From the NCBI GenBank assembly GCA_027475525.1, contig JAMWFC010000040.1, positions 316,725 through 380,724 on the forward strand: DNA of 64,000 bases, given 5' to 3'. The DNA comes from Macrolepiota albuminosa (lineage: Eukaryota > Basidiomycota > Agaricomycetes > Agaricales > Agaricaceae). This document shows positions 1 to 64,000 of the stretch, one piece after another. Position 1 is the stretch's first letter; every line of letters starts with the position of its first letter. A program made the translations under genes and the position numbers. The notes beneath the pieces are model-generated. The model was not told the DNA's origin and searched no databases. It saw only the letters and a program-made list of their open reading frames with translations.

Positions 1-661
1 AGGGTGTTGAGCTGGACACCATCGGGGACGGGGCCGTCTGTCTTGGCGGGGCAGGAGCCGGGCGGTGTCACGGCCGAGAGACCGAGGGGGACGTTGCCAG
101 TCTGGTCGCCGCTGAACTTTGTGAAGTCAGACCCGGCGAATTGACAGTGGAAGAGGCCGTTGAGCTCCTGGTTCTTTGGCGCGACTTGGCAGTATGGCAC
201 CTGGAGACTGTCGGGCTATTTCGTGTTCCATGAGTTTTTGTGGTTCCAAATTAGGATGGATGGAAAAAGAAGGGCACTTACTGCATTGCGAGGCTGTTGG
301 ACGAAGATTTGTGCGAGTCTGATCATCTCAGCATCGTTATTGAGCGTTTTGGCAAGATCAATCATCTGATCTGCCGCGTCCTGCTGATCGCAGTTTTTCC
401 CAGCAGCCAACAGGCTTGTGAACGCGACTTGCGAGATAGGGTTGCACTGCTGGGCTCCGCCTGCCGCGAGCTAGAATTACCGAGAAATTGGTCAGTTAAT
501 GGCGGGATCATTGGTATGTAGGCTTCGCGTACACATGCTTGCTCCCAGTCATGGGTTGAATCGGCAATAGTTTGGGCGATACGTTTCTGGAACTGTACGG
601 GGACGGCGGATGCCGCAATAGCGAGAGCAGAGAGAACGAAGACAGCAGAGATCTTGGCCAT
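1..661 (-). CDS. Small secreted protein, 3' end outside the window
   Basis: Three exons fit: 661-533, 470-282 and 200 to beyond base 1. All have GT-AG introns and introns 1 and 2 are phase 0. The start at 661 opens with a clear signal peptide (MAKISAVFVLSALAIAASA) followed by a helical, Cys-containing mature part; a stretch near residues 60-75 reads QDAADQMIDLAKTLNN. The visible C-terminal exon reads VPYCQVAPKNQELNGLFHC and is Gly/Pro-rich. The protein is therefore exported and soluble, about 170 residues within the window. I recognise no catalytic motif and assign no function. A TATA box lies about 160 bases upstream. It resembles fungal small secreted proteins in size and Cys content. Confidence is high for a real secreted gene, none for its role. 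Confidence 0.8.
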
Positions 662-1626
662 GATGTAGAAGAGGTGGTGGTGTTGAAGATAAGGAAAGCT
701 TAAAAGGGTTGGGAGAGTGAATGAAAGGTTGTGGAGAGAATGAAGAACTGAAAGAGCACTAGGCTCGATAGAGAAGAGAAGAAAATTGGAGAATGACCCA
801 AGGTTCAGTTTTTGTCGTCTTTTATACCCGGCCGAGGGGGAGCAATTGGTATTCGGGGATGAAGAAATGGTACAAAGATAATTTCATCAGATTTGGGATG
901 CTGTGAAACGCATGCGGCCTCGTACTTGTACCCGAGATGGCCGTCTTGTTGTTAGCAATGCTTCCCAATGTGGGGACAAAAAGATGTTAGGTGTCATAGA
1001 ATTAATCGGATGGAGCAAAGAGCTGGAGCATTGTTCTAATGCTGCGAAGCTTTGCTGTGTTATTGTCTGGATGTAAGTGATGGCTGATCAGGACCTAGGC
1101 ACGTGTTGTGCGTTGCGCATTGCACAATTCCGAGAACAGCGAGAGACGAGGAGGGTTTCCACGAAGACCTCAACACCTGGTTGGACTTAGTTCAGATGCT
1201 GGACTTGACTGGGCTTTGTCTTTGTCACAAAGGCATAGAGCGCTGGGCAAAAAAGTTTGATTGACGCTTGATCAAATGAAGCTGTCTGTCTCCACGCCAA
1301 CCGTAAGGCTAACACAGCAAACAGTGTGCTTGCACCACACGGTCATTATGTAGAATTCGGCACAAGAACAAGCCGGAGCTCCTTGATGCAGATGTGCTCA
1401 CACGAGTTTTGATCTTCCACATCTAACGGGGAGGACCTCTTAATGGAGAAGTGTTGGCATAGATATGATGAGATAGACTGTTTCTGTTGTCAAGTAAACG
1501 ATCAGGATGGTCAACGTGGAGAGGGAAGACGATGACGTCACAAGCGAGGAGGCAGTCACATGTGCATTTCCTTACGGAGGCGCTAGTGTTTGAACGTTAT
1601 CTTCGACTTGCACCATCTTTGATTCA
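662..1626. other. Divergent intergenic region
   Basis: It separates the minus-strand secreted-protein gene from the plus-strand gene at 1627. Apart from the TATA box at 819-826 I see no coding segment, repeat or RNA. Short open frames here lack splice continuity and codon structure. Confidence 0.5.
819..826 (-). promoter_or_regulatory. TATA box of the secreted-protein gene
   Basis: On the minus strand the bases read TATAAAAG within CGGGTATAAAAGACGAC, about 160 bases upstream of the start codon at 661. No other good TATA element lies nearby. Confidence 0.55.
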
Positions 1627-2112
1627 ATGCCGCCTTCAGAATATTCATTCCGTCTCCAGAAAGGTCCATTAACTGTCCTCTTCATAATCATTGCCTGATC
1701 CATTCAAATCGCAGGCATCGTCGGCGGCTTTGCACCTCCAACCCCTGACTACATCCACACCGTCACCAAAGCGTCTACTAACACCAATCTCCTGATCGCC
1801 TCTTCGTTCCGCCAGCAGGGGACACCCCAACTTCAAGATGCCGCACCTAAATCGCTCCCCGCTACAGACTATGATGCGCTTGTCGATGAATTGCATTCGA
1901 TACTGAAGGAACTCCCCATGGAGTCTCCGCCCGGCAGCGAGGATATATATGGGCTCAACACGAGCATCGCTTGGGGTAGCGAGGATCTGGAATGGTATAA
2001 CGGTGGGCCGCAGGGATGTGGAGGAGGGACGAGCGAAGTCCAGGCGACGGACGAAGAGAAGGCAAAGTTCAAGCGGGCAGTCGAGATTATCAATGAGCTA
2101 GCGTCCAAGTAG
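1627..2112 (+). CDS. Conserved fungal protein of unknown function, 144 residues
   Basis: Two exons, 1627-1663 and 1715-2112, are joined by a 51-nt GT-AG intron in phase 1. The first exon is only 37 nt and encodes MPPSEYSFRLQK. The second reads GIVGGFAPPTPDYIHTVTK and later ESPPGSEDIYGLNTSIAWGS, ending KRAVEIINELASK. The ESPPGSEDIYGLD/N-type block and the GGFAPPTP block are patterns I associate with an uncharacterised small protein of agaricomycetes. There is no signal peptide or membrane segment, so it is probably cytosolic. An open frame starting at 1891 is only the 3' part of exon 2. The gene is convergent with the laccase. Function is unknown. Confidence 0.75.
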
Positions 2113-2527
2113 GCCGAGTGGAATTTAGTGCTCTTCTTTACCCAGTTTGTTGGTATACCTGACTAAAGGTCAACTTTGTGTAGAATGCTTGTACATACAA
2201 TCAGATGTTCGTCTGAAAATCATCACAAGTCCCTATCAAGGCATTATGACAGATGGCTAGATCAAGTTACATCAGGGGCCAGATGATTCATCAGGTTTCC
2301 ACTTATCTCCTAGGGACATCGTGCGTCACCCAACAGACTCATATCAATTCAAGTTTCACCTCTCCTTTCGCGCCCGAACAGCCCTCCATGATCATGATGT
2401 CGGTTCGTGTTCTTGGCGTTTCCAGCTTACTGTGCTTTATGTCATGAATATTATCATGCTCGTACTTCTGCTGTCAGATTGCAATCAACGTCTCCCATGG
2501 AACAACAAGTACTATCCGGAAGTGAAG
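2113..2527. other. Convergent 3' intergenic region
   Basis: It lies between the 3' ends of the 144-residue protein gene and the laccase gene. It should hold both polyadenylation regions. No other feature is visible. Confidence 0.5.
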
Positions 2528-4851
2528 CTAATGTGCAGACTCATACATGGGACAAAGCTCCTTCCATTCCTCTGGCAAAAGCGAGGTTAGAATATATGAA
2601 ATGTGTGGTTTTTGGATGCTCACCGGGTTCCATCCCCTTCGCGATGCTATTTACATCCTCAGCAAACACAACCGCCAAGCCGCTATACAGACAAATGTTA
2701 CTCAACTTCTGGGAGAACGCGAAAGAGAGTAACTCACTTGTCAAGATGCCAGTCAATGTGACTACCGGGCTTTGGTCAGTATCGAATGGACGTGTTCAAT
2801 GATAGCTGAAATACCAGTGTAGAAACCATGGGCCCGCATTGTTTGTTGTGAAGCGGATGGTAACGTTATCTCCAGCGAACCCGGTAGAGACTACGTCGCG
2901 GCGCACCTGAAAGGCAAAGAAAGTATAGTAAATGAGAGAAAAATCAAGGAAGAAGGATAAGTAGGATACGAACTGGATTGTCGTAGTTGTATTTGGTACT
3001 TCCGGCACTTCTGACGACGTCGAAATTGTGCTGTCAGGAGAGAGCGTTTAAAGCGACTCTGTTATGAGCAAGAATAGGAACGCTTACTCCGTGTAAATGG
3101 AACGGGTGCTGCGAAATCCAATGAGCCACCTAGAACGTCTTCGAAAGAGATAAAGAGAAGGGAGAACTGACCGGCGAACCAGTTGAGCCTCCCGGTATGA
3201 TCAACTCGATGGTCTTATTCCGCGGCAAAGTATACACATTCCCAGAAGGGAGCAAATCCTGCGCCGTGCGCGCGCCGCTCATGATCTGCAACAACACAGG
3301 GACGTTCGGCGGCTGGAAGCTCGCGCCATTGATCGCGAAGCGGCCATTGACACGCGTGACGTTGAGACACAGGGATACGTCGGCGGGAGCGCTGCCCCCG
3401 GGTGCGCCGGGGCTTTCGAGGGGATGCAGGTTCGTCTCGACCAGTGGGTTGTTCAGCGAGGAGTTGGTCGTGGTTGGCTCGACTAGCGGGGCGCCGTGGT
3501 AGCGGAAGATGGCTGAGTTAGCGCCGCCGGCGAATGAGGTGCATCCGCCGTTGGGGAGCGCACGGAGCCAGTAGTTCCCGATGGGCTGCGTCGCGGCTAT
3601 GATGACGGAGTAGCGTTGGCCGGAGTAGATTTGGATGGAGTCGACGACGAGGGGCGAGTGGTTGACGCCGTCGACTTCGATTATAGTCTGAGTGGTTGTT
3701 GTGAATATTTAGTTGTGCAGTGTCGTAGAGAGAAAGAGGAAATCCGTACCATGTTGTGACCGTCGACTGAGAAGACGAAATTTGAATCGCAGGAAATGGA
3801 AACAAGCCGGAATCGGTAACTCTTGCCTTGAACAACGTTGATTACAGACAGGTCGGTTGCAGCGCCATTGCAGTTCCGCCCGAGACCATTGATAAGTGTC
3901 GTATCCGGTGTGGCTCGGTCTGTTATCGATGTTGAACGTATATGGTACCTGTGATTACAATAACAGTGAAAAGAGATGGATCGACGCAGTAGACAGAATT
4001 GCTTACCAGTCAGCCAGAGTAATCACTGTATTTTCTGCGTGGGGAATCAGTGGTTCAGTTTTCACGCAAAAGAAGGGACTCGATGACGAACCATCGTCAA
4101 CATCGTAGCTTAGAAAGATGCAAAGTGAAATTTTAATACATCCATGGCTGGAAAGGCACTTACAGGTGTCGAAACGGATCTTGAGGATCGTAGATTATAA
4201 AAGCGCCTCGGAGACCATCGCAGTATTGAGTTCCTGCACGAGCATGAGAATCAACAGACCACCGTAAGGCTAGTCACACACCTAGATGAGAATGATACCA
4301 ATACGTCCCAGCTTGATCACCAACGTTGAAATCGTACAGAAATGAGTTATTGGGTGATATCGGGCATTGATTTACGCCCGAGGGACCATCAGCCCAACTG
4401 GTACCCTTCTGGAATAAACCATGCCAATGCTTTCAGAGGGACAAGGCATTTGGCATGTTATAAAATCACGAAAAAAAAGTATAACGTACAATGCTTGTTC
4501 CTGTCAGCATCGTGGTGTCTTTGAGGTGGTTGACGACGTTCATTCTAATCCGATCGCCCTTCGCGGAGTGATTATCGTACAAATAGCTGGTGAATAAGCT
4601 GCTCACCTTCGTCGCGGTGACGAGGACGCCTGGAAAGGAAGCGGTCGATGCATTACTGCATGCTAGGATGGACCTGTATAGAGATGTCACGCTGGAACTT
4701 AAAAACAGGGTATTTTTTTCATGACTCACGGACGAGTGAAACCATCGGGGGAAACGTCTGAATTGACGATGTACATGTCTCCTGAAGGACCGATAGAAGC
4801 GTGTACAGCGATGAGCACGGAGAGAAGGAAGAAAGAGCGTGGTGGTAACAT
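2528..4851 (-). CDS. lcc: Laccase (multicopper oxidase), secreted, 15 exons
   Basis: Secreted phenol:O2 oxidoreductase, 510 residues. Exons (minus): 4851-4730, 4673-4607, 4558-4490, 4429-4282, 4233-4164, 4108-4092, 4034-4007, 3948-3750, 3687-3172, 3108-3088, 3030-2974, 2906-2815, 2761-2738, 2682-2624, 2571-2528. They sum to 1533 nt with every phase matching. A signal peptide ([19 protein letters not shown]) is followed by all four copper-ligand blocks: [36 protein letters not shown] and HCHIDWHLDNGL. The residue ten after the ligand Cys is Leu, giving a non-coordinating axial position as in many fungal laccases. The C-terminus is short ([14 protein letters not shown]). Four exons are 17-28 nt; an alternative acceptor for the HPFHLHG exon would add seven residues. 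The gene appears intact. Roles in lignin, pigment or humic chemistry are family knowledge only. Confidence 0.95.
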
Positions 4852-5541
4852 TGCTTGATGAGAGGATGACAACGGAACCGTCCTCCTAACACTGACTTTT
4901 AAGTAGGAAAAAATCTTCATGGGTCAGCCACTGTCCATTGCGAAAAGGCTGGCAGATCGTCCACTCTGCTTGGATTTGTAATAGCACAAGAAGTGTTGAT
5001 TGGAGGTATACGGCGTGGTAACTAGAAGAATACCATTCATGCGCCTTGGAAATCTGGAACTGCGTATTCTTATCCTTGAAGTCGTGTAAAAGTTCTGTCC
5101 ATCCGGAAAAAAGGTTTAAAAGGTCTTATGCGGAATCCTTCAAGAAACTGTCGCGTCGAGAAACTTGAGATAAATGACTTTGCACAACCGGCAATATCCG
5201 AGTACTTGATCCCTCTCATATCTTATCTTGACAATCGCTTCCGTGCTTTGATGACGTGCTCGATTGAAAGGCTAAGAGTCTGTTTGCCTTCTTATTATGA
5301 CTAACTGTTCAACACAGTCCACCCGAAACACCAAGAAACCAATTGCATAGTATGTTACATCTGATATACACTGAATAAGACGGCGAACGTAGAGAAGCGT
5401 ATGCGGAGTGAATCCGTCATTGCTGCAACAGTGAGCGAAACATCGACCCATCGATACAAGACCTAAACCACGGCTAAGGGGTAATTTAATATCGTGAAGA
5501 CGCGTCTGCTGAAGGGAAAAATCTGAGCAAAGGTACAAATA
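4852..5541. other. Intergenic region upstream of laccase
   Basis: It contains the laccase promoter and the 3' flank of the sugar transporter. A TTAAAAG-like element lies about 50 bases upstream of the laccase start on the minus strand. No other feature is supported. Confidence 0.4.
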
Positions 5542-7595
5542 TTATGCTTTGGTAGTGACCGAGCGTGAGGATCGAACATCGCTTCGGTCGTGGTCTAGTG
5601 CTGTAGGAAATCGAATCGGTGAGAATTACTAAAATGAAGTTCAGTTGAGAACATACCTCTTTCCTGTGCGGCGATGTGCGCGGCACGTTCGTCAGCAGAG
5701 ATAGCACCGAAGATCACGTCCATCTCTTCCAGACTGCGGCCCTTGGTTTCGGGTATAAGGCTGAGACCCAAAATGTAAAGGTAAGTCAATACATATGTAC
5801 AGATAAAACTCACAAGGAAAACAAGCCCATGGCACCGACGTTGATGGTGGCGAACATGAGGAAAATCTTGTAGCCCAGGTCTGAGATCATGTCGGGTGTA
5901 ACTTTGGACACGACAAAGTCTAACCAAGGACAATGAAGCACTGCCGTTTAGTAAGAATAAGCACAAGGACTTACTCCAGAGCCACTGTGAAGCACTAGCG
6001 ACGGACAGACCATAGTGTCTTGTGCGAGTGGGGAAGATATCAGAAACGTAGATCCAGGGCATGGGACCCCAGCCCATAGAGTAGAAGCAAACGTAAATAT
6101 AGAGCATGGCCGCCATGGCCTTGGATGCGGGTGGAGGGGATGGGGGAGGGTGAGCAACAGATACGGGATGGGTTTTGAGAATGGCACCGATGATGAAGAA
6201 TAATGTACCCATTCCGAGAGAGGAAACAATGAGTGATATGCGACGCCCAATACTCTCGACGAAGAAGAAAACGAAAATGGCAGTCGCGACAACCTGGAGG
6301 GATTTGAGTTTTAGTACGCAGAGATGACAGAAACACACCTTGACAACACCGTAGATACCTGAAGCGAGCAAAGAATTCTTCGTTCCTGTATATCCAATGG
6401 AAGTAAAAATCTGAGGTGCGTAGTATCTAGGTGTTGCTGATGAGAGTCCGCTCTGAAGAACCCAAAGTAACTGTACTCTACCCAATGGAATTCTGGCCGC
6501 CCCATTGCTGGAGAAGGAAGATAACAAACGCGATGACGAAACGGATGAAGTTCCCTTTTCCAAAAAAGGCCTCCTTCATTCCGAGGCCTTGCCTGGCAGC
6601 CCGCTCTTCTTCGATTTGTGCCTCTATTTCTGCCATCTCGTGTACAACATTTTCTGAGTCGGTAGATTCAGATCGGAGATAGGCAAGGTTTTGCAAGGCC
6701 TCATCGTTCCGACCAACGGAAGCAAGCCATCTGGGAGACTCCTTTAATCATGAATACATGAGTTCCATGAATAAGTCGGACACGGGTGGAGTACCTTGAC
6801 AGTGAGCAGGCCAAATAACATGATTCCTGCCGGCACGAGCTGGAAACCGAACGGTATCCTCCAGACATTGGGGCCGGTATGGATGTTTATCCCGATTCCA
6901 TAATTGATAAAGTATGAAAGCATTACTCCAATCGCAACCTAAAATCAAGTTTCAAGGTTAAAAGAATATAGGAAAGCAAGGTAATGACGCACCATGATCT
7001 GGAAAAGACCCGTGATTCTGCCTCTTACTTCCTTGGGAGAACACTCTGAAACGTAGGCTGGAGCCACTGCAGAAATCCCACCAATACCAAAGCCAGATAT
7101 CACACGACCAGCGTAGATGAGCTGAAGGCCGTGATGCTTATCTTTTGCCGCTGTGGCGAGAATAGCACCGATACAGAATACGAGCGTAAACGCAACCAAC
7201 GTCCATTTGCGGCCGAGCTTAGCTAGAAATATCGTAGAAAGAGAAATTAACGAGAATGTTAATCATTTAAAAAATAAAACCGTACATGAGACAGGAGCTG
7301 ACCCAAGGGCACCGAAGAAAGCTCCTGCTTGCAAGACTGATACGACATTAGATGTCACATCATTCGTGCGTTTCAGATTCGTGGTCCCATCGGGATTAAG
7401 GAGGCCGAATTCCTGCTTGAAGTATGGCTGCGATACTACACCACCCGCTATGCCAGTGTCATAACCGAAGAGAACGATTCCCCAGTAAGCTATAAAGGCC
7501 AGATCTATTCAAAACGTAAGGTATAATTCAGAAGGAGAACATGAAAGGAACGGACAGTATACACGTATATTCTTGAAAATGTGTCCAACCGCCAT
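5542..7595 (-). CDS. MFS sugar-porter family transporter (monosaccharide/quinate type)
   Basis: Proton-coupled importer of the sugar porter family in the plasma membrane. The gene is a multi-exon model starting at 7595 (MAVGHIFKNI, then an intron). It reads LAFIAYWGIVLFGYDTGIAGG, so TM1 ends in the usual GYDTG motif. Further family signatures follow: GRVISGFGIGGISAVAPAY with SE and RG downstream, QQWGGQNSIGYYAPQIF in TM7, and ESIGRR after TM8. The C-terminal end of TM12 is PETKGRSLEEMD. After that motif a 3' intron (56 nt) leads to a short tail ending SVTTKA at the TAA at 5542. Sequence style resembles quinate/hexose permeases, but substrate cannot be read from it. Orientation matches the laccase and the next transporter; no shared promoter is implied. 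No frame breaks were seen. Confidence 0.9.
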
Positions 7596-9183
7596 GATTG
7601 ATCGTCTGCGGAGGTAAAGAGAGGACAAAAATGGACATACGCTCTTAAGAAGACGTCCTGTTACTGACTTAATAATTCTGATACCCGTTGGTTTTGCATT
7701 TTCAGGGGAATAGGGGGACACGTGTACATACAACCCAGAGACCGGTCCGCGGTCCGCCCTCTTGTCTACGGGTTATCCCTGAGCGTAATGTGTACTGAAA
7801 CTAAGGGTTTGACGCTTGCGAAGTATCTTTTCTCCTTGGAGTCTTCCAAACTTCGTCTGGGTTTCCTTGTGCTATGGATCTGGGCCAATTCTGCAATACG
7901 CAAGGAATAACTTACTAACAAAGAGATGAAACGAAAAACACCTCTCTAGGCAGATCCGAACTAGAAGATTCTTGCTTGTGTATGGAGCATTATGGCGTTG
8001 ACGAGTGATCTAAAAGGTTGCCCCAATAGGGAAGGACCCGTGCACGCAAGTCACCTGCCAACGTCTGATCCACATACATTTCAGGCATCCCTGACAAGAG
8101 GTTGGAAGGTAGGCTTAGCGAGGCGGTATTTTCCTGTACTGATTTGGGATTGATGCGACGAAATGGGAATTCTATCTTGACTTGTTGGGTCCTCTTCGAG
8201 GAGAAAAGCGTCAGATTGAGTGGATTGAACCTGGATTGCATATGAGTATCAGGAACACCGTCCGCACTGGCTCTGTGGTTGATTACCGGGGCAGAATTCG
8301 CTGTGCTGTATTAGTGGATGCTTTACAACCATGACGGGAATCCGATCAAATTCTCTGCCAGGTACATTCTCATGTATAACACAGCACCTCTTTATACCCA
8401 ACCTTAAACGCTTATTCGTCAAATATAAACTAGAGTACACTTGCTTAAAGTGCGTTTCCCATGGCCGCCATCGGAGTCTGCAACGGATAGCCCCACTGAC
8501 CTATCGTCTTCATTCTTCCCAGAACCTCTACGGATTCCCCATTCTCCCTTACTCTGTCTCTTTCGGTAGCTCCAGGTCTTCATCATTGTCCCCGTTGCAA
8601 TCATCCATGCAGCCTGATGGGCTCCACAAGGAGAACATTTGATAACTTCGATGCCCTGCTGGTCAGGTCATACAAGATACAGAGGTTCCGGTTTTCATCA
8701 TATTTTAACTAGCTCTACTGCGATACCTTCTCACATATCTGCCTACGTTTGAGTTCTCTCTCTGCTATCTGCCTTCTCATCCTCTTTAGAGTTAATTGAT
8801 TCTCTCAGTCGCGCATCGTCACTTGACTCGAGTATCTGCCTGTGAGTGATGAGACGTTTATCATGTTATATGATACAAGTTCCTCATTCCTCAGACTTTC
8901 TCTGCTAAGGTAATATCTTTGAACATGTCCGAGAATTCCATGTCGATACAATTTGTTTAATATCCTAACCAATCAGAAGATAGAAATCTGAACATCTTCC
9001 GGAAGCGTTAGTCATGGTCAGCATCCTCAATGACTCAACGCATGAACCTGTCATTCTGCGCATCCGAAAAGCTCCACATAATTCAGCCATTTCAATTTCT
9101 CGCACAGAATGCTCGGTATTCTAGCTATGCAAATTATTATTTTTGGTGGCATATCCATTGACGATTTTACGAGTACAAGTACA
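7596..9183. other. Intergenic region between two transporter genes
   Basis: About 1.6 kb without a gene I can support. Several open frames of 60-100 codons exist on both strands but lack family motifs or spliceable neighbours. It should contain the sugar transporter's promoter and the 3' flank of the ACS transporter. Confidence 0.4.
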
Positions 9184-11170
9184 TTACAAACTATACGGGA
9201 ACCACGCGGAGCGATCGCCAAGCCCCGGAGCCTCATCCTCACGAGACGTCGTCATCCGAATCGTCGCCTTCTTCCTATTCTGGAGAATCAAATACCCAAT
9301 ATTCATTGCTGAAAAGACGATCATGAGAATGGAGAAAATGAGGAGTGTGAGGGTAGCTTTAGTGTAAAGGGGAGCGGGAGAAAGTGTCCCGAGAAGCCAC
9401 GTTGCGAGAATACCGCCCGAGTTCGTCATGATGAATCCAATTGCGATAGCGGTAGCTCGACGCGTGTAGGGCGCAGTATTGTTGGCATTCCATGTGGAGA
9501 GCGCAGGAGCACCGTTGTATGCGCCGCTAATACTCATGAATAGACTACCGTATTTGACGTGTGGGTTTTGGGATGCTGCAAGACATAAGAATAATTCATG
9601 TTGTTGACACGTGGTTTGACGTACCATAGAACATGGCAAAGCCTATCGTGGCGAGGATACCAGAGAATATACTGACGATGCCACGAGCTCCGTAACGGTC
9701 AGAGAGATATGATACAATGATGGAGACTGTAGGATACCAGAGAATATACTGACGATGCCACGAGCTCCGTAACGGTCAGAGAGATATGATACAATGATGG
9801 AGACTGTAATCTAATGTCAGTGTATGAACGTGAACAACGAAATGGTTCAGCTTACCAACAAAAGCCGCGGCGAAAGGAGGCACACTGTAAAGTTGGGCGT
9901 CGACGTTGGTATATCCTAGACCAGAAAGGATGGAGGGCGTGAAGCTATGGGAGCAGTCACGATATGTTCAACCTTTCAAAACATGATGATGACGTACTAT
10001 CCGAGAGCATAGATGAGAGTACCTGAGAACCATGCGATTAGAAAACTTGATCAACTAAACTGATGGAGATGTTACCATCGAAAAAGAAAGCTACAGCGAT
10101 CATCCACACGTGAGGAAGGGTAAACGCCTGCCAAATCTCGTGCCAGCTGAACGAATCCGCCTCATCTTGAAGGCCAGTAGCACCCGTCTCACGCAGACGG
10201 GCAACTACTTACTCCTTCTCCTCCTCAGTCAAGAATCTGGCCCGTGCAGGCGAATGCGGAAGGGTGAAGAATGAAGAGAGGCCAAATAAGACGGTGAAAA
10301 GACCTTCAAGGATGAATATCCATGCCCAGCCTGGACGATGGCCCACTCCATCCATGTGAATAATACCGTAGGCAAGGAGACCGGAGAAGGCGCCTGAGAG
10401 AGAGGCAGTGGAGAAGAAGGCAGATATCCTGAATAATTGGTCAGGTGCATGATAGTGGAAACAAATAACAATGTCAACTGACCGTGACTGGAGTTGTCGA
10501 CGTGGATACCAGAAGGATAGATACAAGACAAGGCCTGGGAATACACCACCTGCGTGAATGTATAAGGTAAGTAAGGATTAGTTATGCTGGAATTACACAC
10601 CTTCACAGAGACCGAGGAAGAATCGACACGCTAAAAGACCTTGATATGATTTGACGACTCCTGGAAGTGTAATCAATAACCTGCAATGTCTTGAAATCAT
10701 AGCACTAACAAACCTTGAAGAGTGGTGATAATTCCCCATAACGTCAGCATTGTAGGTAGCAGCAAGTTTGGTCCGACGGCCTACCCCAGATTAAGAATTA
10801 TTCAGGTGGAGACAGGATAATCGAAGCCACACCTTTAAGACAAGGTTTGAAGGAAGTTCCGCGATGATGTATGGAATGTAAGTCACTGTGAGCGCAATAC
10901 AGTATTCGTGGTTGTTCATCTTGAGATCAGTCTGCAAGCCTGCCACACGAGCGTTTCCGAGATTAGTCCGATCCTAGATATGATAGTGATACCATGAACC
11001 AGACAGAGCAAGATATCCCAACTTACCAGGAACGATAGCAAATAGAACATAGCCACCACAGGAAGAACGAAGACATCCACCTTCCGCCAGACCTTATCGA
11101 GCTTTGCGTCAAACACAGTCTTGTCGACGTCGATGGAACCAACAACCGAGGCCTTTTCTTTGTCTGTCAT
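9184..11170 (-). CDS. MFS transporter, anion:cation symporter (ACS) family
   Basis: Plasma-membrane proton symporter of the allantoate/nicotinate/pantothenate permease type. Exon 1 (11170-11027) encodes a cytosolic start MTDKEKASVVGSIDVDKT and TM1. Exon 2 (10973-10833) begins with the family motif DRTNLGNARVAGL. Later segments include SFWYPRRQLQSR, the cytosolic loop FLTEEEKE, SYLSDRYGARG and the C-terminal EDEAPGLGDRSAWF. The end is at 9184. An exact 77-bp tandem duplication (9654-9808) lies at the start of one exon and repeats its splice acceptor (ACAG then TCTCC). Using the acceptor nearer the 3' end keeps the frame; using the other adds 77 nt and shifts it. With one copy ignored the gene is intact. 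The substrate is probably a small organic anion or vitamin, not determinable here. Confidence 0.88.
9654..9808. repeat. Exact tandem duplication, period 77 bp
   Basis: Bases 9654-9730 are repeated without mismatch at 9731-9807, and one further base also matches. The unit covers the first coding bases of an ACS-transporter exon plus its intron acceptor. Seventy-seven is not a multiple of three, so the duplication breaks the reading frame unless the downstream acceptor is used. Confidence 0.97.
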
Positions 11171-11974
11171 GACTAAAGTTAAATCCGGACCAAAGTAAAG
11201 TTACAGAGGGGCGCGTAACGTACTTTGTTGGACTTATAAAGCCCTATATATAGATTGGGCAACCCTCAACGGGTTCATGGAAGGCTTGTCCACGTGAAAT
11301 GATGACCAACTGGAGCCGAGGATCAAGGTCGGACGAGGAATGTACGCGACCTGACTCTACATGTGATCCTGCACACAAATGCGTAATCTCCTCTCAGAGA
11401 TCTTGTTTAGGAATGAATGGCTCATGTCTTTATAGGTCTGTCTAGGGCGATGAGTCAAGCCAAACGTCGTTTGAAGGATGAAAAATGAGATAAGCTCACG
11501 TAGAGGTAACCAGGTGCAGCAAGTACATTCGGCCGAAATGTGGACCAGGTCCGAAATTTTCATCGACGCTTGATGGCCAAAACGTTGAAGCGGAACGATC
11601 ATTGATAACCTCTTCATCTGTGGTAGCCACACGAATAGAGCAAAGAACTCAAACGAGAAGAGCACGCTCGAATTGCAGAAGTTCATCTATAAGCTTCCAA
11701 GAAATGTATATCTGTCAACAAGAACGGCTGTGCGGGGTTAGCCGAAAAACATCCGTCTTTCGCTTATATATTGGTTGTCGCTGTGTGCCACAACGAGCTG
11801 CCCCTCAATAAATCGTTTCTAGTCCGCTTCTCTTCTCAAGTTACGGATGGTATGAGCACTGATGATTAGTCCTTGTGCGGGTGTTGGGAGAGTGACGGAG
11901 AAGGAAGGTCAGTATGCGTATGTGCGTGCTTCGACGCTTGGGTCAGGAGACGGGGGAAGGTTGGGCCTGGGAAA
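11171..11974. other. Intergenic region with no recognised gene
   Basis: Holds the ACS transporter promoter. Open frames at 11357-11686 (-) and 11602-11811 (+) have no recognisable domain and conflict with each other, so neither is called. Confidence 0.35.
11245..11252 (-). promoter_or_regulatory. TATA box of the ACS transporter
   Basis: TATATATA on the minus strand about 75 bases upstream of the start at 11170, a normal spacing for a fungal core promoter. Confidence 0.45.
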
Positions 11975-12068
11975 GATGAGGAGACGATGCGTAGTGTTCG
12001 GTGGGAACCGTATATGTGGGCTGGTGGTTTGGGACTTGGGTATGGGGAGCGGGAGATGGAGTGCGTCT
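11975..12068 (+). pseudogene. Fragment of an aspartic-protease cytosolic tail
   Basis: The reading DEETMRSVRWEPYM followed by a Gly-rich stretch closely matches the tail of the degenerate aspartic protease at 34346-34450 (same 14 residues, same strand). No other part of a protease is present here, so this is a detached fragment or a relic whose body has been lost. Pepsin-like proteins of agaricomycetes often carry a membrane segment and a tail of this kind. Confidence 0.5.
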
Positions 12069-12714
12069 GCGGCATGTGGGAGGGGATACCGGCTCTTGGC
12101 ACTATGACAAACACGTCCCATCTACCGTTGTCCACCAGATCGCTTAGAGAAAGCCAGAAACTATTGACCATCTTGAAAGAAGCGTCCGCGTATGCGTATT
12201 CCTTATACCCTGTGTCAGGAATCATATCCCACCGGAGAAGTTGTTGATTCATTTTTTGTCAATTTTCTTATCAGAGAAAATAGCTTGAGCGCTCTTTTCC
12301 CAGCCAGGAAACTGATCGACGTACTGCCTGGTCCGTTAGTGTTAGCAATGCGACCTCTCGCGACTTAAAAAGTGGCAGAGTTCTCTGCTGTGGAAGAAGG
12401 CGCTGTGTGCCCAGCCGAGGTGAGGTTTAGTAACGAACGTTTATTCACATCCTGAGGGACTAATCATCAGACAGAGTACATAAAAAACAATGATATTGGG
12501 TCATGGTACTTTGGAAAGGGCGAAGGGACCTCTGAACGAAAAGTGGCGAGTATGTACAAATGACGAAGGCGGAATGTCGAATACATCAAGAGCGTGGTCT
12601 ACGTCTCGAGTTTTCAACGAGAGATACTCCAAAGTCGACGGGAATCGTTTTCAGAGTAAAACGAAACGCAGGAAAAGTAGAAGCGTGGCGTTATGCCTGG
12701 TTTGAAGCAAGGTT
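12069..12714. other. Gene-poor stretch
   Basis: No coding segment, RNA or repeat could be supported. A 71-codon open frame at 12490 has no family signature. Confidence 0.35.
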
Positions 12715-13620
12715 CTCAGGGATATGAGTCAGAGCATGGGTAGCGCCACTGCTGATGTACGGAGCTGAGAGGAAGTCGGCTCTCGTCGATTCACGAATAT
12801 GGATGCTCGCCGATTTCAGGGCAAAAGGCAAGTGGGTGATTTCTTTTTTCTTCCACTTCCTTCTGCTTGCTGACTGACTGGAGCCCAGGTATAATTTGCC
12901 TAAAATGAGGTAACAATATGCTTTCTTTCTTAAATAAGGATGGCGTGATCCCGTGTCTCCGGGAAGTTGGCGCAACTATTCTACCGACAAAACGATATCT
13001 GTACATGGGATGTGCTCTGGCGAGTGTCACACTGGTTCTTTTTTTCCTGCTTTTTCCTTTTGCGCTGGGACTCTGAACTTGATCCATGACGGTGGATTCC
13101 GAGCCTGCGCGTTTATTTTTGTGGGAATAGTAAGCTTTTCCCGATCTTGTGACGCATGGTCGATCTCTGAAATCTTTGATTTCCCGTGAGTTATCAGCCA
13201 TTCGAATTTCATTTCTCATTTATACTTTGCCACGTACTAGTGTACCGAAACACGTTCCAGACGGCGATCTTGTTGTGCGGACATATCCTTCTAATCGAAC
13301 AAGCTGGAAAAAATTCGTTGCTTCTTTCCAACAATCGGTTAAGTCCGATGAGGAGAATACTTAAAGGCTTTGGACATGGGCGGCGATGTTCCCCAACTCA
13401 CAAAGTGCACTTGGACTATGTTTTCTCTTCATCGTCTCCTCCCTGTGGCGAGCAACGCGCGTGTCCTCGAGGGTATTCGCCAAATGATTTCGACAAATGG
13501 AGGTAAGAGAGACGAGGGAGAGGTAAGCGCCCCGTTTTACGCTTCGTATCCTGCTTTTGAATGTCGATGTTCTATATCATGTCAGACCAATGATAGTAAT
13601 CGGGATATTCATAAGAGGGA
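12715..13620 (+). pseudogene. Unknown gene family, degenerate copy 1
   Basis: Several blocks here match, on the opposite strand, blocks at 30060-30930. Examples are LDMGGDVPQLTKCTWTMF against LDMGGGISRLTKRTLTMF, EVGATILPTKR against EVGATIFPTKR, and DGDLVVRTYPSN against DGDLVVRSCLSN. The order of blocks is the same, so this is one gene-like unit of at least five exons. In this copy the frame is open through the last exon (ending STNGG before GTAAGA) but stops occur upstream. Hydrophobic stretches around 13010-13130 may be membrane segments. I do not recognise the family and assign no function. Confidence 0.5.
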
Positions 13621-13955
13621 GGCACACAGCGTCGTGAATCAAGTGAAGCAAGTGAATCAGAAGGTAAACTTCACTTGGTCCATTTGTTGAGCTCGATTGC
13701 TGATTCCGAAGAGAAGAGCACCTGAGATGAGTTCTTGTTGTATATACCGTAGTTTGTAAATCAAATTTGCAATTGTATCTGTGAACTCTCCGGGCGGGAA
13801 ATCACGACGCAATTGCAATTTGTTGTTGTCTCTTTATCTGCCAGTAGCTGATTTGTTGCCTTGCATGGCCTACTAGTGCGCCATAATTTGTACCAGCCCG
13901 CAGATGGACCGTGTGTTTTGCTTTGTGCATTACATTTCTATTCATTTTTATAGAC

Positions 13956-14830
13956 ATGCCGCCTCTCAGTCGAGCCCTCTTCAAGCATGACATACGCATT
14001 CTTGACGGAGATGGTCCCTCTGTCATGGGATCCTGCCCCTCAGACCCGACTGCGATGACCGAGGAACTATACTTTCCTCAGGACCAACACGAACGTATCA
14101 TCGCAAACGCTGCGACACGTCCTACATACCCCGCCCGCCCAACGCGTTCATCCTCTTGTGGTCCTAATTCGTTTCTGAGCAGCAGGTCCCGATAAATGTC
14201 GAAAGTAATAATAGCAATAATCAATGATTGGAGGTGCGTCTCTTCTAGTCATGCCCCTGCTAAACTTTGTGAAAAGTGGCATATTAGCGGATTGACGCAA
14301 AAAAATATTAGTATGGGGCACCAAACGGATCTATACCACGGAAGTCGAGCGATCGCCGCACTCGTTCCCTCATGGCGCTTCTGGACGTCGACCCCCATCA
14401 CACCGTGCTCGCCAGCCGCCATGTCTATCCATTCAACATCACCACCATACAATGCTTCGTTAATATCTCCACCCATCTACTCACCAATTGATCACGGTTC
14501 TCAGCGAGCATCAGCCGCTTCTGGGAAGCATCGAATATTCCGGCTCTTGGTGAGATTCTTTATGCTTCCTCAGGTTCGTCCAAGTACCCTAATTTACCTT
14601 TGTCAGTCCTACATGCTACCAACGACAACGAGTGCTACGCGCCACAAAGGGAACCTTATTCTGCGTACTGGTGATCCTCGGGGCGTTTTTTTCTGTCTTA
14701 TTTGGAGGTCTCGCATACCGCTCCATACACAAACGATGTGAAGCATCTCAAACAGCTGGCCGTTTCTTACAGAGAACAAGCACGCGGATGGGAAAATAGA
14801 TCGGGGTAGATCCACTCATAATGGATTAGG
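13956..14830 (+). pseudogene. HMG-box transcription factor pseudogene
   Basis: The start at 13956 opens MPPLSRALFKHDIRILDGDG and continues through FPQDQHERIIANAATRP. A one-base deletion near 14121 then shifts the frame, in which the hallmark HMG-box entry IPRPPNAFIL appears, followed by a stop and FVSEQQVPINVESNNSNN. The IPRPPNAF motif and the N-terminal arm are typical of basidiomycete HMG-box regulators of the mating-pathway type. The rest of the box (helices 2 and 3) is not readable, and stops are frequent to about 14830. In the intact family this is a sequence-specific DNA-binding protein. Here it is clearly non-functional. Confidence 0.7.
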
Positions 14831-16277
14831 TGCTGAGATTACCCCCTTGTTCACCTGTGAAGCTTTTGTGCAGCAATCTCGCAATACTTGCCCCTACCTG
14901 CAACCTCTGGATTGAATCATTGCGCGATCAAATGTGGTAGTACGTGCCATATGATTCGGGTGTATTTGTGTTGATTGAAAGTCCTCCACTCGTTCAGGCT
15001 CTTCCTAATGCATTTGGATATCACTGATTGGTAGGTAGTTGGAGACGTAGCATCGTATTTGTGTCAGGTCAATGTATTATCAACTATTTCTCGTTTCTCC
15101 ACAAAAAAGGTAACGATGCATCGAGCATGAAGGGGAAGCACGTGTAAGTCAGGTGCATTTCATCAGGCGTCATATGGTATAACACGACCGTGGTTAATAA
15201 TAACTGGTACCGAGAATTAAGTTTATAGCTCGTGAAAGTCGTCCACCTCCATGAGGCTTTCTGCTTCCTCAGGAACAATGCATCGCAAGTAAAGCTTCCA
15301 CCTAAACTGCTATTGGAAGTTCGGAACGTCCACAGGCATAAAATTCAGACATCCATGTCATGGTATGACTAGATTACCTGAGCAGGATTTTCTGTCTGGT
15401 TTCCAGGGCCTCTCATATGCTGCCTGTATAGCTCTAGGAATAGACTACTGAAACACTTTGCTGCAGAAAAATGAAGTGGAAGTATTAGTGTGAGTTGTCG
15501 AGATTTCTACATACCTGACCGGTCATGTGCTTCTAATTCTGTTGTCCATGTTCTCCCTTGTGTAAATTCGTTCATTTCTTCTAACGTCCGGCTGTTTTGG
15601 ATCATTGATACCATTTTCATGGCTTTCGTCCTCAACCCGGTGGGGCCTTATTTGATGTTGTGTTTTCTGTTTAGAGAAACAATGACTACGATATGGAAGA
15701 TCGTACAATCAGCGGTATCAGTGTGATGGTATTGATTGAGACCATGCCGTAACGCTGCGACTTATCGATGAGGTGGACGATGTCGATGATGTTGGATCCC
15801 ACCTTCATTTCCGCTGAGACTCCAATTGAGATCTACACGTGCTTGTGTTCTTGCTGATAAAGTTGGTCACATCTCGGCAACAATATTCATAGAGTACGGA
15901 TGTTCACATTGTGTTTGGCGTGTCTGTCATTCTTTTCTCATAAACGCTGTCATTAGTCAAGATCTACTTTCAGAATGATCTCTTGTACCATGAAATGCAA
16001 CATCACCAGAGATGCGAATACTTGACAAGGCCATATCCATAATGCTCACATAATAGTCCAGAATATACCTGACAAGACTAGATAGCGAAGAGGTTTGTCT
16101 GATGGGATCGGAGAAGACCTCGTTCAGATTCCGTGATCCGTGCATTAGCCGTGAGGCGGCCTCTTCGCGACAGTGGCAGTGCACGAAAGTTCCCGTTCTC
16201 CTGCCGTCAATGGTCAACTCATAAGAGACTCACTATACACGCTGTTCCCATCTTGTATCAACCTCAATGTCCTCAGA
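14831..16277. other. Gene-poor stretch before the SAMHD1-like gene
   Basis: No supported gene, RNA or repeat over about 1.4 kb. It should contain the promoter of the split HD-domain gene. Short open frames on both strands show no domain. Confidence 0.4.
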
Positions 16278-16751
16278 ATGTCTTCTGCAATTATCGACGA
16301 TAACATTGACGTGCAAGGAGTCACCAACAGTCGAGGCGAGGTTGTCGGTGCGCGATCCGTGAAGGATCCGATACACGACATAAGTACGACTCAAAGCACT
16401 TGAATTACGTTTTTTTTTCATCCTAAGTCTTTGCTACAGTTCCATTGTCTCCACGCCTTTGTAGGTTCATTGATACGTATGTGTATAATCATGAGGTCGT
16501 TTTGGGGCTAGAAAGGACTCTGCAGGAAACAATTTCAACGGCTGCGCAATATTAAGCAGCTGGGTACATCCTACTATGTCTGGCTAGGCGCCTCGCACAA
16601 TCGTTTGGAACATTGTATTGGTATGCGATTCTGTTTTGAATGTGTTACAAAAACCGTTACACGATCTCTGTTAAAGGCGTCGCGTTCCTTGCTTGGTCTA
16701 TGGCCACACATTTGAAGAATAACCAACCTGACCTCCATATCACGGATTGTG
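16278..16751 (+). pseudogene. SAMHD1-like HD-domain dNTPase, 5' part, cut by a transposon
   Basis: Four exons: 16278-16383, 16440-16476, 16526-16620 and 16677-16751. They read [52 protein letters not shown], then [11 protein letters not shown] and [16 protein letters not shown]. This is the N-terminal half of the HD fold of SAMHD1-type dNTP triphosphohydrolases, with the first metal-binding His in the EHCIG segment. Reading stops inside exon 4 at the TG before the transposon terminus at 16752. The remainder resumes at 25123. In the family the enzyme hydrolyses dNTPs to nucleoside plus triphosphate and is regulated by nucleotides. The split should abolish function. Confidence 0.88.
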
Positions 16752-16763
16752 CATCTACAAAAA
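16752..16763 (+). repeat. Left terminal inverted repeat
   Basis: CATCTACAAAAA, preceded by target-duplication TG. It matches the inverted right end at 25109-25120 for 12 of 12 bases. Confidence 0.85.
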
Positions 16764-16991
16764 TGACGGTACCATGTGAAGAATGTTATGGCTCACGTGG
16801 TGGGTATTAGGTATGTAAGGTGCTGCCAGCTGGGTATACGCCAGGCATGGCGACGGCAGGAAGGTAAGTCACAGAAATATCATTAATGGAAAGCATGTAC
16901 CATGTAGCGTATTAACTTACAGGTATCCCACATGTAAGGCAAGAATGGACTGATATAATCAATATATACAATGTCATGGTGTTTATCCGAG

Positions 16992-19900
16992 TTACAATTC
17001 TGCATAGCCCCACTCACCCTCGAGATCCTCAGCATCGTCTTTCCCATCCCCAGGGCCCAATCCGTCATTTAAACCATCATCGCTATCTGCCTGGCATTCA
17101 TTGTTGTCCGAGTCATTCTCAGACTCATCACCTTCTGACTCTTCAACTTGAAGCTGTTGATACATTGGGTTCTCATAGCCATAATCCTCTTCTTCATCTG
17201 TCAGAGTTTCATCTTCTGTATACTGAGGCCAGAGTTCATCACTAGTTTCTGCATTGACTTGGGGCCTATCACTGTCCATCGGTGTTTCACTAGTACTAGT
17301 AGTGGCATTTGCGTGTGCAGGGGCCATATGGCTTCTGTGTCTGTCTAATAAGAATGTATTGGTTGCTTCACGGGTAGATTTGTGGCCGATGCCACCACCA
17401 CGAAAGCGCATCACCATATCTGGGTCCACAAACCTAGGTTTTTGGTAAACTTGAAGTAAACAGAGTAGAGGCAAACAAAAATCTTACATTCCAACATCAT
17501 AAAACCTATAATCCTCATCTTTTTCACTTGGAGCACGAGCACTAGTGCTGGGTGGAAGAAGCTCAGAGGTCTTACCATTGCAAAATGAAGGAATCAAATG
17601 GACTCCTCGGATAACTCGTGTGGGATCGAGAAAACCAAATGCCGCATCATCATCACTATCAACAAAACCAATTTTATGCAGCCGTCATGCTTCCCATCCA
17701 GTCTTCAAGCTCACTTCATGCCCATACCAACGCACCCAAAGAAATTCCACATGCTGAGGATCACGAGAAGTCGATTCAGGACCAGTATGAAGGACTTTCA
17801 CATGGAAGATCCCAAGAATACGGCAGAACCAGTATGGAAATGGGTTTATTCCATCTTCTCCATCTTCTCGAGATAAAACAAGAGCATTGGCATGAGTACG
17901 GGGATTGAGAGTATCTTGAGCTCGCTGACAATCATATGTTGTATAATTCACACGAATCCATTTGTGTCGGTAGATTTTGTTGCCGACAATGTGAATATGG
18001 CGACGCTGTTCAGAGGTATACATGAGAATATCACCATCATACTCTTCTTTGAGCATGTGTGCTAAGCAATAGTCTTGGAGTTTGACCAAGAATCCCTAGC
18101 CAACAAAGAAATATTAATATATATACTGACACCAATAGCTTCTTTACCTCAAGAGTGGGATCATCTTCATTTTCACCGAGCCATTGTGGAAGTATGAGAG
18201 GATGTCGGACATCTTGTGCAATGATGTGGTGATCTTGTGGAGAGCCATTGGGCAAATATTCAGTTTCATTGAACTGAAGCCAAGGTGGTGTGAAATCATT
18301 GTCATGATGCTGCTTCCGTTTGTCACCTGTCTTTGGTTTGGGGGCTTTCACTTTCATGCGATTAAGAATCCGCTGTCGACGTTCATACTTTGCAATTCCA
18401 AGTGTATAGGTACTCTTCTGAATGACAGAGAAAATTCGTTTTACTCGGCGATGGGCTAATTCTCCCTGTGAAAAAAGGCTGTTAGACTTGTGACAGACTC
18501 AGAAATATATAAAATTTAAAGTCACCGTTTGAGTTGAATAATTATCTGTGGTTCCATGCAATTTAATACACTTGACATAGTCACCAAGACTATGCAATTT
18601 GATTGTCTTAAGATTCAATTCGCGGGTTCTTGATTTTTGTTGCTTTTTTAGAGGATTGTCAGTCTTTATACTTTTTTTACCACTTAGCACTTGTGATTGA
18701 GTAGCAGCCCATGCTGCTTTTCTTCGACCATGTGCAGCAACTTCACTTGGAAGTTCCCGTGTAACATACTCGGCACAAGTTGTTTTTTTGAAGTATCGGA
18801 GTTCCTGGCCAAGTCGTGTGAGTGAGCTGTCAAGATCTTGAAGAGTTGACTCTGTGTGTAACTTCAATTTTGCGAGGGCATGCCATGTTGCCAACTCAAA
18901 GAAAAGATTAATCAAATTAGAATTGTGTGGCTCAGGGAGTAGACCTTCAAAAGCAGGAATTGAACACTGTATAATCAATTACATTATTCAATGAAATAGA
19001 CTTCAAAACAATAGATTACATACCTGAAGGATATCTTCATAGTCCCGTGCTGCTAGCTTCTTTAACCCTGCTACATCATTTGAGAATTTTCGAATTGTAT
19101 TATGTCCAAATGTTGGAGTATTTCGAAATCTGCAAGACATGTGATTAAATTACACACTCAGATGAAAAAATATTAAGAAATAACCGTCTGTTCAGTTCTT
19201 GAATAGAGTCATTTCCTGCAGCATATAAGATGCGGAGGCAGTGCTTGAGTACTGCTGCAAAAACTCCAATTTCAAATTCATGCAAAATATCGGAACAGAG
19301 TAAGTTGTGAAAGTCAAATCCAAAAGGACCAAGGCGAACAGAAAAAGCATTCTATAGAACTATTAGCCTGGTATAATTAGTTACAAAAATAGTGAGCTTA
19401 CACAAGATGAAGTAAGTGATCCATATTCAAGTAGTCCTTTGACTACAGTACTTCCATATGTGTATCCTTTTTCAAATAGTTTTCAGCGTACATTTTCAAC
19501 ACGTTTCTGGCGAGTTTCATTATCTACATGAAGTTGTTTTTGTCTCCGCTGTTGATCAGACTTTTCACCAATTTGTGAAATTTCTTCAGTCCGAATTAAG
19601 CATTGTGGACATGGATAATTAGCTAGATACTGAATGCAAATCATGAGGATTCTGAAAAAAAAAATCAATGAATGGCCAGAAAAATAAATAATATTACTGA
19701 CTTTTCTGGATAATCCATTCCATGTATCATAAACCGAGGAAAATAGCGCCGAACAACAGCATCAGGGCCAGATGAGATCAATCCATTCTGATAAATTTCC
19801 ATAAAATCATTGTCCAAAAGAATAAGCTACACAGCATTCATAATTTCACGTCACATAAATGTCATGATCTCTGCAGAGGCAGGTTGACCATATTGACTAA

Positions 19901-21481
19901 TATACCAGTCTTGAAACATGTCAGATAACTTGATAATGATTAGCTCTGAGAATTGAATAAGTAGATGATCATTTACCTTGGGTATATATGCAAGATGGTT
20001 CTCTGAATTTGATGTAGGCTTTCCTCGGATTGTTTTCCACTGATTAGCAGAATAAAAGTAGATTGGCCAAAGAGAAGCCTTGCCAAAATTAGTCAGATGT
20101 GTTGAATCTGACCAAATAGCAATTCCAAGTACAACATTTTCAATTTCATCTGTCTGAGGAAGGTTATGGACCTTCATAAACTCAGCTATGAAATTATCTG
20201 AAGTAAACATATCACCAAAAATCCGCTCATGGTGAGAACCTGGAAAAGGATTCCAGAACATTTTATAAGGATGGAGAACAAAAGTAGATGCTGCTGGCCC
20301 ATTGATAATGCTAGCAAGTACAGCACTCATAGACCGATGAGCAAGACCAGGGAGTTCAAATACAGGTGCATGGGCTTCTGAGGTATGTTTAACACCATCA
20401 CAAGGCACAGATATCTTGAGTGTTGACTGTTTCCATCCATCACTTGCTGAAAAAGGTGATGAGGCTGCCTCTCTGAAGTCATCTAGTCGTTTACTTTCTC
20501 TGCCAGCATTAAAATCCTTCAATTCCACTGTATCCCAATCATCTCGCAGGATGTAATCATGAACAAGGCGATTAACTTCAGCATCTGATTTGAGATTTGA
20601 GCCAGATAATTGCCATTCTTTGAGAAGGAATGTTGTCGGATTTTTGAATGGTGCAAAGTAAGCTGTCTTTGCAATATCAGGTGTTGAGCCAAAGGGACTC
20701 CACCATGGTTGGTTGTCAGAGGTGCTTTGGCTACTTGCAAATGTGGGAGCATTGGATGTATGAGAAAGCGAATAGAATTCTTCTGGAGTGAATGATGGTT
20801 GACCTCCAGGATAGACATGATATATACCAAAGCTATTGGGTTTGGTACAATAGATAACTGGCTCTGGAGATGGACTAGGAATAGTTTCTTGAGTTGAAGC
20901 ATCAGTGATAGGTGAAATATCATGAATAGGTGAAGGATCATGAATAAGTGGTGGTGGTGGTGGTGGCATTAAGTCTATATAGTGATAGGTGAAATATCAT
21001 GAATAGGTGAAGGATCATGAATAAGTGGTGGTGGTGGTGGTGGCATTAAGTCTATATAGCCCTTAGGCAGTCGGATGGCACGATTTGGTCTTCCAGATGG
21101 TCGAAAAGCAGGAAAAGAAGGTAGTGGGTCTTCTACAGTCCTTGGAAGAGGCAGAGGTAAAGGCAGTAACATAGAAATTCTTTCATCAGCCTGAGCATTT
21201 GAAGTACTAGCATCCTAGAAGTAAAAACTGGTAAGTTCCAAAATTATATGCATCAGATTGGGACACACTAGCAGCTCAGTCTCCTCCAATCCTGTATCTT
21301 CCATTTCTGGCCTTTGAACTCCACTCTGTGACAGTTCATCAACTTTTCTCTTGTTAAAAATATTAAGAACTTGAGTGGCCTTGCGCTGCATGAATCTGCA
21401 CTGTCTTTTGTGAGTTGACAGCCCAGAACTAGTACCAAAGGTCTTGTGGCAAGCAGGACAAGAGAAACTAGATGGTGGCAT
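16992..21481 (-). pseudogene. Plavaka (KDZ-like) transposase, decayed
   Basis: DNA transposase of the Plavaka group that Iyer and colleagues described in basidiomycetes. The likely start at 21481 gives a C2H2-type zinc finger (CPACHKTFGTSSGLSTHKRQC). Exon 1 runs 21481-21269; exon 2 starts at 21214. Family blocks follow: PGLAHRSMSAVLASIING, GIAIWSDSTHLTNFGKASLW, YPCPQCL, IPAFEGLLPEPHNSNLINL, LATWHALAKLKLHTESTL, GDYVKCIKLHGTTDNYSTQT and AHRRVKR. The tail is acidic and ends at 16992. Decay includes a 77-bp duplication (20904) that shifts the frame, stops at 19851-19853 and 19827-19829, and another near 19485. The stops fit C-to-T or G-to-A changes. I cannot place the catalytic acidic residues with confidence. 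Confidence 0.87.
20904..21059. repeat. Exact tandem duplication, period 77 bp, in the transposase gene
   Basis: Bases 20904-20980 recur exactly at 20981-21057, plus two more matching bases. The unit encodes a poly-Pro segment (MPPPPPPLIHDPSP). One copy fewer joins the two flanking reading frames. Its period equals that of the duplication at 9654. Confidence 0.97.
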
Positions 21482-22142
21482 AGTCACAGTGAGAAGAAAA
21501 GCCTCTGCTGCTGTTTGTAAAGGAGGAGAATAGATCACAGGATAAGAGTAGGAACAGGTTGTAGAATAGCACTCCTTGAAGCAGCCACAAATTGAACTTC
21601 TCAACTAGAGCAAACGAGAGGGCTAATACTACAATGTAATGCAAGTTTTTGACTAAATAAAAGAGAGAGGAGAGATGGTGAGCAAAAAAAATGAGACAAG
21701 ACTATTATATACAGACTGAGAGATCTATGAGTATTGAGGTGAGATAGCCTTACATGGCTATGGCCAACAAAGGCTTACTATATTTTATCAAACTTGTAGA
21801 TACAAATCTTTTTGATAAAGCTGCAGGGAGAGATGAGGAGGAAGCTCATTGTTGTAGAGTGAGTGTCTCACCTTGATTTCAAGCAGAGTAAAACTTGAAT
21901 AATAGGGCCTGGGGATGGGAGAATGGAGTAGACAAACTTCTGTACTCTACAAATCAACTTGGAGTGAACAATGTGTGGTGAGAGAGTGACTATGCACTCA
22001 CCTATGCTGCAATGAAGCAATCGGAAGAGAGATAGTGGTGGCAAGAGACAAGAAGGCTGTTCCTGACTCATCATCTGCTGGCACAACTATGGTGCCATGC
22101 CGAGAACGGCTTGAGTTCAAACTGTGAACAAATATCGTCACG

Positions 22143-22196
22143 ATACTGACCTTGTATTGTGTCACAAACATACTGACCTTGTGTCGTGTCACAAAC
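22143..22196. repeat. 27-bp direct tandem repeat between divergent cargo genes
   Basis: Two copies (22143-22169, 22170-22196) begin ATACTGACCTTGT and differ at two positions. They lie directly upstream of the DUF6698-like start at 22207, within the presumed shared promoter region of the transposon. Confidence 0.8.
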
Positions 22197-22206
22197 ACTT
22201 CATCAC

Positions 22207-24641
22207 ATGCCTTCTCGCCCTCCACTACATCCCTCTTCAAGTCCTCCTTCAAGCTTCTCTCAACAAATCACTTCAAAGGCCAATTCAAATGATGAGCATG
22301 CAAAGAAAGTGTTGAAGAACCTGCAGGAAGGATCTTGCCGAAAGACAACTGAGTAAGTGCAGTCAATCACCTGCATATATGCATCAACATACATTTTTTC
22401 AAGCCGGAAAAACTCACTGAAGACATATACTGATATGGCACGCTGGATACCTCTCTCTATAGACCCTTTCATGATTGTAGGGAATGTTATATACACTGCA
22501 CTGGAACAATCTGAGCAATCCAAGTGCATCATTCTCTATTTTACACTCAACTTACTGTCAATAGATGTAGTGAGGACCAAGCTATACTTTTGGCTCAATA
22601 TCAGGCCATTCTCAAGCTTGAACCACGACTAGAAAATGTATTGCAATGCCTCAACGAAGAACAGCTGAATAATTTTATCAAAGAGGTAAGTCAATGTGGT
22701 TTACTTTCTATGGTTTAACCCGATTATCAATAGATTGAAGAGGCAATGAATGGAGCACGAACTGACAATACCTCATCATTGAAGCCCGCAATCATCAAGT
22801 ACATTTTGAAGGACCCAGACGCTAATCTCAACCCTAAGGTACCTGAAACAGGAGCAAAAGCATGCCATGCCTTTCGACATCCTGTCTTTGCCCGCCATCT
22901 TTGTCCAATCAAGAAACTTACTATGTTTGATCGCGATCCTGAGTAAGTTTCTTGCTCTTATAGCATCGGCTCTGATCTAGTAATTTCCTTCATAGATCAT
23001 TCATGGACAAAGTCAATAAAGGGAAGAACGGGTATATTATCACAGCTTCTGACTGGCCTTCTTTCGTTTATGATCTTGATTTATTTGACCCAAATGACCG
23101 GACAAAGGGGTTGATGAGAGGTTATTTGCTTCTTCGAGTGAGCTCTCAGATCCGCCATAAGACTTATTGACTTGTATATTTGATAGGTTTATCGTCATAT
23201 ATTTACCAGCCCATCATCTGCACTGTCTGGCCATCGAAGTGCGACAAAACCCTGTATCACACACCTCCATGGTCTGAAAGAAGTCACTCCAAGAACGATT
23301 GCATATACAATTATTCAAGTATGTTGATTTTCTTTTCATGACCTCTACTACCAATTTTTTAGACCTACTTCGCTCTCTCTTCAATGGAAAAGTGGAGTCA
23401 GAAGGATGGATCTTTTGACTATCAAAAGCTTTACGATATGGTTGTGAAGTTATTTGAGTCTGATCCTGATCAGCAGTGGGTCATCAACACATTAAAATGG
23501 TGGAACGAGTAAGTGCATCTGATTTTTTGGTATGGTGCTCATATATTTCATTGCGTGATAGGAATGTACCAGAGCTCAAATCGGAATCCAAAAGGAAGAG
23601 AAAGCGGAGGGCTGTGTTCAAGAAGCAGGATAATGAGAGTGACAATGCTGCTGAGGAGGTTTTACGCACATGGAAGGCTCAGAAAACTCAACGGGTACGC
23701 AATTCCTATTATACATCTGTATACTTCAATGATTGTCAACAGGAATCGAGCTCCATCTCGCAGACACCAGATCCACCTGAAACACAGCAAGATTCTTCTC
23801 TGCACCGTCAATACTCATCCTCTCCGACTTCACCACAGCCTCGTGCATGTTCTCCAAAAAGTGGCAACCATCAGACAGGTTTCTTTCATAATGACCACAT
23901 GCATCAGCATAATGACTTTCGACCAGCAGACCAACAATATGACGATCGTCGACATGGGGAACGGCAACATGAAGACCGTCAACAAGTAGATCCTTGACGT
24001 GTAGGATATCGACATGGAGATGACCGACACAAAGAACGCCGATACCAGGAATATTGGCAGGAGCCTGAGGGTCATTACTATGACCGACACAATTTTCAAT
24101 ACCAGGAGCAGGGCCTGTCCATCGACCACCACGAGGGACGTTGATACTACAATGAATATTACAATGTTCCATACAGATACAATGACTATCGACGTGAGGA
24201 TATGCGGTGCAACCCCCGTGTGGATCAAGCCCGTGGCTATCGTGAGCAAGTACTTCCTGTAAGTCTTGATTATTTCCGAGTCCATGACTAGTATTTTCGC
24301 ATCATGTTGATGTTCTTTATCAGCCTCACTCGCTCCAGCAGCCAGACAATATACGCATGCCCCTCCAACCACAGCAGTTCCGATCCATCACAAGACAAGC
24401 CGAAAAACTTTCTCAATCTAGCCGCGACAGGGAGGATGAGCAGGAATTGTCACCTGGAGAGAAGGACTCAGACTCGAGCTTGAATGATGATGAGCATCGA
24501 AATGAGGACAACTCGCCCATGAACCCACCTGAGACTCGAGAAGATGGACCAGAGGAAGGTGAGGGTGACGGTAACCTTTCGGGGGAGGGAGAGGTGGAGG
24601 ATACTGCCAGGCCACCTCGACTCTTTAAGCGCCGTCGTTAA
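22207..24641 (+). pseudogene. DUF6698-like protein carried by the transposon, two in-frame TGA
   Basis: Nine exons fit with perfect phase: 22207-22352, 22565-22685, 22734-22942, 22996-23137, 23187-23318, 23363-23508, 23562-23694, 23743-24258, 24324-24641 (621 codons). The central part, from NFIKEIEEAMNGARTD through GYLLLRVYRHIFTSPSSALS, HGLKEVTPRTIAYTIIQTYF and WVINTLKWWNENVPEL, resembles DUF6698 proteins as I remember them. It is followed by a basic stretch (KRKRKRRAVFKK), then a His/Arg/Gln-rich low-complexity region, and an acidic tail ending PPRLFKRRR. TGA codons at 23995 and 24142 interrupt only the Arg-rich low-complexity part. All other codons and splice sites are clean, so inactivation looks recent or partial. 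The molecular role is unknown; a nuclear protein is likely from the basic patches. Confidence 0.75.
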
Positions 24642-25108
24642 GTTGTTCTGTTTCTTCGCTTTGCTTGTTGCTTGTTCAGTCATTGTTTTGTTCTGCTAGA
24701 TTCAATACCACGCTTCATTGCATTGTTCAAGTTTGTCCGTGTTTGCCATAGCATGCTGCATGATCATTGTCTCCCTTGTCTCGTTGCTTTGTTCCAAATG
24801 TATCATTAGTGTGTAATCCGATAATCAACGAATTTTATTAATGGACTCGGATAATGATGACAATTGAGTGAAGGAAAGGTTAGATAGTAGTGCTAGTATA
24901 TACATCCAGGTAATAAGCCATACATGATACATTAACAATACATAGAATGTCATGCTGGCAACAAAACCTGGCAGACGTCGACCCATACAAAGCCAAGTAA
25001 GGGTGCACATCCATGTAATGCCGGACATGGAACACCACCTGGATTGTAGCCCAGGTACCCTCCGGTAGCCCATGTATACCCGGCTATAGGGTATCCATGG
25101 CGCTGTTG

Positions 25109-25120
25109 TTTTTGTAGATG
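25109..25120 (-). repeat. Right terminal inverted repeat
   Basis: TTTTTGTAGATG on the plus strand, the exact inverse of the left end, followed by target-duplication TG and then coding sequence of the interrupted host gene. Confidence 0.85.
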
Positions 25121-25122
25121 TG

Positions 25123-26876
25123 ATATCGAATGTGTTGAAATTGCAGGTCTTTGCCACGACCTTGGTCATGGGCCTTGGAGCCACTTGTGGGACGGGCAGT
25201 TTATACCAAAAGCACTGTGCGTTTTTTCTTCGAACATTCATTTCGGCACGCGATTGAACGTCTAACTTTACTTTTTTTGACAGGCCTGGGAAATCATGGA
25301 CGCATGAAGATGCGTCCATCATGATGTTTAATAATTTGATAGAGGAAAATGGGATCCGCATGAAGTCACAAGACATTGCATTTATCAAAGCTCTTATTTC
25401 TGGCGATCCGAAACAGTGTCGGTCAGTCTTTGTTGTCGGGAAAGAGGCCGTATCTCTGACTATCGCATAGCTCGGATGAGAAACCCTTCCTGTTTGACAT
25501 TGTCGCCAACAAACGGAACGGGCTCGATGTGGACAAGTGAGTGATTCAGGTTTCCATGTTACTGCGCATAGACCGTTCAATTTTAGGTTTGACTATATAC
25601 CGCGCGATTCACACATGGTGGGTGACAAGATGAGCATAGCTGTCATGTGGTTTGTCGTGACGTCTCTCTTCCTCATAAATCATAAATATATTGATCTTTT
25701 ATAAAAACTAAGATCATAAACTCTGCCCGCGTTCTTGACAATCAGATATGTTATGATATTAAGAATGCAAACCTCATATACGAGATTTGTGCTACTAGGT
25801 TCAAACTACACAAGATGATTTATAGTCACAAGGCTGGTATGCCATATCCTCCTTAGCAAACGTTCTACTCTTTTATCCTCTGTCCAGGGAAGGCGATCGA
25901 ATATATGATCACAGATGCGCTTCTCAAAGCAGATCCATACCTGCAGATTGCAAAGCGTGTTTTCAATCCCAAGCGGTATCTTTACCTTACGGATGGTATT
26001 ATGGAACGCATTGAAGAGTCCACAGAGATTGTAAGTTAAACGGATGTACTGCATTTCCTGGCTCAAGGTTCATACAGGAATTGGAGAGAGCTCGTTCAAT
26101 CTTTGAACGCATTCGGACACGGGATCTTTACAAGATGGTTGATTACAAGGTTGTCGACTGGCCTTGGGCAGAGATATTCCAGACAAACATTACTCCCAAA
26201 GCAATTGTTGAAGCTGCGAGGAAGCTTAGTGAGGATGATCCCTCAATCAGAGATATTGTCCGGACCCTCAGTGTCAAGCATGTAATCTGCGATTTTTCAC
26301 TGATGCATTACGGGATGAGGGAGAAGAATCCCCTCGACTCTGTCAAGTTCTACTCTAAACGGCATCCAAATGGTATGTTCTCAGTCTTTTAGGATTCACT
26401 TCAAAGACTTCTAACGACTGCCCTTAGAACCTTCTCATGCCAAACGCGGCGTCTATTCAAACCTGATGCCCCAGTTTTTTGCAGAGCTCCTCGTCCGTAT
26501 CTTTACCAGGGACACCGAGTACTTTGGTGTCATCCAGGCGGGGTACAGACTGTGCCTTGAGAATCTTCCTTTGAGCCTTCCTTCCAGAATCGACAACCCC
26601 GCCTCGGACCAGTTTGGTCTCCACCCTATCCTTCCCACCACATCTCCGTCTTCTCAAACATTAGCAGAAATAACACCGACGCCTAGCCCACCTATCCACG
26701 ATCTGCCGGCGCTGACTACGCCTAGGACATTCTCCCACGTTAGCAGCTTCTCGCGTACAGGCCCTGGGGGCACCACGGATGACGCCCCATTTTCGAACAA
26801 TAATTTCACGACCGTAGAAAGGTCGTTTGCACCCCCGAGCCCTTCTCGCAAGTCAAAGCGGCGAAAGGTGGATTAG
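25123..26876 (+). pseudogene. SAMHD1-like HD-domain dNTPase, 3' part
   Basis: Continues exon 4 of the gene begun at 16278. Segments: 25123-25216, 25284-25421, 25471-25536, 25587-25641, 25713-25836, 25888-26030, 26078-26372, 26428-26876. They read [17 protein letters not shown] (the HD motif), PGKSWTHEDASIMMF, FLFDIVANKRNGLDVDKFDY (third metal-ligand region), YLTDGIMERIEE, MHYGMREKNPLDSVKFYSK and MPQFFAELLVRIF. The tail is Ser/Pro-rich and ends SRKSKRRKVD, a plausible nuclear localisation signal. With the 5' part and without the transposon the exons sum to 1677 nt, an open frame of 558 residues. No stop or frameshift exists in either half, so the insertion looks young relative to the decay seen elsewhere. 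Confidence 0.9.
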
Positions 26877-28081
26877 TGGACTGGGTCCGAGCAAGGAGGA
26901 TGGTTTCAGCAATTGGTTGGAATAGGACATTACTTTGTACATATACCGAAACAGACAGTGGATGATAATTGTCACATGCAAATTGTTAAATATACATAGA
27001 GTAACAAAACCGATTCCATAATTCGATTTGTTTTAGTGTTGAATCAAGTCAATACACATAGTTCTCGAGCGTGATAGCAATTCGACGGTGAGGGATGGGA
27101 TAATCGGGGGAAATAACCACTTAGAAATACGAGGGTACTATACGGTTACCGGAATTCACCGGCACCATCCGCAGCTTCGGCAGAAGTCTCCAGACTACGC
27201 CCAGGCTTCTGTGGAGTAGACTCTGATTTTGTGCAAGTTTCCGGTGTCCATCATGACACCAAAGGTACAGATATCACGGAATCGTGTATTTAAAGCATAT
27301 GACTCGTTGGTACACTGGACAGTTTCGTATGTGGACGCCCATGCACGCCTTCTAATTTACTTCCATATTCCTTCGCACTGCCAATTGTCGATCACGAGGT
27401 AAATCCCTCAGGCGGGTTCATCGGCCCGAGATAATTTCGTTCACGTGTGCTTCGTCTTGCAGACATCATTGAGCGCTCCCATCATTCTGACCCGGGACCA
27501 AGATGAAACTGGATTCTTTTTCAAAGCACGTCGTGTTTCACTGTTCATCCCCACCCTCTAGTACGGTATCACCAGGCCGTGCAAACCGATCACCGTAATC
27601 TGCCCAGTAGGACTGTTCGTCTCTGGAAGGCCTATAGATCCATGTATCCCGCTCAGGAAGATACTTACTTTTATGGCTTCTGTAACGTGGTATGTAATTT
27701 ACAATATGTTGATTCCGTTGAATGCTATAAATACCGGTACTGACTCTACTATGGTCTAGGCGTGCACTGTGACGTTGACCTTCTTGATTTCCACACAATG
27801 ACTCGGTCAACTACCAAATCAAAACGTCATAACCCTGGAACAGGGAACAAAGCCGCGGATGGGAAGTAGTCCTGCTCGCTCGGCAATTCGACATAACAAC
27901 ATCACACAACCTCAACCCGTTCGGTTCGCACATAGCCAGCGCTAACGAGTCAACAACAGATGTTTTTTTCCTAAATAATCTTGGTCAAAACGCAGAAGCT
28001 GTGAAAGCTCCGTCACAGCATGTTTTATGGAGGGATATAAAACCCATCGTGGATGTAGTGTTATCCATTAATTTCTTCGAC
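26877..28081. other. Intergenic region, no gene supported
   Basis: A 90-codon minus-strand open frame (27538-27810) has no recognisable domain or splice partners. The region contains the 3' flank of the HD-domain gene and the promoter of the dehydrogenase. Confidence 0.35.
28036..28042 (+). promoter_or_regulatory. TATA box of the short-chain dehydrogenase
   Basis: TATAAAA within GGGATATAAAACCC, 46 bases upstream of the ATG at 28082. The short distance implies a very short 5' leader. Confidence 0.5.
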
Positions 28082-29340
28082 ATGAATAACCAGCAACTCG
28101 TTTGGCTTATCACTGGAACCTCGTGCGTCTATCATATTATAGATTCGTATATTGTTTTGCTCACGTACGATAGGTCTGGACTAGGCCGTGAGCTTGTCCT
28201 TGCTGCACTACATAGGGGAGATAAAGTCATAGCAACTGCCCGTCCACGGTCCTTGGACAAGCTTATTGATCTCAAGGCCGAAGGAGCTGATATTCTAGAG
28301 CTCGACGTGACGGACACTCTTGACAACTTGCGCGAGATAGCTCGAAGAGCTGTTGAGATCCATGGCAGGGTCGATGTCCTCATCAATAATGCTGGTCAGT
28401 GCCAACCTTTTACCATTTACATCCCGAGGTACAATTCATACGTCGATAGGCTATCTCTTGGTTGGCGCAATAGAAGAAAACACGTATGTCTCCTGCCTAA
28501 ATGAATGACCCTTGGTTCATGCATCTAATTATCAATATCATGTCAGGCCAGAGCAAACATTCGATGAGTTCAAGTAAGTCAAGTTGTCAAGCGACGTCAA
28601 AATTTGAGCTGACATTTATCCAGCACCAACGTCCTTGGTGGACTCAACGTCACACGTGCATTCCTTCCATATATGCGTGAACGGCGAACTGGTACCATCC
28701 TATTCCTTGGGTCTTTGCGTGGTTGGGGGTGACTGTCATCTCTTCTTTCGATCAAATCAGAGATTAACATCCATTCTAGTGCATTCCCAAATGCAGGGAT
28801 CTACACTGCTACGAAGTTCGCTCTACGTGGTATAGTATCTTCATCTCTTGCTATAAAGCATTTGCAAACGTCACTTTTTGATATATAGGTATATCCACAA
28901 CCCTCCATGCTGAAATCTCTCCGCTTGGCCTGCGAAGCATTTGCGCCGAGTTTGGTTACTTCCGCACGCCGATCCTCGCAACAGCACGCCATGTGCCACA
29001 AAGCGTCCTGATCTCCGATTATAATTCAGTAACTGATGCTGACAACAACTTTATGGATCGTGCGTTCGCTCAATCATACTTTTCGTGTATTATGTGTTCA
29101 GCGTTGTTCGATTTGATTAAATGCACAGGATTCGATGGTACGCAACCTGGGGATCCGATCAAGGGGGTCCAAGTCATTGTTGATGTGGTGAGAGCGGAGG
29201 GCGTCGCCTATGGGAAATCATTCCCGACCGTTTTGGCTGTTGGACAAGATTGTTACGATGTTGCAAAGACGGAATCGGAGAAGACACTTATGCGTCTTGA
29301 GGAGTGGAAGGATGTTTCGTGTTATACAGACTATGACTAG
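28082..29340 (+). CDS. Short-chain dehydrogenase/reductase, classical SDR
   Basis: NAD(P)-dependent oxidoreductase, 286 residues, cytosolic. Exons: 28082-28122, 28174-28394, 28450-28483, 28547-28573, 28624-28728, 28780-28829, 28889-29059, 29129-29340 (861 nt, all phases agree). The Rossmann motif is ITGTSSGLGRELV, split by intron 1. Then come LDVTD, VDVLINNAG, the catalytic Ser in FLGSLRGWG and the YTATK pair (Tyr and Lys). The C-terminal part includes QPGDPIKGVQVIVDVVR, typical of the fungal group of reductases acting on ketone or aldehyde intermediates. The substrate is unknown. The last intron could be missed because its 5' part stays open; the donor GTGCGT at 29060 restores the family's QPGDP context. 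The gene looks intact. Confidence 0.92.
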
Positions 29341-29699
29341 GGTCTTGGTGGCATCCCTGATCCCTCTTGATTTTGCCTTGCGTTTATGTCTTAATCTATC
29401 TTTTGTTAGTCGCTTACAATAGCTGCTAGGACTTTGGGGTTAGCATCCCGGGTCCTTAACAATAGTACATATCGAAATAGTACACATCGAAATAGTTGAT
29501 ATCGAATTATTCCTTCTGTACCTTGCTCTATAATAGGTATACTTTTGTTTGTCAATCAACCTTTCCCGATCAACAGGAACCTAGTGACAATAGGCACCTT
29601 TACTTCACGGCGAAAGATTGACATGATTAGAGGGAGTAAAAAGAAAAATCAATGAACTTAGTGCTTTCAAGATAGGAGATGTTAACTTTAGCAAAAAGC
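29341..29699. other. Intergenic region with short direct repeats
   Basis: Between the dehydrogenase stop and the tRNA. About 29464-29508 holds three imperfect copies of a unit like ATCGAAATAGTACAC. Nothing else is visible. Confidence 0.5.
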
Positions 29700-29810
29700 T
29701 GATGAGAGCGAGATTCGAACTCGCGCCCCCGAAGAGACCAGATGACTTCGACGTCGAACGCCCTGGCCTTTTCCTTAGTCTGGCGCCTTAGACCGCTCGG
29801 CCATCTCACC
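29700..29810 (-). tRNA. tRNA-Leu(AAG): tRNA-Leu(AAG) with an intron
   Basis: The acceptor stem GGTGAGA (from 29810) pairs with TCTCATC, allowing one G-U. The D arm is TGGCCGAGCGGTCTAAGGC, an excellent A box. The anticodon stem CCAGA/TCTGG encloses CT-AAG-G, then an intron of about 29 nt, then A. A long variable arm (type II) and the T arm GCGAG-TTCGAAT-CTCGC follow, with discriminator A at 29700. The mature length is about 82 nt, as expected for a leucine tRNA. The anticodon AAG reads CUU codons. The intron lies between positions 37 and 38, the canonical site. Confidence 0.93.
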
Positions 29811-30059
29811 ATATTGTTCGAAGGAAAAAGAAGTAATCCTCGAGGGCTGACGTTGAATTAGATCCTCGACAGTCTTAACCCATACCCCGGCAATTACCGG
29901 AGCTATCGTTCATGAGGGAGTATGGTCTGTGAGGCAGATGAAAAAATGGTCTCAGAATGACAGAAAATTTTTGGTGTTCTAGCTAGTTTAGATATATTGT
30001 AGACTAGGTAAAAAATTAGTAATCATGCTAAAGTGAATGACCATGCATGCGCCATTTCT

Positions 30060-30930
30060 TTTGGGCGGCAGAGGAAGATAATGTGCTCTGGTTGAAATAA
30101 TATCGACATACAAAAGCAGAATACGAAGTGTGAAATTGGACGTTTACCTCTCCATCATCCTTCTTGCCTCCATTTGTTGAGATCGTTTGACAAATACGCT
30201 CGAGCACACGTGAGTTGCTCAGCACAAGGAGACAACGAAGGAAGAACATGGTCAAAGTGCGCTTTGTGAGTCGAGAAATACCGCCGCCCATGTCCAACGC
30301 CTTCAAGTATTGTGTTCATCGAGCTTGTCCGTTTGTAGGAATGAAGCAAGAATGTTTTCCATTAGAAAGACATGACCGCACAACAAGATCGCCGTCGGTG
30401 GACAAAGTAAATGAGATGAAATTAGAATAGGTGATAACTCGAAGGAAATAAAAGAACATAGAGATCGCCATGACACGGGAAAAGCTTATTATCTCCACCA
30501 CAAATAAGCATGCGTACGCTGGGAATCCACCCATCGGTGAAATCCAGAGTCCCAACGGAAAGGAAAAGCATCGAAAACAAATGACCAGTTCGACACGCAT
30601 GTACTAAATTGACGTCCGTCTATCCATCGTTTGGTCGGAAAAATAGTTGCGCCAACTTCCTGGAGATACAAGATCGCGCCATCCTCATTTAAGCAAGAAA
30701 GCACATTGATACCTCGGTTTACACATATTGCATCTCGGCTGCAGTCAGTCAGCAAGCCAAAGGAACTGAAAAAAAGAAAGGATCCTACCACTTGCCACTT
30801 GCCCTGCAATCGGCAAGCATCCATTTCCATGAACATTCTTGAAATACATTCTAGAACAGTTGGCGGTCATCCTCTCATCTCAGCGGTGGAATTCCCCGTA
30901 CGGGCACCTGTGAATCTGAGAAACTTGATT
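30060..30930 (-). pseudogene. Unknown gene family, degenerate copy 2 (inverted)
   Basis: Matches the unit at 12715-13620 in the same block order on the opposite strand. Readable blocks are MEMDACRLQGKWQ, CVNRGINVLSCLNEDGAIL, EVGATIFPTKRW, STDGDLVVRSCLSN, LDMGGGISRLTK and SNSRVLERICQTISTNGG. The frame is broken between the DGDLVV block and the LDMGG block. The upstream exon with CLNEDGAIL is better preserved than in copy 1, while the last exon is worse, so the two copies have decayed separately. The function is not recognised. Confidence 0.5.
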
Positions 30931-32128
30931 CAAGCCAGCCGTAAAGACCACACTTTTACTTTGCCTGCACTTCATATTCTCTGAAATATTTGCCGTTCGC
31001 TTTGACATATAGTAACTCTCATCCGAACCTAAAATTGCAGACCACATTCTGGACATCTCCGACATTTTGGGCCTTCGTCATCTTGCGATCAGATGCACGG
31101 ACAAGTTCATTGAACACGTACTTTTTGCAGCCCGAGCGCGTAAGCCTTTACCTGGTGAATCTGCACATACTTGCCGCTCTTTGTTCCGAACCTTCACCCT
31201 TTCCAAGGTACCCATGACCCAATATCATTATTTCGAACGATACGCCATCTGATGGTTGATCTCTCAGGATGTGAATGAGCGTTCACTACCAAACCTCACC
31301 TCGGCTCGAGCACGCAGCGCCGTCCTCTGCAGCAGACAACTCCATGGCTTTTCCAAGTTGTAAGAGGTCGCATTGAAAAGGTACGCCATTATCTTTGCCA
31401 TGCGCCACTACTCTAAACAGTGGGGATATAACTTTAATGATGAATTACGACTTTGCTTCATCCAATCAAGTGCATGCATCCGTGATGCAATAGGTGCTGC
31501 AGCATCGACGACTCTATGCCAAGGTTCATCCTAGATTCATCACACGCAAGTTGGGCCAGGAAGAAAAGTAACAAGATATCCCGGCGAGAGAAATCAAACA
31601 AACAGTCCCCAACAACCACGTTCGAGTATATGGATCGACACAATGTCATTTTTAATCTAATTCTACGCTTCATTGAGTTACCACCTTCCTCGATGCAAAC
31701 AACCGTGCCAAGTACATAATGATACAACAGGCGTCGCACTTTGCTTCTTTTCTGACCACTTCATCTCAACGTTTGGCAAATCACCATTCGCGGTGTGCAA
31801 AGAAGTATAAGGTACGGCGTTTTGTGCAGGTGTCTTCAAGCCTATCCCAATAAGTATGCTAGCGCGCTGTCCTTTGTACACATCAATGTCTGTCTACTGG
31901 CGGGAACTTACCCTTACCACTACACCTGAAATATACCAGATTTCCACCTAGGATTTATGCGGGATGATCCTTGTGAAGACTACAAGGAGGCGTTTTGAGG
32001 CTGTATGGTTGTTCTTGAGCAAGGGATTTGTTTTCGTGTCGTCCGCTGTGAGGAGAAGGTGTTGGGTGACCCATCGTGCGCTTTTTGGAAGACATCGGAG
32101 GACTTTGAAATGCCTCGGATGCCTGCGC
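30931..32128. other. Gene-poor stretch
   Basis: No supported gene or repeat. Open frames at 31458-31739 (-) and 31678-31881 (-) overlap and show no family features. Confidence 0.35.
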
Positions 32129-33215
32129 ATGCCCTCCAGTACGTTTAGTTATCTGTGTGTCTCAGACAAGAAATACATTATATCTGTACGGCTTTACAAG
32201 GTCTTGAGCAGCAATTTCGACGACGACGCAACCAAAGAGGTTCTGCAGGTCCTCTCAGATCTACATGTACCCCCTCAAATTCCGCAACGCAACGAAAAAC
32301 GTTCACTATTATTACAGGAAGATACCGACTACGAGCATAAGACAAGTGATGGGGAATCAGCAGGTCAGGCTCGCCGAAAAGTGCGCAGAAACTTAGAGGA
32401 CAAGCTCACGCGAGGTAGTGAAGAGTTTCTCAAAAGCGTTTGGTGACGTAGATCAAGTGTGTATGTCTCTTACAGGTGTAGTAAGTAGAGATTGATTGTA
32501 TTGCAGAAGCTGGACGAGTTGCAGCAACATATTAGTGCCATGCGGTTGAGTTGTGAAGCGGCTGAAAATCAGTTGTGGCTAACTGCAGATTTGAGCAAAA
32601 ATCTGCTTGAACGAGCCGGCAGCCTTAGGGACGAGAGGTATGTGGATTCTAGTCGTTTCGTTGCATGTCGAAAACAAAAAATCCGTTGTCACAGCCTCTC
32701 TAGCTCGTTTAACGCTTACGGAACAGGAGACCGAGGCCATTGCTTCCCGGAATGAGCCTGATGGACTGATTTTTTTCGCTGCCATAGATAGAACGGAGGT
32801 TACTCGAGACGATCGCCGGATCCTTATGTCGGGGGAGGATGGACCAACGCAGATCGGGTCAGTTGTGCGACTTGCTTTTCAACATCATGGTCTCAATGCC
32901 TTGTTTAGTATAGATATCATGGAGTCGACCTCCTCAAGCTTGGAAGAAGGTTACGAAAAGATACTTCGTTGGTGTTCTTACGAGTTTTGGCAAAAAGGAC
33001 ACGAACTTCACTTCGAAGTTACTACTACAATGCGTGAAGCTGTCAAACGATCATGAAAATGTCCTGAGCTTTTGACGTTGGTCGTGCCTTGATTGATCTG
33101 CTTTCGCTTGCTCATATCCACAATTGTTTAAAGAATCCCTCAGCCTTTTATCTCAGACCCGCCAAACAACACTAATGTCTTCCTTCCGTTCCTGCCTGGA
33201 AAAACATTGGCAGGC
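32129..33215 (+). pseudogene. COG6: COG6 (conserved oligomeric Golgi complex subunit 6), truncated pseudogene
   Basis: In the family this is a tethering subunit for retrograde Golgi transport. The start at 32129 gives MPSSTFSYLC, then ISVRLYKVLSSNFDDDATKE, the usual COG6 N-terminus. A one-base insertion in an A run near 32437 shifts the frame, after which FGDVDQ, KLDELQQHISAMRL, RAGSLRDER, FFAAIDRTEVTRDDRRILMS, GEDGPTQIG and ESTSSSLEEGYEKILRWC follow across introns. After MREAVKR a TGA (probably from CGA) appears. The block SLLSQTRQTTLMSSF is still readable near 33145. Then homology ends at about one half of the family's length. It is therefore a partial gene copy, not the essential gene. Confidence 0.82.
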
Positions 33216-33244
33216 ATGATATGATGCGCGACAGATTGCATGCG

Positions 33245-34476
33245 GGCTATGGTCGCCATGAATATTCTTCTAATCATCGTTCCCAGTGTCCCCAACTCTC
33301 CGCGCCACTCCTCACATCGAGGGCCCCGGTGCCCAAGACGTAGTCCTGCCTCTCCACGTCGTCGGGTCCTGCGCGTACGACATGTATGTGGTCTTGCTAG
33401 TTGTCGTTCTGCTTTACTGATCCGTGGAGCAGAGCGTTACCGTCGGTGCTGCTGGCCAGAGACTGTGGCTTCAAGTCGACACCGGCTCGTCTGATCTTGT
33501 GAGTCTGTCGTCATCATCGTGTGCGATAACTAGCTCTGTTGTCGGCACCTTCTGCCCGCTTCCTTTCCCTCCTTCTCTCACGCCCGAGCTCAGAGACAGT
33601 CCCTGCGCACCTCGGAATTGGTCCTAGCTTCGTTCGTTACTAACCCATCCACGGTCCAATACGCAGCTCTGGAGAGCGACAGGCAGGGAACCTTGTTTTC
33701 GACGGTCGCCGTGCGCGCGATCACTGTCTGGGTAAATGGGGAGCCACGTCCGGTCCAGATTGGGAGCAGCAGTACTGGTGCCGCGTTCGAGCGCTGTCCT
33801 CGATAGTGGAGTGCCGCTAATTTTGACGACGAGCACCGTGGCCAACGGTATATATGGAGCAATCGGTGTAGGTCCTGCAAACGATGGGCACTGTACATAG
33901 TCTTTGTGATATACAGACTTTTTCTGATTTTGAAATAAACTACGTACCATGCACAAGGCCACTAAACTTGACGATAACCCTTGACGATCGCACCTTCTCG
34001 ACCTCACTACGTCACCCTCAAACGACAACACCGCCAGCTTTTGTACCGGCATACGATTCCGTGGCGGACCTGCCGACATTATCCTTGGCGTTCTGTTGCT
34101 CCACAACGCTTACACAGTCATCGTGTACGAGCCACTCAACGAATCAGGCGCCTTTGACACCGCTAGCACCACAACCAACTCCTCCTCCAGCGCAGGCGAC
34201 ATCAAACCCCGTCTCGGGCTGCCCCAACGAAGGCACTACAGGGATTCTAGACTGCCCGTGTGTTCAATAAACTCTCGTCTACTTCAGAGTCCGAACTTTG
34301 GGTCTGAACCCGTGAACAACGGAGGAGGCGTCACCCTCGACGAGGAGACGATGCGTAGTGTGCGGTGGGAGCCGTACATGCAGGATCATGAGTTGGTGGA
34401 TTGGAGACTTGGGTATAGCGCGAGGTCTGCGAGGATTGGGACGTCGCGGCATTCGGAAGGTGAAAGTCATGGATAG
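33245..34476 (+). pseudogene. Pepsin-like aspartic protease (A1 family), degenerate
   Basis: The first catalytic block reads VTVGAAGQRLWLQVDTGSSDL (Asp in DTGSS) near 33430-33500. The second reads AVLDSGVPLILTTSTVANG near 33790-33850, with IYGAIGVGPANDG following. Further blocks are LNLTITLDDRT, FRGGPADIILGV and NAYTVIVYEP. The tail DEETMRSVRWEPYM ends near 34476. Between the blocks there are stops and frameshifts, and most of the N-terminal lobe after the first Asp is missing. The intact family member would be a secreted or membrane-anchored acid protease with a C-terminal membrane segment. This copy is dead. Confidence 0.8.
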
Positions 34477-35410
34477 GGCGTAGTCTACATAGCCAGCGTC
34501 AGTCAAAGATTACACTTACCGTGTGGCCCATGTCTGTCTGGCGCCCCGCGTGCGTAGTCTACGTTACATCGGCAAGTTTGTCACACGTGTCAATTGTGAT
34601 GGAAGCACTTACACGTCACTTTGTCAAGTTTCCGGACCATCATTGTGGCGTCTCAGACAAACGAGACACTGCGGCGTCGGGCTCGGAGCTAGAGATAGCT
34701 ACAAATCTGATTCGTGAACAAATGTTGTTGTTTCTGTTCTCACAGGCAAGAGACGCAGATGAAGCTGCTATACTTACTAAGGAGTACTGAGACTTGTTAT
34801 TCGCTTACGTTGTCCGTCGCGCTCGATAGGTTACCGATCTTAAATCCGCTGAAAAGATCACTGGACTTTACAAGAACTTTGACCGACTCACTGTGGTGGT
34901 TATCAATCATGGTTCTATTGTCAGAGTACGTGTTCGGCTCGGGGCTGCTCCCGAAGAACACTACTTTTTCTCTTTACGAGACACGACACCTAAAACAAAC
35001 TTTCTGCATTCATACATTTTTCACCATGGAGCTTGAGATTCCCTATTCTGGTTAGTCTTTTTTTTCAAGCACGGAAGTGACGGTCAAAGCAACTTTGAGA
35101 CACGGAAAACAAACAAAGTATTTATCAACCGAAAAGGCAAAACTTACTCTACATTCAGCGACCGCGCCAAAAAAAAAGTCGCCGATGCCATTGATTTCGA
35201 TCCACACCATTCATGGATTTGTTTTATGCACATTATCAGGTCGTGCGTCTCACTAGACAACGTACGATCGCGGACCGACAAGACCGAAAAGATCATCGCA
35301 TGCAGGGAAAACAATGGTATTGGAAAAATTCCTTGTGCCGTTTCTATGTTGTCTCAAATTATGTATGTATGATATACGTGCCGCAGCCCAGGGTCGATTC
35401 ATTCGTCCCA
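34477..35410. other. Gene-poor stretch upstream of a secreted-protein gene
   Basis: Two open frames on the plus strand (34521-34790, 34714-35055) have no domain or splice partners. No repeat is recognised. Confidence 0.35.
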
Positions 35411-35418
35411 TATAAAAG
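35411..35418 (+). promoter_or_regulatory. TATA box
   Basis: TATAAAAG, 58 bases upstream of the ATG at 35476, a classical spacing for a strongly expressed small fungal gene. Confidence 0.65.
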
Positions 35419-35475
35419 GACAACAGAATTTTGTGTTTCGACCCATTGTGAATTCATCGTTCTCAGATTCTCAGC

Positions 35476-36313
35476 ATGCATTTCAAGACCTTCGTCATCC
35501 TTTCCTGCAGCCTTGCCGCCCTCGCAAGTCCGATTTCCATTGAGAGCGTTGCTGACGGAGCCATCGGCACTGCTTCGGAAGTTAATGATGACCTCTTGAG
35601 TGCCACCGGTACCGAACCTGTTACGCGGCACATCGTCCGACTCTGCACAAAAGAAGAAAAAGATGTAATGTGTTCTACAATATTGAAATCGATCTTCTTT
35701 CTAATGCCTTGACACAGACAATTGAAGACCTCAGAGTGAAAAATGCAATAGTAGGTCTATTTCTTATTTCCGTCTTTTTTGTAGTATTTTGACTCTTGCG
35801 TGATTCAAGATGATCTCAGAAGATGCGAACTTAATCCGGAATTTTTACACGGACTTTCGAGTTCGATCTCAAGACAGGAAGCCGCCATCCATCCAGACGT
35901 TGCCTGCAGAGTTTGAGTCGTATTCACCGAAGGTCCCACAATGCAAGGAACTTCAGGACATGTGGGATACTTTTTACCGATTGGAAAGGTGCATCATCTG
36001 TGAAGTGTGTTTGGCTCAGAAGATTGAACAGACCTACAGCGGACAACAGGAGTATCTGATCACTAAATCTGACGGCACATCACTGATTCGATCAGGAAAA
36101 CAATTGAGGTAGGGGACCAGTTCTCCCGCAAGGACTGTCTGACGGTCAACTAGAACGGACTCTGCTACAATTCAGAAGAACATCCAGGAGAAAAATCAGA
36201 AGCAGGCGGAATTTGAGAAGAAGCAGGCGGAATTGGAGAAGAAGAGGAAGGCGGAAACGAAAACGAAGAAGGTGGATTTGAAGAACTGCGGAATGTTTGT
36301 ATTTAAGTGCTAG
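35476..36313 (+). CDS. Small secreted protein with Lys/Glu-rich coiled-coil tail
   Basis: Four exons, 35476-35664, 35718-35750, 35810-36108, 36154-36313, sum to 681 nt (226 residues) with consistent phases. The start follows a TATA box and opens with a signal peptide (MHFKTFVILSCSLAALAS). The middle part holds Cys residues in CKELQDMWDTFYRLERCIIC and CLAQKIEQTY. The C-terminal 45 residues form a charged heptad-like stretch with a short internal repeat (KKQAEFEKKQAELEKKRK pattern) before CGMFVFKC, a hydrophobic end bracketed by two Cys. No known domain is recognised. The architecture of signal peptide, Cys-containing core and charged coil suggests an extracellular or host-interaction protein, but that is inference. 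Confidence 0.75.
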
Positions 36314-36645
36314 AACTGACTTAAATAATTAAATCAGAGAAACCAACAGCAACAAAGTTAGATCTATGTGTTCCAACGCGCGAGGTGTGTACATCCAAAG
36401 AAAACTCGAAACCTGTGTCTCGTTTTTTCCTATCCTATCTCAACAGTAGGGCTGTATAATTTTGTCACTAGTTCTTCACTACTATAATAACAGTATTTTG
36501 GGGGAAGGGTCCGCCAGGACCCTTGGCTCGAATTTTTGACTCGTGTCTGTAGGTGGTCCATGTGAGTTTCGATTCCCATTTGATTAGGAGCCCGCGACGC
36601 GTCGAGCGAAGCGCGGACCCCCACCAGTCAGGAGTGGAGCTCACC
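36314..36645. other. Intergenic region
   Basis: 3' flanks of the secreted-protein gene and the recombinase relic. Nothing further is supported. Confidence 0.35.
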
Positions 36646-36975
36646 TCAACGAACGGGAGGTAAGGTGACTGTTATTCTTGATATCTCCTCCATCGTTCTT
36701 GGGTCCTGCACGTATCTGGCCAGTACCACTGCATGCTTTCTTAGGTATAATGTGAAAGCGTCACTACTCCAGCGCCCCATTACCTTCACCACTTCTAGTG
36801 GTATCCCCCGTAACAGGTACTCCAACATGGATCCGATCCGAATCCCATGGAACCTTAGGTGTCCAATGCCTACACTCTTGGCTATCTCGTTTAGCCTTTT
36901 TGAGAAAATCGTCCTCGTGAGTGGCTTGCTGCCATCTTTGGTTCTGTAAGCGAACAGGTGCTTGTTGTTGGACAA
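36646..36975 (-). pseudogene. Tyrosine recombinase relic (Crypton-like), C-terminal part
   Basis: The 109-codon frame reads HLFAYRTKDGSKPLTRTIF, then FHGIRIGSMLEYLLRGIPLE, VVKVMGRWSSDAFTLYLRKH, ending TLPPVR. It shows the H-x-x-R box (HGIR), the GRW position and the nucleophile Tyr in LYLRK, i.e. the catalytic half of a tyrosine recombinase of the kind found in basidiomycete Cryptons. The N-terminal half and the first catalytic Arg are not readable upstream (to 37100). Intact enzymes cut and rejoin DNA through a 3'-phosphotyrosine. This copy is a truncated relic. Confidence 0.78.
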
Positions 36976-38690
36976 ATTGTTGATGCAAAATGTAAGTTTT
37001 TATTTGTTTTAAGTTGCCCGAATGAAATTGAGCAAGTCTTAAGTTAAATGTAAACTTGTATTCACGACATTCTGGGGACTTAGTTACACGTGCGTACACA
37101 TTGTAAAAAGTGTTATAATTTTGATTGTTTTGGTTTGAAATGTAAACTTAAAATAAAGTCACACTTGAAATGTGGGTACAAAATAGTATTAAAACTAAAA
37201 CCAAAAGTCAGTCTACTGCTGTTGGTCTAAGACGTCCGCTCCCTGGAGACTCCGAGCCATGGCAAGTCAACTGCTTGCCCAACTCCCCCAAATTACCACT
37301 CTTCTTATACCCATTCTTACTATGCACGGACCATTGCATATCACATGTGTTTTGTTGTTGGTTTGTGGCCTTGCCATGCCCAGGCAGTCGGTTAGTGTGT
37401 TACCAAGCCCAGGTTTGTGGCTAATGGTTCCTCCATTCCCTGGTGCACGTGGTCACCCCTTTGATGGCTAATCCTTCCTCCTCTGCCATCCTACTCCCTT
37501 CCCCTCTCACTCCTTGTGTCCTTTGAGAGCCCTTGGCCTTGTTTAATGGCTACCGCAGGTTGCGTTGTATACTTGAGGACGTGTTTATGCAAGGTGTCAG
37601 TAGTGGGAGGGAACTCAGATTTAGCTTTTGATGGGTGATGTCAACAAGATCTCAGAGCTAGTTAGGGTTAGGGAGCGCGACACTACCGAGCGAAGCGAGG
37701 TAGTGGAGTTACTATACACCGAGTTGGCAAAGTACGTTGCAGGGCAACAGTGGGGGAAATCCCACCTCCCTGTTTCGGCTTATATGCCTCATCAGGCCCG
37801 TTTGCAACTGTTTGCAATGTTCCAGAACCTTTCGGAATACTACTGTATTTGGGAGGGCACCTGACTGTCATCTGAGTAAGCCTAGGGTGCTCAGTTATTG
37901 CTATTGGTCCATGTGGACGAGTAGCAAAAATCCCTCAGAAGAATTTCTGATGGAACACTGAGCCCTGTGCCCTGCAACTTCTCTTCTTTTCCCACACTGA
38001 AATAACGGTGACACGACTTCATGGCAGGGGAATCCCTGGGGAATCCCTTTCATCGGAGGATAGACAATTGCGTTCCCACAAGCTAAGGCCAAACGATCCA
38101 GTAGGGCGGATTTGGCACACTCCGGTGCACAAGTCGACGAACCCTTGTCGGTCTACCCATCCAGGGTTACACCTGGATGCCAGTTGGCCCCCCAGCAGTC
38201 AAATCCCGCCAGTGGTACTAACAACGCTACCAATCCGAGTTACTAAGGACTCGACCGAGAGTTTCCACAAGCACATGGCAGTGCCTGCGGCTAAGTCGGG
38301 GGTAGAGAAGAGAGTATGTTACTACTTGTTTTCCTCGTCGGGCAGCCGAAGCCACGCCTGCGGATTAGTCAGAAAGTAGTGACATCGTACATGCCAAACC
38401 GGTGTAGAGGAACTCCACAGCTGCGTCGCGCGGTAGATAGGCACCCTAACTCTAGGGTTAGCTTAGGTTACCAGGTTAGGCTGTACGCGCAGAGTCAGAT
38501 GACTAAGAGCCTATATTGCTATAGGATAGACGTACGTTAGAGTTGGGGTTCGGATTAGCTTGGCTTCTGAACCATGTGTGGTTAGTTTAATTCACACAAT
38601 TAATGTGCATTTTAGTTATATACATCTCCGGAAGACGACCGGCATATGCATTGCCAGAAGACACAGTGAGGTAGCAATTGCATGAGAGAC
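36976..38690. other. Unassigned sequence upstream of the copia element
   Basis: 1.7 kb with no gene supported. A short inverted repeat CACTACC...GGTAGTG around GAGCGAAGCGA occurs near 37680. Open frames at 37259, 37628 and 38008 show no domain. Probably old repeat remains. Confidence 0.35.
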
Positions 38691-38776
38691 CCTATTGCAG
38701 GGGGGATAAACCAGCAAAAAATGCCAAATTAGTCCTATTGCAGGGGGGATAAACCAGCAAAAAGTGCCAAATTAGC
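38691..38776. repeat. 43-bp tandem repeat, two copies
   Basis: Copies at 38691-38733 and 38734-38776 begin CCTATTGCAGGGGGG and differ at one base apart from their last position. Confidence 0.9.
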
Positions 38777-38821
38777 GGCTTCATGCAAAATATTAATACT
38801 TTCTTGTGCAAAACAGATTTC

Positions 38822-39053
38822 TACCATACAAATCAGCAATCACCAACTTTTTGACCAGTTACCCCCCCAAACAGGATATTATTGACTTGACTCAATAAAA
38901 TAATAGGCCTGCAACTCTTTCGGCCAGGTTAATCCTGGCACTTGGAGCCAGTTTGCTCAGTTAATGATCAAAAAATCATGATTTGAGCTTTTTCAGTGCT
39001 CATGTTTTTTTTTATAACTCCCACACACAGCAATTGCAGTGATCTCCACATTT
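38822..39053 (+). repeat. Diverged direct repeat, left of the copia element
   Basis: Starting ACCATACAAATCAGCAATCA, this stretch aligns with 44431-44644 on the same strand (shared ATACAAATCAGCAATCACCA, AAAATAATAGG, a final AACTCC/AACTATC and CACAGC-type end). Identity is roughly three quarters by eye. It lies outside both LTRs of the copia element. Confidence 0.6.
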
Positions 39054-39099
39054 CTGACTCTTTTCATACCCATAAGATGTGAAAATATACATTTCAGTA

Positions 39100-39403
39100 T
39101 GTTGGATGGAGGGATCATGGTACTCATGGAGAAGTGCATGCACCGTGATTATGTGTACACCATAGCAAAAGGGGGACGGAAATTTTGGGAGAAAAGGAAC
39201 TATACAGTTCCACGGAATAATGATCAGACTCAGAGAATATGCAACCTCAGTTGTTTACCAAAACTGACTGAGGCACGTAAACCCAGCTCTGAAAGCCAAT
39301 ACCATAGAACTAATACCATAGATAGTATATGATCTATTAACAGGTATATAAAACAATAAATCAGTTGTTTACTAAAACTGACTGAGTATATGATCTATTA
39401 ACA
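39100..39403 (+). repeat. 5' LTR of the copia element
   Basis: 304 bp, TG...CA ends, preceded by CAGTA. Confidence 0.95.
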
Positions 39404-39415
39404 GGTTATGGGCCC
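39404..39415 (+). promoter_or_regulatory. Primer-binding site for half initiator tRNA-Met
   Basis: GGTTATGGGCCC abuts the 5' LTR. It is complementary to the anticodon-loop region GGGCCCATAACC expected of fungal initiator tRNA-Met, so priming is by a cleaved tRNA, as in Drosophila copia. Confidence 0.7.
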
Positions 39416-40285
39416 CGTGCAACTCAGTTGATTAAAATGACTCACCTGATTGCGAACTAAGACCAAACCCATGAAATAAAAAATGATGTCGAACTCCACA
39501 CTCTTCCTGCTACCCGCAGAAGAAAGGTTTGACAGATCAAACTGGACAGCGTTTAAAATCACACTGACAGAGGCAGCATGAGGACATGGCCTCTTGGAAT
39601 ACCTAAAAGGCACAATAAAAAACCCAGTCACTAAGATGGAGGGAAGTAGCAGACACCCAGTAGTCCCAACAACTGAAACGACATGGTGGGGTGTGGCAAA
39701 CCTGACAGCTGATGAATGGTGTTAGAAATGAAGCCGTGTATAGACCTAAGAACAAACATTTAAGTTAATTCCTCAGTCTTTCTATAATCGACTAATCATT
39801 GTACTGTACCTAAAAACAAACATTTAAGTTAATTCTAAGTGTACAGTAAGTTATAATGTTGTGTCATTGAACAAATGTAATTACTCACCCTCAGTCTCTC
39901 TATAATTGACTGAGGATGCTACCTACATTGTCCTTTTATATATACGTGATTGAGACAATGGTCTTTGGCCCTAGTGGCCAGACAAAGCATCCGTGATTGA
40001 TGTGATGAGTTTAAAGGGTGGCCAGTTACCTAGTATCTGTGGTGTTCACTGGTCAATTCCAACAAATGGCAGCAGTGGGATGCATATGCCTGGAGCATGA
40101 TCGTGCTCAACATAATAAACTCAGTAGGCACAGGGGTGAAACTTGACGGGAGTGCAGCTGATGTGTAGAAATCACTCACAGACTTACATAATGCAAAAAC
40201 TGACCTAAGCCTTATATAAGCCAAGGAGGAACTGAAATCCATAAAGTACCAAGACGGTTTGAACATCAAGAGCCATTTCTGAGCA

Positions 40286-43200
40286 TTGAGAACAGCATCA
40301 GCCAAAGCAAATGACCAGGGAGCCAGCATCAACGATAAAAAATTCCAAACATATATAATCAAATCAATGCCCAGCTCCTGGGCCCCAGTGACTGGCTCAC
40401 TCTTTGATCAGGCCAAGTCTGCAGATGTGATACTGAGATTGACAACCCATGCAATGCTCCTTTACAGACCCTCAGTAGTCGCCCTGCCAAGCTCAGTCCA
40501 TGCATTAGCCACCCAAACCAGGCCTACTTGCAATGATAAAACAAACCTCAAATGTGAGAACTATGGAAGAACTGGGCACACCAAAGACAAATGCTTCCAG
40601 AAAGAGGGAGGAATGGAAGGACAATTCCCAGACTGGTGGAAGAAGAGTAGCAGAGTAACCACAAATGGCACAACATCATCTACCCCTAACGCCACCCCCT
40701 CATCGCCAAACAACCTCCAAGCAAACTCCATGACAGTTGCCTTGTCCAACAACGCATCTAACCTGCAGTGCCTAGCATTCTCGATTGTGACCCTGGGCAG
40801 TGGGAGAGAGATAGTGATGTATGTGGACTCAGTAGTGAGCAAACACTTCTTTGCAGACAGGGCAGACTTTGTGACGTACAACACACCATGTGCAAATGAC
40901 ACCATTGGGATAACTACTAAGGGAAAGACCTTCCACATAGTGGGGTGCGGCCATGTGCAAAAATGGGTCACATACAACAACGACTTGATTGAAGTCATGT
41001 TTGACGACACCCTACAGATCTTACACACAACCTGATATCATTGGGGTGCCTTGCACAAAAGGGCATTAAGATCAAAATTGAAAGCCACAGAGTGCTCATG
41101 CAAGACCCAGACAGAGCTCCATTCATGTGATGTGAAAGAGATGGTGCAATGTTCACAGTACCATTTGCCCAGCCTCCAGCAGCCATGGCAACCAGGTTAT
41201 TGAACATGCCAGCCAACTTGGAGACATGGCACCGTCAATTAGCACACATTGGAGAGTCTACTGTCTAAAAAATGGTATGCAAGGGCATGGTCAATGGCCT
41301 AGCAGTAACGACAATGATGGTCAGCAGGAAGTGCAAATATTGTATCTTGGGAAAGCATGTGCACAGATTGTTCAACACTAAGCGCAAGCCTGAATGTACG
41401 CCATATGAACACATAGCTTTTGAGTTGTGGGGCCCTGCCCAAGTGCAGACCACAGAGGGCAAATCGCTCATGCTGGTGGCTACTGACCAAGCAGGAGCCA
41501 AATGCACTACATAGTACCTGTTGAATAAGTTAGCCAAGACAACTCTGGTATGCTTCAAAGCCTTTGACATTCAAGCCAAAACCCAACAGAGCAAGAGAGT
41601 GAAGTGCATCTACATGGACAGAGGCACTGAATTCAGGAACAACTTGTGGGAGGCATACTGCTGCAAGCAGGGTATCATACACGAGACCACTGCCTCACAT
41701 TCATCCCAAGCCAACGGCATAGCAGAAGGATGAAACTGCACAATCTTGGACTTTGCAAGGAGTATGCTGAGTGACTTGTGACTCCCAGGCCACTACTGAG
41801 ATAAAGCCACAGCCACTGCCACATATGTGCTTGATCTAGTGCTGAGCTACAGGCACCTGGAAAAGATGCCACACAAAATCTGAATGGGAAGAAAACCAGA
41901 TGTCTTGTACCTCTGACCATTTGGCTGCACCACATATGCCAAGGTCCCCAGAGAAGATAGCATGAGCAAACTTGACACAAGAGCAGTCAAGACAGTGATG
42001 GTAGGATACTTCAGTCAAGGAGACTATAAGCTGCTCGAGCGTGACACAGGTCAAATGTTCAGGTCCTGCAATGTTGGATTTAAGGAAGGCGTAGCACACC
42101 ACATGCTACCAGACAGTTGCAGAGGGGAGGCAGTTGACCTGTACAACATATTCAACATCAACCCAACCAGTGCACAAAACAACTACAAGACCACCGCTGA
42201 AGACTCACCAGCCAAGGAACTGCATGCCACTGAGAGACCTACCCAATCAACTCTGCTAAGCACCCCTGGTTGCGTTGATGGCCCAATCAAGGCCCCGTGC
42301 AGATCTGTGAGATTGGCAGCTAAGTGGATGGCTGATCCAGCACCACAACTTGAGAACCTGCATGACAACGATGAAGGTCCCAAGAGTAAAGAGGAGACAT
42401 ACTCAAGCATGCCTGGTGCGTTGTCCATGAGGACCTGTGACCATGACAAAACCTGGGTACCCAAGTTGTACTCAGAAGCGACGCAATGCCCTGATCTCTG
42501 GAAGGAATCTATGGACCTCAAGATGAAGAAAATGAGTGAGCACAAAGTATGGCAGCTCATTGAGAGGCCAGATGGTGCACGCACCATGAAGAACCATTGG
42601 ACATTTGCACTAAAGTATGACACAGATGGCAACGTTGTGAGACAGAAGGCCTGCTTGGTTGCAAAAGGGTTCTCACAAATCCTGGGCATGGACTATTTTG
42701 CCACTTACGCCTTGGTCGTCAAGTACAAATCTCTACAAATCAACCTGGCAGTGGGAACTGTATTTGATTACAAAATGTGGCAAATTGACTACACAAGCAC
42801 ATACTTAAACGCACCAATGCAGGTCTCCATCCTCATGAAGCAACCAGAAGGCTACAAAGTCCAGCCAAGTGAGATATACAGCATTGATATCAATGCCAGC
42901 AAGCGGGTTTGGGGAAGCAGTGAGTGTGGTGAGGAGGCAGACAGCAAAAAGACCTTGACAAGGCAATATACAGCATGATGGATGGGGTGAACAATTGGTG
43001 GCGTGCACTCGACCAAGACATGAAGAGACTCGGGTACAAAAGATCCAATGCCAACCAGTCAGTGCGATCAAGAAACTGCAACGGAAATATAACAGTCACC
43101 AGTACATATACAGACAATATGTCTGGGATGTCATCATTGAAGAAGGAAGTGAGCAGGGCCTGAGCTGAGTTGTAAAGGATCTCGGTGAGATCAAGTTTAT

Positions 43201-44065
43201 ACTAGGCATTTGAATTATATGCAACAGGGAGAGGAAGACTATCACCCTTGACCAAGAAGAATATCTGAAGCAAACTCTCAAAAAATTCAGAATGGTGGAC
43301 TGCACACCAAAGTATACACCACTACCTCCAGGGATCATACTTAGCCAAGCCCAGACACCAGCATCAGAAGACGACCACTACTATATGGCTGACAAACTGT
43401 TCAGCAAAATGCTGGGATCTCTCATGTACATGCAAATAGGCACCCATCCTGATATAGCCTATGCCATCACGTCACTCAGCCGATTTATGAAGAACGCCAG
43501 GAACGTGCACTGGCTGGCCCTTATACATGTCATGAGGTACATAAAAGACACCATCCACTACAAACTATGATATGGTAGCATTGACTACATGGACTACACA
43601 CCATGGAGCTACTATGACTCCAATTTTGCAGCTGACATCGACACACAAAAATCGATCTCAGGCGGGGTATATCTACAGGCCGGCAAACCAACCTCATGGA
43701 GCTCTAAGTTCCAAGATACAGTGTCTACCTCCATGACTGAAGCCGAGTACATAGCCTTGGGAAGGGCCAGGGAGCAAATCCAATGGATGTTTGCTGCCCT
43801 GTCAGAAATTGGCTTTGCAGTTCCCCTCCTGGCCAAGCTAAAGTGTAACAATAACAGGTCAATTGCCATTGCCAAGAACAAGCAGAATCACAACAGAGTC
43901 AAGCACATTGATGTGAAGCATTATTTCATTCAAAACTCAGTAGAAGAAGAGAGAATCAAAATAGACTATGTCCCCAGCTCCGACAACCTTGCAGATCTGT
44001 TCACCAAACCCCTTACATGCCCACAACACCACAAACTGTGCACAGCTCTGCAGCTCTGCAACTAA
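40286..44065 (+). pseudogene. gag-pol remains of the copia element
   Basis: The gag end holds a zinc knuckle CENYGRTGHTKDKC whose second Cys is Tyr. The protease site reads YVDSVVSKHFF instead of a DSGAS-like motif. The integrase zinc region gives HRQLAHIGEST and CKYCILGKHV, then IYMDRGTEFRNNLW and ASHSSQANGIAEG. The reverse transcriptase appears from KNHWTFALKYDTDGNVV through LVAKGFSQILGMDYFATYA and KMWQIDYTSTYLNAPM. RNase H reads YYDSNFAADIDTQKSISGGV, then STSMTEAEYIALGRA and VPSSDNLADLFTKPL, ending near 44065. More than a dozen stops and at least two frame changes interrupt the polyprotein, so no product is expected. Confidence 0.9.
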
Positions 44066-44091
44066 CAGCAGGTACCATGAGTCCAGGAGAG

Positions 44092-44395
44092 TGTTGGATG
44101 GAGGGATTGCAGTACTCACGGGGGAGTGCACATGCCATGATCATGGATACACCATAGCAAAAGGGAGACAGAAATTTTGGGAGAAAAAGAACTATACAGT
44201 TCCATGGGATAATGATCGGACTCAGAGAATACGCAACTTCAGTCATTTACCAAAACCGACTGAGGTGCATAAATCCAGCTCTGAAAGCCAATACCATAGA
44301 ACTAATACTATAAATAGTATATGATCTATTAACAGATACATAAAACAATAAATCAGTTGTTTACCAAAACCAACTGAGTATATGATCTATTAACA
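44092..44395 (+). repeat. 3' LTR of the copia element
   Basis: 304 bp, same ends as the 5' LTR. It is preceded by the purine run AGGAGAG, a short polypurine tract, and followed by CAGTA. Confidence 0.95.
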
Positions 44396-44430
44396 CAGTA
44401 TATTCATTGATTCCACCATGAAACAAGTTT

Positions 44431-44644
44431 ATACTATACAAATCAGCAATCACCAGCTTTTTGACCTGTTCTGGGCCCCAAACAGGTTATTATAGTCTTG
44501 ACGCACAAAAATAATAGGATTGCAACCCATTCAGCCAGCAAAATTCTGGCAGTTAGAGCCTGTTTACTCTGTTAACAATACAGAAATCCTCATTTCAGCT
44601 TTTCAAACATCAATGTCCAATTTATAACTATCAAATACAGCGAT
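44431..44644 (+). repeat. Diverged direct repeat, right of the copia element
   Basis: Second copy of the repeat at 38822-39053. It is cut at its right end by the solo LTR starting at 44645. Confidence 0.6.
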
Positions 44645-45443
44645 TGTCAGGTTCCACTGAGTCAGGGGCTTTCTGGGAAAGCAATGCCTTTATGAGGTGG
44701 ACTTAATCTATGGATACTTAGGTGTCTGGAACTCTGGGGCTAGGACTCCAGGGTTCAAGACGTAGACAGGGGGTTCTCCTGGGAAAAGGAACTTGATCTG
44801 GGGATGTTGGGGTTAGAGGCTGTGGGTTGGGTAGGGGTCGAGTCGAGAACTGGGGGTTCTAAGATGAGACTGAGTTAATAAATTGTAAGTTGCAAAGTGC
44901 ATACCAAACTTAGAGCATGCGGTTATTCAAGCATGCCAGTCAAAGCGTGCCAGTCAGCACGTACTAGTCAAGCAAAGGGGCACACAACAATTCAAGTTAA
45001 TATCAAGATTAGAGAAATACAATGGGGAGCTATGCTATAAGTACTATGGGGCCAGATTTGGATCCCTGGGATCCCAGGGTGTCTGGGTCAAGTTCTGGGA
45101 GGCATTGAGTGACAGAGTTCCAGGAGGCATTGAGTAGCGGAGGAGGACTGTATACCGTGATCACACGTGTGGGGCGCATGATCAATTGAAGTTGTGATGT
45201 GTGATGCGTGATGGCCTAGAAGTGGGTAGCGTGATCCAATTGTTGATCATGGGTTGGTGATGGTTGATCCCGGGGTCTATGATGCAGGGTTGCCAGGGGT
45301 GCCGGTTGATGGCGGCCTTTGATGTGTGTGATGGCAGTGTCGGAGATCGTGATGGCGGGGCATGTTTGTGGGGTCAGAGAGAGGGTCCTGGATGGGGTTC
45401 TGGGGGTGTCCTGGGATGGACCTGGAGGGGAGGGGTCGTGACA
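44645..45443 (+). repeat. Solo LTR, family with TGTCAGGTTCC ends
   Basis: About 799 bp from TGTCAGGTTCC to GTCGTGACA. Flanks are GCGAT and GTGAT, a 5-bp target duplication with one CpG-to-TpG change. Two further copies lie inverted at 48584-49024 (partial) and 55028-55737. No internal region is present, as expected after LTR-LTR recombination. Probably a Ty3-type family, but the parent element is not in the window. Confidence 0.8.
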
Positions 45444-45654
45444 GTGATTGCTGCAAAAAATTATCTATAGATATGCCAGAGATCGGATAATGGCTGTTAT
45501 CAGCATAATAGTCACACAAAAGTCATATAGGTTTTAGCATCAGAATTGTCCCCTCTGTGTAGAGTCAGATTCTACTCTAATCTTTTAGGTCTCAGTGTGA
45601 AATATATTTCAAAATACCTTATTTAGAACTGACAACTTTTATATTGGTGGTATG

Positions 45655-45953
45655 TGTTAGAATAAAGGACCTGATTCAACACCTATACAAATTCGTAGTA
45701 AGTTAATCCTCAGTTTTGTATAAGGAACTGTATTGATGTCATCGTACCTATACAGATTCATAGTAAGTTAATCTGTCTAGATATGATTAGTGTTCTGTAT
45801 GTATTCTAATGAGTATGTCAAAACTCATCCTCAGTTTTGTATAAGGAACTGAGGGTGCTGTGTAGTAGGTAGCGGTATAAATATGTGTGAGTAACAAAGG
45901 AAGGGTAAAGTAAATTAACAATGAAAAGAAAGAAAGAAAGATACTGGAAAACA
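45655..45953 (-). repeat. LTR of the second copia family
   Basis: Starts TGTTAGAATAAAGG and closely matches 63391 onward, except for an extra internal duplication of about 70 bp. Sequence just left of it (45567-45654) matches the 180-bp repeat units at 63686-64000. It is either the far LTR of the minus-strand element at 57.8-64 kb or a solo LTR. Confidence 0.65.
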
Positions 45954-47399
45954 GTGGTGTGATGATTCCTGACTCTCTTACATAAGTAAGAGAAAGGGTT
46001 CTTACAAGCCTGAATGTCTTTAGTTCCTCAAAAGTTTGTTGCAGATCATGTGATGTTCTAGAATGCTTTAGAAGTTTCTATTAAGTTCCTTATTAGTATT
46101 TTTGTCTCGCTTACTTTTTTCAAATCATTATTCACTCACACTCACTCATCAACAACTTTATCAACAAGACTTTAAACTTGTCTGCTTTGTTACCATTTGT
46201 CTTACTGCTAATATTCAGCAGCTATTTGTTCATAAATAATAATAATACTATACCAACAAACATATAGAAAGTATCAAGTTTATTTTCTATATAAGTCTTT
46301 TTTTTCTCTTCCTCCTATGCATATATACAGTTATCTGGTAATATAATATGTAGTCTGGCTTACATACTATATGTAAAATACCAAATGAAATTTCACCCAC
46401 ACCCATGTGTAAATAGAGCAAAAAACATACTAAACCACAAGGTTTAATATGCCTATAATATAGACTGATTGTGATGGAAGCTGCACTTTTTATAATATAG
46501 ACTCTCTGATCCAATGCAAAAAAGTGTTATGGCTAAGCCTAAAATTTCCTTATCCAAGCTTAGAAATTTCTCATTGTATGTGTCTTCCCTTCATTCACAG
46601 ACTTGCTGACTGCAACAAACAGTGTATAGGTATGTAACACTTCCAGATGATTGAACCACCAATCTCAGGAAAACTGGAACTAGCAGGACTTGAACCTGCA
46701 TTGCATGTTACCATTACAACCATAGTCCTGTGTTACTCCTTGCTTTTTCTTGTCAACTAGTACCATTCTAGCTCCAGTCAATAGGGACTTAGGCATAACC
46801 CCAGGCTTTAACTAAGGTGTATTGACACATTCTTACAAGGTATACCCCAATAATCTTGAAGTTCATTCTCCTAGTCAGAGTCTGAGTATCTGTTACTTGG
46901 TTCAAAATGAGCATTTTGCAATTTGGCTACAGTATCAATAGGACCTGATCTGAATCTGTGCTTTTTCTTTGTGTATAACTCTGAACTTTTGTCTGTTGGG
47001 ATTAGCAACTCTTTTTGCACATTTTAATGTGCAATAGGCTCTCTTGATTTTTGAGTCTTCTTTCCTCTTGAAATCTAGACTGAGTACATAATAATATCCC
47101 CAAAAAATTTATTGCATTTTTATAACTTTCAAGGCTAGTTTTCTTTTAAATTTTTTATCACTCTGTGTAGGAATAAAAATTACAGTCACTGCAGACCTGT
47201 TCTCAAATGATTATATAATTGTTTGTCCAGATAAACACTTATATAATAAATTTATTATTAATGATCATCATATATAAGACATAAATGATTGATAATAAAA
47301 GAAAGAGAAATATAATAAGAGTCAGTGACTGGCACATGCACTGCTACGACTTGAAATATGTTACAATGATTCTGGACAAGTATTAGCAATATGATGTGC
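45954..47399. other. AT-rich region without genes
   Basis: Contains AT-rich runs, an (AAT)n microsatellite near 46230 and a tRNA-like segment (separate entry). No coding region is supported. Confidence 0.4.
46676..46775 (-). other. tRNA-like segment, possible SINE head or tRNA pseudogene
   Basis: The T arm GCAGG-TTCAAGT-CCTGC is perfect, and acceptor halves GGAGCTA and TAGTTCC pair over seven bases with one G-U. The D and anticodon arms are poor and the total length (100 nt) is too great for a plain tRNA. Confidence 0.35.
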
Positions 47400-47830
47400 T
47401 TACCACCAATTATCTTGATCTCTCATGACATCGGCAATCTTGATGAAACCAGCAACGTTGGTGCCAGTGAGGAGTGAGGAGAGAACATCACCAACAAGAG
47501 TCTCGCTGGACCATTTGGCACCAGCATTGAGGCACTGGGTGTAAGCATCAGCCATGATGTTCTTAAGTTTGCTATCAACCTCCTCTGTGGTCCAAGCAAG
47601 ATGCTGGCTGTTTTGAGCCATCTCAAGACTGGAAACGGCCACACCACCACAATTGGCAGCCTCTGCGGGTAGGTTTTGGTGTGATATCAGTAGCTGAAAA
47701 CAATTATGGAGGAAAAAAGGCTTACTTCTGGGAGCGTATCACACACCTTTACCATCTCTGCATGCCTTCTTGAAGACTTTGATAGCCTCTTCAGTGCAAC
47801 CTATGTTGTGGGTGTCTGGACAACAGATAG
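47400..47830 (-). pseudogene. Glutamate dehydrogenase (NADP type), C-terminal fragment
   Basis: On the minus strand GCTEEAIKVFKKACRDGKG leads, through an in-frame TGA where family members have Trp (GV-stop-YAP), to an intron and then AANCGGVAVSSLEMAQNSQH, WTTEEVDSKLKNIMADAY and GFIKIADVMRDQDNWW with a proper stop at 47400. This is the last quarter of hexameric fungal glutamate dehydrogenase, which makes glutamate from 2-oxoglutarate and ammonium. The N-terminal fragment lies at 54250-54470 on the same strand. The middle third is missing, and a LINE and an LTR lie between, so it is a broken gene copy. Confidence 0.85.
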
Positions 47831-48583
47831 GCTCCCTGTCCATTACTAGTCTGGGATACTGGATTGTGTTTGATGCATTTGGTGTGGGCCTCAGAGGCAT
47901 TGTATCAAGGTGGTTGGATCTCAGACCTAAAAATGAAGGGGGGACGCCTTCAGAAAGGGAGAGGAGGATGATTTGAAGGCCTTATGGGTGAGACTTTCAT
48001 CGTTTTGTCAGATGATAAGAGATGTAACTGAACTTTGTAGGATTGCTCCAGTGCAGACAGTGTTGATGTTTGGGCAGGTGGTGTATTGTAAGGAGACTCT
48101 GAAGCATTTCTTGCTCAGCACAGGTAATGTGGAAGGCCACCACCACCACCATGGGGACAATGATGAGAATTTGGTTGAATATATTTGCTGTTCTGCACCT
48201 CGTCAATGTCCAGCTTATGAATGATGACTGCCCTTTGTAGAATTGAATTTCCCATAGTTTTAGCATTCATCACACTTGTCTTGGTCATTAAGACATCGCT
48301 ACTCTACAATAACCACTCAAGGCTCATCAGTGGTAAGTTTCAAGCCTCCTCTGTCAATAAATACTTGTATCCTATTTCACAAATAAAGTGATGGGCAGCA
48401 GAATACCCGCTCTCCAAACTCTTCTATGCTCTTTCTTCTCAACATCAAAATCTCAGATATCCAATCCACCACCCACTACTCTCCTCAGCATCTTGTTCTT
48501 GAACCCCTTTGTTGTAAGTCCCCTAGTCTTCGCTAGTGCCATCATCCTTGTTTCTTTTTTGGTGCCTGTCTAAGCCACTTTCC
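47831..48583. other. Unassigned sequence
   Basis: No gene or repeat family recognised. A run of CACCAC encodes a trivial His stretch in one frame. Confidence 0.35.
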
Positions 48584-49024
48584 TGTCATGACCCCTCCCC
48601 TCCGGATCCACCCTGGGACATTCCCGGAACACCATCTGGGACCCTCCCTCCGACCCCACAGGACACGCCCTGCCATATGACTACCGACACCGCCATCACG
48701 CGCATCAAGGGCCGCCATCAGCCACCACCAGCCCCAATCAACAATCAGATCATGCAACTCACTTCTGGCCATCACGCCTCATGCATCACAGCTCCCTCCG
48801 CGCCAATTGATTGCGTGCCCCACACGTGCAATCCAAGTATACAGTCCCTGCCCGCTATTCAATGACTCCCGGAACCCATCCCAGACACCCCAGAACACCG
48901 AGACCCGGTCCCGTAGTACTTATAGTGTAGTTCCCCGTTGCATTCGCTAGTCTTGATATTAACTTGAATTGTTGCGTGCCCTCTGCTTGACTGGTATGCA
49001 CTGACTGGCATGCTTTGACTGGCA
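48584..49024 (-). repeat. Truncated LTR, same family as 44645 and 55028
   Basis: Begins TGTCATGACCCCTCCCCTCC on the plus strand and matches 55028-55450. It stops after CTTTGACTGGCAC, where LINE sequence starts. Confidence 0.8.
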
Positions 49025-52011
49025 CATCTGGGCCAATATTTAAATATGATTTCAACCACATTACTCCTATGGCTTTGTTTCTAGTTTTTATATCTACCAA
49101 TGCTCTCCCACCTTCGTTCAGGGGTTTATACATCGTTTGTTCATTAACAAGTGGGCTCTTTCCTTCCCACATGAACTTCATTGCTCTCCTTGTCATGAGG
49201 GTCTCAATGTGGGCAGGCATTCCTTGTACTTGTGCAAGGTACTGAGTCATTCCCGCAATTACCATTTGAGCGATTAGTTGTCTCCCTTCCAAGGTAGAGT
49301 TGCTCTTTCCCCAATTAGCCAGACTTTTGTTGACTTTTTCTATTACATTGGTTCATAGGGCACTTAGGTCAGAGGTATTTCCGAACCATGCACCCAGGAT
49401 TCTTATTAAAGTTCCTTCTTCCACTATGTGAATGTGATCCGGAATCGTTGTCCCTTCTGGTTTAGTTTTTCTATCTCTTAGTACCTGTTTGCGGTAGCTA
49501 GCTGTGCCTATTGGGATGATCTCTGTTTTGTTAGAATTAAAGTTTGCTTTTGATGCTATGCACCAGTCATCAAGAATAGTGTTGAGAGTGTCCATGTCAT
49601 CTTCTGCTGACAGGAAAGTTGTGGTATCATCTGCAAAGAGATTTGCTATCAGCTTCTCAGCTTGTCCTGGGATTGAGTAGCCTTTGAGGTCTGAGGCACG
49701 TAATGAGGCTGCTAGGGGTTCTATCGCTAAGTCAAATAATAGGCAGGAGAGAGGGTCCCCCTGTCTAACCCCTCTAGATATACTCCATGGCATACTTAAA
49801 ATCCCATTTATTATAATTTTAGTTTCTGCTTTACAGTACAGTGCTTTTACTGTGTTAATGAATACTCTGGGTATCTCAAATCTTTCCAGAGTTCTCCATA
49901 GGTATTCATGGTTGATCTTGTTGTAAGCTTTTTCCTGGTTAAGTGCTATAATCAGTCCATTAATTTCTTTTGCCTCCACATAGTGTATCATCATGCAGAT
50001 TAGTTTTGTTTGTTCTGCAATTTTCCTTCCCGGGATGAAGCCTGCTTGGCTTGGGTGTATCAGGTCAGTGATGAAGACTGCTAGTCTGTTGGTAAGTGAT
50101 TTAGTAAACAGTTTATAGTCTGTATTTAGGCATGTGATTGGCCTATAGTTTGCAATTTCTGTTTTCTCATTCTTTTTGTAAATTGGACACATCCATCCCT
50201 CAGAGAAGGAGGAGTCCTCAGCAATTCCATGTATCTGTATATCTTCACACACTAGTCTCAAGAGCTCTATTAAATTGCATGTCTTCTTCTGGGAACCCCC
50301 GCTTTGATTGAGTTTGGCATCGTTCACAAATTGCCCATTCATGGATTTCCAAAATTTGTATGGTATGCCATCTGGTCCTGGGATGGAGCTGTTGTTTGAT
50401 TTCTTTAGGGCCTTCACCAGTTCCTCATACTCAATTATTCTACCTAGCTCTTCATTCTGAGCTTCAGTAGTGTGTGTTTTTATATTCTAATTTCATCTGT
50501 TACATCGCGGCATTGGTATTGTAAATTATTATGGTAATTTTTCCCTAGTTCAGCCATTTTAGCGGAGTCATACTCATATGAGGCTTCATTTTGTCCAGAG
50601 TTTGTCTTTTTTAAAGCATATATAAGATCTCTTGGACGTGCTTGTTTGTTTGACTTTGTCCAGTATGTACACATGGTTTCGCCATCTAACCTATTCTTTA
50701 CAGCTATTTTGTCTCTTTTAGCCATGTGGAATCTACATTCTAATGAGGTAAGGTCTTTCTCTACTTGTTTTAGGGCCTCTCTCTTTTTGCTATCCTGTAG
50801 GTCATCATTTAAAAGAATTCTATTTCTCTCCACTTCAAGAGACTTCTTTTTTTTTTCAAAACATTGGTACTATTTTTTTGTCACGGCCCCATGCCATGGT
50901 AAGCACATCCTCCTTCCAACTTTTATATATTGTTTGGGGGTTGTGCTGCGGGTTGTGCAAGCCATTTAGTGATTCTATTTCTTCTAAGGCTTTGGAGCCC
51001 GTTTCAATTACAAAATTCCTAAAATTTTCATCTTTTATTATGTGCGGCTTTAAAGTCCATCTTCCTTTTCCCACTTGGGGAGCGTTTACATGGGATATTT
51101 GTACCATTGTGAGTAGGTGGTCAGTGCCAGGAATCCCTGATGGTGTTATTACCCAGTCCCTTGCAGACATAGCAATATGATTTGACATATAAATTCTGTC
51201 AATTCTGGACATTGATGAAGTTGCGTCCTGTGTGAATGAGAAGGCTCTCTGGGTGGGGAAGGTGTCTCTCCATGTGTCATTCACTGTCAATGTCTGTTTC
51301 AGCCTATCAAGGGCTTCAGTTGCTTCAAAGGAGTCAGATCTCATTGGGGCTCTATCTTGGGCATCTTCAACAATATTGAAATTTCCTATTAGAATGTCTA
51401 CTCTTGTTTGGGGGTTGTTTATAAAGTAATGGTCAATGTCATCCCAAAAGTCCTTGTTTTCCACACCATCAGACTCTGTTACATTGAGAGCGTACACATC
51501 TAGAATATTTATGACTTCGTCCTTGTACCATTTAATAGATGTTAGCATTGCTTGACCCTCACAAATATCTGTATTCTGAAGCTCATTTGTGTTGATTAGG
51601 TTGCAGTTAAGCACCACTGTGACACCGCTTTTTCCAGTTGGGGTGTCAGGATCTGGGGAATGTAAAATTTTCATTCTTTTTCCGAAAAGTTTTTCAATAT
51701 CATCCTTCCTTTCTGCATTCAGGTGGGCCTCTTGGACCATAAGAATACCTATTTTTTTTATCTCTAATTAGTTGGTTTATGTGATTCCACTTTGATTCTG
51801 ATTGAGATGATGTGGTGTTGTGGAAGCTTCTAATATTTAGAGTAGCAATACGTAGTGCAGCCTTAGTGTTTTTATTAGAGGAGTTGGTTCGAATTTCCCC
51901 TGGTGGGGTGGAAGAAAGGGTATAGGATCCACCTCTGTAATCTCTGCTACTGGTATCTAGGGCAGGAGTGGTGGCATTCTCATCTTGTCCACGAGATACA
52001 GAGATGTTCAA
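49025..52011 (-). pseudogene. LINE ORF2: endonuclease and reverse transcriptase
   Basis: The apurinic-type endonuclease starts with ALRIATLNIRSF near 51840 and shows MVQEAHLNAERKDD, ILIGNFNIVED, SRIDRIYMSNHIA and a GTDH motif near 51130. A stop and an A-rich frame change near 50860 separate it from the linker. The reverse transcriptase has SIPGPDGIPYKFW, YRPITCLNTDYKLFTKSLTN, HPSQAGFIPGRKI, RGVRQGDPLSCLLFDLAIEP and LFADDTTTF, the catalytic FADD motif. A stop at 49353 precedes a C-terminal part (LANWGKSNSTLEGRQLI, then MPAHIETLMTRRAMKFMWEG) that runs into the LTR boundary. The catalytic core is well conserved but the frame is broken at least three times. Confidence 0.88.
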
Positions 52012-52484
52012 GCCAATGATGTCATTTGAGATACTGTTTGTGTCATGTACTAATTGAGTGGTTGATAAGACTTACCAAGTAGCCAACCATGCTATCTTGG
52101 GGTGAGCTCATTTCCCAAGTGCTCAGGGGGGATGTTGCTTCAAGATTCTTCAGAACATAGTGGGGTCAGTATCTTAGAAACTCTAGGCTTAAGCAGGACT
52201 GCTGCATGGCACCTTCCTCTATTTTTTATAGACTGCCTTTGTTTGTCTTACAACTGGGCTTACAACTTACATGTACCATGTATGGCCAATATATTTCAGT
52301 TTTCAGCCTATGGATGTTAATCATCCATGCAAGTAATCACCCACATTACTGGCATGGTAGCACTCTAAGTTCATGTCTTGGACAGCAAAACTTAATTGTC
52401 TATGACGACGTTATGACATACTTGACCTATACAAGTAGGGACACATTCTAATTAGAGTGAAGTAGGTAACAAGGAGCATTGTTG

Positions 52485-53826
52485 CTAGTTCCATTGCCCA
52501 CAGAAAGACCGGCAACCATATGGTCTACTACCTCGGCCATTTCCTCCTCTCCCCCTATTAAATCCTCTACTGCTGCTGTAATTGTCTTGCCCTCTCGCTA
52601 TGTCTTTGTTATAGGCATTCTGCGGTGTCTTGGCATACAGTGCTGATATGGGGTTATAGCCGAGCCATCCTGGTAGGTCTGGGAATGGGCAGTTCGGTGT
52701 GTCGTGGTCAATAGATTTGCAGTTGATCCACAGGAGTGTCGTTGCCCAGTAGCGGCAGGCCAAATCCAGCAGTTGCTGATGGGAAGGTGCATGTCCTCAT
52801 GAGTTGAATGAGTTTTATGTGGTTTTTGTCAGACAGATATGAGTGGTGTAGGAAAATGTTTCAACCCCTGAAGTTACCTCCATTCACATTACTTCTCTTC
52901 ACTTCCAGGAACTTGACCGATATGCTGTTGAGTATGTCGATAGCTACATAATTAGCATTCTTGTTTGCACAGTCAACTATGTGTTTCATAACTTGTTCTG
53001 ATTCTTGAATGTGGTCAACCACGAGTTCAGTTACTGCAGACCGCGCTTCTTGTGAGTTGGTAAATGTGAGTCCATATATGGTTGATACACAGGAGGGACG
53101 CTGGTCCTCAAAGGGTAGGAATAATGTGGTGATATCCTTGGTTGAGACGACCATGAGGTTGATGAGATACTCAGCTTGTTCAGCCGTCAAGCTGGAGACT
53201 AGCATATGGTAGGGGAGAGGAAAGCGCTCTGGCTCCATTGGCCGCTCTTGTAGGGGAAAGGAGACTCCTAAACCAACTTTGCTTTCCACATGTACAAGGC
53301 TCTTGATCAATGCACGGGTTTTGTCAACAGTGGCAAGGCTGTTAACTTCATACTTGCCCCGGAAGAGCCTCACCCATAGCTTTGCTGTAGCCACCTTCTT
53401 CTATGCTATGACCTGTGACTTCGCCATGTTCTCCAGTGGGTGCAAACCCAAGTGGATTTGGGGCCATCCATCTTTTGGCTCTGCTGTCCTTTGGAGGCTT
53501 GCACTGTTCGTCGTAATGTCAATCTCTGTTTTTACGTCATGGTGGATGGCATTCTTAGGATCGTGTCTAGATGGTGCCATGTTTGTGAGCCCTAGTCCAT
53601 TCTGCCCTCCTCAAGTGTTTTTTGCTGCAGGCAGGGGGTAAGGCTGAGATGGTGCGGGGGTGGGGAAATGGTCAGGAGAACCATCTAATATATTGTCCCA
53701 TGCAGAGTTTTCTACAGCCATGCGGGTTTGATCTAGGAACTCGTTGTCTACCTCCATGACGTCCCTTGATCCATTGTTGCTGTTATTATTAGCTGCAGGG
53801 GGAGCGACACTGTGCCTAAATCCCAT
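52485..53826 (-). pseudogene. LINE ORF1 (gag-like, zinc knuckle)
   Basis: The N-terminus reads MGFRHSVAPPAANNNSNNGS, followed after stops by WVRLFRGKYEVNSLATVDKT, VSFPLQERPMEPERFPLPYH, SLTAEQAEYLINL and NSQEARSAVTELVVDHIQES. The C-terminal part has a knuckle CKSIDHDTPNCPFPDLPGW and an Arg/Gly-rich end (RGFNRGRGGNGRGSRPYG) suited to RNA binding. Frame changes near 53610, 52860 and 52790 split it into three pieces. Confidence 0.8.
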
Positions 53827-53830
53827 ATCA

Positions 53831-54249
53831 CTACCAAAGGTGAATCTTGGTTGGACTGGCTCCGGGATTGATTGTGTGTCAGTGAGGATAAATAGGGATT
53901 CAGCTAAGCACGTGCTATTGAACTCCTGACAAAGAGAGGGAAAAGAACATACATGCTCAACAAGACTATAAAGTGGCCTCTATACAAAGTGTAGAAACTT
54001 ATAAGTAATTGATCTACAGGATAGGTAAAGTAAGTAAGGCAAAAGACAAATAGACTAATAGACTGACCCTCAGTTCACCAAAAAGAACTGAGGGATTTCT
54101 AAATAAAGAAACTATTTATATGAGCATGAAAACTAAGGTGGCTGAGCGACTGTATAGTCATAATCGGGAATGATTGAGGGATACAGAGAAGTAGACAAAA
54201 ACGGAAATAGGAATGAGATATCTGAATGCCGCCGCCACAGTAGTGAGTC
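53831..54249. other. 5' flank of the LINE, unassigned
   Basis: No gene recognised. The sequence may contain the LINE 5' leader. Confidence 0.3.
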
Positions 54250-54470
54250 ATATCACAACACGAAGGAAAGAGCCTCCCTGATGGATACCTTTGCCAGTGA
54301 GCATGCCAAAGAACTTGTTCTTTAATTTCTTGTAAGCACCAAAGAAGAAACCAATCTCCCTTGCACCCTTTCCAACATCGCCAGGAGGAACATCAGCTCA
54401 CCCATGTCAGAGTCTGACTTTCCCTTGGGGTCAAAATCTGAGCCACCACCACCCATGCTAAGCAACTTTC
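54250..54470 (-). pseudogene. Glutamate dehydrogenase, N-terminal/middle fragment
   Basis: Minus-strand readings MGGGGSDFDPKGKSDSDMG, then (different frame) [20 protein letters not shown] and [20 protein letters not shown] match the glutamate-binding and catalytic region of fungal glutamate dehydrogenase. The family's catalytic Lys lies in the GGGKGG segment, here GGGGSD, so that residue is lost. Part of the exon between the two blocks is deleted. It belongs with the C-terminal fragment at 47400-47830. Confidence 0.75.
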
Positions 54471-55027
54471 TTTGATAGACCAAGATACAGTCAGTTCGTA
54501 TTGCTGCTGATCACATTTTTGAACATACTATTGACTTTGTTGCTTGTTTCGTATCTGACTTTGACACTCGCCAAAATGGGCCCATACGACACTCCAGATT
54601 TGATATGAATAGATCCCAACTCAGAAAGCTTTCTGGCTTCTGAGGAGACAGTCTCATTGAACATCGTAGAAGTAGGGTTGGATGAAATCATAAGACTGGG
54701 GTTTAGATCACTATCTATCATATAAGAGAACACTCACTGGATATGAATGGATACATACCCGTGCTTCTCCCCATGTGAAAAATCTTTTGGGAAGATAATC
54801 TGTTTGTATCAGAATCTTAAGGTCTTCCCAGATCAATGCAGAGGGAGCCAAAGTGACAAGTATATATAACAGTCTTGTATCCTAGTTCCAGGAGACTTGG
54901 GCTCTTGTTTTCTCGTTTGAAAATTCTCCTGTGCTCATCTGAGGGTCTGACATTCCCAAACATCTTATGTAGTGAAATGATTGTGATGAACCAAAAAGAA
55001 GCTCAAGGTTGTCCATCATCTACACAT
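54471..55027. other. Unassigned sequence between the dehydrogenase fragment and a solo LTR
   Basis: An 80-codon minus-strand frame (54491-54733) has no recognisable domain. No repeat identified. Confidence 0.3.
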
Positions 55028-55737
55028 TGTCACAACCCCTCCCCTCCGGACCCACCCCGGGACACCCCCAGAACACCATCCGGGACCCTCCCTCCGACCC
55101 CACAGGACACGCCCCGCCACCGCAACTACCGACACCGCCATCACGTGCATCAAGGACCGCCATCAGCTGCCACCAGCCCTGATCAGATCACGCGCATCAT
55201 GCATCACAGCTCCCTCTGCACCAATTGATTGCGCGCCCCACACGCGCGATCCAGGTATACAGTCCCTGCCCGCTACTCAATGATTCCTGGAACCCATCCC
55301 AGACACCCCGGAACCCCAAGACCCGGTCCCGTAGTACTTATAGTGCAGTCCCCCGTTGTATTCGTTAGTCTTGATATTACATTGCATTAACTTGGTTACT
55401 TGGATTGTTGCGTGCCCTCTGCTTGACTGGTACGCATTGACTGGCACGCTTGAATAACCATGTGCTCTAAGTTTGGTACGCACTTTGTAACTTTTAGTTT
55501 GTTAACCCGGTCTCGTCTTAGAACCCCCGGTTCACGACTCGACCCCCACCCTATCCCCAGCTACCCAAAACCCAAAACCCCTGGACCAAGTCCCCTCTCC
55601 CAGGATTACCCCTGCCCACGTCTTGAACCCCGGAGTCCTAGCCCCGGAGTTCCAGACACCCAAGTATCCGTAGGTCAAGTCCGCATTGTAAGGGCAATTG
55701 CTTTCCCGGAAAGCTCCTGACTCAGCGGAACCTGACA
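55028..55737 (-). repeat. Solo LTR with exact target duplication
   Basis: About 710 bp from TGTCACAACCCCTCCC to GGAACCTGACA on the plus strand, flanked on both sides by CACAT. It is inverted relative to the copy at 44645. Confidence 0.9.
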
Positions 55738-56419
55738 CACATATGCGCTTCCACTGTTTCACATGATTCACAGATGCAAGGGATTCTGATACCATGTCAA
55801 TCAATAAGAAGCTCAACAAGCTCACAGTTCTACATGGCACATGAACATTCGACTACAAAAAAAAGGAAGATCAATGTAATCCAATTGATACAACCTCACC
55901 AGCACTTTCAAACTGTGAAAGCCCTCTGCATCTTATACGCCAAGTGAATATCTCCACTTCCCCTTCCCATGTTTATTATCAGTAGTGAGGATTGGCCACA
56001 ACATTATGGGCAACAAAACATGGGCATTGGAATAAAGCGAGCCAAGGTAATCTCAGTCATGAAGATATCCGAAGGGTCTGCCTAACAGGAATGAGGTAGC
56101 AATAGCTGCCTCTTGTTCCTTTAGCATGGTCCTCATGATTGGGACTGGCATTTGGCATGATAAGGAGATTGAAATGGATGAGTGCCTTGGAAACCTTTGT
56201 CATCATGATAGGCACAAGCCAGACAAACCTGGATAAGGCAACTATTGGTTTTCATTCTTGCAAACAATGCATCTGTGAGCACTTACTTCCCAGTATACAT
56301 GTGGTTCATGTCGTTGCTACCTCCGAAGTGATCTCAAACACAATCAGAAGAGAGTTGTCAGAATGAAACATCTGTTTAGAGAGTAGGCAACAAGTAAGAC
56401 TTGATGCATGATATATACT
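55738..56419. other. Unassigned sequence
   Basis: No gene, RNA or repeat recognised on either strand. Confidence 0.3.
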
Positions 56420-57545
56420 ACATACTGCGCATCTCTTGATGAACTTCATTCCCACTATCATCATTTGCATGGTGACCAGATTTCTTGTTGATAAAAGTGT
56501 TGTAGTCTGTGTCTCTGCTGTTGATAGAGTTGGACTCTGTAGGCAGGCTTGAAGGCTGTGATGGAGACTGGGACTGGAACTGTGGGTGCTGCAGGCTGAG
56601 CTTGAAAATATATACAGTATCGTGTGCAGAGCTGACAGCAAGGAGTGTAGACATTGAGTTAAAATTGAGAGAATATATACATGCTTCGCATGTGCTGTGG
56701 CGGAACTGGTAGAGCTTTTTGGCTGTGGGGACGCTCCAGATGCGGATGATGGTGCCATTGTCAGAGGCGGTGGCGAGCAGGGTGCCGGTGGAGTTGAGGG
56801 AAAGGAGCGAGATGGGGGACTTCTGCACGCACACAATATTTGCAATGGTTAGAGAGCGAGTGGAGAAGAGAAGGACATTGCCGGTGGGGACAGGGAGAGA
56901 CAATGGGGAGGGGAGGGGTGCAGGGTAGACAAGGTAGGAGTTGTCGGCAGAGGGAGAGAGGGAGCAGATTGCTGGAAAATGTCAGCGCAGGAGTACAGGA
57001 AAGCGGGACATGGACTGTCAGAGTTGTTGGTTGTCTCCATGACATGGAGCAGACACATGTTGGAGATGTCGTAAATGTAGATTTCTGCAGTGAGAACAAT
57101 GACAAGAGTCTTGTGGTTCATCTTGACAGCAGGAATGGATGATGGGAACAGCAACTTGCAGATCATCAATTGGTGCTATAGCTATCAGGGCAGGCAACTT
57201 GGACAACGGCAAAGACAAACCTTGGTGTTGACAATCTGGAGCTTGCATTGGCTTGACTCTGGCTGGTCAGCGGCACCCACAAGCACAAGGAGTGACATGC
57301 AGAAGAGCATTTTGATGATACCATGCACACTGTTGTCTGGAGAGTGTCAGCAGCGCACATACACACCCAAACAGGTCATAGTTTGTGATGCTGTATCCCA
57401 TCCGCATCCCCACAGAGATGCAGCTGCAGCACTGTCAGCACTGCTCTCCCTGTGCAGCGACCACATACAAGAAATCCTGGTTAAAGTTGGCAAACAACAT
57501 CAGTTTGTAGGAAGTTTGAAGTTTCCCCTGATCACTATCTTTGTA
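56420..57545 (-). pseudogene. ATG18: ATG18-like PROPPIN, pseudogene
   Basis: WD-repeat phosphoinositide-binding autophagy protein family. Minus-strand blocks in order are [45 protein letters not shown], an intron, then KMNHKTLVIVLTAEIYIYDI and SNMCLLHVMET. Later come [53 protein letters not shown] and [20 protein letters not shown]. The lipid-binding FRRG motif is FRHS here, so membrane binding would be lost. A stop interrupts the N-terminal blade near 57360. It spans most of the family's length up to blade five or six, then ends in unrelated tail sequence. Confidence 0.82.
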
Positions 57546-57743
57546 TCGTCATAGCAGTGCATGTATGTGCAGTTATAAGTGTTCATCTACATGAATGATT
57601 ATCATATTTATCATATCATATATATACATAAATTGGGTGATACGTTGCCCCTCTGGTGCGCCAGTATGATTGAATCTTGGATTGAGTAGCTCGGCGTTCC
57701 CAGGGAGTGAATTGCTTAGGCTACTTGATCTAAAAGTAAGTAA
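57546..57743. other. Short AT-rich spacer
   Basis: Nothing recognised besides an AT run near 57600. Confidence 0.3.
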
Positions 57744-57820
57744 GGCACTTTATCTCAGTGGTTAGAGCATCATAAGGGGCACATACCCAAGAGGTCGGTG
57801 GTTCAATTCCAACAAGTGCT
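57744..57820 (+). other. tRNA-like gene or SINE head
   Basis: Acceptor halves GGCACTT and AAGTGCT pair over seven bases (one G-U). The A box TATCTCAGTGGTTAGAGCA and the B box GGTTCAATTCC are good, at 77 nt. The anticodon arm does not fold well, so it is more likely a pseudogene or RNA polymerase III-type repeat head. Its last 19 bases recur at 57862-57880 inside the adjoining copia remains. Confidence 0.45.
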
Positions 57821-57880
57821 GCTTGCTTTTATGGGAAACCTTGTGTCCAGTCTATTATCGATTTCAATTCCAACAAGTGC

Positions 57881-60800
57881 TTGATGTGGGTGTGTAGGGT
57901 GGGATCTTCAGAGAGGTTGATAGCAGTGTTATTGTCACACAGTATGGGGGTGGGACTGGTTACCATGTCACTGTTTCTGATCGCTCTGAGCAAGGCACAT
58001 AGCCACATGCATTCTTGAGCACTCTCAAACATGGCCATGTATTCGGCTTTGCACGACAATGCAGCTATGGTTTACTGCTTTTGCGCTGCTCACAAAACAA
58101 CTCTGGATCCAAGGCTCCATATGTATCTGCTAATGCTCTGCTCATGTCGAGGCAGTTCACCCAGTCAGAGTTGGTAAACTCCACAAGAGTGACAGGGTCA
58201 ATGGTTTCTCTCAGGGTTAGCTTCAGATCTCTGGTCCCTTTTAGGTAGCATACAAGTCTGATTGCTGCATTCCAATGGATTGTGGAGTAGCTGTCAACAA
58301 ATTGAGTGAATTGTTAAACTGCATATGCTATATCAGAGTAAGTGAAAACTGCAAGGTAGAGCAGACAGCTGACTAGGGATTGGTACAGGGTGCATTTAAG
58401 TATAGCATGTTCACTGTGAGACAGAGATGATTGATTGACTCTGTGCAGTTTTAGACCTGAGTCCATCAGTAGTGACAGCAGCACCACATCCTTCTGGCCA
58501 AATTGTGTAATGATCTTGTCAATCAGCACTGTTTGAGAAAGTTGTACCAGGGATCTGTCACAATCCCATTCTACTGCTATCCTGACAATGTATTTGGGCA
58601 GCTCTAGGTCAGTAATAGTCCAGGCTGAGCGGAGCTGATCCTTGAATCTGTCATTTTCACTTTTGTGGCTTGCTATCGAGAGAAAGTCATTAACATGAAG
58701 TGCTGCAATGACAGTGCCACAATCTGTGGTCCTATAATAAATGCATGATTCACATGCAAGGCATCTGAAACCCCACAAAATCATCCTGTCATTTATTGTG
58801 TGGTTTCAGATGCACCTGGCCTGCTTCATTCCATAAAGATCTCAGACAAGACACCATACCCACTCTTCCTTACCAGGCTCCTCAAAGCTCTTGGGCTGTT
58901 GCATGTATTGGATCTCTCTTCAGAGAGCACACCATATAAAAAGTAGTTTTCATGTCAATTTGGATAGTGTCCCAACCTTTTGCTGCTGCCAGATGAAGGA
59001 GGATTTACCATGACTTCGTGCACGCAGTCAGTGAGGTAGTTTTAGTGTAGTCTCTCCTATAAATCTGCTCAAAGCCCTTGAAAATGAGGTGCACCTTATA
59101 GTGGACAGGCTTTCTGGTCTTGTCTTTTTTAATCTGAATACCAGTCACCCTTTTTGTACCTGGTGTCTTGCCAGAACCTAATCTCATTGGGATGAGCCTA
59201 TACATGCCCATGTCTTTCAATGAATTGAGCTCCTCTTGGTAAGCCTCCTTCCATTTTGCAGCATTGACAGATGCTTGGGCTTCCTTTCATGTTGAAGGTT
59301 TGTCTCCAAGATTGAGTGTAATCAGGTCTGCATATGACTCCACCAAGCCCAAGAGATGTTTGATCTCATTGAGAGAGGCAATGTTTGCCAGGTCAGGGTG
59401 TTCTTTGGTCTTCTCACTACTCACAGAGGAGTTGCCTTGTGCTGGCTGGTCAAGTCGTGCTGATACAACACTGTACCAGCAGTCAGGGACACAACATGCA
59501 CCAGAAGTCAAAATAAACATTTAATCATAAGGCTGAAAACTGTAAGCCTTCTGGTAGCAGTCCCAACAAATTATATCTCCAAAAACACCCCAATAAATAC
59601 ACAGACAGTACAGAACAAAGGGCAGAGACTAGCTCAAGCTATCCACTCAATAATATTCCAGCCACTGTAATGGGGAGGGGAAGCATGGGAGCTAGCAGAA
59701 GTGATGAAATAGGACTAATTTGTGATGATCTAAATTAAGATCAGATCTGACAATGCCTGATTTGATATGACTAAAAGGGGAAAGGAAAAGAAGCATGGAG
59801 GGATGTCAAAAGAAGCATGGAATGCAGGGAAGCACTAAAAGGGGAAAGAAGGATCTATGAATGGGATCGTGCTAAATGGAGCTGAAGCAAATGGGGAAGT
59901 GGCAATCAGAGACATCTAGAGGAATGGTGGAACAAGAAGTTGAATGGTGGAACTGGTGGCACCAAAACATGCCTCCCAAAAGAGAAATTGGACTATCAAA
60001 TATGTTCTGGAGGCTGGAAAAGAAGAGTCATGTGTAGATAGTGGTCTGTGCACCAGAAAAACAGTATAAATAGCCCAAGTTTAGTAGAGAATAGACAGGC
60101 AATTGATAGGCGATAGGCAAAGGCTCAGTGGTTCCTAGGAAGTGAATCACTTAGGCTGGAGTTTGTTGAGAACCCTCTGCTTTCAGAGGATTATTGAAAG
60201 CCTTCAACATTATAATATATCAACTTCATCATCAAGTTAGTGTGCATTGCACTACAGTGCAGTGCTGGAGTTAGGTCCATGCTGTGTTGAGGTCTGCTGC
60301 ATTTCTCAGCTCAGGTTGCCTGGATTCTTGCTGTGGCTTCCCTCAATTTCTGAATAGTGCGTTCAAGGTGTGTTATAGAAGGGTTGTCCGGTTTTGCATG
60401 CTGAGTTGGTATTGGAATACAACCGGATCTATGAGGTGCAGGGTTGTAATCAGTGGCTGGATGGTTCTCCTTGCTCTGAAGAGCAATCAAAGATATGTAG
60501 GTGTAGGCATTGTCATTGACTGAGTTTGTGGGTGTGTTAGTAGACATGTTTCTGATCTGTTCAATTGTCATTGGCTTGCTTGTGGAGTTGTCTGTGGGTG
60601 TGTTGACATTGTATGTGTGTCTATTGTGTCTCTCGATGATGATGAATTGTACATGATAATATTTGTAGATCTTGGTAGTGCAAGGATCATAACATCTGTA
60701 GGTTTTTGAGTTTTGGCCATACCTGATAAGGATGCACTCTATTGCACATGCACTGATCTTGGGATTGTACTGGTTCTGGATAAATACAAAGGCTTGGCAA

Positions 60801-63373
60801 TCTATTTTTCTCATATAAGAGTAGTCAGGTGTGTGCCCATACCACAGTTGAAAGGGAGTGCTTCCTTTTAGGGTTTTGATGGGAGTCTTCTGATGCAGGT
60901 GAGAGGCAGTTAGGTAGAATTCATCCCACATTGATTCAGGACATTTTGCCACTATTCTCATTGTTCTTGCTTTCTCCTGCAACACTATATGCTCCTCCAT
61001 GTGCTGTGATGGTGTAGGGCATGCCAAGTTGTTGTTCCAATCCCATAGATTGGAGCCACTTTTCCATCTGATGATTCTTGAGTTCTCCATCATTGCCAGT
61101 ACAAAAGATGCCAATGCACTTGCCAATTTCAAGTTTTCCTGCCTTTTCCCAAACCTGCAGTGCTAGCCAGTGCTTTGCTTTTTGATCTGAGAGGAATGGA
61201 CCATGACATGTTAGTATAGTCATCAACCACATCTATAATGTATTTATTGCCCATTTGTGACTGTACATGCATAGGTCCTGCCAGATCTATCTATACGATC
61301 TCAAGCTTCTCAGTTGCCCTGCACCCCTCCTCCCATATTTTTGGAACTGGTGTCTTTGTTTGTTTTCTGAGGAGACAAAAGTCACATTTAGGTTGCATAG
61401 GGAGTGAGGATGGTGTCATATCTGAGAGCAGGCTGGTGTGAGCCATAGTGGTTATGACTTGGTAGTTGGCATGACCAAGTTGCCAATGCCAGATGTCAAG
61501 CTTGATGGGTCATTGGGAAGTGGTGAGAGCATGTTCTGCCAGTGCTGCCTGCAGATCTAATGTGTAGAGGTGGCAGCCAAGGATCAATGGTCTGGAAGCA
61601 AGCAGGATCTTGCTATTGCTGTTGAGGACAGTGACACCAAGATGGTTGAAGATGACAACGGCATTCATACCAGTGACTAGGGCAGAAACAAATATCAAAC
61701 AAACCATGGAAGTCGGTATGTATAGGGCATTTTTAAGTACGATCTTAGCTTTGTTCTGAGTATGAAGGCAAATTCTACCAATTCTGATCACACTTACAAA
61801 TAATCCTCTAATTCCTTTTATTGCACATGATAAGATGGCCTGGAGGGATACAAAGTCCAATCTGCACAGTGAGATATAGACAATGGCCCCTAAGTTGAGG
61901 TAAAACAGTTTTTCATTTAGAGATACTAGGGTTGTCTGTTCTGACTGGTTGAGCAGTTCCATTGCTGTCATGGTGACTATGGTTTTGCAATCTTTGGTGA
62001 TGTTGTTGTTCCAGTTGACAGAAGTCCTGAGATTATTGCTGAAGTCATCAATGTTGTTTTCAATTACCATAAAGCCCTGATACTGAAAGAACTTGGTGGA
62101 GTTTGTTGGGACAATGTTGGAGGCAATGCTGGCAAAACCGGGTGCATTAGTTGTTGCAGCTTCAATCTGTATCTTCTGTAGTTGAGATGCATCAACTATG
62201 TAGGCCTGTCTGTCAAGCCCCTTGATAGCAATGCTGACCTTGGAGCTGCCATTTGGAGTACCCACTTTTGAACCTTTTGCTGTCTTCCCTCCTCCTTGTA
62301 TGGCCTATTGTGCAGCTTTTGACTCTCCTATCATTTTGCCTGCCATTCCTCCCCCAGGCTTGATGCATGAAGGCTTTATGTGCCTGAGGCAGAAAAGCCC
62401 AAGGTCAAAGCATATCTCACAGCAGAAGTAGCCAGGGCCATGGTTGTGAGTATGAGTAGGAGACTTGGCAACTAATGCCATATCAGGCAATTTAATGAGG
62501 GTGGTGAGACTGTCAATTGTCTGGAAGAGCTTGCAAATGTTGCTGGACATATATGGCTTATCTTTGGTTGCATTGGCAAGCCTGCATGAAACCTGAGCTT
62601 GGATAGATTCAAAGGTTTTGTTATTGATAAAATTGAGCAGGGCAATGCATTTTAAGATTCTTATCTATAGTGCCTATTGCAAATGCCTGGTTGACAAGGT
62701 CACATATTCTTTCAGCAGTGATCTTGACAGGTTTGGATATAGGTGCATACATAGACAAGGCCTCGCAAATAAGGCAACCTGTTTAACCAGTCCTTCCTGG
62801 TGTGCTCTAGACTTTAAGGCATTCTAACACTCTTTGGTGGTGCTGTCTATAACCAGGCCCTCCTGTTTGGCATCTGAGATGGCTGCACAGATGACACCAA
62901 TGATTAGATCATTGTTGCTCAGCCAGGTTGCATATGCAACAGGTTTGGCGCTGGAGTAAGGCTGTGTTTCCAGAATAAAGATGTATTGGTCTAGGCTGCT
63001 CTGCTGAAGAAAGATTTCTAGCTTTGTGGACTATTTCATCAACCCTCCCATCGTTCAATCAAAGAGGATTTTAAAAGCTGGCTAGTGGGTGTTGAGCTTG
63101 GCAGGGTGAATTTGTGGGAATGCAGCATTGTTGGAGATCATGGAGGTCATGGAAAGGTAGGTGGTCCTGGCTGGGAAGACAGTCAAGGGGATAGAGCTTA
63201 TCATATGTCTTTCTGAGAATGGAGGAAGTAGAACAAAGAGATCCTGGAGTGTTGTGCAAAAATAGGATCAAGCTATTGTTGATGACATGAGTGATCAATT
63301 GGGGATTCAGGACCCAGGATGTGATAGGTGTGATAGAACAGGGGAGTCCAACTTGTGTTGTTTCAGTTGACAC
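57881..63373 (-). pseudogene. gag-pol remains of the second copia element
   Basis: Gag begins MSTETTQVGLPCSITPITSW close to the primer-binding site. A Cys-rich knuckle remnant (CCEICFDLGLFCLRHIKPSC) lies near 62420. A protease-region frame of 251 codons (62265-61510) includes KNALYIPTSMVCLI. The integrase zinc region gives WHWQLGHANYQVITTMAH and CDFCLLRKQTKTPVPK, then DLAGPMHVQSQMGNKYIID. The reverse transcriptase region reads KPVHYKVHLIFKGFEQIYRR near 59060 and DCGTVIAALHVNDFLSIASH, where YVDD is replaced by HVND. RNase H reads SCKAEYMAMFESAQECMWL before ending at a junction with foreign sequence near 57880. Stops and frame changes are frequent throughout. Confidence 0.85.
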
Positions 63374-63390
63374 AGTAAAGGCCTATAACC

Positions 63391-63685
63391 TGTTAGAATA
63401 AAGGACCTGATTCAACACCTATACAGATTCATAGTAAGTTAATCTGTCTAGGTACAATTAGTGTTCCATACATATTCTAATGAGTATGTCAAGACTCACC
63501 TTCAGTTTTGTATAAGGAACTGAGGATGCTGTGTAGTAGGTAGTGGTATAAATATGTGTGAGTAACAAAGGAAGGGTAAAGTAAATTAACAATAAAAAGA
63601 AATAAAGATACTGGATGACAGCGGTGTGATAATGTGATAATGTGATGTGTGATATGTTGGAGTTTCTGGTGTTTACCAACAGTAT
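63391..63685 (-). repeat. 5' LTR (start part) of the second copia element
   Basis: TGTTAGAATAAAGG start, with strong match to 45655-45964. The far end of this LTR is not certain; similarity stops near 63630. Confidence 0.7.
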
Positions 63686-64000
63686 GAGCCCTTGATCTTG
63701 TGATATTCAATGTTTGATTTTAAGGCTTTCCTGATTAGTCAATTATTATGTTTTAAGTTGTCCCCTTTTTCTAGATCTAGATTCTACTCTAATCCCTTAG
63801 GTACCAGTGTAGAGTATCTTTCAATATACCTTGGCTAAGACTGACAACTTTAACATTGGTAGTATGAGCCCTTGATCTTGTGATATTTCACATTTGATTT
63901 TGAGCCTTTCCTGATCAGTCAATTATTATGTTTCAAGTTGTCCCCTCTGTCTAGATTCAGATTCTACTCTAATCTCTTAGGTCTCAGTGTGAAAGATCTT
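63686..64000. repeat. Imperfect tandem repeat, period about 180 bp
   Basis: GAGCCCTTGATCTTGTGATATT starts at 63686 and again at 63866. The second unit continues to the window edge with the same order of blocks (TCAATTATTATG, AGATTCTACTCTAATC, TTAGGT). A third relative lies at 45567-45654. Confidence 0.8.

Follow-up and report, generated by a model that had tools for sequence, protein, structure and literature searches.

The window (the 64,000-nt stretch of DNA analyzed here) contains a SAMHD1-like gene whose exon 4 is interrupted by an element of 8369 bp as assembled (16752-25120). This element harbors two genes arranged head-to-head, and the features of the locus are as follows.

16278-16751, + strand: 5' part of the host gene (gene model, PF01966, SAMHD1 structures), consisting of exons 1-3 and the first 75 nt of exon 4; exons at 16278-16383, 16440-16476, 16526-16620 and 16677-16751 (start of exon 4)
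16750-16751: left copy of the target site duplication (TSD), TG, from the junction sequence; a single TG in 4/4 empty loci
16752-25120: Plavaka element, 8369 bp as assembled, 8292 bp minus a probable 77-bp artefact
16752-16763, + strand: left terminal inverted repeat (TIR), 12 bp, CATCTACAAAAA
16992-21481, - strand: Plavaka transposase gene (PF18759) with four in-frame stops, at 19851-19853, 19827-19829, 19483-19485 and 17685-17687
20904-21059: exact tandem duplication of 77 bp within the transposase gene, probably left by an assembly overlap that was not merged
22207-24641, + strand: DUF6698 gene, head-to-head with the transposase gene; the 388 aa used for searching are uninterrupted, and stops occur in the tail, whose exons are provisional
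25109-25120, - strand: right TIR, 12 bp, reverse complement of CATCTACAAAAA
25121-25122: right copy of the TSD, TG, from the junction sequence
25123-26876, + strand: 3' part of the host gene, consisting of the last 94 nt of exon 4 and exons 5-11; HD motif near the junction
25642-25712, + strand: host intron as modeled in the first-pass annotation, with an acceptor shifted by 1 nt relative to the four empty copies

The host gene was modeled with 11 exons and ten GT-AG introns of 47-71 nt. Without the element and one TG, exon 4 measures 75 + 94 = 169 nt and the joined reading 1677 nt. Both lengths given in the first-pass annotation were thus reproduced, although the 1677-nt frame depends on one nonconserved splice donor. 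The joined protein has an HD domain (PF01966, E 2e-8) and matches SAMHD1 structures in the PDB (best E 7.5e-94), the top PDB match overall being a chain labelled merely HD domain-containing protein. Among the matches listed, its closest relative is a protein from Termitomyces sp. T159_Od127 (80% over 99%), which makes it probable that the genome belongs to the same group. Homology runs through the junction with no gap relative to any of 19 aligned relatives, which were picked from 120 listed, as expected for a SAMHD1-like protein. The element interrupts codon 105 behind its first base, ~11 residues short of the catalytic HD motif at residues 116-117, and the host frame reads into the element as ...LHITDC-ASTKMTVPCEECYGSRGGY-stop. 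As this translation shows, the insertion ends the host protein after residue 104 and 19 more residues, before the catalytic motif, and the protein would be expected to lose its function.

At the left junction, the host flank ...GGATTGTG is followed by CATCTACAAAAA from 16752. At the right junction, the element end TTTTTGTAGATG runs to 25120 and is followed by TG (25121-25122) and then by ATATCGAATG. The perfect 12-bp repeats continue inwards as an imperfect repeat, with 20 of 25 positions equal.

Empty loci and the state of the interrupted host copy

The joined protein was found at four more loci in the 100-Mb assembly (C66, C39, C111, and C117), all of which align with the window to the left and right of the gene. 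At each of them, the flank alignments end at 16751 and resume at 25121 with a 2-base overlap. This is the empty-site junction that had been predicted from the window, no differing junction having been found, and it establishes to the base the 12-bp inverted ends and the TG duplication proposed in the first-pass annotation. Since these alignments to all four empty loci go together with common 12-mer ends elsewhere in the genome, chance is no reasonable account of the ends, and fortuitous repeats were ruled out as their source.

Over the gene region, identity to the window is 93.5% for C66, 93.4% for C39, 87.7% for C111, and 88.1% for C117. Together with its neighbors, the SAMHD1-like gene makes up a block (window 15239-29551) of which the near-haploid assembly contains five or more copies, those on C39 and C117 being no more than ~15 kb from the end of a contig. 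Only three places matched the RNA polymerase large-subunit family (PF04997; 9 matches, best candidates scored). This indicates that the assembly is close to haploid and that the five loci most likely arose by duplication of the block, the empty loci being probably gene duplicates rather than alleles. Since the C66 copy (L050) has an AT instead of a GT donor, at a different intron from the one with the shifted acceptor, not every empty copy need be functional.

The window copy differs from the others in the splicing of one intron, where TAG precedes CATC in all four empty copies and TAAG precedes ATC in the window. With the conserved donor, the window copy reaches a stop at residue 225, whereas combining this donor with each copy's own acceptor gives an open reading up to the stop in C66 and C39 and across the aligned part in C111 and C117. 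The 1677-nt reading requires another donor 8 nt upstream, which costs three residues and is unnecessary in the other copies. That a host frame is open says little about how recent an insertion is, and, because the window copy has a stop under the conserved donor, the missing stops do not show recency here. The idea drawn from them, that the insertion is recent or is one allele, did not hold up, the more so since the loci are probably duplicates.

On the window branch, 12 of the 25 private coding changes are nonsynonymous, including R86W and R104C. Residue 104 is an arginine in 19/19 relatives and residue 86 in 17/19, and these two changes, together with the shifted acceptor, suggest that the window copy has lost constraint. 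The nonsynonymous/synonymous counts themselves (window, 12/13; C66+C39 stem, 7/17; C66, 4/4; C39, 6/3; C111, 22/12; C117, 23/4) do not single out the window branch. Other branches have similar or higher nonsynonymous shares, except for the C66+C39 stem (7 of 24), so the counts are no proof of relaxed selection. Just left of the element (100 bp, 16651-16751, 89 sites), all three private changes are CpG transitions, two of which give R86W and R104C, while the first 100 bp on the right have no private change in 97 sites; these numbers are too few to claim that methylation spread into the host flank.

Other copies of the element and alternative readings of the junctions

The 14-mer TGCATCTACAAAAA occurs at 12 places in the genome, and a more specific terminal pattern at 24, compared with two for its reversed control, all such genome-wide repeat counts being lower bounds. 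At least three copies are complete and two-ended: those in the window, C68, and C14. The C68 copy (8446 bp) has the same ends, shows 88 differences in 8292 sites (1.06%), and is flanked by CT/CT in element orientation. The C14 copy (C14:362456-382945, L029-L031) also has the same ends, is split by a ~12-kb nested insert, and is flanked by the nonmatching dinucleotides TG and CA. Hence, the search for other copies bore out the termini, since the same 12-mer terminates both further complete copies that were found, but it bore out the duplication only in C68. Inverted ends with a 2-3 bp TSD, as is typical of Plavaka, are therefore seen in two of three complete copies (window, TG/TG; C68, CT/CT). 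The remaining ends are solo, truncated, or belong to relatives for which no second end was found, and the extra stretches on C59 and C29 likewise yielded no second end and hence no further TSD.

In 182,411 bases (the window and 13 fetched loci) scanned for exact tandem duplications with periods of 20-399, 14 of the 15 found have a period of 77. They lie at 9654-9808 and 20904-21059 in the window, and in L028, L030, L032, L033, L034, L050, and L051, and very probably are an assembly artefact, of the kind expected when a k = 77 graph assembly leaves overlaps unmerged. With 14 of 15 sharing this period, the transposase frame break at 20904-21059 is probably not real, and we dropped it as a biological break of the gene. 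The element has one such duplication in the window and two in C68; once these are removed, both copies measure 8292 bp (8369 - 77 and 8446 - 154). This is a warning against taking frameshifts in this assembly as biology. No telomere repeats were found in the window.

These findings are best explained, with a probability of about 0.93, by the insertion of a cut-and-paste DNA transposon of the Plavaka type at a TG in exon 4, in one of five or more copies of a SAMHD1-like dNTPase gene carried by a mushroom that is probably close to Termitomyces. The transposase, the host homology, and the four empty loci all uphold the original description of a Plavaka insertion in a SAMHD1-like exon. In transposons of this class, a staggered cut that is filled in gives rise to the target duplication, and the same would account for the 2 bp duplicated here, as seen by comparison with the empty loci. 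Counting against this explanation are the C14 copy, with its same ends and nonmatching flanks; ends that start with CATCT rather than the CATCA of published PlavakaB; and the presence of 77-bp join artefacts in an assembly through which alone the junctions are known, although none of these artefacts lies at either junction.

The same two observations, namely the probable unmerged overlaps and the C14 copy without a matching TSD, could speak for a scaffold misjoin that placed a repeat contig into the gene. Such a misjoin is very improbable since it cannot make a 2-bp duplication together with the termini of other copies, where four loci have a single TG, and neither junction shows a 77-bp duplication. 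Equally improbable is intron-like removal of the element from the transcript of a gene that still works. The frame is kept when the element and one TG are omitted, as that would demand, but the element is bordered by CA and TG instead of GT and AG, its 8 kb far exceed the ten introns of the host, and R86W, R104C, and the shifted acceptor elsewhere in the gene suggest lost constraint. Somewhat less remote, though still unlikely, is that the insertion is a heterozygous allele and the gene is intact in the strain, some of the empty loci being alleles of other nuclei in a phased or unpurged assembly. C66 and C39 are 97.8% alike and C111 and C117 96.4%, as unpurged haplotypes could be, and C117 is a short contig of 56 kb. 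However, two nuclei would not account for five copies that are 87-98% identical, the three PF04997 places are those expected for three paralogues per haploid set, and the matches listed include no near-identical partner for the window copy. An insertion of a Plavaka element into one of several duplicates thus remains the preferred reading. Although the clean landing of a known transposon type in one of several duplicate nucleotide-metabolism genes is an ordinary event, it provides an exact insertion site, with four empty sites in the same genome, for an understudied group of fungal transposons.

As for the transposase, it matches PF18759 with 45.4 bits (cut-off 26.3), and PF18759 is also present in 44 of its 45 listed relatives (the exception is P0146), the best Plavaka relative among the matches listed being 63% over 96%. 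N-terminal C2H2 finger matches are weak and below their cut-offs, and a CPQC stretch is visible in the translation, the CMCT clade being defined by C(2)C and H(3-4)H between the second D and the last E. The four stops are private to the window copy, C68 and C14 having sense codons there, and so they probably arose after the insertion. In 8114 element sites, there are 55 private changes in the window, 32 in C68, and 95 in C14, of which 37, 23, and 88, respectively, are C>T or G>A and 19, 8, and 48 are in CpG. The CpG observed/expected ratio is 0.50 in the element vs. 0.65 in the window outside 16000-27000. This pattern looks like decay of methylated DNA: the copy would have decayed mainly by C-to-T changes, often at CpG. 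With its transposase now apparently broken, the copy would move only if transposase were supplied from elsewhere. Private changes on the window host branch number 51 in 2126 sites (2.4%), 10 of them in CpG, while the element has 0.7%, which at equal rates is an upper bound on the time since insertion. The insertion therefore took place well after the split of the gene copies.

Relation to known Plavaka families and the DUF6698 gene

Passages of Kojima 2025 (PMC12730594), which covers Plavaka families of various Agaricomycotina, report termini and TSDs, namely TGT..ACA ends with a 2-bp TSD for PlavakaA and CATCA..TGATG ends with a 2-3 bp TSD for PlavakaB. The ends found here, CATCT..AGATG, are unlike those of PlavakaA and share four of five bases with those of PlavakaB, the fifth being T instead of A. 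Judged by its transposase, the element is a Plavaka, and it resembles PlavakaB in its CATC..GATG ends, with CATCT for CATCA, its 2-3 bp TSD, and its occurrence in Agaricomycotina. It differs from PlavakaB, as portrayed in those passages, by a DUF6698 gene instead of TET/JBP, no match to which turned up in a scan of the DUF6698 protein and seven ORF pieces of the element. The Plavaka families of Marasmius oreades are, in passages of PMC8290104, likewise defined by pfam18759, with bounds curated by TIR and TSD and a characterized TIR motif, and the passages of PMC8290104 and PMC9674265 that mention Plavaka give no Plavaka terminal sequence. Iyer et al. 2014 is cited in this literature as a source for the KDZ and Plavaka groups. 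To call the window a rare exact definition of Plavaka termini, as had been done, was thus an overstatement in light of the termini and TSDs in PMC12730594. Plavaka ends and TSDs are already published; the unexpected part is the DUF6698 gene.

The product of this gene matches PF20414 (E 6.4e-66). Between the window and C29, dN is 0.22 and dS 2.2 (saturated) over 315 codons, which points to purifying selection. Genome-wide, DUF6698 has 24 matches in eight loci, four of which have a PF18759 match nearby, at 1.8-2.4 kb in the window copy, C68, and C29 and at 15 kb in C14, where the nested insert lies between. A fifth locus, on C123, is ~1.2 kb from a matching terminus, and the remaining three loci, of which C45 has two and C114 one, lack a nearby Plavaka match. 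In turn, DUF6698 is so placed at 4 of the 25 places into which 33 PF18759 matches were grouped. The C29 gene part is 68.9% identical to the window in DNA over 1455 aligned bases and hence represents another family; a left end there is 88% similar, lies 15 kb away, and may be a separate piece.

From this linkage and selection, the DUF6698 gene looks like a second Plavaka protein, new here, that probably is an accessory protein of transposition. We consider it somewhat favored that DUF6698 is the dedicated second protein of one Plavaka branch, kept by selection and acting with the transposase in end binding or complex assembly. If true, DUF6698, an orphan mushroom family named only by its DUF number, would gain a role in transposition; no paper mentioning the name was found in the limited collection searched. 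CACTA/En-Spm transposons are two-gene elements in which a transposase and a second unrelated protein share one TIR element. RAG1L/RAG2L elements have the same layout (PMC7204232). The likeness of DUF6698 to TNPA of CACTA/En-Spm and to RAG2 lies in this two-protein layout, with no sequence or fold link shown.

PF18759 and PF20414 occur in one protein in 2 of the 45 listed transposase relatives, both gene models of Favolaschia claudopus, in which the two would be on one strand, in contrast to the head-to-head genes here. No PF18759 was found in the 24 DUF6698 relatives, in a search limited to proteins of at most 1.75 times the query length. P0142, from the tag beside the transposase of Termitomyces sp. 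Mi166, was rejected as a candidate, as it matches the window protein in parts only and has no Pfam family. The AlphaFold model of one DUF6698 relative (P0121) has a mean pLDDT of 56.7, too low for a fold comparison. In Termitomyces sp. Mi166, the consecutive tags C0995_013927 and C0995_013928, whose contigs are equal in length, correspond to a Plavaka transposase and a partial relative of the DUF6698 protein.
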